NCBI GenBank assembly: GCA_947496065.1
Contig: CANMBF010000003.1
Span: 62,001-126,000 of the forward strand
Reading direction: 5' to 3'
Length of the DNA: 64,000 bases
DNA from: Bacteroidota bacterium
Lineage (GTDB): Bacteria; Bacteroidota; Bacteroidia; NS11-12g; UBA955
Position 1 is the first letter of the stretch; every line of letters begins with the position of its first letter. The position numbers were made by a program, and so were the translations under genes. The notes under the pieces were generated by a model. It did not search any database, was not told the origin of the DNA, and saw only the letters and a list, made by a program, of their open reading frames with translations. Shown one piece after another: positions 1-64,000 of this stretch.

Positions 1-1
1 A

Positions 2-940
2 ATGAAAAAACTGATTTCAATTGTAGTCCCTTGTTTTAATGAACAAGAAGTGTTTGCCGAAACCTATAAAAGGTTGACCGATAAGCTCAATTTGTTAGAC
101 AAGGATCAATATGATTATGAAATAATCTTTGTGAACGATGGTAGTAAAGATACCACCTTGCAAATGATAAACGAAAAGGTAAGCCTAGATTCACATATTA
201 AAGGTATTAATTTTTCAAGAAATTTTGGCCATCAAATTGCCATTACAGCTGGGTTAGATAATTGCAAAGGCGATGCTGCAGTAGTAATTGATGCTGACCT
301 TCAAGATCCTCCCCACATCATTTTAGAGATGATTAAAAAATGGGAAGAAGGCTATGATGTAATCTTTGGTAAACGCGTTGAACGTGCAGGTGAGAGTGCT
401 TTTAAATTACTAACCGCCAAATGGTTTTACCGTTTCATTAACCGCTTAAGCGATGTTGATATTCCTTTGGATACGGGCGACTTTAGGTTAATGGACCGCA
501 ATGCACTGGATCAGTTTTTAAGCATGCGCGAGTCGTACCGATTTGTGCGTGGCATGGTGGCATGGATTGGTTTTAATCAAACCTTTGTTGAGTATGATAG
601 AGAAAGCAGATTCGCTGGTACCACAAAATATCCATTAAAGAAAATGTTGAGATTGGCCAGTGATGCCATCTTATCGTTCTCGAATACCCCTTTGAAAGTA
701 GCCACCTTTGTGGGTTTTATAACGTCATTTGCCGCTTTTATAGGCATTGTCTACGCTTTAATCATGAGAATATTTGTTAAAGATTATGTAGAAGGTTGGA
801 CCTTGTTAATGATATCCATTCTATTAATAGGCGGTATTATACTCCTTGTGCTTGGTATTATTGGCGAATATGTTGGTAGGATTTATGGCGAAATAAAACG
901 CAGACCTTTGTATATCATCAAGGATAAAAAGGGTTTTTAA
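2..940 (+). CDS. GT2 family glycosyltransferase (DPM1/GtrB type)
   Basis: A 312-residue inner-membrane glycosyltransferase that probably moves a sugar from a nucleotide donor to a polyprenyl phosphate carrier. The GT-A fold is visible: IVVPCFNE near residues 7-14, NDGSKD at 45-50, the metal and nucleotide site DADLQDPP at 97-104 and DTGDFRLMD at 157-165. Two C-terminal membrane helices (about 233-255 and 268-290) match the DPM1/GtrB/ArnC layout, and the length is normal for that family. The ATG is one base inside the window, so a longer start cannot be excluded, though MKKLISIVVPC is a typical beginning. The next gene starts 12 bases downstream on the same strand, suggesting an operon. The acceptor and sugar are not deducible. 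Confidence 0.9.
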   Translation: MKKLISIVVPCFNEQEVFAETYKRLTDKLNLLDKDQYDYEIIFVNDGSKDTTLQMINEKVSLDSHIKGINFSRNFGHQIAITAGLDNCKGDAAVVIDADLQDPPHIILEMIKKWEEGYDVIFGKRVERAGESAFKLLTAKWFYRFINRLSDVDIPLDTGDFRLMDRNALDQFLSMRESYRFVRGMVAWIGFNQTFVEYDRESRFAGTTKYPLKKMLRLASDAILSFSNTPLKVATFVGFITSFAAFIGIVYALIMRIFVKDYVEGWTLLMISILLIGGIILLVLGIIGEYVGRIYGEIKRRPLYIIKDKKGF

Positions 941-952
941 AAATTAGACATT

Positions 953-2251
953 TTGAAAAAAACAATCAACATTGTAGGTGGTGGTTTTACAGGGCTTACC
1001 ATGGGCTATTACCTTGCCAAAGCAGGATGGGCTGTAAATATATTTGAAAAAGATGCCGAAGTAGGTGGCCTTGCCGGCTCTTTTAAAGTGGAAGGCGAGA
1101 ACCTCGAAAAATTCTATCACCATTGGTTTACAAACGATTTGCACATCATGGACCTTATTAAGGAACTGAATTGCGAAGACCATATTATCATTCGGCCTAC
1201 CCGCACAGGGATGTACTATTCCAATAATTTTTTTAAGTTGAGTTCTCCTTTGGATTTGTTGAAATTCAAACCCTTGAATTTGATTAACCGCATACGCTTA
1301 GGCTTTGTTGTTTTAGCAGTGCGCACTGTGCAAGACTGGATGAAATTAGAGAGCATCACTGCCAAAGACTGGTTAACTAAAATATGCGGTAAGCAAGGTT
1401 ATACCGTTGTATGGGAGCCGTTGTTAAAAGGTAAGTTTGGAAGATATGCCGAAAGTGTATCGGCTGTTTGGTTTTGGAACAAACTAAAATTAAGAGGCGG
1501 CAGCAGGGGAGAGAAAGGCAAAGAAAATTTAGCATATTATCAAGGAGGCTTTGCTTCATTGGCCGATTCAATGATGAAAGAAATTCACAACATGGGTGGC
1601 ATGGTGCATGTGAATCGCACGGTTGTTTCTGTAACTAATGATGAAATTAAAACAGCCGATGGGGAAGTGTTTAAAGCTGATAAAACAGTTTTAACCATTC
1701 CTTTGCCATTGATTTCAAATTTATTAAAAGAGGCAGTTGACGCAAGTTATATTGAGCATCTCAATATAATCCAATACATCGGAAATGTGTGTTTAACATT
1801 AGAATTAAAACAAAGCTTAAGCGAAATTTATTGGTTAAATGTCAATGATCCAGGGTTCCCTTTTGTAGGGGTTATTGAGCACACCAATTTCGAATCGAAA
1901 GAAACGTATAAAGGTCGCCACATTGTTTACCTTTCTAAATATTTACCAACCGACGAGGCTTTGTACAACATGACCGAGAAGGAATTCTTCGATTATGCCA
2001 TGCCTTACATTAAAAAGATGTTCCCATTGTTTACCGAAGATTGGGTATTGGATTACCATGTATGGAAAGAAGCCTACTCTCAACCCTTGGTTACCTTGCA
2101 TTACTCTCAATTAATTCCTGACTTTACAACGCCTTTGCCAAATGTTTTAATTAATACCATGGCGCAAATTTATCCGGAGGATAGAGGTACGAATTATGCA
2201 GTGCGTGAAGGAAAATTGATGGCTCAGAAATTAATTAAAGGAGAACTTTAA
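953..2251 (+). CDS. NAD(P)/FAD-dependent amine-oxidase-like protein
   Basis: A 432-residue flavoprotein of the protoporphyrinogen oxidase / UDP-galactopyranose mutase-like amine oxidase superfamily. The N-terminal dinucleotide fold begins at once: GGGFTG at 9-14, then an acidic strand end and the EVGGLAGS motif typical of FAD-binding amine oxidases. The C-terminal region (IYPEDRGTNYAVREGK) resembles the second FAD-contact segment. The start is a TTG, since MKKTINIVGGGFTG is the expected beginning and no ATG lies nearby. It follows the glycosyltransferase by 12 bases, so a role in modifying a lipid-linked or surface sugar is plausible but inferred. The substrate is unknown. Confidence 0.82.
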   Translation: MKKTINIVGGGFTGLTMGYYLAKAGWAVNIFEKDAEVGGLAGSFKVEGENLEKFYHHWFTNDLHIMDLIKELNCEDHIIIRPTRTGMYYSNNFFKLSSPLDLLKFKPLNLINRIRLGFVVLAVRTVQDWMKLESITAKDWLTKICGKQGYTVVWEPLLKGKFGRYAESVSAVWFWNKLKLRGGSRGEKGKENLAYYQGGFASLADSMMKEIHNMGGMVHVNRTVVSVTNDEIKTADGEVFKADKTVLTIPLPLISNLLKEAVDASYIEHLNIIQYIGNVCLTLELKQSLSEIYWLNVNDPGFPFVGVIEHTNFESKETYKGRHIVYLSKYLPTDEALYNMTEKEFFDYAMPYIKKMFPLFTEDWVLDYHVWKEAYSQPLVTLHYSQLIPDFTTPLPNVLINTMAQIYPEDRGTNYAVREGKLMAQKLIKGEL

Positions 2252-2265
2252 TTTAGACCTACAAT

Positions 2266-3033
2266 TTATTTTATTTCAAATAAATCTTGCTCATTCAAAA
2301 ATGGAAAGTCGTTTCTGAATAGAATAAGCGATTCCTTATTTAAATTGAATTGAAAAATATTGTCATCCTTGTCGAAGCCAATTTCTTCGCCTACATAATT
2401 AACAATGGCCGAACCACCTTTGTGTGGAATGCCATTGCCATCTTCTCCTAGTCTATTGCACGCAATTACATAACTTTGATTTTCGATGGCACGGGCTTTT
2501 AATAATTGCTGCCAAGCATAGTGTCTTTTCTCGGGCCAATTGGCGACATAGATTAATAAATCGTAGTTCACATTGTTGCGACTAAAAACAGGGAACCTTA
2601 GGTCGAAACAAATTAATGGACATATTTTCCATCCCATATAATCAACAATTAATCTCTCATGTCCGCGCGTGTAGTGTTGATTTTCTTCTGCTAAAGAAAA
2701 TAGGTGGCGTTTGTTATAGCGTTGATAGGTGCCATCGGGTAATACAAATAACAAACTGTTATAATAAGTGCCATTGTCTTCAAACATTAAGCTACCAGTT
2801 ACAGCTCCATTCTTACTTTTAGCGATGGCTTGCATCCAAGCCAATCCTTTTTCAGCGGATTCTTTGGCCAGTTTCTCCGGTTGCATACTAAAGCCAGTGG
2901 TAAACATTTCTGGCAATATGATTAAATCTGTTTGCTCAATGGGTGCTAGTTTTTTAGTAAAATGTTCTAGATTAAGTTCTATGTTTTCCCAATGCAATGT
3001 GGTTTGCACCACCGTAATATTTATAGTTTGCAT
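2266..3033 (-). CDS. Omega-amidase, carbon-nitrogen hydrolase family (YafV/Nit2-like)
   Basis: A 255-residue nitrilase-superfamily amidase. The Glu-Lys-Cys triad is visible as E42 in LPEMFTTGFS, K108 in YNKRH and C142 in PLICFDLRFP. YafV and Nit2 hydrolyse 2-oxoglutaramate and 2-oxosuccinamate, the products of glutamine or asparagine transamination. The gene lies directly downstream of a KAT/YbdL-type aminotransferase; its ATG overlaps the ancestral end of that gene (ATG at 3033-3031, ancestral stop at 3023-3021). This supports translational coupling and a joint glutaminase II or methionine-salvage role. Length and motif spacing are normal, and the gene looks intact even though its upstream partner does not. 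Confidence 0.9.
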   Translation of the reverse strand: MQTINITVVQTTLHWENIELNLEHFTKKLAPIEQTDLIILPEMFTTGFSMQPEKLAKESAEKGLAWMQAIAKSKNGAVTGSLMFEDNGTYYNSLLFVLPDGTYQRYNKRHLFSLAEENQHYTRGHERLIVDYMGWKICPLICFDLRFPVFSRNNVNYDLLIYVANWPEKRHYAWQQLLKARAIENQSYVIACNRLGEDGNGIPHKGGSAIVNYVGEEIGFDKDDNIFQFNLNKESLILFRNDFPFLNEQDLFEIK

Positions 3034-4175
3034 AATATCTCTGCTGCTTTAGAAAGTGTGTCTTCCGATTTGGCAAAACAAAACCGCAATACTTTATGGT
3101 CGGTTTTTCTTTTATAAAAAGCGGAGATAGGAATGCTCGCAATACCTTTTTCTATGGTTAAATATTTGGACATTTCAGTGTCACTCAATTCACTTAATTT
3201 ATCTTAACCTAACAATTGGAAATAACTGCCATTGCAGGCATATTGTTTAAAATTAGAACCTTTAATGGCTTGTTTAAAGAAGTCGCGTTTGGCTTGATAA
3301 AAACTGGCTAATTCTAAAAACATGTCGGGTCGGTCCAATATTTCGGCATAGGCATGTTGAATAGGCGTGTTTGCAGCAAAGGCCATAAATTGATAGACTT
3401 TGCGAATCATGGCTGTAATATTTGCAGGCGCAAGCACATAACCCATTTTCCATCCAGTGGTATGGTAGGTTTTACCAAAAGAACTTACAATAATGCATCT
3501 GTTGGCTAATTTTGGATAACGGGCAACTGACTGGTGTTCGAAACCATCAAAGATAATATGCTCATATACTTCATCGCTTAATATGAGTGTGTCGGTGTTT
3601 TCAACAAGCTTTTCTAATTTACGGATGTCCTCCGAGCTAAGTATCGTGCCGGTTGGGTTATGCGGACTATTAATAATGATGAGACGTGTTTTGAAATTGA
3701 TGAGCTTTTTTAATTGATTCCAATCTATTTTGTAATCAGGAAACGCCATTTCGTAAACAATGGCTTTACCTCCTGCAAGCTCTACCGCTGGTATATAGCA
3801 ATCATAAGCAGGTTCAATGATAATCACCTCATCATTATCCTTAATAAGTGCTGTAATAGCGGCATAGATGGCAAGGGTGGCACCAGGCATCACGGTAATT
3901 TCTGTTTCTGGATTGTAAACCGCCGAATAAGATTGTTCCGTTTTAATGGCAATCTTTTCTCTTAGGGACATGATTCCAGGCATTGGAGCATATTGGTTGT
4001 AGCCTTTTTCCATGGCCTTGGTTACCATGTTTTTTAAATCAGCACTACAATCAAAGTTTGGAAACCCCTGTGCTAAGTTAATAGCCCCATGGGCATTGGC
4101 CATAGCAGACATTACCGAAAAAATAGAAGGGCCTATTTGTGGTAATTTGTTATTTAAACTTCCTTCAAAATTCAC
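3021..4175 (-). pseudogene. Methionine/glutamine aminotransferase (YbdL/KAT-like) with in-frame stop
   Basis: A fold-type I PLP aminotransferase. Visible sites are N173 in PHNPTG, D201 and Y204 in DEVYEH and the PLP lysine K235 in SSFGKTYHTTGWKMGY. The frame is cut by TAA at 3206-3204 after residue 323. The same frame then continues for 60 codons with family-typical sequence (DTEMSKYLTIEKGIASIP, then VLRFCFAK, which holds the conserved substrate-carboxylate Arg) to a TAA at 3023-3021. The total of 384 codons matches the usual family length. So one base change, probably in a sense codon such as TAT or TAC, interrupts an otherwise intact gene. GTG at 4175 is the only start before the conserved KLPQIGPSIFSVMS segment. 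The truncated product would lack the carboxylate-binding Arg. Confidence 0.85.
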
Positions 4176-4180
4176 ATCTA

Positions 4181-4188
4181 CAAATGTA
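4181..4188 (-). promoter_or_regulatory. -7 box for the aminotransferase/amidase operon
   Basis: The minus strand reads TACATTTG, an exact TAnnTTTG -7 box, ending five bases before the GTG at 4175. Transcription would start at or next to the start codon. No clear -33 TTTG is seen. Confidence 0.5.
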
Positions 4189-4276
4189 ACTTATTTATTT
4201 TGAGTTTAAATAACTGTTCGTTTTCAAAAGCCAATAAGTTCATATTTAGTTCTTAGTAATTGACGCTTATCAATTA

Positions 4277-4308
4277 TTGTTTTTTTGTCAAACAAAAACC
4301 TAATTTTG
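4277..4308 (+). promoter_or_regulatory. Promoter of the fatty acid desaturase gene
   Basis: TAATTTTG at 4301-4308 is an exact -7 box. A TTG at 4277-4279 stands 21 bases upstream as a candidate -33 element. The ATG follows after 13 bases. Confidence 0.5.
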
Positions 4309-4321
4309 TGGTTTATTCAAT

Positions 4322-5410
4322 ATGCCACAAATTTCTTTTGCAACCCATAACAGACAGTTTCATGTAGAAGTAAATGATAGAGTGAAACAATATTTTAAGG
4401 ACAATCACATGAGTCAAAGAGGTAACAATAAATTGTTCTTTAAAGCCTTTTTCATGTATGCAGTGGTCTTTAGTTTATACTATACAATTGTTTTTATTCA
4501 ACCTTCTTCTATCGTACTGAATTTTTTATTGTTAGCCTTGTTCGGAACTTTTTTGGCCTTTATTGGTTTCAATATCATGCACGACTCTTGTCATGGCGCA
4601 TTTTCAGACAATAGTAAAGTCAACGATTTTTTTGGCTATAGCTTAAATTTTCTTGGTGCCGAATCTTATTTTTGGCGCACTAAACACAATGTTCTGCATC
4701 ATACTTACACCAATGTTGATGGCGTAGATGATGATATTTTTAAACCACCCTTTTTAAGAATGTCGCCCAACCAACCCTACAATAAGTTGCACAAGTACCA
4801 AAGGAATTACATGCTTTTTCTCTATGGTTTATCCACTCTTTTTTGGGTATTTTTTATGGACTTTACGAAATATTTTACCAATAAAGTTTATACCACAGAT
4901 TTGCCAAAAAGAACGTTCAAATCGCATTTTACTTTTTGGGCCACCAAGTTGTTTTATGCCGTTTTTTATATAGCCTTTCCAATTTACATGCTTGGCTTTG
5001 GTAAATTTATTATTGGATATTTATTCTATAATTTTATCATGGGGATTGTATTGTCTGTTGTATTCCAATTGGCCCATGTGGTTGAAGGCGCAGTATATGC
5101 CGACGCACAAGCCACAGGTGTCATGGCCATTGATGAAGACTGGGCTATTTATCAAATGAAAACAACGTTCGATTTTTGTCCTGACAATAAATTTATAACA
5201 TGGGCTGTCGGTGGGTTGAATTTTCAAGTTGAACACCATTTATTTCCTAAAGTTAGCCATGTGCATTATCCCGCGATCAGAAAAATTGTGCGTGAAGTAG
5301 CGGCCAAACATGGTGTTCCACATAATGAATTCAGTAGCTTTGCAGAAGCTATAAATTCGCACTTTAATATGATGCACAAGCTAGGTCAATCGCCTTTGGT
5401 TGCGGCCTAG
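4322..5410 (+). CDS. Membrane fatty acid desaturase (linoleoyl-CoA/front-end desaturase type)
   Basis: A 362-residue di-iron membrane desaturase. The three His boxes are present: HDSCH at 87-91, HNVLHH at 122-127 and QVEHH near 302-306. The Gln at the start of the third box is the signature of front-end (delta-5/6-like) desaturases, but there is no N-terminal cytochrome b5 domain, as is common in bacterial members. Four to six hydrophobic segments flank the boxes (about 40-62, 68-85, 160-180, 200-250). It probably adjusts membrane fluidity. It stands alone between its own promoter and a hairpin terminator. The position of the double bond cannot be read from the sequence. Confidence 0.88.
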   Translation: MPQISFATHNRQFHVEVNDRVKQYFKDNHMSQRGNNKLFFKAFFMYAVVFSLYYTIVFIQPSSIVLNFLLLALFGTFLAFIGFNIMHDSCHGAFSDNSKVNDFFGYSLNFLGAESYFWRTKHNVLHHTYTNVDGVDDDIFKPPFLRMSPNQPYNKLHKYQRNYMLFLYGLSTLFWVFFMDFTKYFTNKVYTTDLPKRTFKSHFTFWATKLFYAVFYIAFPIYMLGFGKFIIGYLFYNFIMGIVLSVVFQLAHVVEGAVYADAQATGVMAIDEDWAIYQMKTTFDFCPDNKFITWAVGGLNFQVEHHLFPKVSHVHYPAIRKIVREVAAKHGVPHNEFSSFAEAINSHFNMMHKLGQSPLVAA

Positions 5411-5439
5411 AATTTTTAATCAACTTTTTATTATAATGC

Positions 5440-5470
5440 AAGCGTCTGAAATTCAGTCGCTTTTGTTTTA
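5440..5470 (+). terminator. Rho-independent terminator after the desaturase gene
   Basis: Stem AAGCG-T-CTG pairs with CAG-T-CGCTT (one T-T mismatch) around an AAATT loop at 5440-5462. It is followed by a T-rich run to about 5469. Confidence 0.6.
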
Positions 5471-5544
5471 TTTCATATTTTCTGTGCAACCATATTTCAA
5501 TTCATAAGACAAAAGGGTATAAAATTTAACAACAATATAAAATT

Positions 5545-6207
5545 ATGAAACTTAAATCAATCAACACCGCCCTTGTCTTATCAGCAATTATTTTATTTGC
5601 AGCCGTAGGATGTAAAAAACAAACTGAAACAATTGCTCTAGCAACAGACAATGCTGCTTTATTCGAAGCACAATCAACAGCCATTGTAGATAATGCAGAT
5701 GTTACATATAATGATGCTGTAATTTTAGGAGGTTCTGAAATCGATGCTTTCTATGCTGAGAATGATGGCTTAACTGAAGCCTATGCAATGGTTGAAACTG
5801 ACATGGACAACGCTGGATTTAAACGTTCCGACAACCATTACTTTTCTTGCATTAAAAATTTAAACTTAACAGATACCCAAGCCATGAAATTGAGACGTGC
5901 ATTGCGCGCTTATGAAGAATGTAAGGCGGGTGATATTAAAGCGCACCGCGAAGCATATGCAAAATTAGTATTGCGTGCTGAGAATGCACGTAAAGACTTG
6001 TTAGCCCAATTAAGAAACGGTAAAATCACTAAAGCACAATTCGAAGAAGGTATGGTAAAATTAAGAAAAGAATTCGAAACAGGTTTAAGATATATCAAAG
6101 CTTCTTATGCCAAAACACTCAGAGCTTGTTACTACAAATTCATGAGCGCTACCAAAGAAATTTTAACTGAAAGACAATGGAAAGCATTTGTTGAATGCTA
6201 CAGATAA
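5545..6207 (+). CDS. Helical Spy/CpxP-like lipoprotein
   Basis: A 220-residue predicted lipoprotein: basic N-terminus, hydrophobic core and lipobox AAVGC, so it is likely anchored by Cys23. Residues about 95-220 are almost wholly helical and charged, with repeated Arg/Lys/Glu heptads and an ending (LTERQWKAF) resembling the LTxxQ segment of periplasmic Spy/CpxP chaperones. Cysteines occur near 98, 126, 206 and 218, unusually many for a Spy-like protein. The gene stands alone, flanked by terminators. A chaperone or metal-sensing role is inference only; the call rests on composition and the LTxxQW-like pattern, so homology is uncertain. Confidence 0.6.
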   Translation: MKLKSINTALVLSAIILFAAVGCKKQTETIALATDNAALFEAQSTAIVDNADVTYNDAVILGGSEIDAFYAENDGLTEAYAMVETDMDNAGFKRSDNHYFSCIKNLNLTDTQAMKLRRALRAYEECKAGDIKAHREAYAKLVLRAENARKDLLAQLRNGKITKAQFEEGMVKLRKEFETGLRYIKASYAKTLRACYYKFMSATKEILTERQWKAFVECYR

Positions 6208-6253
6208 AATATTTGAAACTATAAAATACACTCAAAAACTATGTTCATAAAAT

Positions 6254-6278
6254 GCCCCGAGTTATTCGGGGCTTTTTT
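6254..6278 (+). terminator. Terminator between convergent genes
   Basis: Perfect stem GCCCCGA/TCGGGGC with loop GTTAT, followed by six T. It ends the lipoprotein gene and reaches the last codon of the convergent minus-strand gene. Confidence 0.85.
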
Positions 6279-9200
6279 ATTTTATTGGTTGAATAACGAT
6301 AACGGGCAGTAAATACTTTGTAATCAAGGTATTCAATTCTTTAACATCAATTTCGAAGATTGATTTTAAATTCGTTTGGTATTGATTGGCCTCATTCGAT
6401 AATTCTTTGAATGCTAGCTTTACTTGCTCAGTTGGTGCCGTATTGCCACTGCTCGCATAATCATATAAGTTGGCAATTTTATTGTTGAGTTGCATGGGGT
6501 AGTTGAGAATATCTTGACTGCTTTTCAACTTAGTTTGATAAAACTTTTCTTCAATAACGGTTGTTTTTATATTGATACTATCACACAATGCTATGATTTC
6601 TTTTGGACAAGCTTTTCCTTGTTTGGTTTTGAAATCATCCATTTGTTGACGGAGATTTCTAATTTGTTGGATGCTGTTTTGTATCTCATTGAAAGATTTT
6701 CCAACTTGTATTAAGAATTGAAATTGTGCATCATAATCTGCTTGACTACATTTGTAACTTGGATTGGCAAGCACAGTAAAGGGTTTCGTAATACTATCAT
6801 TACCAATTTTAATCATTGCTGTATAATTGCCAGGCGCGGCTTTTGGTCCAGCGCCAATACCGGCCCACATAATCATATTCTCAGAACGTTCCCAATCCTT
6901 GTAGCGCATGTTCCAAACAAATGTATTCATGCCTGAATTGATTTCGATTTTTTCTTGTTCATTACTTGCCGTATTGCTATAAGTACGTATTAATTGATTG
7001 TTTTTATCTCTTAATGTTATTTCAATTTTACTACTATCGCTTATTTCTTTTGCAAAATAATTTACAACCACTCCATTGGCAGGATTCATGCCTGCATTGT
7101 TCACAGATTTGTTTTGATAACCATCGTAACGATAGGCAGGATTGACATCATATACAAATAGTGCTTTTGTTGCAATGCCCTTATCCATTTGTTGAATGGT
7201 ACTTAAATCATCTAATACCCAAAACGAACGGCCTTGGGTCGCTAATACCAAATCATTCTCTTTGATGGTCATATCAGTAATTGGAACTATGGGTAAATTT
7301 AATTGAAATGATTTCCAATTCGCCCCATCATCATAACTAATGTATAAACCATATTCAGTGCCGCAATACAATAAGCCTGTTCGTTTTTTATCAACCCTTA
7401 TGCAACGCGCAAAATGATTGGAAGGAATGCCGTTGGTTATTTTTTGCCATGTCTTGCCATAATCTTCGGTTTTGAAAACATAAGGTGTGTAATCATCCAA
7501 TTTATATTTTGTTCCTACAATGTAGGCTTTGCCATTCTTTAAATGATCGGTTTCAATACAATTCCACATCATCCATTGACCTGCCATTGGAGGGGTTACA
7601 TTGCTCCACTGTTTGCCGCCATCTTTGCTTATATGAATTAATCCATCATCACTTCCAGTCCACAATACATCTTTTTCTGAAACTGATTCTGCAGCAGTAA
7701 AAATGGTACAATACACTTCAACCCCAGTATTGTCTTTGGTAATTGGTCCTCCACTTGCTCTTTGTTTATCTTTATCGTTAGTGGTTAAGTCGCCACCCAA
7801 TGCGGTCCACGAGGCGCCTTCATTTTCAGAAACAAATAAGACATTGCCTGCCGCATACAATCTTTTAGGATTATGTGGTGAAAAGAAGATTGGAAAATTC
7901 CATTGGAAGCGATATTTCTGAATATCGGCACCCGCGCCTAATGAATTCACTGGCCAAACACTAATTTGTCGGTTTTCTCCCGTTGAATGGTCGAGGCGAC
8001 CCAGGTAGCCACAGTAATTTCCGCCATATACAATTTCAGGATTCGAAGGGTCTGCCACAATGTAGCCACTCTCGAAACCTGCAGTTGACCCCCAATCGCC
8101 GTTGCTTATTCTATCCCCATTGCTGCGAGAAAGTATTCTAACAGAACTATTGTCTTGCTGTGCACCCAGTATTCTATAAGGATAATGATTGTCTGTACTG
8201 ACTCTATAAAATTGCGCAGTAGGTTGATTGTAATAGGAACTCCAATGCTCGCCACCATCGAAAGAAATTTGAGCACCACCATCATCGCCAATCACCATGC
8301 GCTTGCCATCTTCTGGATCAATCCATAAATCATGGTGATCGCCATGCGGAGTATAAATCACTTTGAATGTAGCACCACCATCGGTACTCTTCAAAAAATC
8401 GACATTCAAAACATAAACAATATTAGATTGCAGAGGGTCTACAAAAACTTTTGAATAATACCATGCACGTTGTCTAATATCATTGCTGCTATTTTTAAGC
8501 TGCCATGTTTCACCCGCATCTTCACTTACATAAAGACCACCTTTTTCGTTTTCTATGATAGCGTATAATAACTCTGGATTTTCTTTGCTGACTGCAACGC
8601 CTATTATGCCCAAAATGCTTTTGTTGGGAAAGCCTTTTTTGTCATTTAGCTTTTGCCATGTCTCTCCTCCATCAATGCTTTTCCAAAGTGCACTTCCTTT
8701 ACCGCCACTTTCTAAGGAGTAGGGGGTACGAATAACGGTCCATGTGCTTGCATATAATGTTTGCGGATTGCTGGGTTCCATGACCAAATCGACTGCGCCA
8801 CTTTGATTGTCGCTAAACAATACCTTACGCCAAGTTTTACCGCCATCAATTGTTTTATAAACGCCACGTTCGTTATTGGGTCCAAATAGGTGACCAATGG
8901 CAGCCACCCAAACAATGTCTGGATTTTTTGGATGGATCACAACGCGAACAATGTGTCGGGTGTCTTTTAGGCCAATGTTTTTCCATGTGCGCCCTGCATC
9001 AGTGGTTCGCCAAATACCAAATCCCTCGCTAACATTTCCTCTCAAGGTGCTTTCACCTTCGCCAACATACATGATATCGGCATCGCTAGGGGCAATGGCT
9101 ATAGCGCCAATAGAACCACCAAAGTATTTGTCTGAAATATTTTTCCAATTGCTGCCCCCATCCATGGTTTTCCATAAACCACCACCAGTGGTGCCATTGT

Positions 9201-9393
9201 AAAAAATGTTTTTGTGGGTTAAATCGCCGCAAACCGCACCACTGCGCCCTCCACGAAAGGGCCCTACCAAACGGAATTGCGTGGTTTTTAATAAGGTGCT
9301 ATCGTTTTTATCAGTCGTTTTGGTGGTCTTTTTTTGACCGATTGTAAATTGGGCAAAGGAGAGTAGGATACAACACACAAAGATTTTTTTCAT
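6277..9393 (-). CDS. Secreted sortilin/VPS10-like Asp-box (BNR) repeat protein
   Basis: A 1038-residue exported protein with a signal peptide at 1-19 (ending TIGQ). About eleven Asp boxes of the S/T-x-D-x-G-x-x-W type can be counted, for example TMDGGSNW, TTDAGRTW, SIDGGETW, SKDGGKQW and SYDDGANW. They imply one or two multi-bladed beta-propellers over roughly residues 40-770. The last 250 residues form a beta-sandwich-like and then helical tail. Bacteroidota paralogues are usually annotated as glycosyl hydrolase or VPS10-domain proteins, but catalytic activity has rarely been shown and no glycosidase motif is visible. There is no T9SS sorting tail, so it is probably periplasmic or leaves by another route. 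Confidence 0.85.
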   Translation of the reverse strand: MKKIFVCCILLSFAQFTIGQKKTTKTTDKNDSTLLKTTQFRLVGPFRGGRSGAVCGDLTHKNIFYNGTTGGGLWKTMDGGSNWKNISDKYFGGSIGAIAIAPSDADIMYVGEGESTLRGNVSEGFGIWRTTDAGRTWKNIGLKDTRHIVRVVIHPKNPDIVWVAAIGHLFGPNNERGVYKTIDGGKTWRKVLFSDNQSGAVDLVMEPSNPQTLYASTWTVIRTPYSLESGGKGSALWKSIDGGETWQKLNDKKGFPNKSILGIIGVAVSKENPELLYAIIENEKGGLYVSEDAGETWQLKNSSNDIRQRAWYYSKVFVDPLQSNIVYVLNVDFLKSTDGGATFKVIYTPHGDHHDLWIDPEDGKRMVIGDDGGAQISFDGGEHWSSYYNQPTAQFYRVSTDNHYPYRILGAQQDNSSVRILSRSNGDRISNGDWGSTAGFESGYIVADPSNPEIVYGGNYCGYLGRLDHSTGENRQISVWPVNSLGAGADIQKYRFQWNFPIFFSPHNPKRLYAAGNVLFVSENEGASWTALGGDLTTNDKDKQRASGGPITKDNTGVEVYCTIFTAAESVSEKDVLWTGSDDGLIHISKDGGKQWSNVTPPMAGQWMMWNCIETDHLKNGKAYIVGTKYKLDDYTPYVFKTEDYGKTWQKITNGIPSNHFARCIRVDKKRTGLLYCGTEYGLYISYDDGANWKSFQLNLPIVPITDMTIKENDLVLATQGRSFWVLDDLSTIQQMDKGIATKALFVYDVNPAYRYDGYQNKSVNNAGMNPANGVVVNYFAKEISDSSKIEITLRDKNNQLIRTYSNTASNEQEKIEINSGMNTFVWNMRYKDWERSENMIMWAGIGAGPKAAPGNYTAMIKIGNDSITKPFTVLANPSYKCSQADYDAQFQFLIQVGKSFNEIQNSIQQIRNLRQQMDDFKTKQGKACPKEIIALCDSINIKTTVIEEKFYQTKLKSSQDILNYPMQLNNKIANLYDYASSGNTAPTEQVKLAFKELSNEANQYQTNLKSIFEIDVKELNTLITKYLLPVIVIQPIK

Positions 9394-9419
9394 GGCAATA
9401 TAATTTTAATCGTATTGCA

Positions 9420-9427
9420 CAAATCTA
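9420..9427 (-). promoter_or_regulatory. -7 box for the Asp-box protein gene
   Basis: The minus strand reads TAGATTTG, an exact TAnnTTTG match, 26 bases before the ATG at 9393. No clear -33 element. Confidence 0.45.
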
Positions 9428-9455
9428 GGATTATTTTTAAGATACGGAAATGGAA

Positions 9456-9857
9456 TTATAACGAAGCTTGCATATTATTTTGCAATAACATCAAACACCA
9501 AATAAAGAAAGCCAAGGCAACTAGAAGGGCTGCAATGATAATGCCTTTGTATTCAACAAACCATTTAAGCTTGTGCTCAACAGTGGGTGCAGATATTTCG
9601 GCATGGTAGTTTTTTAAGGCGGTATAGTCTTCCGCATTTAAATAGTCACCTTCTTTAAGAATTTCTATTGCTTCGGGAATATCCGCTTCAAGTACTTGTA
9701 ATTGAACGCCACCAATGGCATTTGAATAGAGTGAGGCAATCTGAGAAAAATTTTCATTTTTGATAAAACATTGAATGCCTTCCGATTCTAATCGGCCTTT
9801 TAAAACAGCCAATTCATAGGCATAGGTAAACGTTTTGATGGTGATGAATTTTTGCAT
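9456..9857 (-). CDS. DUF2007-like protein with C-terminal membrane helix
   Basis: A 133-residue protein. The first 70 residues fit the DUF2007 (putative signal-transducing) fold: a beta-alpha-beta unit with the ELAVLKGRLESEGI motif, then FIKNENF and a GGVQLQVLEADIPEAIEIL ending. Residues about 104-124 are a single hydrophobic helix, followed by a short tail. DUF2007 resembles ferredoxin-like ligand-binding modules; no function is established here. It lies 62 bases upstream of the Asp-box gene on the same strand. Confidence 0.72.
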   Translation of the reverse strand: MQKFITIKTFTYAYELAVLKGRLESEGIQCFIKNENFSQIASLYSNAIGGVQLQVLEADIPEAIEILKEGDYLNAEDYTALKNYHAEISAPTVEHKLKWFVEYKGIIIAALLVALAFFIWCLMLLQNNMQASL

Positions 9858-9926
9858 GGTATTTTGATTAAACTAAAAAGGGCTTGAATGTATTCAAACC
9901 CTTTTTCGTAATGTGGATATTCTAAA

Positions 9927-10412
9927 TTAACTATTTGATTTTTTTTTGCCTGTTTTCTCAGATTTTATTTCAGTTTTTTTCTCTGATTTTTTGTCGTGGT
10001 CATGACCATCGCCTTCGTGATGCTCGCCATTGACTCTGCATTTTTCAACTATTTGATGAAAAATTTCATGTGCTTCTGTAATTAATTTTTTAAGGTCAGC
10101 ATCGCTTTTATTAGCCATCACTGCAGCATTTAAATCTTCGCATTTAGCGACTAATAAAGCCAATGTTTTGGTGGTTTCTTCTTTGTTATAATCTGCAGGA
10201 ATAGCAGAGGCTTGCCATACTTTAGCTTTAGCTAATAAGGTTGCGGCACTGTCTTTAACAGGTTGTAAATTGCCTTCTTCAGCAGGGTGGAAGGTTTTAC
10301 TCATTACAGAGTGGAATCTTTTTAATTCAGCCCAATTGCCTTTGTCAGCAAATGCTGTTTGAACGAAAAGGAAAGCGACTAGGGCAAGTGTGATTTTTTT
10401 AATAGAATTCAT
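9927..10412 (-). CDS. Exported helical protein with His-rich tail
   Basis: A 161-residue protein with a signal peptide (cleavage near TAFA, residue 22). The mature part is a helical bundle with a pattern seen in cytochrome-b562/c'-like or YfiT-type exported helical proteins. It has no CxxCH haem motif, but has HSVMSKTFHP near 34-43 and HEIFHQIVEKC near 115-125. The tail has HHEGDGHDHD followed by a Lys/Glu/Ser-rich stretch. The His/Asp cluster suggests binding of a divalent metal such as zinc, copper or nickel; this is inference. A clear promoter lies 29 bases upstream of the ATG. Confidence 0.6.
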   Translation of the reverse strand: MNSIKKITLALVAFLFVQTAFADKGNWAELKRFHSVMSKTFHPAEEGNLQPVKDSAATLLAKAKVWQASAIPADYNKEETTKTLALLVAKCEDLNAAVMANKSDADLKKLITEAHEIFHQIVEKCRVNGEHHEGDGHDHDKKSEKKTEIKSEKTGKKKSNS

Positions 10413-10440
10413 ATTTTGTGTGATTTTATTGTGATACTTA

Positions 10441-10472
10441 CAAAGCTATTGTTATAATATGGGAATGTCAAT
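10441..10472 (-). promoter_or_regulatory. Promoter of the His-tailed protein gene
   Basis: The minus strand carries ATTG at 10472-10469, a 20-base spacer, and TAGCTTTG (exact TAnnTTTG) at 10448-10441. This is close to the Bacteroidota -33/-7 consensus. Confidence 0.65.
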
Positions 10473-10588
10473 GAATACTTATGTTAAGTATCCACAAACA
10501 TGTTTTGTGATTTAAGACTAAATCTCGCAGAATATGTTGACATAAGATCTAATTTATAATCCTTATGTTCGTATAAAATATATTGAAT

Positions 10589-11128
10589 ATGACTGTTAGA
10601 AATTTATTGAATCTGATCCTTAAAATTATTGGTATTTTATTTATTCGCGATATGTTATCGATGCTACCGCAGCTTCTATTGTCCTTCGTAATTTATAAGG
10701 TGCCTGAAACTTTTCAACAGGGCATTATGAATTTTGGGTTGTCGGCCATCATGATTTTGGCCTATGCATTAGTTGCAAGATTATTTATTTTTAAGTCTGA
10801 TAAAATCATCGATTTTCTTCGACTCGACCAAGATTTTGAAGAGGAAAAATTGGAAATAAAAATGCATCGCTCTACAATTTTAAGCATTGTAATCATCATT
10901 ATTGGAGGCTTAATGGTGGCCGAGGGCATTCCTAAATTATGCATAGGTGTTTATGAATACAACCTGCACAAACGTTATTCTTTAGGCGTCACTTATTATA
11001 GCAACGCCAAGCTTTACATTGCAATCGCAACCGTTTCAATTGGTGTCTTATTAATGACCTTGCAACAACGCCTTGTTAATTTAATTGAAATTAAACGCAT
11101 CAGAAATACAGAGGAAGCGGAGGACTAA
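10589..11128 (+). CDS. Integral membrane protein of unknown function
   Basis: A 179-residue protein from ATG 10589; a TTG at 10583 is two codons upstream but less likely. Four hydrophobic segments are visible at about 8-35, 45-65, 98-118 and 145-165, with an acidic linker (DQDFEEEKLEIK) between the second pair. No catalytic motif or named family is recognised. It is transcribed alone toward the pnp terminator. Confidence 0.55.
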   Translation: MTVRNLLNLILKIIGILFIRDMLSMLPQLLLSFVIYKVPETFQQGIMNFGLSAIMILAYALVARLFIFKSDKIIDFLRLDQDFEEEKLEIKMHRSTILSIVIIIIGGLMVAEGIPKLCIGVYEYNLHKRYSLGVTYYSNAKLYIAIATVSIGVLLMTLQQRLVNLIEIKRIRNTEEAED

Positions 11129-11170
11129 CATCTGTTAATTTACATCTGGTAATATCTGAAATACATAAAA

Positions 11171-11201
11171 AAAACCTCCTAATTGCTTAGGAGGTTTTTT
11201 T
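11171..11201. terminator. Bidirectional terminator
   Basis: Perfect 12-bp stem AAAACCTCCTAA/TTAGGAGGTTTT with a TTGC loop, an A-run on the left and a T-run on the right. It can end both the membrane-protein gene and the convergent pnp. Confidence 0.9.
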
Positions 11202-11216
11202 ATATAGTTACAACAA

Positions 11217-13373
11217 TTAGTTTTGTTGTTTTTGTTGGTCTTGGGTTGGTTTTGGCAACAAAGCTTTGCGAGATAATCTTAATTTACCAGTCTTTTTATC
11301 AACTTCAATTAATTTTACTTCAATAATATCACCTTCTTTGAAGATACCATCCATTTTGTTGATTCTATCCCAGCTGATTTCACTGATGTGCAATAAACCA
11401 TCTTTACCAGGCAGTATTTCAACGAAAGCACCGAACTCAACAATGCTTCTCACTTTACCTTCATAAATAGTGCCCAATTCAGGAACTGCAACAATACCTC
11501 TAATGATTTTGATTGCTGCCGCCATACTTTCACCATCATTCGACATAATTTCTACGATACCAGTATTTTCAACTTCAGTAATTGATATAACAGCACCAGT
11601 TTCTTTTTGTATGCCTTGAATCACTTTACCTCCAGGTCCGATAACGGCGCCGATTTGGTCTTTATCAATGATGATTCTTTCAATTCTTGGCGTATGTGGT
11701 TTGTAGTCTGCATTTGGAGTGTCAAGGGTTTTGTTCATCTCACCTAAGATATGCGCTCTGCCTTTTCTAGCTTGTTCTAATGCTTCTTCTAACATCTCCC
11801 AACGTAAGCCATTAATCTTAATATCCATTTGACAAGCCGTAATACCTTTGGCTGTGCCTACCACTTTAAAGTCCATATCACCTAAGTGATCTTCATCACC
11901 TAAAATATCGGTTAAGATACTGTATTTTCCAGTTTTCTCATCGCTGATTAATCCCATGGCAACACCGCTCACACCACCTTTTACTTTAATACCTGCATCC
12001 ATTAATGCTAAGCTGCCTGCACATACTGTAGCCATACTACTAGAGCCATTTGATTCTAATATATCACTCACAATACGAATAACGTATGGGTTGTCTTCAA
12101 TATCCGGCAATGATTTTTTCAAACCTCTTAATGCCAAGTTACCATGACCGATTTCTCTTCTGCTTGTACCTCTGTTTGGTCTAGCTTCACCAGTAGAGAA
12201 TGATGGGAAATTGTAGTGCAACATTAAACGGCTATAACCTGCTTGCATAGGAGCATCTAATAGTTGCTCATCTAATTTACCACCTAGTGTAACTGAAGTT
12301 ACTGATTGGGTTTCTCCTCTTGTAAATACTGCAGAACCGTGGGCTGCTGGCAAATAACCAACTTCCGACCAGATAGGGCGAACCTCATCTAATTTACGGC
12401 CATCTAAACGAATGCTTTCATCAAGAATCATTCTGCGCATTGCTTCTTTTTCTACATCGTGGTAGTATTTTTTAGCCAAGCCCGATTGAGCCGCTTTTTC
12501 TTCGTCTGTTAAGCCATCGATAAATTCAGTGATAATCGCTTTAAACTTTTCACTTCTTTCAGTTTTAGGAGCGCCACTTTTAGCGACTACATAAACTTTA
12601 TCGTAAGTTAATTCCCAAACTTTTTTTCTTAATACTTCATCATTGGTTTCGTGGTTATAAACCCTCGCTGGTTTTCTGCCACCCTTTTGGTTACATAAAT
12701 CCCACTGCGCTTGGCATTGCAATTTAATGGCGTCATGACCGAATTTAACAGCCTCTAACATTTCGGCTTCGCTAATTTCGTTGAACTCACCTTCTACCAT
12801 GTTAATGTCTTTTTCAGTACCTGAAACTATCATATCGAAGGTCGATTTTGCCAATTCAGATAGGGTAGGGTTAAGTACCAATTGACCATCAATTTTTGCA
12901 ACTCTTACTTCAGAGATTGGTCCTTCGAAAGGTATGTCACTCATCATTAAAGCTGAAGATGCAGCTAATCCAACTAAGCAATCAGGCGGGAAGTTTTTAT
13001 CACTGCTCATTAAGGTTACCATTACTTGGGTGTCTGCGTGGTAATCGTTAGGGAATAACGGTCTAAGCGCTCTATCAATGATACGGCATATTAAAATTTC
13101 GTATTCAGTAGGGCGTGCTTCGCGTCTAAAGAAGCTACCTGGGATACGACCAACTGCAGCGAATTTTTCTTGGTAATCAACAGTTAATGGCATAAAGTCT
13201 ACGCCATCTTTGGCGTCTTTGTTTGATACAACAGTTGCAAGCAACATGGTGTCTCCGCATTTTACCACCACGCTGCCATCAGCTTGTTTGGCTAAAATAC
13301 CTGTTTCAATTTCGATGGATTTTCCGTTGCCCGTTTGTATTGAGCTTCTAAATCCTTGGGGTTTATTTGACAT
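11217..13373 (-). CDS. pnp: Polyribonucleotide nucleotidyltransferase (PNPase)
   Basis: A 718-residue phosphorolytic 3'-5' exoribonuclease that forms a trimer in the cytoplasm. Two RNase PH-like domains are visible: the first contains [17 protein letters not shown], the second [11 protein letters not shown] and [26 protein letters not shown] domain ([17 protein letters not shown], near 566-582) and an S1 domain ([21 protein letters not shown], near 635-655) follow. Length and order are standard. It lies downstream of rpsO, as in many bacteria, but a terminator hairpin stands between them, so its expression may be partly uncoupled. Confidence 0.98.
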
Positions 13374-13425
13374 ATTTAATTATTTTTTTGTTAGTGTTTG
13401 TTGATTGTTTTAGTGTGGCCGAAAC

Positions 13426-13456
13426 AAAAAAAGCCCTCCGATTGGGGGGCTTTTTT
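13426..13456. terminator. Terminator between rpsO and pnp
   Basis: Stem GCCCTCC/GGGGGGC (one G-T pair) with a GATT loop at 13433-13450, A-run on the left and T-run on the right. For the minus-strand genes the A-run becomes the U-tract, so it would end or attenuate the ribosomal-protein transcript before pnp. Confidence 0.82.
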
Positions 13457-13490
13457 AAATAAAATAATATTAGATAGAAGGGTTAGCGAA

Positions 13491-13760
13491 TTATTTTCTG
13501 ATACCAAGGGCCTTAATAAGGTCACGGTATTTGAAAATATCTTGCTTTGCCAAATAATCTAAAAGTGCTCTGCGTTTACCTACTAGTTTAACTAGGCTTA
13601 ATTCAGAAGCGAAATCTTTTTTGTTGATTTTTAAGTGGCCGGTGATGAAATTGATTCTTTCAGTAAACATAGCAATCTGAGCTTCAGTACTGCCTGTGTT
13701 TGTTTCACTACCACCGAATTTAGTGAAAATATCTTTTTTGTCTTGAGTTGATAAATGCAT
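13491..13760 (-). CDS. rpsO: Ribosomal protein uS15
   Basis: An 89-residue 30S subunit protein that binds 16S rRNA early in assembly. The family pattern is clear: FGGSETNTGSTEAQIAMFTERI, then HLKINKKDFASELSL and KRRALLDYL. The length is normal. It is third in the order rplU-rpmA-rpsO, 11 bases after rpmA, and is followed by a terminator before pnp. Confidence 0.98.
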   Translation of the reverse strand: MHLSTQDKKDIFTKFGGSETNTGSTEAQIAMFTERINFITGHLKINKKDFASELSLVKLVGKRRALLDYLAKQDIFKYRDLIKALGIRK

Positions 13761-13771
13761 GGGTATAATTA

Positions 13772-14032
13772 TTATGCTTCAGCTTTTATTACTGAAACGA
13801 ATGATCTGTCATTTTTCTTTTTGGTAAACTTAACAATACCATCGGTTAAGGCAAATAAAGTGTGGTCTTTGCCAATACCTACGTTATCAGATGGGTGGTG
13901 TTTAGTGCCTCTTTGACGAACGATAATGTTACCAGCTTGGATAACTTGACCGCCATATATTTTAACACCTAAGCGTTTGCTGTGCGACTCACGTCCGTTC
14001 TTGGAACTACCTGCGCCTTTTTTGTGTGCCAT
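13772..14032 (-). CDS. rpmA: Ribosomal protein bL27
   Basis: An 86-residue 50S subunit protein whose N-terminus reaches the peptidyl-transferase centre. It begins [20 protein letters not shown] and contains [19 protein letters not shown], both diagnostic. No Firmicutes-type cleavable N-terminal extension is present. It sits 16 bases downstream of rplU. Confidence 0.98.
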
Positions 14033-14048
14033 TCTTTAAATTATTTTA

Positions 14049-14360
14049 TTATGCGTTAATAGATTCAATTAATACTTTAGAAAGATACTGTCTGTGACCG
14101 TTTTTCTTTTTGTATCCTTTTCTTCTTTTCTTTTTGAATACGATTACTTTATCGTCTTTTAAATGCTCAAGAACCTTTCCAGTAACAGAGGCTCCTTTTA
14201 ATGCAGGCAAGCCTATCATTATTTTGCCACTGTTATCGACAAACATTACTTTATCGAATATTACTGAGCTACCAGCCTCGCTGTTAAGGCGATGCGTGTA
14301 AATATATTTGTCTTTTTCAACTTTGAACTGCTTTCCTGCAATCTCTACTATAGCGTACAT
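14049..14360 (-). CDS. rplU: Ribosomal protein bL21
   Basis: A 103-residue 50S subunit protein. It begins MYAIVEIAGKQFKVEKDKYI and contains the basic segment VIVFKKKRRKGYKKKNGHRQ, both typical. It is the first gene of the rplU-rpmA-rpsO unit, preceded by one of the clearest promoters in the window. Confidence 0.98.
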   Translation of the reverse strand: MYAIVEIAGKQFKVEKDKYIYTHRLNSEAGSSVIFDKVMFVDNSGKIMIGLPALKGASVTGKVLEHLKDDKVIVFKKKRRKGYKKKNGHRQYLSKVLIESINA

Positions 14361-14379
14361 GCTTTTTAAATTTGGACTG

Positions 14380-14410
14380 CAAAAGTACGATTTTTTCTAT
14401 AAAATACAAA
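14380..14410 (-). promoter_or_regulatory. Promoter of rplU-rpmA-rpsO
   Basis: The minus strand has TTTG (14410-14407), a 19-base spacer and TACTTTTG (14387-14380). Both match the Bacteroidota consensus with ideal spacing. The leader to the ATG at 14360 is short. Confidence 0.8.
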
Positions 14411-14628
14411 TACTTTTTCGAAATTTTAATAAAGTGTCCATTTTATTGGGAATTACAGCCTCTGCAAATTGCCAGTAACCTCTTAAACTACCACCCAAGC
14501 CTCTCGGTTCTAATTTTAACTTTCTAATGCCTTTTTATTAGTCTTTATAAGTCAATGGTTTTAAAATCTATAAATATAGTTCAAAATTTAAGTTGGCCAT
14601 CAAATGACCATTACTAGACATTTTAGAT

Positions 14629-15495
14629 ATGTCTGGTTTTTTGGTTGTAATAAGCTCTTTTTTATTACACTTGCGCCAAACAAAATCTTATTTTTTAATC
14701 GATAATCAGGTTTTATATCCTAAAAATGAATTATTTTGCATTATGATTTGGCAACACACTCCTAAAACAATTTTTTTCATCATTCTTTTCATTGGTTTGT
14801 ACAGTTTCAAATTTGCATTGCTGTTTGTTTATAAAAAACGTAACAATATTAAAGGTAAGGATAATTTTGTAATTGGCATCAATACCATGTATTATTTATT
14901 ACTTTCTTTTATAATAATTATTTTTATTTTAGTGCTGTTTCGAATCAATGTACGCGAATTCTTTACCTCCCTTTCAATCCTTGCCGCAGCCATCGCCATT
15001 GTCGCTAAAGATTATATTTCGAATGCTGTCAATGGCATGATTTTAATGTTTAATAATCAAATATCAATTGACGATTATATTCAAATAGGTGATCAAAAAG
15101 GAAAAATTTCCCACATCACATTGTTAAATTTACAAATAATTAACGAAAATGATGACTTAATCTTCATCCCAAATAACATGGTTTTAAGTAACGAAATTAT
15201 TAATTATACGAAAGGTTCGAGTCTTAAAACATCTGTTGAATTTACAACCGATACAAAGTATATTTCTTCGATAGATGAACTTGAAAAATACTTAGTTGAA
15301 AATGTTGTTAAACGCAATGAATACGCGGATCTAGAGAGTTTTAGGTTGCGCATCATGTCAGTTAAAAGTACGGCCATAAAATTGAAAGCAGAAGGTAAAC
15401 TAAATTCAAAAGAACGCAAACATGAAAGGCTTTTTAGACGTCAAATAATTAATGCTTGGATTCAGTACATTAATCTTCAAAAAAAGGCAGTGTAA
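14629..15495 (+). CDS. MscS-family mechanosensitive channel
   Basis: A 288-residue protein from ATG 14629, or 250 residues from ATG 14743; the later start fits MscS proteins better because it precedes the first clear membrane helix (about 47-65 in the long numbering). TM2 is near 83-105. The pore helix is FFTSLSILAAAIAIVAKDYISN, and the beta domain contains NNQISIDDYIQIGDQKGKI and IFIPNNMVLSNEIINY, classic MscS segments. It opens under membrane tension to release solutes during hypo-osmotic shock. The 5' side lacks a clear -7 box, so the start stays uncertain. Confidence 0.85.
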   Translation: MSGFLVVISSFLLHLRQTKSYFLIDNQVLYPKNELFCIMIWQHTPKTIFFIILFIGLYSFKFALLFVYKKRNNIKGKDNFVIGINTMYYLLLSFIIIIFILVLFRINVREFFTSLSILAAAIAIVAKDYISNAVNGMILMFNNQISIDDYIQIGDQKGKISHITLLNLQIINENDDLIFIPNNMVLSNEIINYTKGSSLKTSVEFTTDTKYISSIDELEKYLVENVVKRNEYADLESFRLRIMSVKSTAIKLKAEGKLNSKERKHERLFRRQIINAWIQYINLQKKAV

Positions 15496-15557
15496 ACTAT
15501 TTTAAACATTTCTTTAAAAATTATTCTAAAATTTTAATTTTGTATTGATTCAATATT

Positions 15558-15565
15558 TATTTTTG
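15558..15565 (+). promoter_or_regulatory. -7 box for the small acidic protein gene
   Basis: TATTTTTG, an exact TAnnTTTG match, 36 bases before ATG 15602. A TTTG at 15539-15542 is only 15 bases upstream, shorter than usual. Confidence 0.4.
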
Positions 15566-15601
15566 CATCATAATATTAATTAAATTTCTAAATTGAAACC
15601 G

Positions 15602-15925
15602 ATGGACAAAAAAAGAAGAATTGTGGATTACAGCAACGTTCCTGAAGATATTTTAAACATGATGGGCGAACTTTACCCAAATGGATACGAACGTGATGTC
15701 ATTAAATTTCCAAACGCAAAAGGAGAATTAATTTCTGCTGTAAGAGTTGAGACAGATGATACTATTTTTTTAATCAAAGTTTCATCACAATTGAAACAAA
15801 TGTTTGATGATTTAGAAATTGACGAAATTGACCTAAGTAACGAAGCTGATGACGATGCATCAAATGACGATGACGAAGATCAATACAGCAAAGACAAACC
15901 GAAAGATGACGATTACGAGGATTAA
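15602..15925 (+). CDS. Small acidic protein, unknown function
   Basis: A 107-residue soluble protein from ATG 15602 (a TTG three codons earlier is also open). The first 75 residues look folded (VDYSNVPEDILNMMGELYPNGYE, then FPNAKGELISAVRVETDD). The last 35 residues are an Asp/Glu-rich, probably disordered tail (NEADDDASNDDDEDQ). Acidic tails of this kind occur in nucleic-acid mimics and chaperones, but I cannot assign a role. It is convergent with murF and the ends overlap by four bases. Confidence 0.6.
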   Translation: MDKKRRIVDYSNVPEDILNMMGELYPNGYERDVIKFPNAKGELISAVRVETDDTIFLIKVSSQLKQMFDDLEIDEIDLSNEADDDASNDDDEDQYSKDKPKDDDYED

Positions 15926-17208
15926 AATAATTCTCTAAAATCTTCCATTTTCATTCCCCTAGAACCCTTTATTAAAACATTGTAATGACTATAGGCTTTA
16001 TGCCTTACATAGTCCATTGCCGCCGCTTTGTGTTCGAATAATTGAATGCCCTCTAACTCGGTAGCATAAAAGTCATGGCCAACCAATATGGTTTCTATGT
16101 GAGAAAAACTGGCACATAATTGTGCAATATTTAGATGCTCTTGCGTGGCATGATCGCCTAGTTCAAACATATCACCAATTAAAATGAGTTGTTTTTGATT
16201 ATTCATTTTACCGAAGGTGTGAATCGCTGACTCAACGCTGCTTGGATTGGCATTATAAGCGTCTAATAATATGGTGTTGCCTTTATCCGTGTGAATGATT
16301 TGCGATCGATTATTAGTGGGTGCATAAGCAGCAATTCCCTTTGCTAAATTTGATGTCTCAATTTTAAAATATCCACCAATAGCAATGGCTGCTGCAATAT
16401 TTTGCAAATTATGTTCGCCCATTAATGGCGAAACCATGGGACTAGCAGCATATTCGAATTCTATACTTGGTACAACATGCAGACCAGTTATAGCATAATT
16501 AACATCTTTTGAATGGATACTGAAAGTGGTTTTATTTGTCAGACGCTTACCCATATTGTTGAGCCAAAGGTCATCTGCATTCAAAAAAGCATGGCCATGG
16601 TTTTTAACTAAAAAATCGTAAAGTTCACTCTCGGCTTGCGCCACGCCTTCAATACTGCCAAAGCCTTCCAAATGTTCTTTCCCTATATTCGTAATAATGC
16701 CCAAATCGGGTTCAGCTATCTGACACAATTCTGCAATGTCGCCAATATGGTTGGCCCCCAATTCGATGACTGCAATTTCACAATCCGATTTGATTGCTAA
16801 TAAAGTTAACGGAACACCAATGTGATTATTGAGATTGCCTTTGGTAAATTCAATTTTATACTGGGTGCTTAACACCGCACTCACCAATTCTTTGGTGGTG
16901 GTTTTTCCATTACTGCCGCCAATTCCTAATATTTTTGCTTTTAGTTGTTTTCTGTGATAATTCGCCAAATCTTGCAGGGTTTTCAAAACATCTTGTACCA
17001 TTAAAATTTGCGGATGTTCTGCTGTTATCTCATCTGTAATAGCATATCGGGCACCTGCTTCAATAGCATTTAATGCAAAGGTGTTGCCATTGAAATTAGG
17101 TCCTTTTAACGCAAAGAAAATGGAACCTTCACTAATTTTACGCGTATCGGTGCAAATGCTCTGCTGACAAGCCATAAACAAACGGTGGAGTTCTTCGATT
17201 TGAATCAT
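15922..17208 (-). CDS. murF: UDP-MurNAc-tripeptide--D-Ala-D-Ala ligase
   Basis: A 428-residue cytoplasmic Mur ligase that adds D-Ala-D-Ala to the UDP-MurNAc tripeptide. The ATP loop GSNGKTTTKE starts near residue 98. Other Mur features are ELGANHIGDIAELC near 170, the central-domain GEHNLQNIAAAIA and the C-terminal LDAYNANPSS with GDMFELGDHA. I chose ATG 17208 rather than the TTG at 17217 because the -7 box TATTTTTG lies between them. The gene stands alone, not in a dcw cluster. Confidence 0.95.
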   Translation of the reverse strand: MIQIEELHRLFMACQQSICTDTRKISEGSIFFALKGPNFNGNTFALNAIEAGARYAITDEITAEHPQILMVQDVLKTLQDLANYHRKQLKAKILGIGGSNGKTTTKELVSAVLSTQYKIEFTKGNLNNHIGVPLTLLAIKSDCEIAVIELGANHIGDIAELCQIAEPDLGIITNIGKEHLEGFGSIEGVAQAESELYDFLVKNHGHAFLNADDLWLNNMGKRLTNKTTFSIHSKDVNYAITGLHVVPSIEFEYAASPMVSPLMGEHNLQNIAAAIAIGGYFKIETSNLAKGIAAYAPTNNRSQIIHTDKGNTILLDAYNANPSSVESAIHTFGKMNNQKQLILIGDMFELGDHATQEHLNIAQLCASFSHIETILVGHDFYATELEGIQLFEHKAAAMDYVRHKAYSHYNVLIKGSRGMKMEDFRELF

Positions 17209-17214
17209 TGGATG

Positions 17215-17222
17215 CAAAAATA
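17215..17222 (-). promoter_or_regulatory. -7 box for murF
   Basis: The minus strand reads TATTTTTG, ending six bases before ATG 17208. Transcription would start at or within a few bases of the start codon, implying a leaderless or nearly leaderless mRNA. Confidence 0.55.
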
Positions 17223-17389
17223 GGAATTGTTTCAGTTTTAAAAAGTTTTATATTAAATACGCATGGTCCATCTAGAAAGTAAATAGGCAAATATTTTTCT
17301 TTCATTACCAGAAATCATTTGAATTTAACGCAACGCAAATAAATTCAAACTATTAGGCATCATCATTCGGATTTTTGTGTCTTATTAAT

Positions 17390-17397
17390 TATATTTG
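17390..17397 (+). promoter_or_regulatory. -7 box for the FG-GAP cargo gene
   Basis: TATATTTG, an exact TAnnTTTG match, 10 bases before ATG 17408. The only nearby TTTG (17374-17377) is too close for a normal -33 element. Confidence 0.45.
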
Positions 17398-17407
17398 AAA
17401 TAATATT

Positions 17408-19777
17408 ATGTTTAAACCAATCCAAACTGCCTTGATGTTAGTTTTTTTTGTTTGCCTCAATAGCTTAACAGCTCAAACATTTCCATACAGGATAACAGAT
17501 AGTTTGAGTTTTTTGGATGCGGCGAATAATCCATATAGCAAAGCACTTACCGGGGGTTTTCAAGCACCCCAATTCAGTGTTTGCGATTTGGATGGCGATG
17601 GCAAAAAGGATTTGGTGATTTATGACAGAATTGATGGTCGTATTGTAACGCTCATTAATACAGGCGCTGTTGGTGAATTAAAGTACAAACTCGATAACCG
17701 ATATGCCACTTATTTTCCATCCTTATCGCCCAATGCATGGATGCTCATGCGCGATTACAATTTAGATGGGAAAGAAGATATTTTTACGGTCGATAATACC
17801 ACCCGATTGCTTGTTTATAAAAATATATCAAGCGGTGGTGTTCCAAAATTTGAAAAGATTCCACAATTAACCTATCGCAATATTTCGCCAGCTGGTTCAA
17901 TACCAGAATACAATGATCTTGGTACACCATTTATACATTTGCCAGGCATTGGGGATGTAGACTTTGATGGCGATTTAGATATTCTTACTTATACCAACCA
18001 AGGCGGGGCCATTGGCATGTATATGAACATGCAGGTTGAGCAAGGTTTGCCTGCAGACAGTATGCGATTCAAGGATGTGGATTGGCGTTGGGGCGATTTT
18101 TACGATTTTGATTGTAACAGGTATTTGTTAAACATGGGCGACACAATTGGCAAAAGAGGGCCTTCTAAATTCTATGGCAAACGCCATACCAATGGCTCAT
18201 CAATAACAATGTTTGATGCTGATAATGATAAAGACATGGACATTGTATTGGGCAACGAAGGTTGCGACCACATGGTATTCTTAGAAAACGGCAAGAAGAA
18301 TTACAATACCAGATACGATACCATTATTCGCTATGACACCAATTTTGTGAGTACCTTCAATAGGGCCAAAATTTGGTTATACCCTGCAGGTTATTATTTA
18401 GATTTAGACAATGATGGCAAACGCGATTTTGTAATGTCTCCCAATAGCAATACGTATCCTATTCAAAGCATCAATCAAATTTATTGGTTCAAGAATATGG
18501 GCTTAGATGCAGCACCTGTTTTTGGAACCAAACAATTGCTTTTTGCAAATGATATCATCGATATTGGTACCCGTAATTCATGGGCCTGTGCCGACTGGGA
18601 CCGCGATGGTGATATGGACTGCATTTGTGCTACCAATGCTGATTCTGCTTGGAAGAATGTGCTTTACGATAGAATCTATTTGTTCGAAAACAAAGGCAAC
18701 GCCACTGCTCCAGCTTTGAAATTAGTGAGTACCAATTTTGGAAATTTTGCAAGCTACAAACAAGTCGGTGTTAATCTTGCCATTTCAGATATGGACAATG
18801 ATGGCAAACTCGACTTAGTGATAGGTAATAATAAAGGTGAAATTAATTATTATAAAAATAGTAGTGCGACCAACAATACTTTAAGTCCAAGTTTTATTGC
18901 AGCCAATAATAGTTTCCCTGGTTTTGATATCAATGTAGGTGCCAATAGTGCCCCTGCCATAGGCGATATTGATGGTGATGGACTAAAGGATTTGGTAATT
19001 GGGAGTAAAGATACCTTTCTAAAATATTATCAAAATGTAGGTAGTAAAACCATGCCTGATTTTAATTTTGTGACCCGCTTCTTCGGTCAAGCTTCACCAA
19101 AAGACTCCTTTACCTTTTTCTTTATCCACGATTATTGTTGGGATAGTTTGGGGAATCCAAACTGCGATACCATTGTTGGCTATGGCATTGATTATGAAAA
19201 ATATTTGTATTCTGTGCCGCAAATTGGCGACTTAAATGGCGATGGTAAATTGGAATTACTGGTAGGTAATACGGTGGGTAATTTGAAATTGTATGCCATT
19301 AATAAAACCAATCCTACCGCTAAATTTATCCAATACAACGATTTTTATTTTTACAAGGTACTACAAAATAAAAAGGTGCTCAATTACCGTTTTGGCAACA
19401 GGGTTTCACCTGCTTTGGTTAATTTGGAAGGCGACTCGGTGCCAGAAATTATTGTGGCCATTAGTCGCGGCGGTATCAATTATTTGAAGCCCAATTTCAA
19501 TTATAAACGCAGTGGTTTAGCCAATATTCAATTAGTTGAACAAATTGCAGTTTATCCTAATCCTGCGAATAATTTTACATCGGTTGCGTTAGATATAAAA
19601 GACATTAAAAGCCTTCAATTAATTACTATTACAGGTCAGGTATACAATCCTTCATATGAACAAGGAGGCAACCAAGTAAAAATACAAACCTCTGATTTAG
19701 CCACAGGGGTCTATTTTATCAATATACAAATGAATTCGGGTGCTATTAAAGTAGCAAAATTAGAAGTAATTAAATAA
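17408..19777 (+). CDS. FG-GAP/VCBS-repeat protein with T9SS sorting domain
   Basis: A 789-residue secreted protein. A signal peptide (1-22, ending LTAQ) is followed by about nine FG-GAP-like calcium-binding repeats of the type DxDGDGxxDLVxG, for example CDLDGDGKKDLVI, ISDMDNDGKLDLVIG and IGDIDGDGLKDLVIG, which together predict beta-propellers. The last 80 residues are a type A T9SS tail (VYPNPANNFTSVAL, then ATGVYFINI and a basic end). It should cross the outer membrane through T9SS and stay at the surface or be released. The ligand is unknown. Its stop runs directly into a 36-bp tandem repeat. Confidence 0.88.
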   Translation: MFKPIQTALMLVFFVCLNSLTAQTFPYRITDSLSFLDAANNPYSKALTGGFQAPQFSVCDLDGDGKKDLVIYDRIDGRIVTLINTGAVGELKYKLDNRYATYFPSLSPNAWMLMRDYNLDGKEDIFTVDNTTRLLVYKNISSGGVPKFEKIPQLTYRNISPAGSIPEYNDLGTPFIHLPGIGDVDFDGDLDILTYTNQGGAIGMYMNMQVEQGLPADSMRFKDVDWRWGDFYDFDCNRYLLNMGDTIGKRGPSKFYGKRHTNGSSITMFDADNDKDMDIVLGNEGCDHMVFLENGKKNYNTRYDTIIRYDTNFVSTFNRAKIWLYPAGYYLDLDNDGKRDFVMSPNSNTYPIQSINQIYWFKNMGLDAAPVFGTKQLLFANDIIDIGTRNSWACADWDRDGDMDCICATNADSAWKNVLYDRIYLFENKGNATAPALKLVSTNFGNFASYKQVGVNLAISDMDNDGKLDLVIGNNKGEINYYKNSSATNNTLSPSFIAANNSFPGFDINVGANSAPAIGDIDGDGLKDLVIGSKDTFLKYYQNVGSKTMPDFNFVTRFFGQASPKDSFTFFFIHDYCWDSLGNPNCDTIVGYGIDYEKYLYSVPQIGDLNGDGKLELLVGNTVGNLKLYAINKTNPTAKFIQYNDFYFYKVLQNKKVLNYRFGNRVSPALVNLEGDSVPEIIVAISRGGINYLKPNFNYKRSGLANIQLVEQIAVYPNPANNFTSVALDIKDIKSLQLITITGQVYNPSYEQGGNQVKIQTSDLATGVYFINIQMNSGAIKVAKLEVIK

Positions 19778-19778
19778 A

Positions 19779-19880
19779 ATTAGTTCTTTTTATTTTCTCT
19801 AAAAATAACAATAAATTAGTTCTTTTTATTTTCTCTAAAAACAACAATAAATTAGTTCTTTTTATTTTCTCTAAAAATAA
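19779..19880. repeat. 36-bp tandem repeat, three copies, overlapping a gene end
   Basis: Copies start at 19779, 19815 and 19851, each beginning ATTAGTTCTTTTTATTTTCT. The first two differ by one base; the third diverges after about 30 bases because it is the real 3' end of the minus-strand FtsB-like gene. On the minus strand each unit restates that gene's last codons (FRENKKN and stop) in frame, because 36 is a multiple of three. It looks like local duplication of the gene end. Confidence 0.9.
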
Positions 19881-20142
19881 AAAGATCCTCATTGTCCCGT
19901 TTCATAAAGTACTTTTCGCGGGCAAATTTTTCAAGATTTTTTGTATTACTAAATAGTTCTAATTGCGTTTTGCGTGCCGTGGCTATTTCAGTGGTGTAAT
20001 AGGTTTTTTTGTCTTTCAAATCACCTATTTCACGTCTCAATTTAACTAGTTCAATAAAATTGTTGCTGTCAAAAATTGTCATCCAAACAATAGCAGTGAT
20101 TCCCACTACCCAAAAACGGTATTTTTGCCATAACTTTTTCAT
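19852..20142 (-). CDS. Septum formation initiator family protein (FtsB/DivIC-like)
   Basis: A 96-residue bitopic division protein. A short N-terminus is followed by one membrane helix (about 10-27, WVVGITAIVWMTIF), then a coiled coil (about 30-65) and the FAREKYFMKRDNEDLFIF segment typical of DivIC/FtsB. In other bacteria these proteins join FtsL and FtsQ/DivIB at the divisome. The last seven codons are copied twice downstream in the 36-bp repeat. Confidence 0.85.
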   Translation of the reverse strand: MKKLWQKYRFWVVGITAIVWMTIFDSNNFIELVKLRREIGDLKDKKTYYTTEIATARKTQLELFSNTKNLEKFAREKYFMKRDNEDLFIFRENKKN

Positions 20143-20201
20143 ACTTGCAAAGATTCAAATTTTTTCAAGTGCAATACACACAGATTTCTTTACCTTGTCT
20201 A

Positions 20202-20636
20202 TTAAAATGGAGTGTCCGGGCCGAAGTACTCAACAAAATTGCGCTCAGTCTCGTATAGCAATACTTTGTGCAATTTTACGCCCTCTGGAAATTGAGGTGA
20301 CAAAATGTTCCAAATGCCGATGGCAATATTCTCTACTGAAGGCAATATATCCTTTAAGAAGGCAACATCCTTGTTTAAATTTTTGTGGTCTAAAAGGTCA
20401 ATTACTTCGCTCTCTATCAATACTTTTAATTGTTTTAAGTCCATCACAAAACCCGTGTCTTCAGAAGGTCGCCCTTTTATTGTGATATATAAATCGAAAT
20501 TATGACCGTGCCAATTGGCATTGGCACACTTGCCAAACACAGCATCGTTTTGTTCAACACTCCATTTGGGATTAAATAATTTATGTGCTGCATTAAAATG
20601 GGCCTTTCGGGTAACGTATATAACGGGAGCTAACAT
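20202..20636 (-). CDS. queD: 6-carboxy-5,6,7,8-tetrahydropterin synthase (QueD/PTPS family)
   Basis: A 144-residue cytoplasmic enzyme. QueD converts 7,8-dihydroneopterin triphosphate to 6-carboxytetrahydropterin for queuosine; some family members instead act in biopterin synthesis. Zinc ligands are H18 (FNAAH), H43 and H45 (HGHN). The catalytic Cys is C37 in GKC, and the LLDHKNLN segment is present. I start at ATG 20636 because the TTG at 20663 lies inside the -7 box TAACTTTG. It is divergent from hldD, with overlapping promoters. No other queuosine genes lie nearby. Confidence 0.88.
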   Translation of the reverse strand: MLAPVIYVTRKAHFNAAHKLFNPKWSVEQNDAVFGKCANANWHGHNFDLYITIKGRPSEDTGFVMDLKQLKVLIESEVIDLLDHKNLNKDVAFLKDILPSVENIAIGIWNILSPQFPEGVKLHKVLLYETERNFVEYFGPDTPF

Positions 20637-20656
20637 TTTTCTTGTATATAAAATAG

Positions 20657-20689
20657 GTTGCAAAGTTAGGCCAATATTATTTAATTTTG
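20657..20689 (+). promoter_or_regulatory. Promoter of the hldD-kinase operon
   Basis: TAATTTTG at 20682-20689 is an exact -7 box, with GTTG 21 bases upstream as a weak -33. The ATG follows after 13 bases. It overlaps the divergent queD -7 box. Confidence 0.5.
20661..20668 (-). promoter_or_regulatory. -7 box for queD
   Basis: The minus strand reads TAACTTTG, an exact TAnnTTTG match, 24 bases before ATG 20636. It lies within the hldD promoter, so the two may compete for RNA polymerase. Confidence 0.5.
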
Positions 20690-20702
20690 GAAACTTACAA
20701 AT

Positions 20703-21668
20703 ATGATAGTTATAACAGGTGCAGCAGGATTTATAGCAAGTTGTTTAGTTCAAAAACTAAATGCCGAAGGTTTTGTAGATTTGGTGCTAGTGGATGATTT
20801 CAGTAAAATAGAAAAAAATGCCAATTGGCAAGGTAAAAAATTCTCGCAAAAAATTGAACGCTCCGAATTTCTTGTTTGGGCCAAAATCAATGCCAATCAA
20901 ATTCAATTGATTTATCATATAGGTGCTAGAACTGATACTGCCGAGTTTGATATTGAACTATTAAATCAATTAAATTTAGATTATACCAAAGCTATTTGGA
21001 ACCTTTGTGTTGAAGAAGGTTTGCCACTTGTTTATGCGAGTAGCGCGGCCACTTATGGAATGGGTGAAGAAGGTTTTGAAGATAATGAAGCCAATATACC
21101 GAAGTTAAAGCCCCTTAACCCCTATGGCCAAAGTAAACAGGATTTTGATATTTGGGCGTTGCAACAAGAACGCAAACCGTATTTTTGGGTAGGTTTAAAG
21201 TTTTTCAATGTATATGGCCCGAACGAATACCACAAAAACAGAATGGCCTCTGTTATCTTCCATGCGTTCAATCAAATTCAAAAAAACGGCAGTTTGAAAT
21301 TATTCCGTTCACACCACCCCGAATTTAAAGATGGTGGTCAGATGCGCGACTTTGTATATGTGAAGGATGTGATGAATGTTTTGTATTTTTGGTTGCACCA
21401 TCGCAAAGACAATGGTATTTATAATTTGGGTAGTGGAACAGCCCGCACCTTCAACGATTTGGGAAATGCGGTATTTGATAGCTTAGAATTAAGGCCCGAA
21501 ATAGAATACATCGACACACCGATTGATATCAGAGATAAATACCAATATTACACCGAGGCAGACATGTCTAAATTAAAAGCTGTTGGTTATGAAATTCCGT
21601 TTCACACGTTAGAGGAAGGAACAAAAGATTATGTGCAGAATTATTTGATGAATCAAAAATTACTTTAG
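20703..21668 (+). CDS. hldD: ADP-L-glycero-D-manno-heptose 6-epimerase
   Basis: A 321-residue short-chain dehydrogenase-type epimerase that makes the L,D-heptose donor for LPS inner core. The NADP site TGAAGFIAS is near residues 5-13. YASSAATYG and the catalytic NPYGQSKQDFD (YxxxK) are present, as are FNVYGPNEYHKNRMASV and DGGQMRDFVYVKDV, which distinguish HldD from other epimerases. The length is normal. Its stop is three bases before the apparent original start of the downstream kinase, so the two genes are almost certainly co-transcribed. Confidence 0.93.
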   Translation: MIVITGAAGFIASCLVQKLNAEGFVDLVLVDDFSKIEKNANWQGKKFSQKIERSEFLVWAKINANQIQLIYHIGARTDTAEFDIELLNQLNLDYTKAIWNLCVEEGLPLVYASSAATYGMGEEGFEDNEANIPKLKPLNPYGQSKQDFDIWALQQERKPYFWVGLKFFNVYGPNEYHKNRMASVIFHAFNQIQKNGSLKLFRSHHPEFKDGGQMRDFVYVKDVMNVLYFWLHHRKDNGIYNLGSGTARTFNDLGNAVFDSLELRPEIEYIDTPIDIRDKYQYYTEADMSKLKAVGYEIPFHTLEEGTKDYVQNYLMNQKLL

Positions 21669-21707
21669 CCTATAAAATATTTATTTTTAATAGCGTCGGT
21701 TATTTGT

Positions 21708-24700
21708 TTGTGTTTAGGTATTTTCATGGAAAATGCCCAAGAGAACAAATTGTTTCAGAGCAATGTGAATCTAAAAATTGCTAAAACATTAGATGAAAAA
21801 GCCAAGGAGCAAATTGAATTTTTAAATCGACCAGGACTCTCTTTTCTCTCTTTTAGTTTCGATATTTATAACGATGATGTTAATGCCATACAAGAAAAAA
21901 AACATGATATTTATGTATTTAAAAGTAGCCAATTAGTATTTTGGACCAACAACGATATCAATCCCGAAGAACTAAAAAAGGCCAATCGCAATGGTTCATT
22001 CTATTTAAAAAATAACATTGGTTATTTTTTGGTTTCAAGTCGGGTAGAGAAGGATGTTGATTTGTTTTTGGTTTATAAAATATACAATCACTATGTAGTC
22101 AATAATGAATTTTTCCCGAATTCATTTAATCCTGATATGGACCTAGATAAGTCAGTATTTAGTGAAAATGAAATTACCAACGCCGATTCTACCAATTATT
22201 CTGTTGTACAAACAATACCCGATGTAAGCAATCAGGCCTATAATCAAAACATCCGTTCTAATTGGTCGTTAATTTCCTATATAATCTCCATCCTTTGTTT
22301 TATTCTTTTCAGCGCCTTGTTTGCATTCAGATCTAAGGTGTTTCGCTTTGGTCATTTTGTGCTTGCCAATTGTTTATATTTTCTAATATTAATATCCTTG
22401 ACATTTTTTAATGTTATTTTTCAGCAAAAGGATGGCTTCTTAATGTTTATGCCCGAGCTAGCCGCTTATAGTCAATGGATTCCTTCGCTAGGCCACAGTA
22501 TTTTATTTTCGTTTGGTATTATCCTCATTCTATTACTTATTTACCAATTGATCAATAAACGTTACCAAGGTTTTCAAAAGCATAAGTGGCATTATCTACC
22601 CGTTTCTTTAGCGCTATGGTTGACCTATTATACACTTTTATTGAATGCCTTTCCATCGTTTGTTTTAAATTCTCAGGTAAGTTTTGATTTTACAGATTTG
22701 GCCAATGTGAATTATCTGACCATCATTTCGATGGCTGCTATTTTTCAATTCTTTTTAATCATTGTTATTTATTTCAGAATTCTTTCGCACACTTTTAACC
22801 ATCAATTTGAAATTAAGAGCTTCACTATTTTTCATGCCTGCATAGGATTAGTGTTTTTTGCAATCCTTTATTTTTACGACCATTTTAATGGGTTTCTATT
22901 GATCTGCTTTTATGCTTTATCAGTAATTGCTTGCTTCTGGCTATTGTTTCCTAAATCATTAAAGGTAAAACATGTGCTATACGCTGCCGCTATTTTTTCA
23001 ACTTATTTAGCCGTACAATTCGATCAATTAAACAGCGAAAAAGAACATGAACAACGCAAAATATTTGCCAATAAATTTTTAGCACAAGAAGATTTTGAGA
23101 ATGAATTAGTGTTGTCGAAAGTAGAAGGAAGCCTTATTAAGGACGATGTATTTAACGAGTTTTATAACTATAATAAAAATGATTATTCAGAATTAGAGCT
23201 CAATTATAAATATGCCTATTTCTCAGATTATATTAAAAATTATGACATCGATTTTTTAAGATACGATAGTGCTAGTAATGAAATAACACCTAATAATTTT
23301 AGTTTCTCTAATATTAATTCAATTTATAATAATTCAACCCACAAAAGTATTTCGAATTATTTTCTATTTATTAAAGATGTCAATTATCTCGGTGGTTATT
23401 TGGCCAAATATGAAATCTGTCCTGGGAAAAAAACCATCGGGTATGTTTTTATCATACTCATTCCCAAGATTAAAAGTGATTTGTTTAACCTCGATTATTT
23501 TTTCAATAAGAAGGCCAACTCATCAGTTACTAATTTTCAATATTCTTTTGCTGTTTATCAAAATCAGGAATTGGTAAAAGGGTTGGGTAGTTTTCCGTTT
23601 AAACTTCGCGACAACCGTCCATTTAACACGATGGAGGATGTATCGTTTTTCGAACAACAAAATTATTCTCATCTGCTTAAAAAAATAGATGAAAGAACCT
23701 TTTTAATAGTTTCAAAACAAGCCACCAATTGGCAGAAGAAAATAGGTGAATTAACCTCAGTCCTCTTATTTTTTATGGGCGTTTTGGTACTTGGTTATAT
23801 CCTTTTATACTTACTAGTGCTGCTGCTTCGGTTTTTGCGAAAGAATCCTTTCTTCGTTAAAATATATGCGGCCTTTGTATCACATCTTCGCATTGTAAAG
23901 ATTAATAAATTATATTTAGAAACAAAGATTAGGATTGCCTTTTTATTAATGGCTGTCATCATCTGCTCGCTGGTTTCGTATTTTACTGTTCAAAATGTCA
24001 ACTCGAGTTTTAATGAAAAACAAAACGAAGAACTCGATAAAAAAATGTCGCAAATTGTCAATGAAATTGAAATAGGTTATCAACGAAAATCAGACCGTTC
24101 AATCAATACCCTGATCAAACATTTAGCCTATAGCTACGAGGTGGATATTAATTTATATAATCCCGATGGCAGGTTGTTTAAAACGGGTAACGAAAAAATT
24201 TACACAGAGGGGTGGTTTGCACCACTAATGAATAGCCGAGCCTATTTTGAATTGTCAAAAATTAAAAGGTATAATTTTAAACAATCAGAAAATATTGGAA
24301 AGTTAACCTACTTGTCGAGTTATAATGCATTGTTTGATGAGAACAGAAAATTAATTGGCTATGTTCATTTGCCTTATTTTGCGAAATCGCTCGATTTGAA
24401 AAAGGAGTTTTCAAAATACCTAGGCAGTTTGTTAAACATCTCAACCTTGTTATTATTGCTGTCATTGTTAGCAGCAACCTATGTTGGCAAGTCGCTCGTA
24501 AAGCCACTTAAAATAATGATAAGCCGTATTTCTCAAATCAAGGTTGGTACCCAAAATAAGCCCATCGAATGGTTTCAAAATGATGAAATCGGGCAGTTGG
24601 TGCATCAATACAATTTGATGTTGAAGAAATTAGAAATAAGCACCGAAAAATTAACGCAAAGCGAAAGGGAAGGGGCATGGAAAGAAATGGCTAAGCAAGT

Positions 24701-25337
24701 GGCACATGAAATTAAGAATCCATTGACGCCTATGAAATTGCATTTGCAACATTTGCAAATGGCCATCAATCGACAAGAGTCTGATTTGCCAGAAAAGGTT
24801 AAAAAAATAACACAAATTTTAATTGAACAGATTGATCAGTTAAGCAAAATGGCCGAAGAGTTTTCTTCCTTTGCCCAAATGCCTATCGCTATTTTAGAAG
24901 TTTGTAATATTTCAGAAATACTCACCTCAGTTGTTCATTTATTCAAAATTCAGTCAGGAATCGAGATGAAATATACGATTCAAGATGAAAATGCGTTGGC
25001 TTATATAGATAAAGATCAATTACAACGTGTGTTTACCAATATACTAAAGAATGCCCAACAATCGGCAAAGGAAGATACCTTATGTCAAATAGTTGTTAAA
25101 TTATGGGTGCAGCATCAAACCATTCACATAAGCTTCGAAGACAATGGTAAAGGCATCAGTATAGAGTTGAAGGATAAAATATTTATGCCTAATTTTAGCA
25201 CCAAAACATCGGGTATGGGTTTAGGTCTTTCGATTTGTAAAAAAATAATTGAGAATGTGAATGGCACCATTACTTTCGAAAGCGAGCAGAATGTAGGAAC
25301 TACTTTTCTAATAGTATTGCCATTAATCGATCGTTGA
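21708..25337 (+). CDS. NtrY-like multi-pass membrane sensor histidine kinase
   Basis: A 1209-residue kinase from TTG 21708. Several membrane helices cluster near 190-430, a large sensor region follows, then helices near 690-715 and 740-765, another outer region, TM near 905-925, HAMP near 925-980 and HisKA with VAHEIKNPLTPMK (H about 1000). The ATPase part has the N box NILKNAQQSA, DNGKGI and GLGLSICKKI. The true start is probably upstream: from ATA 21672 the same frame encodes IKYLFLIASVICLCLGIF, an N-terminal helix with no ATG, GTG or TTG before 21708, which suggests ATG became ATA. The next gene overlaps the stop by four bases. No response regulator lies in the window. Confidence 0.85.
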   Translation: MCLGIFMENAQENKLFQSNVNLKIAKTLDEKAKEQIEFLNRPGLSFLSFSFDIYNDDVNAIQEKKHDIYVFKSSQLVFWTNNDINPEELKKANRNGSFYLKNNIGYFLVSSRVEKDVDLFLVYKIYNHYVVNNEFFPNSFNPDMDLDKSVFSENEITNADSTNYSVVQTIPDVSNQAYNQNIRSNWSLISYIISILCFILFSALFAFRSKVFRFGHFVLANCLYFLILISLTFFNVIFQQKDGFLMFMPELAAYSQWIPSLGHSILFSFGIILILLLIYQLINKRYQGFQKHKWHYLPVSLALWLTYYTLLLNAFPSFVLNSQVSFDFTDLANVNYLTIISMAAIFQFFLIIVIYFRILSHTFNHQFEIKSFTIFHACIGLVFFAILYFYDHFNGFLLICFYALSVIACFWLLFPKSLKVKHVLYAAAIFSTYLAVQFDQLNSEKEHEQRKIFANKFLAQEDFENELVLSKVEGSLIKDDVFNEFYNYNKNDYSELELNYKYAYFSDYIKNYDIDFLRYDSASNEITPNNFSFSNINSIYNNSTHKSISNYFLFIKDVNYLGGYLAKYEICPGKKTIGYVFIILIPKIKSDLFNLDYFFNKKANSSVTNFQYSFAVYQNQELVKGLGSFPFKLRDNRPFNTMEDVSFFEQQNYSHLLKKIDERTFLIVSKQATNWQKKIGELTSVLLFFMGVLVLGYILLYLLVLLLRFLRKNPFFVKIYAAFVSHLRIVKINKLYLETKIRIAFLLMAVIICSLVSYFTVQNVNSSFNEKQNEELDKKMSQIVNEIEIGYQRKSDRSINTLIKHLAYSYEVDINLYNPDGRLFKTGNEKIYTEGWFAPLMNSRAYFELSKIKRYNFKQSENIGKLTYLSSYNALFDENRKLIGYVHLPYFAKSLDLKKEFSKYLGSLLNISTLLLLLSLLAATYVGKSLVKPLKIMISRISQIKVGTQNKPIEWFQNDEIGQLVHQYNLMLKKLEISTEKLTQSEREGAWKEMAKQVAHEIKNPLTPMKLHLQHLQMAINRQESDLPEKVKKITQILIEQIDQLSKMAEEFSSFAQMPIAILEVCNISEILTSVVHLFKIQSGIEMKYTIQDENALAYIDKDQLQRVFTNILKNAQQSAKEDTLCQIVVKLWVQHQTIHISFEDNGKGISIELKDKIFMPNFSTKTSGMGLGLSICKKIIENVNGTITFESEQNVGTTFLIVLPLIDR

Positions 25338-28300
25338 TAAGCAAAATTGCCAACTGTTCATTGATAAAAAAAATTGTCTTTATATCGCTCTTTCTTGTAA
25401 CTGCTAACAAAGGCTTTTCACAAAGTTTGCGACATGTCTATTTTATTTCAAAAACAGATACGATTATACTTGACAAGCAAATGGTATTATCAGAAACGAT
25501 TGCAATTTTTAAAAATGGTCAAGTTGTTTCTGTTGGTTACAGGTATTTAAAAAATTTCAATTGTATTGTGCTTGATACATCTGTATTAAGGGGTCCCTTA
25601 CATCTTTATTACCGGGTTTTGCCTTTGCAATTGCAAGAGAATTATGCGCATAAATCTAAAAACTTAATCGAACCAGTGGCCACTAATCCGCGAAATTTTT
25701 ATGATTATGGTGGGGTGAATAATGGGAGCTCATTATTTAGTAATGCTGGTTTAAATATTAATGGCAACATCGCACGTGGTTTGGGTTTTGGCAACAATCA
25801 AGATGTGGTGGTGAACAGTAATTTAAATTTACAAATGAGCGGTAATTTAGGCAAAGGTGTTACCATACTTGCTGCCATAAGCGATGAAAATAATCCGATA
25901 CAACCTGAAGGCAATACACAACAGATTCAAGACTTTGATAAGGTTTATATTACTTTACAGAAAGATAGTAATGCCTTGACCGTAGGAGATGTCTTAATGA
26001 AATCGCAAAAGGACAATTACTTTATGAAGTATTATAAAAAGTCGCGAGGTTTACAAATCGATTATAAAGCGCCTTCTAAATTTGGGTATCACTTGCATTC
26101 CGATGCTGCGGTGTCACGTGGTCGTTTTGTGAGAAATGAAATTCAAGGGACCGAAGGTAGCCAAGGACCTTATCGCTTACAAGGGGCGAATAACGAATTA
26201 AATATTATTGTCATTTCAGGTACTGAGGTCGTTTACCTTGATGGAGAAAGATTAAGTCGTGGTCAACAAAATGATTATGTAATCGATTATAATACGGGCG
26301 AAGTAACCTTTATGCCTAAAAAACTGATTACAAAATTTAGTAGGATTGTGGTGGAGTTTCAATACAGCGATAGAAATTACGCACGTTCGGTTTTTGTGAT
26401 TGGCAATGAATTTAAAACTGGCAAATGGTCTCATTCCATTCAATATTTTAGCGAACAAGATAATAAATTACAACCAACTGACACGGCCAACAAAAATAAT
26501 ATACAAACCATTTTAGCCAATGCGGGCGATCAAAAGGCCATTTACCAAAGTGTTCGAAAATATACCACTTTTCAGCGCGATAGGGTCATGTATCGCAAAA
26601 TTGATTCATTGGGTAATCCTATTTTTTTACAAACTACTTCGGCCGAGTCTGATACTGTTTTTTATACGGTTACATTTTCTTTGGTGGGTCAGGGTAAAGG
26701 AAATTATGTAGCATTGGCAAGTGCTTCGAATGGCAGGGCGTTTACTTGGGTAAAGCCTTTGAATGGCATTCCTCAGGGTAGTTATGAGCCATATATCGAA
26801 TTGGTAGCACCTAATAAATTACAAATGTTGACGAGTAATTCTATCTATCAGGTCAATAAAAATACAAGTTTAAAACTTGAAGCGGCCTACTCTAATTTCA
26901 ATCAAAATACATTGAGTAATTTAGATAAAAGTAATGATGATGGCTTTGGCGCTTTCCTTGAATTAAAACAAAAAGATTTCAAGCGAAATGATTTTATTAT
27001 TTCAAATGAAATTAAGGTTGAATTTGCCAATAAGAATTTTAAATATATTGAGCGATATAGAGCCGTTGAATTCGATCGTATTTGGAACCGACAATTAAGC
27101 AATATCGGAAACATTCGGCCTGCGTTAAACGAACTCATTTCAAATATCAAAACAAGTATCACCTATAAACAAAAAACAAAGTTGACAATTGAAGCAGCAA
27201 ACTATAAAAAGGGTCAGTTGTTCGATGGATACCGTGGCTTAAGTGAATGGACTTATACCAATAGTCATTTACAATTAAGTGCGATGGGTGAAATACTATC
27301 GACCAATTCAAAACAAACCACGGTTGGTGTTCGCAACAATTATTACAAATACAAAGGTGGTGTAACTTATCTTTTCAAAAAGATAAAATTTGGCGCCGAA
27401 GGTTCGCAAGAACAAAGTATTTTTAAGGAAGATACAAGTGTTAATTTTGGAAAGAACACATTTAATTTTAATCAATTCTCAACCTTTCTTCAAAGCAATA
27501 ATACTTTAAAATGGAAATACAAATTGGAAGCGAGCGTAAGAACAGATTTCTTGCCAAAAGGCGAAGCATTGCAACAATCATCGATTGCCTATAATGCTAC
27601 TGGAACCTTAGAACACAGCGATGCAAAAAACAACCGTCTAAGCGTCACTTCAAATTATAGAAAACTTGAAATTCGTAATATTTTTACACCCGAACAGACT
27701 TTCCTTAATCGCATAGAATACAATGCAAACTTGTTTAAAAAGGTGATTGGAACAACCACTTATTATCAGATTGGTACAGGAAGGGAACAGAAAAGACAAT
27801 TCTCCTATACGTTGGTGCAAGCTGGTTTTGGAACCCATACTTGGATTGATTATAATGGTAATGGTATTGAGGAGTTAAATGAATTTGAATTGGCCACTTA
27901 TTCAGATCAAGCAAAATATGTAAAAGTGTATTTGCCAACCAATGAATTTATTAGAAGTAATACGAATGAATTCAATCAAACCATTCGAATTCAAGCACCA
28001 CAAATATGGCAATCTGGCAATAAATTTAAGCGATTTTTTACACGTTTTAATACTGTAACTTCATATAAGGCCGATCGCAGACTTACAGACAATCGTTTGG
28101 TTACCATTATCAATCCATTTAAGTTAGATGTTGCTGATACTGCTTTAATCTCTGTGAGTAGTTTAATAAAACAAACAACATTCTACAATCGAACGAGTGC
28201 GAAATTCGGAATTGAGCATACCATACAAACTAACCGTTTGAAATCCTTCTTAAACAGTGGTTTTGAATGGCGCAAAATAGATAAGCAAAATATTATTTTA

Positions 28301-28801
28301 AGATATGGATTTAATAAACAGATGAATTTGGTAACTGCACTCGAGGGTCAAGCAAAACAAAATACCAATCAGTTTTTTGCGAATCGCAATTATAATTATA
28401 CCGCTCGGTCTATTTTTCCTGAATTTTTTTATCAATCGATGAAAGGTTTTCGAATGGGCCTTTTTTATAAATATTTAGAGGCAGCCAATCAAAAAGATTT
28501 AGGTGGCGAGCAAGTTTTTATTTCTGAACTAGGGGCAGAGTTTAGATACTTTGTGATAAATAAGGGCAATATTGATGCAAAAATTACATCACATAATATT
28601 AATTATAAAGGTAACGCAAATAGTCCTTTGGCATTCGATTTATTGAATGGGTTAAGCAATGGGCAAAATTTAACTTGGAACATTAGTTTTGGTGGCAAGG
28701 CTGCTGGTAATATTCAAATTAATATTAGCTATGAAGGTCGCAAAACCCAAGTTTATAAAACAGTGCACATTGGTCGTGCCGAAGCCAGGTATATCTTTTA
28801 A
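25334..28801 (+). CDS. Large exported protein, probably outer-membrane, unknown function
   Basis: A 1155-residue protein whose TTG start overlaps the kinase stop (TTGA), implying translational coupling. Signal peptide about 1-30 (ending GFSQ). Residues about 130-350 contain NINGNIARGLGFGNNQDVVV, PIQPEGNTQQIQDFDKVYI and DYVIDYNTGEVTFMP, which look like conserved blocks. From about 500 onward the sequence is an alternating polar/aromatic beta pattern, ending in an aromatic residue (RYIF), as in outer-membrane barrels. Large proteins of this type are common in Bacteroidota genomes, but I know no assigned function. Coupling to the kinase suggests an envelope role. Confidence 0.7.
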   Translation: MISKIANCSLIKKIVFISLFLVTANKGFSQSLRHVYFISKTDTIILDKQMVLSETIAIFKNGQVVSVGYRYLKNFNCIVLDTSVLRGPLHLYYRVLPLQLQENYAHKSKNLIEPVATNPRNFYDYGGVNNGSSLFSNAGLNINGNIARGLGFGNNQDVVVNSNLNLQMSGNLGKGVTILAAISDENNPIQPEGNTQQIQDFDKVYITLQKDSNALTVGDVLMKSQKDNYFMKYYKKSRGLQIDYKAPSKFGYHLHSDAAVSRGRFVRNEIQGTEGSQGPYRLQGANNELNIIVISGTEVVYLDGERLSRGQQNDYVIDYNTGEVTFMPKKLITKFSRIVVEFQYSDRNYARSVFVIGNEFKTGKWSHSIQYFSEQDNKLQPTDTANKNNIQTILANAGDQKAIYQSVRKYTTFQRDRVMYRKIDSLGNPIFLQTTSAESDTVFYTVTFSLVGQGKGNYVALASASNGRAFTWVKPLNGIPQGSYEPYIELVAPNKLQMLTSNSIYQVNKNTSLKLEAAYSNFNQNTLSNLDKSNDDGFGAFLELKQKDFKRNDFIISNEIKVEFANKNFKYIERYRAVEFDRIWNRQLSNIGNIRPALNELISNIKTSITYKQKTKLTIEAANYKKGQLFDGYRGLSEWTYTNSHLQLSAMGEILSTNSKQTTVGVRNNYYKYKGGVTYLFKKIKFGAEGSQEQSIFKEDTSVNFGKNTFNFNQFSTFLQSNNTLKWKYKLEASVRTDFLPKGEALQQSSIAYNATGTLEHSDAKNNRLSVTSNYRKLEIRNIFTPEQTFLNRIEYNANLFKKVIGTTTYYQIGTGREQKRQFSYTLVQAGFGTHTWIDYNGNGIEELNEFELATYSDQAKYVKVYLPTNEFIRSNTNEFNQTIRIQAPQIWQSGNKFKRFFTRFNTVTSYKADRRLTDNRLVTIINPFKLDVADTALISVSSLIKQTTFYNRTSAKFGIEHTIQTNRLKSFLNSGFEWRKIDKQNIILRYGFNKQMNLVTALEGQAKQNTNQFFANRNYNYTARSIFPEFFYQSMKGFRMGLFYKYLEAANQKDLGGEQVFISELGAEFRYFVINKGNIDAKITSHNINYKGNANSPLAFDLLNGLSNGQNLTWNISFGGKAAGNIQINISYEGRKTQVYKTVHIGRAEARYIF

Positions 28802-28804
28802 ATC

Positions 28805-29212
28805 CTAAGAGAACACCCTCAAACTATTGCCGGTTAATGTTGTTTTGTATTGGGTTAAATTAGAGTTGGCAGGACCTTGTGTAACGACGCCAGTACTGCT
28901 AAATTTAGCATTGTGATTTGGACAAACAAAGTTATTGCTGCTCGCAACATAGTTAATATTGGTGCCTTCATGGGTGCATGCTGCAGTGACGGCGAGAAAA
29001 GCCCCTGAATTAGTGCGTGCAACTAGAACACCATCTTTAATTAAAAAACCACCATTTTTTGATAATTCGCCAGTTGAAACATCAATCGTGAAATCAGTAT
29101 TAGCTGGCGATGTGCTGCTTTTTTTGCAACCACTCAAACTACCAAAACAAATGGGATCTAAAACAAGTGCGGCACCAACACCAACTTGGGCTAAAAATTC
29201 TTTTCTTTTCAT
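28805..29212 (-). CDS. Rieske [2Fe-2S] protein
   Basis: A 135-residue exported Rieske protein from ATG 29212 (an upstream TTG at 29263 is less likely because MKRKEFL is a normal start). Twin residues near the N-terminus are not a clear Tat motif. A hydrophobic stretch ends at SLSGC, so it may be a lipoprotein. The cluster ligands are in CTHEG and CPNHNAKF, the C-x-H ... C-P-x-H pattern. Such short Rieske proteins transfer electrons in the periplasm. It is the last gene of the metal operon, 25 bases after the VIT gene; its partner is unknown. Confidence 0.85.
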   Translation of the reverse strand: MKRKEFLAQVGVGAALVLDPICFGSLSGCKKSSTSPANTDFTIDVSTGELSKNGGFLIKDGVLVARTNSGAFLAVTAACTHEGTNINYVASSNNFVCPNHNAKFSSTGVVTQGPANSNLTQYKTTLTGNSLRVFS

Positions 29213-29237
29213 GGATATATTGATGGATGATATTAAA

Positions 29238-29924
29238 TTAAGAGATAAGTGTGGCGATACCAAATGCCGCCGCAGCTGCTAATAGACCAATAAGGGTTAC
29301 TTTAAAAGCGCCATAAATGGGTGGTTGTCCGGTAACCTTACTTTTAAAATAGCCAAATATAAAAAGGCACATGGTGGTTAGTGCAAGAGAAAGCATTAGC
29401 CCATCATGAGGGTTTTGGGTTAACATATAGGCTGCTAATGGCAGCAAACCTCCAATAAAATACGAGACACCAATGGTTAATGCACTTTTGCGCGCTCTGC
29501 TTGGGTGAGGTTCTTCTAATCCCAATTCAAAACGCATCATAAAATTCACCCATTTGGTTTTATCTTTTGCTAATTCCATTGCAATTATATCTTGCGAAGC
29601 TTTACTCAAGCCATATTCTGCAAAAACTTCTTTTACTTCTTCCATTTCGCGTTCAGGCACTCTTTCAACTTCGTCATATTCACGCTTTAATTCACTTTGG
29701 TAATGGTCTAATTCTGTGCGGCCAGCGAGGTACCCGCCTAAGCCCATGGCGATACTGCCAGCAACTATTTCAGCAATTCCTGCGGTTATAATAACGGCGT
29801 TGCTATCTACCGCTCCACTCAATCCTGCTGCTAAGGCGAAAGGCACTGTTAATCCATCGCTCATGCCGATAACTGTATCAGTTATAAAATCCGAACTTTT
29901 TAAATGTTTCTCGTGATGTATCAT
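29238..29924 (-). CDS. VIT1/CCC1-family iron/manganese transporter
   Basis: A 228-residue membrane protein. TM1 carries IGMSDGLTVPFALAAGLSGA and TM2 EIVAGSIAMGLGGYLAGRTE, the family signature. A charged cytoplasmic helical region (about 75-140, rich in Glu: REMEEVKEVFAEYG) corresponds to the metal-binding domain, and three helices follow (about 148-168, 175-195, 205-227). VIT1 and CCC1 move Fe2+ or Mn2+ out of the cytosol; bacterial members probably export or detoxify them. The gene lies six bases after the efflux adaptor, fitting metal homeostasis. Confidence 0.9.
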   Translation of the reverse strand: MIHHEKHLKSSDFITDTVIGMSDGLTVPFALAAGLSGAVDSNAVIITAGIAEIVAGSIAMGLGGYLAGRTELDHYQSELKREYDEVERVPEREMEEVKEVFAEYGLSKASQDIIAMELAKDKTKWVNFMMRFELGLEEPHPSRARKSALTIGVSYFIGGLLPLAAYMLTQNPHDGLMLSLALTTMCLFIFGYFKSKVTGQPPIYGAFKVTLIGLLAAAAAFGIATLIS

Positions 29925-29929
29925 TGCAA

Positions 29930-31084
29930 TTATTCTTCTGCTGTGTTTTTTAATGTCATTAATAAATTATAGGCACCTTCTGTTACAATTTTTTTTGAGG
30001 GCGAAATATCGGTAATTATTTCAATCCATCCATTCTCTAAATTACCGACCTCAATTTCTATGATTTGAAATTGGCGATCGCTTATTGCTTCAAAAATATA
30101 CTCTTTGCCTTCGAACCTCACAACTGCAGCCTCTGGTAATACATTGGCAATATTGTTTTTTATCGCTATCTCGGCGTTCATATACATGCCCGGGATGAGT
30201 GTTTTGTCATAATTATCAAAATGACAATGCACCTCGGCGCTGCCATTTTGATTTAAGTCTTTGCTAATAAGCAATATTTGACAATTGTGTCTAATGTCGT
30301 TATGAACATTGTTATAAGCAATTAGTTTTTGTCCAATAAATAATTTGTTAATGTCTTTTTCATAAATATTTAAATTGAGGTGAATATCGGATGGGTCTAC
30401 CAATTCAAACAAAACTTCGCTTGGATTAATGTACTTGCCAATATTGGCATTTACTTTTGAGGTAAAACCATTGATAGGAGAATAAATGCTAACACTTTTT
30501 GAAATGGTATTTTCATTTAAATAATCAGGGTTAATACCAATGAGTTTCAATTTTTCAGTCAGTGATTTAATGGTTATTTTTTGGGTTAAATAAGTGGCCT
30601 TCGTTTGCTCAAATACTCTATCACTTGTTGCCTTATTTTTATTCAATTCTAATTGTCTTAAATATTCATTTTCAATCGAAGAGAATTGTGCCTTCGCAAT
30701 TAGCAAGTCCTGCTGTAGTTGAATGTATTGTTGGTCTTCGATTGTAGCTATTATTTCACCTTTTGAAACATGCATACCGGGGAGCAAATTGGTTGCCTTT
30801 AAATAGCCGCCCATGGGTACACTGATGGATACCATGTTTTGAGGTGGTACATCAATTTTGCCATTCACTTTTAGAGTAGATGAAACTTGTTTTTGTTCAA
30901 CTTTGCCAATTGTAATACCTGCATTTTTGAATTGCGCTGCTGTTAAATTAATTTCCGTTGGCGTTGTCTCATCCGTTTGGGTTTCAGGCGCTTTTTTATT
31001 GTTACAAGCTCCCATAATCAAAAGAAAAATAATGGAAGTGTTTTTTAAAGCAGTATGTTGGATTATATTTTGAATTAAATTCAT
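29930..31084 (-). CDS. RND efflux periplasmic adaptor (CzcB/CusB-like)
   Basis: A 384-residue HlyD-type membrane fusion protein, predicted lipoprotein (lipobox IMGAC, Cys27). Beta-barrel and lipoyl halves flank a coiled coil: PQNMVSISVPMGGYL near 80-95, SKGEIIATIEDQQYIQLQQDLL near 105-126, the helical hairpin to about 190, then SPINGFTSKVNANIGKYI. It would bridge the inner-membrane pump and the TolC channel. Unusually it is placed after the CDF gene (overlap of four bases) and not next to the pump, but it belongs to the same transcript. Confidence 0.9.
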   Translation of the reverse strand: MNLIQNIIQHTALKNTSIIFLLIMGACNNKKAPETQTDETTPTEINLTAAQFKNAGITIGKVEQKQVSSTLKVNGKIDVPPQNMVSISVPMGGYLKATNLLPGMHVSKGEIIATIEDQQYIQLQQDLLIAKAQFSSIENEYLRQLELNKNKATSDRVFEQTKATYLTQKITIKSLTEKLKLIGINPDYLNENTISKSVSIYSPINGFTSKVNANIGKYINPSEVLFELVDPSDIHLNLNIYEKDINKLFIGQKLIAYNNVHNDIRHNCQILLISKDLNQNGSAEVHCHFDNYDKTLIPGMYMNAEIAIKNNIANVLPEAAVVRFEGKEYIFEAISDRQFQIIEIEVGNLENGWIEIITDISPSKKIVTEGAYNLLMTLKNTAEE

Positions 31085-32073
31085 TGGTTTAAGCTGTGTT
31101 TGTTATTTGATAATATGTTCTCATTCGTCCATTGAACATGTTGTATAAAATTAGTTTTGCGTTGAGTGCAATTGTTGATATTACATAGGTTGCATTGGTG
31201 TGGCATACATCCATCAATGTGCACAAAGAACTCAACGCGCTCCTTGAAATGTTTGGTTAATAAATGCGTTAGGCGATCGAGTAGCTGATGGGCTTCATTC
31301 ACATTAATGTAAAATGGAACGGTTAAATGACAATCAATATGGTAAAAACCGGCATAATTGATCACACGCATGTTGTGGACATCAATCCATTCAACCTCTC
31401 GGTGCTCATTTAACACTTTTATGATGTCATCAATAATTTCATTATCAGTTTCATCCATAATACCCGCCACCGATCGTCGAATGATTTTATAGCCAGTGAA
31501 AATAATGATGAATGCAAACACTAAGGCCGCTGCGCTATCAATCCATTTTTCGCCAGTTATTAAGATTAAGAGAATCCCAATTAATAGACCTAGGGTTGAA
31601 TAAGTGTCGGATTTTAAATGACTGCCGCTGGCCACCAATATGGGGGAGTTTTCTTTCTTACCTTTATTAATACATATTTGTCCAACGATGTAATTTACCA
31701 CTGCAGTAATAGCAATTAAGATAATTCCATAATCAAGTTTCTTTATATCATGTGGGTGTACAAGATTATTAATGGCCTCATAGATAATAATTAAACCGGC
31801 AATACTAATTAGCACACCTTCAATTGCAGAAGATAAAAATTCTACTTTTCCATGGCCATATGGATGTTCTTTGTCTTTGGGTTTTGAAGATAAAATGATG
31901 CTATAAAGGCCTATAAAACCTGCCACTACATTGACAGTGCTTTCCATCGCATCTGTTAAGATCGCCACCGAAGAAGTGATTAGCCATGCGACTACTTTTA
32001 TTATAAATAGAAGTACAGAAACACTCACTAGTATTTTCTGCATGCGTATCGTGTTCACTTGTTGCTCAGACAT
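31081..32073 (-). CDS. Cation diffusion facilitator (CDF) transporter
   Basis: A 330-residue metal/proton antiporter. Six membrane helices lie within residues 10-220. TM2 has LTDAMESTVN and TM5 has HLKSDTYST, the site-A ligand region; HPYGHGKVE in the loop is also typical. A cytoplasmic ferredoxin-like domain (about 222-290, with HNMRVINYAGFYHIDCHL) follows. The C-terminus adds a Cys/His cluster (CMPHQCNLCNINNC), an uncommon extension that may bind metal. TM2 lacks the usual DxxxD pair, so specificity is uncertain; Zn, Co, Fe or Mn are all possible. It lies between TolC and the adaptor in the metal operon. Confidence 0.9.
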   Translation of the reverse strand: MSEQQVNTIRMQKILVSVSVLLFIIKVVAWLITSSVAILTDAMESTVNVVAGFIGLYSIILSSKPKDKEHPYGHGKVEFLSSAIEGVLISIAGLIIIYEAINNLVHPHDIKKLDYGIILIAITAVVNYIVGQICINKGKKENSPILVASGSHLKSDTYSTLGLLIGILLILITGEKWIDSAAALVFAFIIIFTGYKIIRRSVAGIMDETDNEIIDDIIKVLNEHREVEWIDVHNMRVINYAGFYHIDCHLTVPFYINVNEAHQLLDRLTHLLTKHFKERVEFFVHIDGCMPHQCNLCNINNCTQRKTNFIQHVQWTNENILSNNKHSLNQ

Positions 32074-32074
32074 T

Positions 32075-33301
32075 TTATTGCGCTAGATATTTCAAGTTTA
32101 AAATAGATTCATTTAGGTTTTTTACACTATTAATATAATCGTTCTGAATAGCGATGGCCTGGTTGGTTAACAATACAAATTCAATATAATTAATTTCGCC
32201 ATTTAATAGTTGGATTTTTGCACTGTTTAGAATGGTGCTTGCATTTTTAAGCGCAAGTGTTTAATAATAGTCAACCATTTGTGTGTTTTTAATATATTGT
32301 TTTTTTGCTTTAAAAACCTCATTTTTTATTTGATTTACAGCATTGTCGTAATTAGAATTAGCAATATTTTCATTGATTTTCGAGGCATTGATACTGGCTT
32401 TCTGTGAACCATAAAACAGTGGAATACCAATGCCAAATTGAAAGGATTGGAATCGCGTTTTAGTGTCATAGGAGCGACTGTCAGCGCCTTCGCCTTTCAT
32501 GCTCATGTTGCTATAGGAAATGCCTAGGTTGGGCAATAATTTAGATTGTTCTAAAGCGGTGTTCTTTTCAGCAATGAGTTTCTGTTGTTTTGAAATTAAG
32601 ACACTAGGATGCTGAAATAATTGACTTGAATCAGCATTAGTCGTATAATTCAATTTGAAACTTTTTTCTGAAGGGATGAAAACAGTAGTAGAATTTAATA
32701 AATATTGAAATTGAAATTGAACAATTTTAATATCAATTCTTAATTCATTCAGTTGATTTGTAATTTGTCCAGACTGCGTTTCTGCAGTTATTTTTTCTAA
32801 AATATTACTTTCCCCAATCTTGAAATTCAAATTTGATTTTGCCAAAAAGTCATTGTAAATACTATCTGTCTTCACTAATAGTTTTTCTTTTTCAAACAAA
32901 TAATAAAGTAGGTAATATAAATTTGAAACTTCTTTTATCAATTCCTTCTCTTTTAAGTTAGCTTGCGTTACACTACTTTGCCAAGTAGCTGTTAATAACG
33001 ATTTTTGCTTGCGATAGATAGTTGGAAAATTAATGCTTTGACCGATTCCAAAACGGGTGTCCGAATACCAACTGTTCAATTGTCCATATTCAAAGCCAAC
33101 GCTTGTTTGAGGAATATTGGCGTTGGTTTTAATGAGCATTCGCTGATAATCTGCTTTAAGTCTTTCGTTTCTTAACGACAGGTTGTTTTTGGTAGCTGAA
33201 TCAATTGCTGATTTTAATGAAATAGGAACTTGTCCATAAAAAATATTTACGGTTGCAAGGCTACAAATTAATAGTATGAATTTAAAATGCTGTTTCATCA
33301 T
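32075..33301 (-). pseudogene. TolC-family outer-membrane efflux channel with in-frame stop
   Basis: A 408-codon TolC/CzcC-like gene. Signal peptide (1-23, ending FYGQ), then the repeated helical hairpin layout of outer-membrane factors. TAA at 32263-32261 stops the frame after residue 346 (MVDYY). The same frame runs on for 61 codons (TLALKNASTILNSAKIQLLN, then GEINYIEFVLLTNQAI) to TAA at 32077-32075, one base before the CDF start. This tail is the normal second hairpin; the stop most likely replaced GAA (Glu). The start overlaps the RND pump gene by 20 bases. Without the tail the channel should not fold. Confidence 0.85.
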
Positions 33302-36300
33302 TTAAATTTGATTTAGATTGACCCATGTTTTCGAATAGGATGTATAATACTGGTAATACAAAAAGTGTAAGAAAGGTAGCAATCATAAGACCGCCAATTA
33401 CTACAGTGGCCAACGGTCGCTGCACTTCTGCGCCAGCACCATTGCTCAGGGCCATTGGCAGAAATCCAAGTGAAGCAACAAATGCAGTCATTAAGACAGG
33501 GCGTAGCCTCAGCTGTGTGCCTTTTAAGACGATGGCCTTTAGGTCGGTTAGACCGTGTTTTTTTAATTGATTAAATTCGGCTATTAGTACTATGCCATTT
33601 AATACAGCAACACCAAATAGGGCAATAAAACCAACACCAGCACTAATGCTAAATGGCATACCTCGCAAAGCTAAAAACAGGATGCCACCAATGGCCGAGA
33701 GTGGAATAGCAGAATAAATTAATAAGCCATGTTTAACCGAATTGAAAGCAAAATACAAAAGTACAAAAATCATTAAGAGCGAAACAGGAACCGCAATGGT
33801 GAGTCTTTTTTTAGCTGCTTCTAAATTTTCAAAAGCGCCCCCGTATGTAGGGTAATAGCCTGCCTGGAACTTAATTTTTTTACCAACTTTTTCTTGTAGT
33901 TCATTCACGATACTTTGTACATCTCGTCCGCGAATATTAAATCCAACAATGATTCTGCGTTTGGCATCTTCTCTTTGAATTTGGTTTGGTCCATCCAATA
34001 TTTCAACTTTTGCAAATTGCGAAAGGGGTATTTGATTGCCATTTGGTGTTGGAATTAATAAATTTTGAACATCAGTTAATTCATTTCTTTTTTCACCTGT
34101 TAGTCGCACCACCAAATCAAAACGTTTTTCACCTTCGAAGATTAAACCAGTACTTTGCCCGGCAAAAGCGGTATTTAAGATTCTATTGATGTCTGAAATG
34201 TTCATATTGTATTGCGCGATATTACTGCGGTTATAACTAATGTTAATTTGAGGCATGCCAGTAATGGGCTCAATGTAGACATCTTTAGCACCTTCAACAG
34301 TAGAAATTAAGGCGCCCATTTGTTCAGCATATAAAGCTAAGGTATCTAAATTCTCTCCAAATATTTTACAAACAACATCTTGTTTAGCCCCAGTCATTAA
34401 TTCATTAAAACGCATTTGAACTGGGTATTGAAATCCAAAGGTTACACCAGGCACAGCTTCTAATGCTTTGCTCATTTTTTCCGATAATTCATCAAAAGTT
34501 TTTGCATTGGTCCATTCTTTCTTGTCTTTTAGTATAATCATTAAATCTTGTGCATCAATTGGCATTGGATCAGTTGGTACTTCGCCACTCCCAATTTTGG
34601 CCACTATTTTTCGCACTTCTGGAAATTGTTTTAACAGTATGGCTGAAGCTTTTTGCGAAGCCGCGATACTTACATTTAAATTACTACCTGGTAATACCCT
34701 TGTTTCAACAGCAAAATCGCCTTCTTCTAGCGCTGGAATAAATTCGCCTCCCAAAGTGGTAAAAACAAATATTGAAATAATAAATAATCCAATGGTACTC
34801 GAAATGACTAGCTTTGGATAATTTAAAATTTTATTGAGTGATGCTTTGTAAGCTAGCTCAACCTTTTCCATCAATTTATCTGATAGATTTTTCTTTGTTT
34901 TCACTTTTTTACTTAAAAATAAAGCGCTCATCATTGGAATATAGGTGAGCGATAAGATAAACGCGCCAATGAGCGCGAATGCAACAGTTTGGGCCATTGG
35001 CTTAAACATTTTGCCTTCGATGCCTTGCAACGTAAAAATAGGAAGGTAAACAATTAAAATAATGACTTGTCCAAACACAGCACTGTTCATCATTTTAGAT
35101 GCTGAATATCTGACCTCATCATCCATCTGTTTCTGCTCGATTTTAACGGTTGATCCGAATTTTTTAGTGTCTGCCAATTGGTGCATAACAGCTTCAACAA
35201 TAATCACAGCGCCATCAACTATCAAGCCAAAATCAAGCGCTCCTAAACTCATCAAATTGCCACTAACGCCAAATAAGTTCATCATGATTATGGCAAACAA
35301 CATAGCGAGTGGAATAACAGATGCAACCAATAAGCCTGCTCTGAAATTACCTAAAAATAAGACCAAAATGAATACAACAATCAGTGCACCTTCCATCAAG
35401 TTTTTTTCGACCGTGCTAATGGCATTATCAACCATTTTGGTACGGTCTAAAAATGGTTCGATCAGCACGCCTTCTGGCAATGATGCTTGAATTTGGGCAA
35501 TCCTTAATTTCACATTTTTAATTACCTCCGAACTGTTGGCGCCTTTCAGCATCATCACCACAGCACCAGCTACCTCTCCCTTGTCATTATAGGTCATAGC
35601 GCCATAACGGGTGGCATGTCCAAGTTTTATTTCTGCGACATCGCGTATAAATATTGGATTGCCATTGTTGTTGCTTTTGATTGCTATATTTGAAATATCA
35701 TCTAGGTTGGTTAATAAGCCTTCTGATTTTATAAATAGAATGGTAGGTCCTTTTTCAATATAGGCGCCACCAGTGTTTTGATTGTTACTTTCAAGTGCTT
35801 TAAAGACATCGGCAATATTGATATTGAATGATTGTAATTTATTGGGGTCAATTTCTATGGTATATTGTTTTAATTTGCCTCCAAAGCTGCTAACCTCTGC
35901 AACGCCTTTTACACCGATGAGTTGTCGCCTAACGATCCAATCTTGAATTGTTCTTAAGTCCGTTTCATTGTATTTAGTTTCAAAGCCAGGTTTCGCACGC
36001 ACTACATATTGGTAAATTTCTCCGAGACCTGTAGTAACTGGTCCCAGTTCTGGGATGCCAATATCTTTTGGAATCAGCGTTTGTATTTTTTGAAGTTTTT
36101 CTGTTACTTGCTGTCTTGCCCAATAAACATCGGTCTCATCGTCGAACACAATGGTAACTAATGACAATCCAAATCGCGAGAAGCTTCTAATTTCTTTAAT
36201 GCCATGAATATTACTATTGGCCTGTTCAATTGGAAAAGTGACTAAACGCTCGATATCTGTGGCGCCATAGGAGGGTGCCACAGTAATTATTTGAACTTGG

Positions 36301-36434
36301 TTGTTCGTAATATCAGGCACAGCGTCAATTGGTAGTTTGGTCACTTGATAGATGCCATAACCAATTAAGCCTACTGTAAATAGCAGAATTATTAATTTAT
36401 TTTTTATTGAAAATGCTATTGTTTTTGTCAGCAT
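33282..36434 (-). CDS. Heavy-metal RND efflux pump (CzcA-type)
   Basis: A 1050-residue inner-membrane proton-driven exporter with twelve helices and two large periplasmic loops. The N-terminus (IEQVTKLPIDAVPDITNNQVQI-like) is diagnostic of the HME-RND group. TM4 carries DFGLIVDGAVIIVE near residue 400, the D...D...E pattern of divalent-cation pumps (Zn/Co/Cd/Ni), not the methionine-based monovalent copper/silver type. The PSYGATDIERLVTFPIE and LLYFAFNSVKHGLLIY regions are typical. It is the second gene of the metal operon and overlaps the TolC gene. Confidence 0.93.
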   Translation of the reverse strand: MLTKTIAFSIKNKLIILLFTVGLIGYGIYQVTKLPIDAVPDITNNQVQIITVAPSYGATDIERLVTFPIEQANSNIHGIKEIRSFSRFGLSLVTIVFDDETDVYWARQQVTEKLQKIQTLIPKDIGIPELGPVTTGLGEIYQYVVRAKPGFETKYNETDLRTIQDWIVRRQLIGVKGVAEVSSFGGKLKQYTIEIDPNKLQSFNINIADVFKALESNNQNTGGAYIEKGPTILFIKSEGLLTNLDDISNIAIKSNNNGNPIFIRDVAEIKLGHATRYGAMTYNDKGEVAGAVVMMLKGANSSEVIKNVKLRIAQIQASLPEGVLIEPFLDRTKMVDNAISTVEKNLMEGALIVVFILVLFLGNFRAGLLVASVIPLAMLFAIIMMNLFGVSGNLMSLGALDFGLIVDGAVIIVEAVMHQLADTKKFGSTVKIEQKQMDDEVRYSASKMMNSAVFGQVIILIVYLPIFTLQGIEGKMFKPMAQTVAFALIGAFILSLTYIPMMSALFLSKKVKTKKNLSDKLMEKVELAYKASLNKILNYPKLVISSTIGLFIISIFVFTTLGGEFIPALEEGDFAVETRVLPGSNLNVSIAASQKASAILLKQFPEVRKIVAKIGSGEVPTDPMPIDAQDLMIILKDKKEWTNAKTFDELSEKMSKALEAVPGVTFGFQYPVQMRFNELMTGAKQDVVCKIFGENLDTLALYAEQMGALISTVEGAKDVYIEPITGMPQINISYNRSNIAQYNMNISDINRILNTAFAGQSTGLIFEGEKRFDLVVRLTGEKRNELTDVQNLLIPTPNGNQIPLSQFAKVEILDGPNQIQREDAKRRIIVGFNIRGRDVQSIVNELQEKVGKKIKFQAGYYPTYGGAFENLEAAKKRLTIAVPVSLLMIFVLLYFAFNSVKHGLLIYSAIPLSAIGGILFLALRGMPFSISAGVGFIALFGVAVLNGIVLIAEFNQLKKHGLTDLKAIVLKGTQLRLRPVLMTAFVASLGFLPMALSNGAGAEVQRPLATVVIGGLMIATFLTLFVLPVLYILFENMGQSKSNLNDETAF

Positions 36435-36450
36435 TAATAATTGTTGTTTT

Positions 36451-36469
36451 ATTCCTTTATTAAAGGAAT
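36451..36469 (-). promoter_or_regulatory. Inverted repeat upstream of the RND pump gene
   Basis: A perfect 8-bp stem ATTCCTTT/AAAGGAAT with a 3-base loop, 16 bases before the pump ATG at 36434. There is no T-run, so it is not a normal terminator. It could be an operator or an RNA structure tuning pump expression. Confidence 0.5.
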
Positions 36470-36577
36470 GGGTGAATGTAAAATGTGATAGAAAATTGAA
36501 TTCAAAATCTAAATTAAAACTGCAACAAAAAGATGTCGAAGGAATCTAAATGAATTGAATATCAAAACGATTGAATA

Positions 36578-36958
36578 CTATGAAAATTTTGGAGGTTGCC
36601 AAATACTTTCGGCTAGCATAGAGGAATAAAATACCTCGTTATAATTGCTGCAAACTTTATTGAAGTAGAACTTAGATAAATGTGTATTAATAGGAAAGAA
36701 ATTCACGTCTGCTATGATGATGTGACCTGAAATTGTGCACTGTGATTTGAAGGGCAACTTACTGTGCTGTGAATCGTTTTGTAAGTTGTCATTGTTCTTG
36801 TAGTGCATCAAGATAAAATCGACAAATGAAATATTGCGGTCTAAGTTTTTATGGTGCACATAATGTGCCATCAATTGTGGTACTTTTAAAAGCTGGTGTA
36901 ACTCAGTACTTGTTGCACTGAAAACCAGCAGTAGTAATATCACAATTGTTTTTTTCAA
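36578..36958 (-). CDS. Small His-containing protein at the head of the metal-efflux operon
   Basis: A 126-residue protein from TTG 36958. A TTG at 36988 opens a longer frame but lies upstream of the -7 box, so the later TTG is preferred. A hydrophobic signal or anchor (about 1-18) is followed by LHQLLKVPQLMAHYVHHKN, then ISFVDFILMHY and KLPFKSQC. Small proteins with an L-x-x-LP-x-L-x-x-HYxxH pattern sit upstream of CusA/CzcA pumps in many Bacteroidota; a metal-binding or sensing function is assumed but not known to me. The first gene of the operon, divergent from a glycosyltransferase gene. Confidence 0.65.
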   Translation of the reverse strand: MKKTIVILLLLVFSATSTELHQLLKVPQLMAHYVHHKNLDRNISFVDFILMHYKNNDNLQNDSQHSKLPFKSQCTISGHIIIADVNFFPINTHLSKFYFNKVCSNYNEVFYSSMLAESIWQPPKFS

Positions 36959-36963
36959 CAATA

Positions 36964-36993
36964 CAAAGATAAAGCTATTCTTAAACAAACAAA
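36964..36993 (-). promoter_or_regulatory. Promoter of the metal-efflux operon
   Basis: The minus strand has TTTG (36993-36990), an 18-base spacer and TATCTTTG (36971-36964), a strong consensus match. The first in-frame TTG starts only two bases after the box (36961) and the next at 36958, so the mRNA is probably leaderless. Confidence 0.75.
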
Positions 36994-36999
36994 AAATTC

Positions 37000-37007
37000 T
37001 ATTTTTG
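37000..37007 (+). promoter_or_regulatory. -7 box for the glycosyltransferase gene at 37012
   Basis: TATTTTTG ends four bases before ATG 37012, so transcription would begin at or just beside the start codon. No -33 TTTG is visible. Confidence 0.5.
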
Positions 37008-37011
37008 CCCT

Positions 37012-37881
37012 ATGTTTATTTCAGGGTTTACAATAGCCAGGAATGTAGTTAAAGCCGATTATCCAATAAGAGAAGCCATCTACTCAATTTTACCATTGTG
37101 CGATGAAATTATTGTGGCGATTGGAAAAAGTGAGGATGATACCTTGGCTTATATCAAAAGCTTTAATGAACCAAAGATTAAAATTATTGAAACTATTTGG
37201 GATGATAATTTAAGAGAAGGTGGTAAGGTACTTGCCTTAGAAACCGATAAAGCAAAGTTTGCAATCAACCCTAAAGCCGATTGGTGTTTATATATTCAAG
37301 CTGATGAGTGCTTGGATGATCGTTCAATTGCAGGTTTAAAATTACAATTAGAAAAATATAAAGACAATGAAAAAGTAGAAGGTTTGTTGTTCGACTATAT
37401 ACATTTTTTTGGAAGTTATAATTATGTAGGTGATAGTAGAAATTGGTATAGGCACGAAATACGTGTTGTAAAAAATTGGCCCAGTATTACTTCTTATAAA
37501 GATGCCCAGGGTTTTAGGATAGAAGGTAGAAAATTAAAAGTTAAAAAGGCCAATGCAACCATTTTTCACTATGGATGGGTTAAGAATCCAGCCATCCAAT
37601 TGGAAAAATTAAAACAAGCTAGAAAACTTTGGCACAGTGATGAATTTATTGAAAAGGAATATCAAAATATGCAAGCTTTTGATTTTAGCCAAGTCGATTC
37701 ATTGAAAGCTTATAATGGTCATCACCCCGATGTGATGAAAGAACGCATAACTGCACAAAATTGGGACTTTTCATATAACACGAGGCGCAAAAATATGACT
37801 TTTAAGAAAAGGGTGTTATATGCCATAGAGCAATTGACAGGTATTAGACTAGGAGAGTATAAAAATTACGATATGCAATAA
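37012..37881 (+). CDS. Glycosyltransferase, family 2-like
   Basis: A 289-residue soluble protein. It begins MFISGFTIARNVVKADYPIREAIYS, and CDEIIVAIGKSEDDTLAYI and WCLYIQADECLDD (QADE in place of DxD, near 97-100) are characteristic of a GT2 subgroup that includes LPS core and glycan biosynthesis enzymes. WYRHEIRVVKNWP and HYGWVKNP support this. The donor and acceptor are unknown. It is divergent from the metal operon and ends three bases before the convergent Crp/Fnr gene. Confidence 0.82.
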   Translation: MFISGFTIARNVVKADYPIREAIYSILPLCDEIIVAIGKSEDDTLAYIKSFNEPKIKIIETIWDDNLREGGKVLALETDKAKFAINPKADWCLYIQADECLDDRSIAGLKLQLEKYKDNEKVEGLLFDYIHFFGSYNYVGDSRNWYRHEIRVVKNWPSITSYKDAQGFRIEGRKLKVKKANATIFHYGWVKNPAIQLEKLKQARKLWHSDEFIEKEYQNMQAFDFSQVDSLKAYNGHHPDVMKERITAQNWDFSYNTRRKNMTFKKRVLYAIEQLTGIRLGEYKNYDMQ

Positions 37882-37883
37882 TA

Positions 37884-38567
37884 TTAGGCTTCAGAAACAA
37901 TTTTAATCAAGCCTTTATAATCTATGAGGGTAATTTTCCGACCTTTAACAATAATTAAATTGTTGGTTTTTAATATTTTTAATTGGCGCACGAGTGATTC
38001 AACAGCAGTGCCGATATAATTGGCGAGATCCTCTCTCGAAAAAGCTAAAGTACCATTTAGATCTAATTTTTTATCGAGAGAAAGTAATGTTATAACTATG
38101 CGCTCTAAAAGCGGTTTTCTAGCAAAATCAAGTAATTTAATTTTCAACATTTTTGTCATCTGCGCGAGGTGTAAAACCATGGCATGATTAAATTCCGAAG
38201 AATTTTCCATTTCATTTTTTATGATATCTTTAGGAATCACCTCAATTTCACAATCTGTTATGGCGGTTGCAAAAATACCAAATCGTTCATTGTTAAATAT
38301 TGGTGTTACACCAAAAAACAACCCTTTACCTAAAATAAAAACAATGTCTTCAGTGCCACTTGGATTGACAGAATAAATTTTTACAAATCCTTTTCTAACA
38401 ATATACATACCAGCGGGGTATTCAAAATCATTTACAATGGTTGTATTTTTCTTATAAGGCTGGATTGATGTATGAGTGAATATATTGTCTACGAATTCTT
38501 TTGATAGCGGTTCCCAGAGAGGAGATGCTTTATTATAAAACTTGTCAATTGCTGCTGCTACTTCCAC
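37884..38567 (-). CDS. Crp/Fnr-family transcriptional regulator
   Basis: A 227-residue regulator from GTG 38567. An N-terminal cyclic-nucleotide-binding-like beta roll (about 40-130: YPAGMYIVRKGFVKIYSVNPSGTEDIVFILG) is joined by a long helix to a winged helix (about 165-215: FSREDLANYIGTAVESLVRQL). No Fnr-type N-terminal cysteine cluster is present. The effector pocket lacks the full cAMP motif, so the ligand is unknown. It is near the metal operon but convergent with the neighbouring glycosyltransferase; control of either is speculative. Confidence 0.88.
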   Translation of the reverse strand: MEVAAAIDKFYNKASPLWEPLSKEFVDNIFTHTSIQPYKKNTTIVNDFEYPAGMYIVRKGFVKIYSVNPSGTEDIVFILGKGLFFGVTPIFNNERFGIFATAITDCEIEVIPKDIIKNEMENSSEFNHAMVLHLAQMTKMLKIKLLDFARKPLLERIVITLLSLDKKLDLNGTLAFSREDLANYIGTAVESLVRQLKILKTNNLIIVKGRKITLIDYKGLIKIVSEA

Positions 38568-38683
38568 TTTAGATTGTATTCCTAATAAGCAAATATATAG
38601 ATAATTCCATGTTTACGAGAATAATTCTTTTTTTAGATTGAACAACAAAATAATAAATGATTAAAGTTAAATAATTTATTCAA

Positions 38684-38717
38684 TAAAAAAAGGCAGATGA
38701 ATTATTCATCTGCCTTT
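38684..38717 (-). terminator. Terminator of the lectin-domain T9SS cargo gene
   Basis: Perfect 13-bp stem AAAGGCAGATGAA/TTCATCTGCCTTT with a 3-base loop. On the minus strand it is followed by a T-run, 23 bases beyond the stop codon. Confidence 0.85.
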
Positions 38718-38739
38718 CTTGACTTATTTAAATATGGGT

Positions 38740-41700
38740 TTATTGAACGGTTATTTTTTCTGTGTGAACACCTTCTTCAGATTCAATTCTGATAACAAAT
38801 AAACCTTTTGGTAAATTGTTGATTTGAACTGAATTATTGAAAGTACCAGTCAGAATTATTTTGCCAGTAACATCAATCACTTGGTAATTTGCATTTATTG
38901 CATTTTGAATATTAACCACACCAGTGCTAGGGTTAGGGTAAACTACCACATGAGACACCTCTGAGTTAAATTTAACAACTTGGATACTGCTGAATGCATA
39001 TTTACCGTCGTTGTCAACTTGTTTCAATTTGTAATAATTAACTGTATTCGTTTTGTTGTGAAACATGAAATAACTATTTAATTGGTCGTTATTACCCTTG
39101 CTACTTAATACACCGATAGTTTTCCAATTGATTAAATCTGCAGAATATAATACTTCAAAGTATTTATTATTTTCTTCAGAAGCTGTCTGCCAATTTAAAT
39201 CAACCGTTTTACTTGATTGGTTTCCAACAGCAGTGAAATTAACTAAGTTTACTGGTAGAGGATTTAATCCACCCAATGAACCGAAGGTAAATGGACTAAA
39301 AGTATTGACTGCCTCTAATGTTGCAGAATTTGAACTGGTGGTATTGGTTAAGGTTGAAATATCTTCCCAATCAGCACCATTGTAATGCGCAACGATTAAA
39401 TCACTTGGAGTTATGTTGACTACGCCACTAAAAGTCTTATCATAGAAGAATAAGGTAACATCCATTCCAGTTTGATCGCCAGTGCGGTCAATGTTCCAAT
39501 ACTCTTTGCTTGAAACCCTTGTTAAACCAGAAGCAACACTTAAATCACTATAAGGTGTGTTAAAGTATTCTACAGTGAATGTTGAAGAATAATTACTACT
39601 ATTACCAGAATTTCTTAGCAAAGTTGCAGGGGCGAATTTATTGTCTTTACCTACTGGAAAGGTAAATGTATTTTCAACCGAACTACCAGATTTGAATAAG
39701 TTTTTTCTTACTGGACCATCAATATAACTTGAGCTTGAACCACCTGTTAATAGGATAAAGTCGGCCAATGTTATTAAATTTGATGAAGATGATTTAAGTA
39801 CACCGCTATTTAAAGTTAATGCTTTATTGATTGTTACTGGGGTTTGTAAAGTAACACCTGAAGTATTATTTATTGTTAAAGAATCAATTGATCCAGAAGT
39901 AAGAATTGCTGGAATAGTTTGGGCCGTTGAACCTAATAAATGCAATGATCCGGTCGATGTATTTAATGTTCCAGAATTTTCTATGGTTCCTGCAATTTTG
40001 AGTACTTTTGAATTCGTTAAAGTAGCACCTGATCTAATTGTTAAGTTTTTACAAAAGCCAACACCGCTTGAAATACTTGGTAAATTAGCAGCACCAGATG
40101 GAATTACTACATCTGTACTTAATGTTGGTAAAGTGCCACACCAATTGGCTGTTGTTTGCCAATCTGAACTTGTTCCACCAATCCAAACACCATTTGAGTT
40201 TGTTACCTCAGCCATACCTACAAGGCTGTTATCTGTTGGACAGGTTCCATTTTGTACAACTGCTCTATATAGAGTTGTTGAGGAAATACTTGAGAAACTA
40301 TTTGTAGATCCAGTGTTTGAAATGTTAGTCCAAACAATACCATTGTCGTTAGATTTTTGCCATTTGTTAACGGAACCAGTATTGCCAGTTAAGGTAAGTG
40401 TACCTGAATTTGAACCACCACAGAACGTTTTAGAATCTACAATACCACCAATTGATGGTGTGCCAGTGACAACACTAATTGTAATGCCTGGGCTAAATTG
40501 AGGACTGCCGCAACCACTGTTTTGAACTTCTGCGCGGTAGTAATAGGTAGCACCAGAAGTTGTAAGCACTTGATTGTAGGTATTAGTTGTATTTGTAATG
40601 TCGGTAGCAGTAGAGAAGTTGCTATTAACGTCTCTTTGCCATTTTAGAATATTGACTTGGTTACCATAAAGTGTTAATTTAACCTCTCCGCCGGCACACA
40701 CTGTGTTACTTTCAGCTAAAATAGTACCTGTAATTGTAGCAGTTACATTGATGTAAATGCCAGAAGTTGGTAAATTAGAACAGCTTGCCGGACTTGATGA
40801 ATTAACAATAGCACGGTAATAGGTAGTCTGATTTAAATTGGTAACAACCAAAGTTGTTGTTGTATTTGAAATAGTAGTTGCACTTGTAAAATTTTGATAG
40901 AGTGAAGACTCCCAACGAACAACACTTCCGGTTAAACCGCTTAGGGTTAGTGTAGTTGAATTTGATCCAGGGCAAACATCAACATTGCCACCTGCAATAA
41001 CACCACTAGATACACCCGGGGAAATTGAAATATTACGCGTTGAATGAGCAACGTTGTTGGTTGGGGCATCCAATGGCATATCACCGTATTCGTAAATACC
41101 AGTTGCTCCATTTGCGCCATTCTCATCATCCCACTCACCAGAAGCACCATACATTAATACAAAATCTTGCTCGCCTGTTACACTAGAATTTAATGTTGGG
41201 TAATCATCTGGCATGCTGCCATTCCAGTTCATATATCTATTTGCAATTGCATTAGGACCACTATTCCATGAAGCATCCTTTGAATATTGGGTTCCTGATT
41301 CAGGACCAGTTAACCAGTAAAAGTTGCCATCTGCAAGATTTTGATTAGCAAAGGTGGTTACACCTGTTAGATTATTGATTTCGGTATAGTTGTCGCTTGC
41401 TCCTAACCAAGTAAAAGGATAAACAGTCATCAGCCATACAAAGTTATTTTCATCTTGACTAGTTATAGTTGTAAGATATCCTTTTCTGCCGTAGTAAGAC
41501 GTTTCACTAGCGCTAGCATTCATCGTTTGCCAGTTCGTAACAGTTCCGCTTGGTGCATAAAAGTGACCGTTACTAGGATTGTAAAGCTTATTGCCAATAA
41601 CAAAGGTTACTTTTCTTTTTTCAGAGAAACAAGTTGAACTCGTTGTTTTTAAAGTCACGGTTCTTAGTAATGTTTGCCAATTACTTTTAGAAGTGGTTCC

Positions 41701-41994
41701 ATAGAATCTTAAAATACCATGAACATTATCAAATGAAGACCCTATACCACCGGGTAAAGTGCCTGTATATGATAAGATGTCGCCACTTGAACCGGTAATG
41801 TAACCACCGGTGATTTGGATGGTAAAATCTTCTATGTCACCTGTGCCTGAAAGCGTCAATCCTGCGTCAACAACGGTGGCCGAATTGGCTGATATACTGA
41901 GTACCGAATTGGTGCCCGAAATTTGTGCTCTGCTCACAAAAATTGTAAACAAAAGTAAGGAGGTTACAGAGATCCTCATCATAAAGTGTTTCAT
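38740..41994 (-). CDS. Secreted C-type-lectin and Ig-like protein with T9SS sorting domain
   Basis: A 1084-residue surface or secreted protein. Signal peptide about 1-23 (ending SRAQ). Residues about 120-310 resemble a C-type lectin fold (GRKGYLTTITSQDENNFVW, FYWLTGPESG, YMNWNGSMPDDYP, then EWDDENG). Three Ig-like domains follow (about 330-600), each with a Cys pair and repeated VCPGSN/VCAGGE/FCGGSN starts, then a beta-rich repeat region (about 600-780) and a beta-sandwich. A type A T9SS tail (VYPNPSTGVVNI, LPKGLFVIRI) ends it. It probably binds glycans on other cells or polymers, but the ligand is unknown. Confidence 0.87.
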   Translation of the reverse strand: MKHFMMRISVTSLLLFTIFVSRAQISGTNSVLSISANSATVVDAGLTLSGTGDIEDFTIQITGGYITGSSGDILSYTGTLPGGIGSSFDNVHGILRFYGTTSKSNWQTLLRTVTLKTTSSTCFSEKRKVTFVIGNKLYNPSNGHFYAPSGTVTNWQTMNASASETSYYGRKGYLTTITSQDENNFVWLMTVYPFTWLGASDNYTEINNLTGVTTFANQNLADGNFYWLTGPESGTQYSKDASWNSGPNAIANRYMNWNGSMPDDYPTLNSSVTGEQDFVLMYGASGEWDDENGANGATGIYEYGDMPLDAPTNNVAHSTRNISISPGVSSGVIAGGNVDVCPGSNSTTLTLSGLTGSVVRWESSLYQNFTSATTISNTTTTLVVTNLNQTTYYRAIVNSSSPASCSNLPTSGIYINVTATITGTILAESNTVCAGGEVKLTLYGNQVNILKWQRDVNSNFSTATDITNTTNTYNQVLTTSGATYYYRAEVQNSGCGSPQFSPGITISVVTGTPSIGGIVDSKTFCGGSNSGTLTLTGNTGSVNKWQKSNDNGIVWTNISNTGSTNSFSSISSTTLYRAVVQNGTCPTDNSLVGMAEVTNSNGVWIGGTSSDWQTTANWCGTLPTLSTDVVIPSGAANLPSISSGVGFCKNLTIRSGATLTNSKVLKIAGTIENSGTLNTSTGSLHLLGSTAQTIPAILTSGSIDSLTINNTSGVTLQTPVTINKALTLNSGVLKSSSSNLITLADFILLTGGSSSSYIDGPVRKNLFKSGSSVENTFTFPVGKDNKFAPATLLRNSGNSSNYSSTFTVEYFNTPYSDLSVASGLTRVSSKEYWNIDRTGDQTGMDVTLFFYDKTFSGVVNITPSDLIVAHYNGADWEDISTLTNTTSSNSATLEAVNTFSPFTFGSLGGLNPLPVNLVNFTAVGNQSSKTVDLNWQTASEENNKYFEVLYSADLINWKTIGVLSSKGNNDQLNSYFMFHNKTNTVNYYKLKQVDNDGKYAFSSIQVVKFNSEVSHVVVYPNPSTGVVNIQNAINANYQVIDVTGKIILTGTFNNSVQINNLPKGLFVIRIESEEGVHTEKITVQ

Positions 41995-42000
41995 ATTGTG

Positions 42001-42388
42001 ATTAAATTACATGACGCAATAATAATTCATTTTAGTATTAAAGTACTACATTTGGTCAAAAAAAGTGGAAATAATAGCAGGTAAAATTTATTAAACATTG
42101 ATTAACAATTAGATAAAAATAAATTATTTTTAATAAGCTGTGGATAACCTTGATTTTCAATGGTATTTAATACTAGTTTTTTAGTAGATTAATACTAAAA
42201 AATAGACAGTTTAATCGTTTTATTTTCAAAACTTAACAAATGTCAAAAATATAAAAATTAAAATAATTTATTTAGTAAAAAAATATTAAAATTAATGATT
42301 ATCAAAAAATCACCCATAAAGTTTGTTTTTGGTGAAAATATTTTTCGATAAAACACCTGAAATACAAATATCAGGTAAATAAAATAAG
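42001..42388. other. Gene-free AT-rich spacer
   Basis: 388 bases, strongly AT-rich, with no convincing ORF, hairpin terminator or repeat. It must hold the promoter of the lectin gene, but no exact TAnnTTTG is seen near that start; TATTATTG on the minus strand near 42020 is a one-mismatch candidate. Confidence 0.5.
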
Positions 42389-44329
42389 TTAGTTTTTGAT
42401 CACTTTATTTGAAATTTTAGTACCATCACTAAAATTCAGAGTAACAAAATAAAGTCCTTTTGGAAGGCAGTAAAAATCAATTTTAAGGGAATAGAGTGAT
42501 TGAAAGGGAGTATTTTCCTCCATGACTATGTTGCCATTGACATCCAAAATAGAGATGCTAAATTCACGCTCAGGTAGGTTTTCAAATTCTAAAAATATAT
42601 TCTCTGTGCAAGGATTAGGGAAAATTTTAAATTGTGCAGTGGTTAATTTTTTCTCGTCTAAATGAAGTTGTAAGACAGAACTCCATTGATAGGAGCCGTC
42701 TGTATTAATGATTTTAAGTTTATAGTAAAACTTGCGTCTACCCATATTTACAATGTTAAGGTCCTCTAATTCATATGTTTTTATTTCAGATGTGTTTGGT
42801 AAAACGAATTGATTGCCAATTATATTAAAAGAATAACTATCAATTGATCTGTAAACTTCAAATTTTTCTAAATGATCCTCATCAACAGTTCTCCATTCTA
42901 TTTTTGCATTCAGATTGACTTTTGAAACATTAAACTTGATAATGTTAACGGGCAATGCTGCCATCCCTGATGTTAATATGGCGTTAAATGAATACCTGGC
43001 GCAAGCATCGGTAACAATACAAGTTATAGTGTAGGTGCTGTTTTTATTAAGATTGTTAGGTGTAAAGGTTGTGATTGCAGTATTATTATTGCCAAATGTT
43101 CCTGGGCATGATGCAATCCACTCATAGGATAATTTAGATCCCACTGGTGAATTTGCTATAACATTCAAGTTATAAGTTGTTCCCTCTTGAATTTGTTCTG
43201 GTACCTTCATGCTGCTTATTCTTGGAGCTTTGTCGACCATTACCATTAATGAAAAATTAAAGAATTGCCTAACAGCAGAAATATTGGCCTCATTGCTGCC
43301 CTCAATATCATGCCCACCTTGGTACATGACTTGCCCAGCTGTATTTAAACCAAACCCTCTTCCATATAAAGTAATGGCTGCAGGACCATTTGAAGCATTG
43401 GCATTAACATTCGATTGGATTGAATCATAACAACCGATATGTGTCGTATTGCGCCACGAAGAGCCATTGCTTGGTATATAAACTTGTTCGGATCCATTGG
43501 TGTGTGCAGCGTCCTCTTTGCCTATCATTTGAAAAACCGCTTCATCTGGTCTAGCCGAAATTGGTAATCCATTATAATTAGCTCTATTGAAAAAATAACT
43601 AAATGGAGCGCTTCCGTCGTTATGAGAATTATAATTAAGTAACCCTTTAGTGGTTAAAAAATTCATTTGCTCTGAACTGTTGTTAGGATTGACCAAGCTT
43701 TCTAAAACACTCACTGCATGGCAACCAGCCCAAATTGCACCAAGATGGTTCCTATTCCAGTTGTATAAATTACCATGATTAACCCATGTAGGGTCGGCAT
43801 GGGGCATTACAAAAATATCGTTACATGCGCCAAGACCATTAGCGTTTGCGGTAGTATATGCACTTGGGGGTATGCCTGCATCGGTAAAAAAACTTTTGGA
43901 AATTGAAACATTGACAGGGTTAAGTGTCCAATTGGGTACACTCGTTAAAGTTTGAGATACATTTAAATTGATAGCACCCGTTGTATATTTTCCAATTATA
44001 CCTATACTCAGCCAAGCATTTATAGTATTGCGTACCGTCTTATTAATATAATCAGCTGAAACTATAAATGTACCACCTTTGTAATCATTCCCTGCATAAG
44101 TAAAATCCTTATCATCCTTCGCCTTACCTTTTCCAATAATCCATTTAACAGGTACTTGATGCGTTTTTAAAAGCGCATAAACAAGTCCATAAGGTTTTAA
44201 ACCATTTTCAATGGTCTGGGTGCTTGCGCCCATATCGATAATAAAGGAACCCGATGGGAAAATTTCTGTTTGACCAGTAACCTTCAAGAAAAATAGGCAT
44301 GAAATAAAGATTATTAATATACGTTTCAT
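42389..44329 (-). CDS. Secreted protein with Ig/PKD-like domain and T9SS sorting domain
   Basis: A 646-residue protein from ATG 44329 (a TTG frame begins 13 codons upstream but lacks a signal start). Signal peptide 1-20 (ending VTGQ). Residues about 20-360 form one conserved-looking domain (FIIDMGASTQTIENGLKPYG, VPVKWIIGKGK, DYKGGTFIVSADYI, IFVMPHADPTW) that I cannot name. A PKD/Ig-like domain (about 385-460) and an adhesin-type sandwich (LPVNIIKFNVS) follow. The end is a type A T9SS tail (IFPNPCTENIFLEF, LPKGLYFVTLNFSDG). It is the second of three adjacent secreted cargo genes. Confidence 0.8.
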   Translation of the reverse strand: MKRILIIFISCLFFLKVTGQTEIFPSGSFIIDMGASTQTIENGLKPYGLVYALLKTHQVPVKWIIGKGKAKDDKDFTYAGNDYKGGTFIVSADYINKTVRNTINAWLSIGIIGKYTTGAINLNVSQTLTSVPNWTLNPVNVSISKSFFTDAGIPPSAYTTANANGLGACNDIFVMPHADPTWVNHGNLYNWNRNHLGAIWAGCHAVSVLESLVNPNNSSEQMNFLTTKGLLNYNSHNDGSAPFSYFFNRANYNGLPISARPDEAVFQMIGKEDAAHTNGSEQVYIPSNGSSWRNTTHIGCYDSIQSNVNANASNGPAAITLYGRGFGLNTAGQVMYQGGHDIEGSNEANISAVRQFFNFSLMVMVDKAPRISSMKVPEQIQEGTTYNLNVIANSPVGSKLSYEWIASCPGTFGNNNTAITTFTPNNLNKNSTYTITCIVTDACARYSFNAILTSGMAALPVNIIKFNVSKVNLNAKIEWRTVDEDHLEKFEVYRSIDSYSFNIIGNQFVLPNTSEIKTYELEDLNIVNMGRRKFYYKLKIINTDGSYQWSSVLQLHLDEKKLTTAQFKIFPNPCTENIFLEFENLPEREFSISILDVNGNIVMEENTPFQSLYSLKIDFYCLPKGLYFVTLNFSDGTKISNKVIKN

Positions 44330-44496
44330 TTTGATTTGATATTTGTTACTCAATGTTTTTGTTTGCATTGATTGGCGCTAAATATTCTGATTGTTTGGTG
44401 TGATGAATACGAATGGGTTTAAATTTTAGTAGCTTGTTTTCTAATAAAGCCACCTGCATTGCTACAGGCGACTTCTTTTAACACTGCACTGTAAAA

Positions 44497-45711
44497 CTAT
44501 CTTTTGATAAATTTAGCAGATGATAAGCTGCCATCATTGTTTAAAATATTTAAGAAATAAATACCATTTTCTAAATGTCTAATATCAAATTGAACATTTG
44601 CGCCATTGATATTTGTTGGTGTTATTAATACAACTGCCTTTCCATTTGCATCTAATATGCTAATGGCTGATTCTATTACTGCTGTTTCGTTTAAGCTAAC
44701 ATTTAAGAAATCTGAAGTTGGATTTGGGTATACGCTAACGGCAGCATCAACATTGTTCAATTTTACTTGCGCAATGTTGCTGAATCGATAGTCGCCATTC
44801 TCGTCAACCATTCTCAATTGGTAATATACGGTTGCAACCTTGATGTTTGAAAAATTCAAATCAGTAAAGTGATAAGCAATTATTTCATTTCTATTGCCTA
44901 TTGCATGAACACTTCCAATTGAAGTATAGTTTTTACCATCTATTGAACGTGTTACATCAAATTGGTTTAAATTCTCTTCTGATGAAGTTGACCAGCTGAT
45001 TTCAGCATTGTTGTTATCAACTATAGCTTCGAAGTAATTTAATGTTACTGGCAATGGCACAACCATGGCAGTAAATGCTTTAAAGTAGAAAGAAGCTTGT
45101 CGTGTAGAGTTTGCCGTTACAATACCAATCGTGCCAACTCTCATTCTGAAGGAAGTAATGTTGGTGTAATTAATTTGCGCCATGGCAGCATAGTTACTTG
45201 TATCAATATTGTTAAACTGAGCGGTTCCACTTTTGAAGTAAAACCAGCTGGCATCCTAACTAGTCGTAATAGTTGAGTTTTTAATTAATTTAGTAGTAGC
45301 TGGCATCGAAGCTCTAATAAATTCTCTGAAGGTATTGCTATTGCCTGGGCCATCACAATCAACAATGGTCATTGCAACTGAACTTTGAACCTCAGCGGCT
45401 TTACTTGAACTATTAATAAAGTCTATTTTGAATTCTACATAACTACTGTCGTTTGCACCCGAAGTAGCATTTGAATATCTGATATTAGGCTGCCAAGCAT
45501 ATTTATAGACAGAGGAATCATCCATAACGTCGACAGTTGCATTTTTCGAAGCGGTCACTGTAACGATGGCGTTAATGCCAGGGGCAACACTTAAAAATGT
45601 GTAAGTAGAACCCGATTTGGACGGGTTGCTGAAATGATAAGTTTTTTGGGTTTGTGAAATAGCAATGTTGCATATAGCAAACAAAGCCACGAGATTAAAA
45701 ATTCGTTTCAT
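44497..45711 (-). pseudogene. T9SS cargo gene with in-frame stop
   Basis: A 404-codon gene split by TAG at 45258-45256. The N-terminal part has a signal peptide (ending AISQ) and a beta domain (151 residues). After the stop the same frame continues without a break: 24 codons (DASWFYFKSGTAQFNNIDTS and on) lead into the second part, which holds an adhesin-type sandwich (LPVTLNYFEAIV) and a type A T9SS tail (VYPNPTSDFLNV, LENGIYFLNI). The downstream part alone has no signal peptide, so the two parts were one gene. The truncated product would lack the sorting tail and stay in the periplasm. Confidence 0.8.
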
Positions 45712-46181
45712 AGTATGTTTTGTAGTTATTAGTTTTAATCTTAAAGGCGTTTTAATTCTTTAAGACAACACAAATATAACATAGTACTTTTATACTACAT
45801 TAAAAAAATAAGTAAAAAACTTGCAAAAACTTATTAAAAGATATTAAATCAATTAGTTATGAGTAGTTAAATCTAAGTATAAATGCTCATTTATCGATAA
45901 TAAATGGTGAAAAGTGTAAAAATACTCAAATAGTTTTAATTCAAATGACTTAGTTCTAGATTTTAATATTCTAAGATTTGAAATACCTATAATTACTTGA
46001 TAAAAAAAAAGACCCCAAAAATAGCTTTTGGAGTCCTTTCAATTATTCTTTGAATTATTAAATCTTAACGAATTTTATTTACTTTCAGTTTTATTTGTTG
46101 TCAATTTTTATTTGTTTACACAACGTTTTCAAATTTAAAATATTTATTCTCTAATGGCTATTTATCTTAATTTTCTAGACC
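45712..46181. other. Gene-free AT-rich spacer
   Basis: 470 bases with no convincing ORF. It holds the terminator at 46001-46035 and, next to 45711, the unidentified promoter of the broken cargo gene. Confidence 0.5.
46001..46035 (-). terminator. Terminator downstream of the 46182-46586 gene
   Basis: Stem GACCCCAAAA/TTTTGGAGTC (one mismatch) with loop ATAGC. On the minus strand it is followed by a nine-base T-run. It lies about 150 bases past the stop of the upstream gene. Confidence 0.75.
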
Positions 46182-46586
46182 TCATTTTAAGGCACTTGTT
46201 ACTTTAATATGTTTTGATAACCAAATCAGTGCTTTATCTTGAACATAGAAACATTGCGTTGGGTAATGAATATTTATAAATTTAATATAGATGTTTGTTA
46301 ATATTTTTTGACCAATTGATTTTACAATAATAGCTTCTGCCAAAATTGAATCCTTCCGCCTTTTATTTTCATTTATAACCTCAATTCTGGCGTCTTCGGT
46401 AATAATTGTGTTATGGCCAATAATTAATAATTTAGCGTATTTTCGGTCTTCGGTTACGGCATCTAATAGTTCATAAATTGACGCCACATCTTTCTTTGCT
46501 ACCAATACATTATCGTTATATTGTACCTCTACAATATACTCGTCGAACATCTTAATTGATTTTATAATTGGTTTGTTTGATTCCAT
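46182..46586 (-). CDS. STAS/DUF7793-like small protein
   Basis: A 134-residue soluble protein. The pattern (VEVQYNDNVLVAKKDVASIYELLDAV, then AKLLIIGHNTIITEDA and SIGQKILTNIYIKFINIHYPTQCF) is beta-alpha-beta and similar to small Bacteroidota proteins with a SpoIIAA/STAS-like fold. I recognise no catalytic residue. The gene stands alone with its own terminator. The family call is tentative and the function unknown. Confidence 0.5.
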   Translation of the reverse strand: MESNKPIIKSIKMFDEYIVEVQYNDNVLVAKKDVASIYELLDAVTEDRKYAKLLIIGHNTIITEDARIEVINENKRRKDSILAEAIIVKSIGQKILTNIYIKFINIHYPTQCFYVQDKALIWLSKHIKVTSALK

Positions 46587-46716
46587 TTTATTTGTATTTC
46601 AGAATATAAATGGTTATAAATCTGTGATAACAAAATTAAAATAAAAACTTGAAAATAAATTAATTGCAGCTAAATATTATTTAAGAACCTGATAATGAGC
46701 TATAATCAATTAGCCC

Positions 46717-46968
46717 TTATTGATCTGAAATCGCCGCTTTAATATAATAGTCTTTAAAAAGTTTGCGGAACTTATTCTTAATGGTCGTGTCTTCTTTTTC
46801 TCTTTGCTTGTAAAAGTTAATAATTTCTTTTTGCTTGAGAATAAGTGTTTTTTTGGTTTTCAATCTAGACTGTAATTTTTTTTGTCCTTTGATTGAATTG
46901 TCGATAAGGCGTGTAATCTCATCAACCTTACCCTTCTTCTCAGAAGTGTTAGTTATAATGTATCTCAT
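46717..46968 (-). CDS. Small basic helical protein, unknown function
   Basis: An 83-residue, very Lys-rich protein, helical throughout (KKGKVDEITRLIDNSIKGQKK, then KTLILKQKEIINFYKQREKED). It might be a coiled-coil or nucleic-acid-binding protein, but no family is recognised. A -7 box lies 16 bases upstream of the ATG, supporting a real gene. It is not close enough to its neighbour for a sure operon. Confidence 0.45.
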   Translation of the reverse strand: MRYIITNTSEKKGKVDEITRLIDNSIKGQKKLQSRLKTKKTLILKQKEIINFYKQREKEDTTIKNKFRKLFKDYYIKAAISDQ

Positions 46969-46984
46969 AGTAAATAGTTTGATG

Positions 46985-46992
46985 CAAAAATA
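46985..46992 (-). promoter_or_regulatory. -7 box for the small basic protein gene
   Basis: The minus strand reads TATTTTTG, an exact TAnnTTTG match, 16 bases before ATG 46968. No -33 at the right distance. Confidence 0.4.
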
Positions 46993-47276
46993 AAAGATTA
47001 ATTCAAAAAAAAAAGCTAAAATTTAAAAAATGACATTTTTTAAAGTAATTAATTTTATTCAATTATTAATTTTATTAGTTTTTTAAATGCTTTTAAATGA
47101 AGTAGAACAAATCAAAAAAAAATATATTTTTTTTTTGAAGCATAGAAGAATTTAACCAATTTCATGGGTTTTTGCGATTTTCAATGTTCATTAATTATTA
47201 TTATTTTACCGTAAATTTTAAATTAAATTATATATTTCCATGGCCTATTTAATTTAAATTTCCATTTGCAAATCCT

Positions 47277-47284
47277 TACCTTTG
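47277..47284 (+). promoter_or_regulatory. -7 box for lepA
   Basis: TACCTTTG, an exact TAnnTTTG match, 10 bases before ATG 47295. The nearby TTTG at 47265-47268 is too close to be a -33 element. Confidence 0.5.
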
Positions 47285-47294
47285 CACACTTTTT

Positions 47295-49085
47295 ATGCAA
47301 CACCTTAGGAATTTTTGTATTATCGCCCATATCGATCATGGTAAGAGCACACTAGCAGACCGTTTGCTTGAATATACCGGAACTGTTTCGAAACGAGACA
47401 TGATGGCGCAGGTATTGGATAACATGGACCTTGAAAGAGAAAGGGGAATTACTATTAAAAGTCACGCAATTCAGATGAATTACGCTTTAGATAATCAATC
47501 TTATGTACTTAATCTGATTGATACGCCTGGTCACGTTGATTTTAGCTATGAAGTGAGTAGAAGCATTGCTGCTTGTGAAGGGGCCTTGTTAATTGTAGAC
47601 GCTTCTCAGGGTATTCAAGCGCAAACAATCAGTAATCTCTATCTTGCCATTGAGCATAATCTAGAAATTATACCAATTCTCAATAAAATGGATCTGCCTG
47701 GTGCTATGCCCGAAGAGGTTAAAGATCAAATTGTAGATTTAATAGGTTGTGAGCGCGATAAAATCATTGCAGCAAGTGGCAAGACTGGAATGGGTGTATA
47801 CGATATTTTAAGAGCCATCGTTGAACGTGTACCGCATCCAAAAGGTAATATCAATGCACCACTAAAGGCCCTCATTTTTGATTCAGTGTTTAACTCATTC
47901 AGAGGTATTATTGCCTATTACAAAGTATTGGATGGTAAAATGTCTAAAGGTGAAATCGTAAAATTCATGAATACCGACAAGGAATATGGGGCCGATGAAG
48001 TAGGTGTTTTGCGCCTTGAAATGGAACCCCGTCAGGAAGTATTAGCGGGCGATGTTGGTTATATCATTACAGGTATAAAACAAGCCAAAGAAGTTAAAGT
48101 AGGAGATACAATTACAAGCTTTGTCAATCCAACGGCCGAAGCAATTAAAGGTTTTGAAGATGTTAAGCCAATGGTTTTTGCAGGTATTTATCCAGTTGAT
48201 ACAGAGGATTACGAAGAACTTCGCGATAGCATGTCTAAACTTCAATTGAATGATGCATCACTCGTTTTTGAGCCAGAAAGTTCTGCAGCATTAGGTTTTG
48301 GTTTCCGTTGCGGATTCCTTGGTATGTTGCACATGGAAATCATCCAAGAACGTCTAGAGCGTGAGTTTGGTATGACTGTTATTACAACAGTTCCGAACGT
48401 GTCTTATAAGGCTTATACCACCAAAGGCGAAATGTTAGAGGTAAACAATCCAAGTGATTTACCCGATCCTAGCACCATCGATTATGTTGAAGAGCCTTAT
48501 ATTAATGCAACCATTATTACTGCTTCCGAATATGTTGGAAATGTGATTGCACTTTGTATGGACAAAAGAGGCATGATTAAAAACCAAGTGTACCTGACGA
48601 CTAATAGAGTTGAATTGACATTTGAAATGCCATTGGCAGAAGTTGTATTTGATTTCTACGATAAATTAAAATCCATCAGTCGTGGCTACGCATCATTCGA
48701 TTATGCGCCAACTGGTTATAAATTATCTCACCTAGTGAAAATGGACATCATGCTGAACAAAGACCCTGTTGATGCTTTGTCCTCGATAATCCACAGAGAT
48801 AGAGCTTACGACCTTGGTAAAAAAATCTGTAAAAAGTTGAGAGAATTAATTCCTCGTCAACAATTTGATATCGCTATTCAAGCATCTATCGGTGCAAAGA
48901 TTATTGCTAGAGAATCACTAAGTGCTTTGAGAAAAGACGTAACTGCCAAATGTTATGGTGGTGATATTAGTCGTAAACGTAAATTACTTGAAAAACAAAA
49001 GGAAGGTAAAAAACGGATGCGTCAAGTAGGTAATGTTGAGATTCCTCAGTCTGCCTTCATGGCTGTTCTAAAATTGGACGATTGA
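47295..49085 (+). CDS. lepA: Elongation factor 4 (LepA)
   Basis: A 596-residue translational GTPase that acts on ribosomes, affecting initiation and back-translocation under stress. G-domain motifs are in place: [14 protein letters not shown] near 11-24, RERGITIKS near 48-56, DTPGHVDFS near 76-84 and NKMDLPGA near 130-137. Domains II-V follow, with the LepA-specific C-terminal domain ending in [16 protein letters not shown] and [11 protein letters not shown]. Length and order are standard. Confidence 0.98.
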
Positions 49086-49162
49086 TGCATTGAAGTCTAT
49101 TTTATCTCACTTCTGTTGATTAACGTTTTCAATACCTTATATTTTTTAGGTAAGGATATGAG

Positions 49163-49170
49163 TAAATTTG
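49163..49170 (+). promoter_or_regulatory. -7 box for the MFS transporter gene
   Basis: TAAATTTG, an exact TAnnTTTG match, 18 bases before the TTG start at 49189. No clear -33. Confidence 0.4.
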
Positions 49171-49188
49171 CGACCAACTAATTGACCC

Positions 49189-50346
49189 TTGCGTATTTTT
49201 AAAGCTTATCCCATTCAATTTTGGAAATTGTGCATTGGCTGCCTGATATTTTTCAGCAGTTTTACAATGGTAATTCCCGATTTGCCAGTCTTGCTCGAAA
49301 GCATAGGAGGCAAGACATACACATGGTTGATCATTCCATCTTTTGCTATTATCGCTTTAATTGGTCGCCCTTACAGTGGTAAATTATCCGATCATATTGG
49401 TCGTGTTTGGGTGATGTGCATAGGTGCATTGGTAACTACTTTGGCTTGCTTTTTTTACATTTTTATTCCCTTTGCTTTTTTATTTTTTGTTAATCGTGGG
49501 TTTCATGGCATCTGCGCAGGGTTTACCCCGACAGGCTTTACGGCTTATGCAGATGATGTTGTGCCATTATCAAAAAGAGGAGAGGCTATGGGAATTGTTG
49601 GCATCTGCAATAATATTGGCAATGCGATTGGTTGGGTGATTGGTAGCAAATGCACAGAAATGTTCGGAATTAACGCCATGTTTCAAATTGCATCACTACT
49701 CGGATTTATATCACTCTTGATTTTTATGACTTTGAAAGAGCAGAGTGTGGTAAAGCAGAAGTTCAAGTTGAGTATGCTAAAACTAAAAAAAGATGAATTG
49801 TTCGAAAAACGCGTATTTATTCCTGGGCTTGTATTGTTACTCACAGCATTTTCATCTGGTGGAATATTGGCATTGATTGCCGACTTTACCCACCATGTGG
49901 GCATTGCTAATAAAGGCGCCTACATGGCCATTTATATTTTATCGTCATTGATTATTCGCTTTTTAGCAGGGCGTTGGAGCGACCAATACGGCAGGAAGAA
50001 AATTGCATTATATGGTGCAATTGCATTGGGTTTAAGTATGCTGATTTTAGCATTTACAGAAGGCACCACTTTATATGTGTTGTCATCGGTTTTTTTTGGT
50101 GTAGGTTTCGGTTTGTTATCGCCTTCGCTCTTTGCATGGACGGTTGATTTAGCAGAGGTAGGTAAGAAAGGGAAAGCTGTTGGAACCTTGTTTATATTCT
50201 TGGAAATTGGCATTATTCTAGGGTCTTCTGTATGTGGACTTTTATACAAAAACCAGGTACAAAACTTTAGAGCCGCCTTCATCATTTGCGCCTTATTAGC
50301 CTTTCTATCTGTGATTTTCGTAGTGGAGAGGCCTAAAAAAATGTAG
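49189..50346 (+). CDS. MFS transporter
   Basis: A 385-residue twelve-helix major facilitator. The MFS motif after TM2 is GRPYSGKLSDHIGR near 59-72, with its second-half echo RFLAGRWSDQYGRKK near 257-271. FTPTGFTAYADDVVPLSKRGEAMG is the TM5 region typical of drug-exporter-like MFS proteins. The start is TTG 49189 (MRIFKAYPIQFWKL); no ATG lies before the first helix. The substrate is unknown. A small outer-membrane protein gene follows 32 bases later with its own -7 box. Confidence 0.88.
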   Translation: MRIFKAYPIQFWKLCIGCLIFFSSFTMVIPDLPVLLESIGGKTYTWLIIPSFAIIALIGRPYSGKLSDHIGRVWVMCIGALVTTLACFFYIFIPFAFLFFVNRGFHGICAGFTPTGFTAYADDVVPLSKRGEAMGIVGICNNIGNAIGWVIGSKCTEMFGINAMFQIASLLGFISLLIFMTLKEQSVVKQKFKLSMLKLKKDELFEKRVFIPGLVLLLTAFSSGGILALIADFTHHVGIANKGAYMAIYILSSLIIRFLAGRWSDQYGRKKIALYGAIALGLSMLILAFTEGTTLYVLSSVFFGVGFGLLSPSLFAWTVDLAEVGKKGKAVGTLFIFLEIGIILGSSVCGLLYKNQVQNFRAAFIICALLAFLSVIFVVERPKKM

Positions 50347-50366
50347 TTTAATCCTATTTATAGTTG

Positions 50367-50374
50367 TATATTTG
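50367..50374 (+). promoter_or_regulatory. -7 box for the outer-membrane protein gene at 50379
   Basis: TATATTTG ends four bases before the ATG, so the transcript would start at or next to the start codon. Confidence 0.5.
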
Positions 50375-50378
50375 ATAA

Positions 50379-50906
50379 ATGAAACAAGACATAAAGTTAG
50401 GTGTGCTATTCTTTTTTATTTTTAGTTATTGCGTTCAATTGCGTGCAACGGAATTTAAAAGTGTTCCAAGAAAAAGTGTTGGACTTTATATAAATACTGG
50501 AATGAGTAGCTATAACACTGTATCCTATTGTATGGGTGTAAGAGGTCGTTATGCAATTAGTCAGTTGGTGTCAGTTGGTGCTGAATTAAATTACAACCAA
50601 CACGTTTATCCCATAGGTAATTTTGATGCCATGGGTGCCATGACTTTCTTACATTTTAGTAAACTTAATAAAGGATTTTATGCCGAAGCTGGTATTCAAG
50701 CGGGACGGATTGTGTCTTCAAGTCGTGCAACGCCAATTAATAAAGTTCTCCCATATTGTGCAGTAGGTTATAGCATGCCTTTGAAGAATAAATTCACTCT
50801 GGATTTTCAAATAAGACCAATTACGGCTTTTAGATCGAAATCAGAAACGAATATTGCAAGCAATGCTTTGGCAAAAATTTTCGTTGGTCTTAATTATAAT
50901 TTTTAA
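50379..50906 (+). CDS. Small outer-membrane beta-barrel-like protein
   Basis: A 175-residue protein with a signal peptide (about 1-24, ending LRAT). The mature part is a run of alternating beta strands (YINTGMSSYNTVSYCMGVRG, ELNYNQHVYPIG, KGFYAEAGIQAG, PYCAVGYSMPLKNKFTLDF) ending in NYNF with a terminal Phe, as in eight-stranded outer-membrane barrels. The function is unknown. Confidence 0.7.
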   Translation: MKQDIKLGVLFFFIFSYCVQLRATEFKSVPRKSVGLYINTGMSSYNTVSYCMGVRGRYAISQLVSVGAELNYNQHVYPIGNFDAMGAMTFLHFSKLNKGFYAEAGIQAGRIVSSSRATPINKVLPYCAVGYSMPLKNKFTLDFQIRPITAFRSKSETNIASNALAKIFVGLNYNF

Positions 50907-50909
50907 TCA

Positions 50910-51350
50910 CTAGTGAGTGTTGGCCTTAACTACACACATAGTCGCATAGCCTCTAGCAATTAATGTTTCTTCGCCAGTTTCTGATATACAAATCACATCG
51001 GCTTCACAAAAATACAACAGGTTACCTGCTTTAATCACTTTGCCTCTGCCAATTACTTTAGCACCAGAGCCGGGTCTTAAATACGAAATTTTTAAATCCG
51101 AAGTCACTGTGCCTTCATTGGGCGAAACCAGTGAGTAGGCGGCAAAACCCATTACCAAATCGGCCACAGTTGCGGTAACACCTCCATGGGTATAGCTAAA
51201 TTGTTGTTGGTGTTTCTCCTCTAAAATTAATTCTCCTTCAACATAACCAGGTTCAATTTTTGTTAAATTGAATCCAATGTGGTGCATGAAAAATTGTTTT
51301 TCTAATTTTTCTCTAATGTTTTTTTCGAAATCAGGATTTTTGGTAATCAT
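50910..51350 (-). CDS. PaaI-family hotdog thioesterase
   Basis: A 146-residue protein from ATG 51350; a longer frame to 51386 overlaps the upstream TPR gene and is less likely. The hotdog core shows GYVEGELILEEKHQQ, then THGGVTATVADLVMGFAAY with the HGG and Asp typical of PaaI acyl-CoA thioesterases, and VTSDLKISYLRPGSG. It hydrolyses acyl-CoA thioesters in the cytoplasm; the substrate is uncertain. It is 10 bases downstream of the TPR gene, probably in one transcript. Confidence 0.88.
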   Translation of the reverse strand: MITKNPDFEKNIREKLEKQFFMHHIGFNLTKIEPGYVEGELILEEKHQQQFSYTHGGVTATVADLVMGFAAYSLVSPNEGTVTSDLKISYLRPGSGAKVIGRGKVIKAGNLLYFCEADVICISETGEETLIARGYATMCVVKANTH

Positions 51351-51360
51351 TAATATTTTT

Positions 51361-51672
51361 TTAAAAAGTAAGTTCTTCAAATGCACTGCGCAATTCTCCA
51401 GCTGTTTTTTTATCGCCTTGTAATTGTGCTAATTCAATTCCTTTTTCATAAATGATAATCGCCTTAGCCTCATCATTCCTTGCTTCGTAGAGCTTAGCTA
51501 ATTGGTAATAATTAGCCAAATAATCTGGAAAGTTTTCTGCGATGTACTCCATTTTTTCTAGCGCCATATCAAGCGTCTCGGAGGATAGATATTCCATCGC
51601 AATACCAAAATGTAAAAAGGGGTCGTTCGGCGATTTCTCTGACCAATCTTGGAGTATTTTTAGGCGTTGCAT
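51361..51672 (-). CDS. Small TPR protein
   Basis: A 103-residue protein with about two to three tetratricopeptide units (DPFLHFGIAMEYLSSETLDMA, then YLANYYQLAKLYEARNDEAKAI and KGIELAQLQGDKKTA). TPR proteins scaffold protein contacts; no partner is evident. It is upstream of the thioesterase gene in a likely two-gene operon, divergent from etfB. Confidence 0.78.
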   Translation of the reverse strand: MQRLKILQDWSEKSPNDPFLHFGIAMEYLSSETLDMALEKMEYIAENFPDYLANYYQLAKLYEARNDEAKAIIIYEKGIELAQLQGDKKTAGELRSAFEELTF

Positions 51673-51737
51673 TAAAAGAAATGTTTATTTGTTTATTTTC
51701 TATGCAAAACTCCTTTTTTCTTCGCACTTTTTATGCT

Positions 51738-51745
51738 TAATTTTG
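51738..51745 (+). promoter_or_regulatory. -7 box for the etf operon
   Basis: TAATTTTG, an exact TAnnTTTG match, 15 bases before the etfB ATG at 51761. The -33 region is T-rich but lacks TTTG. Confidence 0.5.
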
Positions 51746-51760
51746 CAACAATCAATTAAC

Positions 51761-52498
51761 ATGAAAATTTTAGTGTGCATGAGTGTAGTTCCAGATACAA
51801 CTACCAAAATTACATTTACAGACAATAACACCAAATTTAATACAGCAGGTGTTCAGTTTATTATTAACCCCTACGATGAATTGTCATTGACCAAAGCATT
51901 GGAAATTACCGAAAAATTGGGTGGTTCAGTGACAGTAGCTACCGTTGGATTAGCCTATACAGATGCGGTTATTAGAAAAGCATTGGCCATTGGTGCGAAT
52001 GATGCCATCAGAATTAATGCAAATCCAATCGATGGTCAGTTTGTAGCAGAACAATTAGCAGCCATCGCCCAGCAAGGCGGATATGAAATGGTACTTACTG
52101 GTAGAGAAAGTATTGATTACAATGGTGGTCAAGTTTGTGGTTTGTTAGGTGCTTTATTGAACTGGCCTTCGGTGAACGTTTGTACTAAAATGGATGTAGT
52201 AGATGGCAAAGCCCATTTCGAAAGGGATATTGATGGCGGTCGCGAAACCATTGAAGCAGTATTGCCAGTTGTAGCAAGCGCTCAAAAAGATTTGTGTGAG
52301 CCGCGTATTCCAAATATGAAAGGTATCATGGCTGCGCGTACTAAGCCATTAACAGTAGTTGAACCAATTGCAGTGGACGGTTTTGGACAATACAATGCCT
52401 TTGAAAATCCAATTGCAAAGCAAGCCGTTAAATTATTTGACGCGCAAAACGCAGCACAATTAATAGATGCATTAAAAAACGAAGCCAAAGTAATATAA
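51761..52498 (+). CDS. etfB: Electron transfer flavoprotein beta subunit
   Basis: A 245-residue subunit that pairs with EtfA to carry electrons from acyl-CoA and other dehydrogenases to the quinone pool. The start is MKILVCMSVVPDTTTKI at 51761; the longer open frame upstream lies in the divergent TPR gene and is rejected. GGSVTVATVGLAYTD, VLTGRESIDYNGGQVCGLL and ARTKPLTVVEP are typical AMP-binding and adenine-site segments. It is followed by etfA after 13 bases. Confidence 0.95.
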   Translation: MKILVCMSVVPDTTTKITFTDNNTKFNTAGVQFIINPYDELSLTKALEITEKLGGSVTVATVGLAYTDAVIRKALAIGANDAIRINANPIDGQFVAEQLAAIAQQGGYEMVLTGRESIDYNGGQVCGLLGALLNWPSVNVCTKMDVVDGKAHFERDIDGGRETIEAVLPVVASAQKDLCEPRIPNMKGIMAARTKPLTVVEPIAVDGFGQYNAFENPIAKQAVKLFDAQNAAQLIDALKNEAKVI

Positions 52499-52511
52499 AA
52501 CAAAGAAGATA

Positions 52512-53450
52512 ATGACAGGTATATACGCAGAAAACTCAGAAGGTATTTTTAAAAAATCAGTATTAGAGGCCGCTTCATACGCATCTCAAATAAGCACAGA
52601 TGGTGTAACCGCTATTTGCATCGGTTCACCAAAAGATGGGGAAGCTGATAAATTAGCAAAGTATGGTGTTACAAAACTTAAAATCGTTGAAGGTTTAACG
52701 GCCTTTGATGCACAAAATTATAGCCAAGCTATTGCCGCCAATTTAAATGGTATTAAGACCTTAATTATGGCGAATACATATGAAGGTAAATCACTCGCAC
52801 CAAGGGTTTCTGTATTAATGAAGGCATCGCTTGCAACCAATGTGGTAGCATTGCCTGATACCAGCAATGGGTTTGTCGTGAAGCGTGGTGTGTTTTCTGG
52901 TAAAGGCTTCGCCCATGTTCAATTGAGCAGAGACCATAAAATTGTAGCAATTACCCCTAATAGTATTGAATTAAAAGAAAAGCTAGTTTCTATATCAATT
53001 GAAAAAACATCTTTTACTGAAACTGTTAAATTAACCACCATCACGGCCTCTAATAAAGCTGTAGGTAAAATTCCATTGACAGAAGCGGAGATTGTTGTTT
53101 CAGCTGGACGTGGAATGAAGGGCCCAGAAAATTGGGGCATGGTAGAAGAGTTAGCAGGATTATTAGGCGCTGCAACCGCTTGTTCGAAGCCAGTGAGCGA
53201 TATGGAATGGCGTCCGCACAGTGAACACGTTGGACAGACTGGTATTACCATTAAACCGAATTTATACATTGCTATCGGTATTTCGGGTGCAATACAGCAC
53301 CTGGCGGGAGTTAGCAGCAGCAAAGTAATTGTTGTAATCAATAAGGATCCAGAAGCACCTTTTTTCAAAGCGGCCGATTATGGTATTGTTGGCGATGCAT
53401 TCGAAATATTACCTCAGTTAATAGCAGCGGCCAAAGCAGCTCAAAACTAG
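52512..53450 (+). CDS. etfA: Electron transfer flavoprotein alpha subunit
   Basis: A 312-residue FAD-binding subunit. The C-terminal FAD domain is clear: VSAGRGMKGPENWGMVEELA near 195-214, then SKPVSDMEWRPHSEHVGQTG, AIGISGAIQHLAG and NKDPEAPFFKAADYGIVGD. It works with EtfB, encoded just upstream. A nuclease-domain gene follows after six bases. Confidence 0.96.
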   Translation: MTGIYAENSEGIFKKSVLEAASYASQISTDGVTAICIGSPKDGEADKLAKYGVTKLKIVEGLTAFDAQNYSQAIAANLNGIKTLIMANTYEGKSLAPRVSVLMKASLATNVVALPDTSNGFVVKRGVFSGKGFAHVQLSRDHKIVAITPNSIELKEKLVSISIEKTSFTETVKLTTITASNKAVGKIPLTEAEIVVSAGRGMKGPENWGMVEELAGLLGAATACSKPVSDMEWRPHSEHVGQTGITIKPNLYIAIGISGAIQHLAGVSSSKVIVVINKDPEAPFFKAADYGIVGDAFEILPQLIAAAKAAQN

Positions 53451-53456
53451 TTCATT

Positions 53457-54047
53457 TTGCATAAAATTCAAGTTGATATATACGGCATAGCGCCTAGTCA
53501 AATGCAAGGTTCTTATAGCCTTATTTTGGCTGAGCAAGAGGGTGAACGGAAGATTCCTATTATCGTTGGACAATACGAAGCCCAAGCCATTGCCATTCAA
53601 ATTGAAGGCATCAATACAGGACGACCATTAACCCATGATTTGTTTTTATCCTTTGCTAAAAAATTTGATATTCAAATTAAAGAAGTTTTTATACATCAAC
53701 TTAAAGAAGGTGTGTTTTATTCCTTGTTAATTTGTGAAAGCAATGGAATTATCCAAGAAATAGATAGCAGAACAAGCGATGCAATTGCCTTGGCAGTGAG
53801 ATTCGATTGTCCAATTTATACCACCGAGGAAATTTTAGACGCAGCAGGCATATCTATCGACGACCAAGCCATTGAAAAGCCGGGAAGGGGAAAACCAGAT
53901 GTTCCATCGCAAAAGCCAAAAGAAGAGTTCGATTTATTTAAAAATAAAACCGTAGAAGAATTAGAACGTTTACTTGATTTAGCGCTTAACAATGAAGATT
54001 ACATGAAGGCTGCACAAATACGAGATGAAATTGATAAAAGGAAATAA
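53457..54047 (+). CDS. Bifunctional nuclease (BFN/DUF151) protein with UVR motif
   Basis: A 196-residue protein from TTG 53457 (MHKIQVDIYGIAPSQMQGSYSL is the normal family start). The DUF151 domain spans about 10-135 and includes GERKIPIIVGQYEAQAIAI and EIDSRTSDAIALAVRFDCPIY, its most conserved block. A linker is followed by a UvrB/UvrC-type UVR helical hairpin (VEELERLLDLALNNEDYMKA near 165-185). DUF151 proteins have reported RNase/DNase activity in plants; the bacterial role is unclear. It is transcribed with etfBA and overlaps the next gene by 23 bases. Confidence 0.88.
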   Translation: MHKIQVDIYGIAPSQMQGSYSLILAEQEGERKIPIIVGQYEAQAIAIQIEGINTGRPLTHDLFLSFAKKFDIQIKEVFIHQLKEGVFYSLLICESNGIIQEIDSRTSDAIALAVRFDCPIYTTEEILDAAGISIDDQAIEKPGRGKPDVPSQKPKEEFDLFKNKTVEELERLLDLALNNEDYMKAAQIRDEIDKRK

Positions 54048-54399
54048 AAGTATTTTTTTAAGCCTAGCCTGCTTCTTATGGGGTGCTTGCAGCTACCAGT
54101 CAGAGCGCTCAATGGCCGTTGGTAAATGGCAATTTGTTTCTGTTACAGCCAATGATTCAGTAATGTTCTCAATTGTTGAGACAGATTTTTTGGATTTAAA
54201 TGCTGATAGTACCTTCCATTATGAAATTAATGAGGCCCATAAAATAATGGATGGAACCTGGCAATACAGCAATCACCAATTGTATTTAAAATATAAAAAG
54301 CTAGATACTACGCGTGTTTTTGATATTGAAATACTGTCAATGCACGACTTGATCTTCAATGAAAAAGAAAAACATTTTGTACTAAAACGGTCGGAATAA
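54025..54399 (+). CDS. Lipocalin-like lipoprotein
   Basis: A 124-residue predicted lipoprotein (lipobox WGAC, Cys22). The mature domain has AVGKWQFVSVTANDS, TFHYEINEAHKIMDGTW and HQLYLKYKKLDTTRVF, a small beta-barrel pattern resembling lipocalin-like DUFs. It overlaps the nuclease gene by 23 bases, so it is the last gene of the etf operon. The ligand is unknown. Confidence 0.68.
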   Translation: MKLIKGNKSIFLSLACFLWGACSYQSERSMAVGKWQFVSVTANDSVMFSIVETDFLDLNADSTFHYEINEAHKIMDGTWQYSNHQLYLKYKKLDTTRVFDIEILSMHDLIFNEKEKHFVLKRSE

Positions 54400-54446
54400 T
54401 TTTTCGGGTGTTGTTTTTCTTTTAAAAAAAATACTAAATTGCAACC

Positions 54447-55265
54447 ATGTTGATTAGTTTCAATGGTCTATTGACTGATGCCGACGATAAAATCTTCTCG
54501 TCGCATAGCCGTATTTACAAATATGGAGATGGTTTTTTTGAAAGTATTAAAATCATCAATAGGGTCCCTCAACACTTTAATCTTCATTTTAACCGGATTG
54601 CCCGGGCCGCTAAACTTTTTAAAATTCAATTAAACGAAAAGTGGTCGCAAAACTTTTTTGTAGAACAACTCAATTTGCTTTGTCTTAAAAATGGTTTTGT
54701 GAATGCCCGCTGTCGCATTACTTTTTATCGCGATTCACAAGGCTTTTATGCGCCAATTTCAAACAAAGGAAGTTTTATAATCGAACTTTCTGAAGACAAT
54801 GGTGTGTATCGATTGAACGATAAAGGCCTTACACTTGGTTCTTACGGCCAAATTTTAAAGGCATCAAATTTCGTGAGCTTTTTTAAACCATTATCTGCCA
54901 TCAATTATGTAATGGCAGGTATTGCCGCTCAGGAACAAGGATGCGACTCAGTTGTTTTGTATAACGAAAGCAATCGTATTTGTGAAGCACACAATGCCAA
55001 TATTTTTATTTTCAGAGATGATGAAATTATAACACCATCCTTAGGAGAATACTGTTTGGATGGCGTGATGCGCCAACATATTATTGCTAAATGTAAAGCC
55101 CTTAATAAGCCCTTGTTCCAAGAAGAAATTACTGAAGAGGCTTTATTAATGGCCGATGAAGTATTCGTAACTAATGCAAGTAAAGGGATTCAGTGGGTTG
55201 AAAATTATGGCGGTAAATTTTATGGCTTTGAAAAGGTCCAAAATTTGTTTGCAGAAATATTTTAG
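54447..55265 (+). CDS. Class IV PLP aminotransferase (BCAT/ADC-lyase-like)
   Basis: A 272-residue fold-type IV enzyme. DGFFESIKIINRVPQHFNLH (near 28-47) and FKPLSAINYVMAGIAAQE (with the PLP Lys) are typical, followed by EAHNANIFIFRD and TPSLGEYCLDGVMRQHI. Members include branched-chain aminotransferases, D-amino-acid aminotransferase and aminodeoxychorismate lyase; the sequence does not decide, but a shortened arm region makes the latter two more likely than BCAT. It is a monocistronic cytoplasmic gene. Confidence 0.82.
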   Translation: MLISFNGLLTDADDKIFSSHSRIYKYGDGFFESIKIINRVPQHFNLHFNRIARAAKLFKIQLNEKWSQNFFVEQLNLLCLKNGFVNARCRITFYRDSQGFYAPISNKGSFIIELSEDNGVYRLNDKGLTLGSYGQILKASNFVSFFKPLSAINYVMAGIAAQEQGCDSVVLYNESNRICEAHNANIFIFRDDEIITPSLGEYCLDGVMRQHIIAKCKALNKPLFQEEITEEALLMADEVFVTNASKGIQWVENYGGKFYGFEKVQNLFAEIF

Positions 55266-55325
55266 TTCAATTGCGATTTATAATCCCAATTTATTAATAA
55301 GAATTGCAATTAAGCGAATGAATCA

Positions 55326-55832
55326 ATGATGACATATCAAGCGTCTAAAGACAACACTGTAAAAATTGTTACTTTACTTGTAATTGTTTTGTTTGCATTT
55401 ATCGCACAACAAAATTTACGTGATCTAATTACAGCAACAGATTTAACAACGGTTATAATTAACTGTGCTGTTATATTATTTTTAATTGTTATAATCCTTG
55501 TTTGTTATTTACTTAGTCCGCGTTTATATCAACTTGATGAAGCAACATTAACGATTAATAAAACAGTAAAGTCGAGACAGATACTTTTGAGTGAAATTTC
55601 AGATGTTAAATCAATCACAAAAGAAGATTTAAAGGGCACCTATAGAACCTTTGGTGTTGGTGGTTTATTCGGTTACTATGGCAAGTTTCGCAACCATCAG
55701 TTAGGTGCCATGACTTGGTATGCCACACAAAATAAAAACCATATGCTTTTAGTCTTAAGGTCGGGCGAAAAAATTGTTTTGACACCTGATGATATGCAGC
55801 TTGAAAATGTGTTAAAGAATAAAATGGTTTAA
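55326..55832 (+). CDS. Membrane protein with bacterial PH-like domain
   Basis: A 168-residue protein with two membrane helices (about 12-30 and 42-65), then a PH-like beta domain (about 70-165: YQLDEATLTINKTVKSRQIL, then ISDVKSITKEDLKGTYRTFG, YGKFRN and LVLRSGEKIVLTPDD). The layout matches YdbT/bPH proteins, which have no known enzyme activity. It is convergent with the membrane glycosyltransferase, nine bases apart. Confidence 0.72.
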   Translation: MMTYQASKDNTVKIVTLLVIVLFAFIAQQNLRDLITATDLTTVIINCAVILFLIVIILVCYLLSPRLYQLDEATLTINKTVKSRQILLSEISDVKSITKEDLKGTYRTFGVGGLFGYYGKFRNHQLGAMTWYATQNKNHMLLVLRSGEKIVLTPDDMQLENVLKNKMV

Positions 55833-55841
55833 CATTTCCAC

Positions 55842-57287
55842 TTACTTATTTACCTTTTCAAAGATTCTAATATCATAGATAGTAGGGTAGTCTGTTGGTC
55901 TTTCAAAACCATTAATGCTATGAATTAATCGGTAATTTGGATTTTTCATTAACCATTCAAGTGGCATATTGCCTTCGCGTGCGCTGTAGAAGCCGTCCCA
56001 AACCACAATCACACCTTTTTCAGCCCAATCGTCAGGCTTGTTGATACTCCATATATAATAGCTAGATTGTGGGTCGTATGGGTCTTTGTTCATCAGTACA
56101 TTTAAGGCAGGTAGCTGATGGATGATGGTTCTTGTTAATAAATTATTTTGTTGGAGCCAAGTACTTGCCGATTCAAAATTGGTCAAGCTAATATCTTTTT
56201 TAACGCTTGACTCCTTGGGGTGATAAGGTTTTGCGTAATGGTTTTCTTTATAACCAACATGTAAAACTGCAATTGTAATAATGGCACTTAAAACCACGGC
56301 TTTAAATTTAAAAGTGGGCAACGCTTCATAAATGTAATTAAACCCATAAACCCCCATAATTGCTAAACATGGAGCAATCACAGCCATAACTCTTACTAGG
56401 CCATGACTACCTAAAATACCGAAGTAATAAATTGTTGTATGGGCCATCAAATAAAACCAGAAAATTAAGAGTGTAAGTGCCAAATCCGGGTACCTCTGAA
56501 GGGTCGCTTTTCTTCTTAATCCAATAATAAATATGAGATGCGCTGTAAGTGTTAAAATGAGTAACGGCAAGCCAAATAATGCCCGGGCTTGTTTAATATA
56601 ATAAAGTAATTCTCCTGTGCCAGGATCAAATTGTCCTTCCTGTTCAAATTTTAAATAAGGATTCTCTGTAATGATCCAAAAAGGTTTGCCTGTTACTGCA
56701 AATCCTGCAACGTTCATGATAACACTGCCAATCAAAAGCCAAAAAAGTAATTTATATTGTCGATGGTAAAGTATAATTAGGAAAATAGCTCCACAAATTA
56801 CAAAGCCTTCGGTGCGCACGAAAGGTAAAATTGAAGCCAAAGCTACTGCCGATTTGAAGTGTTTGCAAAACCATAAATAAAAAAACAAACTTAGCAATAA
56901 AACATTTAAAGGTTCGGTTAAACAAGAAATGGTATTACCAAACATAATAGGACAAAAAGCTAAAAAAGGAATGGCTAACCAAGCGTTTTTTATTTGATTT
57001 TTTTGCAAAGCTAAACTAATTAACAAGCCGCTGATGAGTGAACAAAAAATATTGAAAATGATCATGGCATCCATGCCCGCTTGGCACACAAAAACGGTAA
57101 ACCATGTAAACACAGGTTTGTTCCATTGGTCGAGCAAAAGTTCAGGATATTTTAACGCATATTTGGAAATTAAGAAATGTTGCCAACTGTCTTGGCCCCC
57201 TTCGATGCCTTGACGCTGTAAAAATAAAAATATTAAAAGTGCCGCAACAAAAGCGAATGCAAAACCAATTGTTTTGTTTTGAGCCAT
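55842..57287 (-). CDS. GT-C-type multi-pass membrane glycosyltransferase
   Basis: A 481-residue protein with about ten to eleven membrane helices and a soluble C-terminal domain. The first outer loop has GGQDSWQHF, with the acidic/His character of GT-C lipid-linked sugar transferases, and EPLNVLLLSLFFYLW and RTEGFVICG are typical of the DUF2029/ArnT-like group. The C-terminal domain (NNLLTRTIIHQLPALNVLMN, then VIVVWDGFYSA) faces the periplasm. The donor and acceptor are unknown. An exported-protein gene lies six bases upstream in a likely operon. Confidence 0.7.
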   Translation of the reverse strand: MAQNKTIGFAFAFVAALLIFLFLQRQGIEGGQDSWQHFLISKYALKYPELLLDQWNKPVFTWFTVFVCQAGMDAMIIFNIFCSLISGLLISLALQKNQIKNAWLAIPFLAFCPIMFGNTISCLTEPLNVLLLSLFFYLWFCKHFKSAVALASILPFVRTEGFVICGAIFLIILYHRQYKLLFWLLIGSVIMNVAGFAVTGKPFWIITENPYLKFEQEGQFDPGTGELLYYIKQARALFGLPLLILTLTAHLIFIIGLRRKATLQRYPDLALTLLIFWFYLMAHTTIYYFGILGSHGLVRVMAVIAPCLAIMGVYGFNYIYEALPTFKFKAVVLSAIITIAVLHVGYKENHYAKPYHPKESSVKKDISLTNFESASTWLQQNNLLTRTIIHQLPALNVLMNKDPYDPQSSYYIWSINKPDDWAEKGVIVVWDGFYSAREGNMPLEWLMKNPNYRLIHSINGFERPTDYPTIYDIRIFEKVNK

Positions 57288-57293
57288 GCGTTG

Positions 57294-58211
57294 TTAATTG
57301 ACACTTACTAGACGGTAGCAACGGTCCAATCCTTGCTTATCATTACCAAGATATACTGTATGGGTGGTGTTGTATTGCATGATGTAATTATTAATGCTTC
57401 CGAATTGATATTGGTAAGCATCGGTAATATAAATGTAAGGGGCGCCTTCGTCAAACTGTTCAGGGCGCGCAGAATTTATAAAAGCATAATAGTCTTCCTG
57501 CAATGTTTCGTTGTCCTCATAATTGGTTTTAATCTCTCCATTAAAAAAAACGGAGTTTCTAATTTTAGTATCTTTAAAAGCTCTGAATGTGCCAGATTTC
57601 ATAAGATTCTGTCTGCCAAATGGATTGATGATTTCTTTAGCAATGGTATAATCAGTTTCCAATGAATAGGTTTTGCCATATAGGTCGGTCAAGTCTAATA
57701 CACGTGGAAGAACTGTTTTTTCTACATTTTCTTGGCTGTGATAGTAAACATAATAGTATTTCAATGTATTGGAATCAAGCAAATTGTTCTTGTATTCAAC
57801 TTTTAAATTATTAATCAGGATTTTCGCAAAATCCTCCCAATTCGATAATTCAATAAACTCACCTTTGTTGTCAAAAACCAATTGATAGGTTTCGGTTTGT
57901 AATAAATCTGGCACATTCATTACATCCTTAGTTGGAATGCCATTGTAATAACCTTTGGCATAATTAAGATTAATTAAGGTGCTGCTATCCGTCTTGTCAG
58001 TAACATTGAAAATAATGTAACTGGTGTCATATTGGATGTATAGAAACTGCCCGTAAGGATTTTGTTTATACTTTGTTTCCGCTAATTGGTAGACATATTT
58101 TTCGCCTTTTTCCCATTTAGGAATAAAGTCAAAATGGCCTTCGCTTTGCCCCAATAGGCTGCTACACGCGAAAAGACAAGTCCCAATTAAACCTTGTTTT
58201 AAACAGTTCAT
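57294..58211 (-). CDS. Exported protein, unknown function
   Basis: A 305-residue protein from ATG 58211 (an upstream ATG at 58226 gives five more residues). Signal peptide with FACSSLLGQ. The mature part is beta-rich (FIPKWEKGEKYVYQLAETKY, then YIIFNVTDKTDSSTLINLNY and VLPRVLDLTDLYGKTYSLE). It resembles exported Bacteroidota proteins with no assigned role. It is immediately upstream of the membrane glycosyltransferase gene. Confidence 0.6.
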   Translation of the reverse strand: MNCLKQGLIGTCLFACSSLLGQSEGHFDFIPKWEKGEKYVYQLAETKYKQNPYGQFLYIQYDTSYIIFNVTDKTDSSTLINLNYAKGYYNGIPTKDVMNVPDLLQTETYQLVFDNKGEFIELSNWEDFAKILINNLKVEYKNNLLDSNTLKYYYVYYHSQENVEKTVLPRVLDLTDLYGKTYSLETDYTIAKEIINPFGRQNLMKSGTFRAFKDTKIRNSVFFNGEIKTNYEDNETLQEDYYAFINSARPEQFDEGAPYIYITDAYQYQFGSINNYIMQYNTTHTVYLGNDKQGLDRCYRLVSVN

Positions 58212-58423
58212 TCTAATGTCAAACATAAAACATTTTTTTAAATATTCAACTAAAAGATTGCTTTGTTTTTGGACGAATTATTAACCTCAAGGATTGGTCT
58301 TTTGTGATTCAATACATAGTCCAATAATAGCAATTTTTAATAAATTAGAATCGGGTCTATTGGGTTGCATATTGACGAACTTTTACAGATTGTTCAAAAT
58401 AAATGCCGAACATTTTATACTAC

Positions 58424-59440
58424 CTATTCTGGTTTATACCCACTGCTTTGCAAAATGCCTTTGGCATTGCGATCGTTCATTAATTCGGGAAGTGTAATAT
58501 CAGGGTTTTCTGCCATGTATTTTCTAACAATCATCCAACCCGTATATCTGCCAAGCATGGCAGGTGCTTCATCGGGCACACCACTTAAAATGGTTTTTGG
58601 ACCTTCGGTAATTAATTTTTCGTATTTTTTACTTTCAGTTTCATAGAGGTATTTTTCTTTTACTAGAAATGCCCATATAGATTTCTCTTCTTTCGTGCAC
58701 CAATCAAATTCAGCCTTGGTCATGCCAATTTTCACTTCATCGGCTACCTTTGGAACAGTGGCATCTAAAAAATACAAAAGTTTGCCATAGTAAATCATCT
58801 CATCTGCAAGGCTAGTGCGCAGGTTGGTGCCCGCAAACATGTCGTTAGCATGTGCCATCATATGATTGGTGACAATGGTTTGTGGGGTCAGTATTTTACG
58901 CCAGTATTTTTCAATGTTAACATAGTCATATATTTTATAATCGGCCCCCATATGCATGTCCAGTCCAATGCCGATATAACCTTCGCCAACAGGATTTAAA
59001 TAAAAGCTAAAATTACTTGTAAATGTAACGATGCTTGGGATAGGTTCGTTGGGAAAAAAGTATTTAAAGTGTTTGTAAGCTTCCGTTAATTCTTGCTCAT
59101 AAGGTGCAAAGTTCTGATACTTTTCTTTTACTTGTTGATACACCTTTTGCATGTTGGCATTGGTTTTCATTTGCATCAATTGATTAAAGGCGGTTATACT
59201 ATCGCCAGGTATACTTATTATCCCTTGGGTGTAATCGTCGATAAAATAACCATATTTCTTCTTAGCTGTAGCATAATCAACAATTTTGTTTTCAAACAAG
59301 TCGGTTTCAAAATGTTTGATATCAAGTTTTACCTCAATATTTGAAACATTCACGTCGCGGCGATTTTCGCTACATCCACTAACGAATAGCATGATAAATA
59401 ATGCAAATGAATTAGTGATAAATATAAATTTTTTAGTCAT
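58424..59440 (-). CDS. gldB: Gliding motility lipoprotein GldB
   Basis: A 338-residue lipoprotein (lipobox VSGC, Cys23). The GldB family blocks are clear: LDIKHFETDLFENKIVDYA, FSFYLNPVGEGYIGIGLDMH, TIVTNHMMAHANDMFAGTNL and MLGRYTGWMIVRKYM. GldB is needed for gliding in flavobacteria. Its neighbours here are a PorT-like barrel (divergent) and nadE, a pairing also seen around gld genes. gldC is not in the window. Confidence 0.93.
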   Translation of the reverse strand: MTKKFIFITNSFALFIMLFVSGCSENRRDVNVSNIEVKLDIKHFETDLFENKIVDYATAKKKYGYFIDDYTQGIISIPGDSITAFNQLMQMKTNANMQKVYQQVKEKYQNFAPYEQELTEAYKHFKYFFPNEPIPSIVTFTSNFSFYLNPVGEGYIGIGLDMHMGADYKIYDYVNIEKYWRKILTPQTIVTNHMMAHANDMFAGTNLRTSLADEMIYYGKLLYFLDATVPKVADEVKIGMTKAEFDWCTKEEKSIWAFLVKEKYLYETESKKYEKLITEGPKTILSGVPDEAPAMLGRYTGWMIVRKYMAENPDITLPELMNDRNAKGILQSSGYKPE

Positions 59441-59466
59441 TTTTGTGCAAATTAAATAATAATATC

Positions 59467-60201
59467 ATGAATAGAACGATTAAATCAACTTTTTTATTAT
59501 CGCTTTTGACTTTTTTTGTTTTAAACGCCAAGGCACAAGACGATAGAGATTTTCGCGTAGGATTTAAAATAATTCCTGGTATTGATTGGACAAAAGCCGT
59601 TACCTCTAATGTTGTTAAGAATGGCTCAGGTATAGGATTTTCATTTGGTGTGATGGCCGATATAAAATTAGATGATAATTATTTTTTTACGCCCGAGATT
59701 AATATCACTTCGATGTCTAATAGAATGAAGATGAAAGATGATTCTATATTTTCATTGACAACACCTGCAAGTAATTATAAAAATGTAACTTACAAATACA
59801 GTTTAAAATACATTGAAATCCCATTGACTTTTAAATTCAGAACCAACGAAAACAACGGTATGCGCTATTGGGGTCAGATTGGAATAGCACCAGGTATTTT
59901 AATAGGGAATCAAGTCACCACATCTGCCAAAGGGGTTGGAAATTCAGATTTTCCAATTAATGAGAAGTACATTCCCAATGCGAGCGACAATGATAAATAT
60001 GACTTGAATACACACCAAGATAATATCAATGCGTTGCGTGCTTCAATGATTTTAGGTTTAGGCATCGAATACAATTTGAGTGGTAACACAAGTTTTTATG
60101 CAGGACTAAGATTCAATAATGGATTTAGTGATATCTTAAATGATAAAAAGTCGAAAATGATTAACAATGTTATGGGTTTAGAGTTGGGTTTTTTCTTTTA
60201 A
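59467..60201 (+). CDS. PorT-like outer-membrane beta-barrel protein
   Basis: A 244-residue protein from ATG 59467 (a TTG at 59443 is rejected). Signal peptide 1-22 (ending AKAQ). The mature part is a predicted barrel: FRVGFKIIPGIDWTKAVTSN, FSFGVMADIKLDDNYFFTPE, LKYIEIPLTFKFRTNENN and YNLSGNTSFYAGLRFNNGFS, with a terminal Phe. This fits the PorT/SprT family, a T9SS component; divergence from gldB supports it, but the match is by pattern only. Confidence 0.75.
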   Translation: MNRTIKSTFLLSLLTFFVLNAKAQDDRDFRVGFKIIPGIDWTKAVTSNVVKNGSGIGFSFGVMADIKLDDNYFFTPEINITSMSNRMKMKDDSIFSLTTPASNYKNVTYKYSLKYIEIPLTFKFRTNENNGMRYWGQIGIAPGILIGNQVTTSAKGVGNSDFPINEKYIPNASDNDKYDLNTHQDNINALRASMILGLGIEYNLSGNTSFYAGLRFNNGFSDILNDKKSKMINNVMGLELGFFF

Positions 60202-60222
60202 ACCACGTTCTTTGTAGGGCGT

Positions 60223-61851
60223 ATGAAAATCGCTCTTGCCCAACTTAATTATACAATCGGTGATTTTGCAGGTAACACTGCTAAAATTATTAAGGCTATA
60301 GAACAAGCCCGTGACAATGATGCTGGCTTGATTGTTTTTAGTGAATTGGCTGTTTGTGGTTACCCTCCGGATGATTTACTAGATTACCCTCATTTTATTC
60401 AACATTGTAAAGATGCATTGGATGAAATTGCCAAAGCCACCACTGGTATTACGGCCGTTGTTGGTTGCCCTGTTGTGAATACACATGCCAAGGGAAGAAG
60501 GCTCTATAATGCGGCTTGTATTCTAAGTAATGGTGAACTTGTCGATTCAATCTTTAAAACGCTGTTACCAACCTACGATGTGTTTAGCGAAGCCAGGTAT
60601 TTTCAAAGTAATGAGAATTTTAGAACCGTTAATATTAATGGTATAAATACGGCCATTACAATTTGTGAAGATCTGTGGGATGAAATGGATTTCTTTAGTT
60701 ATACCCAAGATCCCTTAAAAAATTTAAGTGCATTTAATCCTCAATTAATCCTTAATATTTCGGCATCACCATTCAACGCAGATAAGGAAAAAACAAGGTA
60801 TGAAATATTGCGAAATCAAGCGGTCAATTTTAAACTCCCATTGGTATATGTAAACCAAGTAGGGGCCCATACAGATTTAATTTTTGATGGTAATTCTTTG
60901 TTTATTAATGCCAATGGTAGCATTGCAAAACAATTAAAATCTTTTGAGGAAGAATTGGCCTATGTTGATTTTAATGATAAACAAAAGAATCTTTATTTGA
61001 AGAAAAGGAACGCATTGAACAAATTGCACAAAGCATTGGTATTTGGCCTTCGCGATTACTTTTCAAAAATGGGATTTACCAAGGCAGTATTGGGTTCTTC
61101 AGGCGGTATCGATTCAGCCGTAGTACAAGCCTTATTAAGCGAAGCCATTGGCGGTGAAAATGTAACTGCTATTTTAATGCCTTCACAATTTAGTAGCGAA
61201 GGAAGCGTGAATGATGCGATAATGCTCTCACAAAATTTAAACAATCCGCATTATATTTTACCAATTAAAAATATTTTTGAATGTTTTGATGCTGCATTGG
61301 AACCTCTATTTAAAGATTCGCCATTTAATGTGGCCGAAGAAAATATCCAAGCCCGCAGCCGTGCTGTTTTGCTAATGGCTTATAGCAATAAGTTTGGTGC
61401 TATTCTTGTCAATACAAGCAACAAAAGCGAAATGTCTGTAGGCTATACAACATTATATGGCGATATGTGCGGAAGCATTAGTGTAATAGGAGATGTTTAT
61501 AAAACAGATGTTTTTGCATTGGCCGATAGAATTAATATTAAAGAAATTTTGATTCCAACCACTATTCTCCGAAAGGCGCCAAGTGCCGAATTGCGGCCCG
61601 ACCAAAAGGACAGTGATAGTTTGCCACCCTACGAAATATTGGATGCAATTTTAAAAGCCTATATAGAGGAACAATTAAGTGTCAATGAAATTGTGGCGAG
61701 TGGTTTTGAAAGGGAGACAGTTGAGCGCAGTATTAAAATGGTAAACAACAATGAATACAAGCGTTTTCAGGCGCCGCCAATCCTCCGTGTATCAAGCAAG
61801 GCATATGGTCGCGGCCGGGTGATTCCATTGGTTGCTAAATTCAAAAATTAG
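60223..61851 (+). CDS. nadE: Glutamine-dependent NAD+ synthetase
   Basis: A 542-residue two-domain enzyme that makes NAD+ from deamido-NAD+. The N-terminal amidase domain has the nitrilase triad E41, K112 and C148 (ITICEDLWDE). The synthetase domain has the PP-loop LGSSGGIDSAVV near 289-300, then SNKSEMSVGYTTLYGDMCG and APSAELRPDQKDSDSLPPYE. The length is that of the bacterial glutamine-using form. The downstream gene begins five bases after the stop. Confidence 0.95.
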   Translation: MKIALAQLNYTIGDFAGNTAKIIKAIEQARDNDAGLIVFSELAVCGYPPDDLLDYPHFIQHCKDALDEIAKATTGITAVVGCPVVNTHAKGRRLYNAACILSNGELVDSIFKTLLPTYDVFSEARYFQSNENFRTVNINGINTAITICEDLWDEMDFFSYTQDPLKNLSAFNPQLILNISASPFNADKEKTRYEILRNQAVNFKLPLVYVNQVGAHTDLIFDGNSLFINANGSIAKQLKSFEEELAYVDFNDKQKNLYLKKRNALNKLHKALVFGLRDYFSKMGFTKAVLGSSGGIDSAVVQALLSEAIGGENVTAILMPSQFSSEGSVNDAIMLSQNLNNPHYILPIKNIFECFDAALEPLFKDSPFNVAEENIQARSRAVLLMAYSNKFGAILVNTSNKSEMSVGYTTLYGDMCGSISVIGDVYKTDVFALADRINIKEILIPTTILRKAPSAELRPDQKDSDSLPPYEILDAILKAYIEEQLSVNEIVASGFERETVERSIKMVNNNEYKRFQAPPILRVSSKAYGRGRVIPLVAKFKN

Positions 61852-61855
61852 GGTT

Positions 61856-62380
61856 GTGATTGTAATTTCTTCTGGTCTATCACTTAAACATTTCTTCGGA
61901 ACTGCACTATTGGTATTGATGTTTCAAGCCAATTTGATAAGCGCTCAAAAGGCCATAAGTACTGCTGATTATGATTTTTATATTAACGATACACTTAGGC
62001 TTGACCCTTCACAAATTAAGTTGGTTGATACTCTTTCAACTGCTACTAGAAGAACACTTTTGCCTAAATCAAAAACAGAAGGCAAGGTGGTGTATTATTT
62101 TATCAATGGCAACAAATGCACACAAGGTCTAATTAAAAATAAAAATAAGGAAGGTGAATGGTTGACTTATTTTGACAGTGGAGTGTTGTCGAGTAAAATA
62201 AAATATAGCTTGAACTTAAAATCGGGGGTTTGTTTCTACTATTATAAAACTGCCCAATTGAATGCTACCGGGCAATATAAAAATGATAAGAAAGAAGGGG
62301 AATGGATCTATTATAATAAAGACAGCTCTGTGAAAACAGTTTTAGTTTTTTTGGCTGGAGAAATTATAGAACAGCGCTGA
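61856..62380 (+). CDS. MORN-repeat-variant exported protein
   Basis: A 174-residue protein from GTG 61856, five bases after nadE. A signal or anchor segment (about 8-29, ending LISAQ) is followed by a linker and three MORN-variant repeats of the type GxWxxYxxxGxLxxxGxYKNGxxEG (GEWLTYFDSGVLSSKIKYSL, GVCFYYYKTAQLNATGQYKN, KEGEWIYYNKDSSVKTVLVF). Such repeats occur in YwqK-like and many Bacteroidota exported proteins; no function is known. Confidence 0.7.
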   Translation: MIVISSGLSLKHFFGTALLVLMFQANLISAQKAISTADYDFYINDTLRLDPSQIKLVDTLSTATRRTLLPKSKTEGKVVYYFINGNKCTQGLIKNKNKEGEWLTYFDSGVLSSKIKYSLNLKSGVCFYYYKTAQLNATGQYKNDKKEGEWIYYNKDSSVKTVLVFLAGEIIEQR

Positions 62381-62409
62381 TTAATTCCACTCAGCCTGAA
62401 CCTGCGAAA

Positions 62410-62670
62410 TTGACTCAAACAGCAGCTGTTGAAACCCCCGTGATTGACTTAAAAAACGACAGAAAAGGATTGCCTGTATATCTGTTCAATGGAACAGGTT
62501 CTGGCTCTATTATCGGATTTTTGGATAATGGCAGCTTCCGTAAGGTTAGACCTCAGGAATATCAGGAGTTGATGGTTCAAAAATATGCTCAAGATTTACT
62601 AGAAAACGAAGACATGTTTAAAGTGTGGCTTCGTGTTCAATACGGCGGCTATTGTGTTGCAGTAAGATAA
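62410..62670 (+). CDS. Small conserved-looking protein, unknown function
   Basis: An 86-residue soluble protein starting at TTG 62410; no ATG is available and the upstream frame stays open into the previous gene, so the start is uncertain. The core (VIDLKNDRKGLPVYLFNGTG, then SIIGFLDNGSFRKVRPQEY and FKVWLRVQYGGYCVAVR) looks folded. No family is recognised. A strong hairpin terminator follows. Confidence 0.5.
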   Translation: MTQTAAVETPVIDLKNDRKGLPVYLFNGTGSGSIIGFLDNGSFRKVRPQEYQELMVQKYAQDLLENEDMFKVWLRVQYGGYCVAVR

Positions 62671-62694
62671 TATCATATTTAACCTTAAAATATT

Positions 62695-62734
62695 CCTGCA
62701 GTTTTTCTTCGGAAAGGCTGCAGGTTTGTTATTT
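62695..62734 (+). terminator. Hairpin terminator with UUCG tetraloop
   Basis: CCTGCAG pairs with CTGCAGG at 62695-62701 and 62718-62724. The inner TTTC/GAAA pairs continue to a C(TTCG)G loop, an unusually stable tetraloop. A T-rich segment follows. It could serve either strand. Confidence 0.75.
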
Positions 62735-62833
62735 GTTGTTCAAAAGGTTCCATAGGTTCAACGTTATTCGTAAATCATTTAAACACAATGACAGATTTAT
62801 ATCGAAATAAAAAGAGAACTTATGAAGCTCAAA

Positions 62834-63502
62834 TTAATCTTTAAGACAACGTACAGACAACCCCGCATTTTTTTTACAATCTCCATGTCTGTTCACTAAA
62901 CCATTGGCATTGATAACGATACGAGACCATGAATAATTAGAATTTCCTTCAGTTTTACTCCACCAAATTCCAGTGAGTCCAATCTTTAAAAATGAACCAC
63001 TATATTTTCTAAAGCCTGCAGGTATTCCTGCAAATCCACTTGAATTGTTTCCATTCCCATTTTTTAAACTATCGTTTTCCCAGCCACTAGTCGTTTTCAT
63101 TTTTGTGCCTGCTTCTTTCTCACCACCTAAAAAATCAGTTAATATTGTCCACTCACCATCACTTGGAATATGAAAGCCCAGTGGTGCCAAACCCCGTGAA
63201 TCAATTACAGCATAATAATTGTACAATTTCCCATAAACAGTATCATTATCCTTATTGTTATTGTAATAACACCATGCACCTGTAGTTAAATTTTCCCAAG
63301 CAGTAGTATCCTGCACCTGAGGTATAGAATCTCCATTTCTGTAATAGCATGTGCTGAGATTATTGACTGTCCAGTTTTGTGTGCCAATTTTAACTGTTGC
63401 TAAATTTGCTGCTTCGGTCTTCTTGTTTGTCAAATTACAAGAGATAATCATTGCTGTTGCGACAAATATCAAAATGCCGATAGTGTATATTTTATTTTTC
63501 AT
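62834..63502 (-). CDS. FISUMP-domain lipoprotein
   Basis: A 222-residue predicted lipoprotein from ATG 63502 (lipobox IISC, Cys22). The FISUMP (Fibrobacter succinogenes major paralogous) domain is clear: VKIGTQNWTVNNLSTCYYRNG, LYNYYAVIDSRGLAPLGFHI, WTILTDFLGGEKEAGTKMK, FAGIPAGFRKYSGSF and SVRCLKD. These domains are small calcium-binding or lectin-like modules on cell surfaces; the ligand is unknown. Confidence 0.88.
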   Translation of the reverse strand: MKNKIYTIGILIFVATAMIISCNLTNKKTEAANLATVKIGTQNWTVNNLSTCYYRNGDSIPQVQDTTAWENLTTGAWCYYNNNKDNDTVYGKLYNYYAVIDSRGLAPLGFHIPSDGEWTILTDFLGGEKEAGTKMKTTSGWENDSLKNGNGNNSSGFAGIPAGFRKYSGSFLKIGLTGIWWSKTEGNSNYSWSRIVINANGLVNRHGDCKKNAGLSVRCLKD

Positions 63503-63592
63503 ATCTATCAAATATATGGTTATTTCTATTGGTTTATTGCATCAGCGTATTTTTTTATGTTTAAATGGTTACATTATATTTAGTAACAACTT

Positions 63593-63626
63593 TTTGAACC
63601 TTTGAACCTTATTGAACCTTTGAAAC
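63593..63626. repeat. Short tandem repeats of TTGAACC
   Basis: Four near-tandem units: TTTGAACC at 63593 and 63601, TTGAACC at 63612 and TTTGAAAC at 63619. They lie in the spacer between the FISUMP gene and the last gene. Confidence 0.7.
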
Positions 63627-63644
63627 AGCTTCTCCTACTTCACC

Positions 63645-63998
63645 TCAAACTTCGCCTCTAACACTAATATTTATAATGGCTTTGGAAGCAATATTGCCAT
63701 CAATAATATGACCATCAATCGTATGGTTCTCCGATAGTATATAATCATTATACCGTTTCTCGCTAATGTCTAGCCAGCACAAGATACCTTTCGCAGCAAT
63801 CGTTACCATCATTGAATAGAGTGCGTTGCCATTCATGATTCGCAAGTCTACTGCAATGTCTCTGTTTTTTATGGTGTCGAGTTGACTGTCAATTAACGCA
63901 TCTAAGTTGTTATTCAATATGCCTAAGGTATCGAGCATCGCCTGGCTAATACCTTCAGTACATAATTCGGGAAGCTGCTCTGTGGCCACTTTTTGCAC
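63645..63998 (-). CDS. Partial gene at window edge, unknown function
   Basis: The visible 117 residues start at a GTG two bases from the window edge and the frame stays open upstream, so this is probably the C-terminal part of a longer protein. It contains LPELCTEGISQAMLDTLGIL, VDLRIMNGNALYSMMVTIAA and LDISEKRYNDYILSENHTI. No family is recognised. After the TGA at 63647-63645 the frame continues for eleven codons (GEVGEAVSKVQ) before the next stop, so a damaged end is possible. Confidence 0.45.
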   Translation of the reverse strand: MQKVATEQLPELCTEGISQAMLDTLGILNNNLDALIDSQLDTIKNRDIAVDLRIMNGNALYSMMVTIAAKGILCWLDISEKRYNDYILSENHTIDGHIIDGNIASKAIINISVRGEV

Positions 63999-64000
63999 CC

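Follow-up and report, generated by a model that had tools for sequence, protein, structure and literature searches.

What is to be made of a gene that appears intact except for one stop codon: is the stop a real mutation, a codon that is decoded, the natural end of a shorter enzyme, or an error? This question is raised by an aminotransferase gene within the window, the 64,000-nucleotide stretch of Bacteroidota DNA analysed here. Translation of window:3021-4175:- gives 323 residues, a TAA, 60 further residues, and a terminal TAA. The original prediction had described a 384-codon frame, otherwise intact but split by a single base change to TAA at 3206-3204; the translation bears out these coordinates, the frame, the stop, and the total length, and changing a single base of a Tyr codon is sufficient to explain the split.

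A YbdL-type aminotransferase and its amidase neighbour

The frame from 4175 to 3021 (-) is assigned by the NCBIfam profile NF006569/PRK09082 (cut-off, 420 bits) to the YbdL/KAT-type methionine/glutamine aminotransferases. Codons 1-323 (3207-4175, minus strand) start with a GTG at 4175, which is common to all 12 full-length same-genus copies. This portion matches profile positions 7-324 (469 bits, E 9.7e-141) as well as PF00155 (E 6.5e-50), and it includes the PLP lysine motif SSFGKTYHTTGWK with Lys235. The premature, in-frame TAA at codon 324 (3204-3206, minus strand) is followed by the severed 60 codons and the original stop (3021-3203, minus strand). As had been predicted, the 60 codons correspond to the family C-terminus, matching profile positions 328-386 (71 bits, E 8.7e-20). 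Both pieces match consecutive stretches of one profile, so that together they give a full-length PRK09082 match. The severed portion contains the sequence VLRFCFAK with Arg364, which, judged by the YbdL alignment, is the counterpart of an Arg conserved in class I enzymes, where it binds the alpha-carboxylate of the substrate (PMC9309667). Lys235 and Arg364 therefore lie on opposite sides of the TAA rather than within one open frame.

The likeness to E. coli YbdL (PRK09082, PDB 1u08) consists of the profile match over both halves, the length, and an alignment to the solved structure through the intact nearest relative. This alignment is collinear across the junction and has Tyr at the position of the stop. 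Unlike a YbdL-type methionine aminotransferase, however, the copy in the window has a stop at codon 324, and its activity and substrate range are predicted ones. Glutamine transaminase K/kynurenine aminotransferase belongs to the same fold family, and the KAT structures 1w7l, 1yiy, and 2zjg also match. Within the genome there is no second orthologous aminotransferase that could serve as a backup; the closest other aminotransferase shares 34% identity with it.

Immediately downstream lies an omega-amidase/YafV-type carbon-nitrogen hydrolase gene (2266-3033, minus strand), which is intact, as the original prediction had stated (NF007757/PRK10438, E 2.3e-80, over the cut-off; PF00795). The last 13 bp of the aminotransferase frame are shared with the start of the amidase gene, ATG included; of 28 relatives measured, 24 have kept an overlap of 10 or 13 bp. 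The early TAA lies 170 nt upstream of the amidase ATG. This conserved adjacency with a PRK10438-type amidase, like the shared fold family, resembles the glutaminase II pathway, which pairs a transaminase with an omega-amidase.

Relatives and selection beyond the stop

A search of 58 related genomes gave close matches that are all stop-free, and the frame is open in 12/12 same-genus genomes with a full-length copy. Thus, the gene is interrupted in the window genome and open in its relatives, the pattern of a recent pseudogene. Across 28 aligned relatives, 27 have Tyr and one has Phe in the stop column (codons TAT, TAC, or TTC); the 80 genome_contigs loci, which partly overlap the 58-genome/28-genome set, divide into 78 with Tyr and two with Phe. 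No stop and no truncation is present at the codon 324 position in any of these 28 genomes or 80 loci, and the idea that homologues truly end at the TAA is rejected. The two nearest relatives have protein identities of 96% and 95% and DNA identities of 87% and 86%. The two nearest named records are both metagenome-assembled genomes of uncultured Bacteroidetes.

In comparison with the nearest relative, dN/dS is 0.026 before the stop and 0.022 after it; relative to the second, the values are 0.023 and 0.038. Within the 60-codon continuation, 20 synonymous and 3 nonsynonymous changes separate the window copy from its nearest relative. Since the continuation matches the family C-terminus and has been selected in this way, it is not a chance open frame. 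Own-branch values, which were computed from three pairwise distances, give a dS of ~0.66 and ~16 nonsynonymous changes for the window lineage, versus 13.9 expected at the dN/dS of the relatives. Consequently, at most ~1.7% of this branch, counted from the nearest relatives sampled, could have been free of constraint (95% upper bound). Given the strong selection both before and after the stop, any inactivation dates to the last ~2% of the branch or less. This agrees with the claim that the loss, if the stop is real, is very recent; the TAA is either an artefact or young compared with the divergence of species.

What has been observed directly is the splitting of the gene, the conservation of its frame, its intactness in relatives, and the absence of decay. 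As for relaxed selection after the interruption, dN/dS is unchanged and the changes are few in total, but two of them, D40N and A336S, fall at near-invariant columns. Changes of this kind are present neither in the five nearest relatives nor in the adjacent amidase of the window genome, weakly suggesting a brief relaxation that may have been confined to the aminotransferase gene.

These results also bear on whether the 323-residue product might be a functional, shorter transaminase. The PLP-binding core with Lys235 does precede the stop. However, no relative in either set ends at this position, the class I Arg for the substrate carboxylate falls after the stop (family knowledge; PMC9309667), and the downstream codons have been selected like the rest of the gene. 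A shorter enzyme is therefore scarcely credible, the least likely of the explanations considered.

Mutation or miscall

A comparison of sister open frames with the window detects two further single-stop splits. One affects an outer membrane efflux (OEP/TolC-like) gene (32075-33301, minus strand), located in an RND/CusB-like/cation-efflux cluster (29930-36434): a TAA at 32263-32261 takes the place of a codon that is Glu in relatives, with 61 codons beyond it. A gene for a protein with a Por secretion C-terminal sorting domain (44497-45711, minus strand) contains one TAG at 45258-45256, followed by 252 codons; the nearest relative having that region encodes Ser at this position. Neither gene has clear decay after its stop. 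The matching genes of three sister assemblies are free of such splits, and frameshift-type splits are not seen in the window.

In a coding-score scan of the genome, in which the genome-wide rates cover ~434 kb, the three window splits rank among the strongest candidates, and the ~370 kb outside the window contains no equally convincing one. On visual inspection, we took the leftover entries of the scan for neighbouring genes that share a frame or for short frames of doubtful status. One of them, around 14620 of L181 (minus strand) elsewhere in the same genome, could be a small real split, in which a TAA separates stretches of 97 and 47 codons. The other apparent in-frame stops from the comparison with sister open frames were mostly due to antisense shadow frames, or fell within or close to 5' extensions that precede start codons. 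In addition, at 9456-9857 of the window (minus strand) codon 132 is TCG, versus a terminal TAG in three relatives, giving a slightly longer protein here.

Could the TAA instead be decoded, through recoding, a suppressor tRNA, or programmed readthrough, so that the full-length enzyme is made? Purifying selection that persists beyond the stop would fit this idea, but recency of the stop explains the continued selection equally well. Furthermore, no relative has a stop at column 324, and ordinary genes throughout terminate at TAA or TAG. The three splits replace Tyr with TAA, Glu with TAA, and Ser with TAG; a change in the code would put one particular stop codon, across several genes, where relatives encode one particular residue, and since the residues differ, the code has not been reassigned. 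Decoding of the TAA is, on these grounds, highly improbable.

An error of base calling, assembly, or consensus is a more serious alternative. In this case the gene would be intact, and the TAA would be an artefact or a rare strain variant captured in the contig. Low-coverage assemblies commonly contain spurious internal stops, and a published survey shows that those in draft assemblies are often miscalls; in short-read assemblies internal stops track base miscalls (PMC11017572). Young bacterial pseudogenes and pseudogenes created by assembly error share the features seen here, one internal stop in a gene that is otherwise intact and conserved (PMC11017572). An error would account for the absence of decay anywhere in the aminotransferase frame and for the two other undecayed, single-stop splits nearby; three such splits are many for one 64 kb region when the sister assemblies have none. 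On the other hand, a pervasively error-ridden assembly is argued against by the lack of comparable splits in the ~370 kb elsewhere, and the splits in the window do not include the frameshift type.

The substitution patterns point in both directions. Window genes were aligned to those of genomes G006, G011, and G004 for changes specific to the window lineage. Its nonsynonymous changes comprise 41 transversions and 16 transitions, versus 19 and 24 in two sisters (Fisher p 0.007, a value that is one of several comparisons and is to be read cautiously). This excess is as expected of random miscalls, although the changes could possibly be young, unselected variants instead. The overall substitution spectrum of the lineage, however, resembles that of the sisters, and the nonsynonymous/synonymous singletons (57/616) are close to theirs (23/280 and 20/300), both of which speak against an error. 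A mutator, under which the stops at the Tyr and Glu codons would be G:C to T:A changes, was also considered and rejected: there is no excess of such changes (5.8% versus 6.1% and 4.1%), and mutY is full length and above the cut-off in the window genome.

The evidence does not decide between a real allele and an error. We lean to the former, and regard it as somewhat probable that a nonsense mutation has very recently arisen in a conserved transaminase-amidase operon, with an error as the less probable but substantial alternative. That the frame has a single stop without any frameshift, and is open in every full-length copy of the genus, argues for a real allele. So does the dispensability of the gene in the order: the transaminase is missing from 7/7 g15 genomes sampled and from several others, some lacking the transaminase-amidase pair and some the transaminase alone. 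As part of this best explanation, we infer that the base is real, in an allele that may be fixed or may be one variant in a population. If all three undecayed splits in the 64 kb were real, they would mark an abrupt and still continuing wave of gene inactivation in a freshwater-type Bacteroidota lineage, which we consider very unlikely.

Predicted consequences of the interruption

If the nonsense mutation is real, one base change would have converted the Tyr codon at position 324 to TAA, and translation would halt 61 residues short. The 323-residue product would keep the PLP Lys235 but lack the end of the small domain, where the predicted carboxylate-binding Arg364 lies. Such a product would be expected to lack activity or stability. 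The normal place of the amidase ATG is within the last transaminase codons, so the early stop may also lower amidase translation, and lost translational coupling could thereby reduce amidase output.

KAT/YbdL-type transaminases and omega-amidases work in tandem to drive keto acid amination with glutamine (PMC6302742, PMC9309667). In the classical methionine salvage cycle a further enzyme is acireductone dioxygenase (PF03079), which was not found in the window genome or in five same-genus genomes (six genomes tested); closing this cycle is therefore an unlikely role for the transaminase here. In an E. coli glutamate auxotroph, deletion of ybdL leaves growth unchanged with methionine, histidine, or phenylalanine as the amine donor (PMC9436414). 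Given these two observations and the absence of the gene from members of the order, the metabolic effect of losing the transaminase would probably be mild. The original prediction, which expected the loss to disable glutaminase II/methionine-transamination chemistry, is supported in part.

The gene is best recorded as an interrupted aminotransferase, with the stop flagged with caution. Whether it is a recent knock-out or a sequencing error, the case is biologically ordinary and has little significance beyond annotation. It does serve as an example of how selection past a stop bounds the age of a pseudogene but does not distinguish a genuine young allele from a miscalled base.
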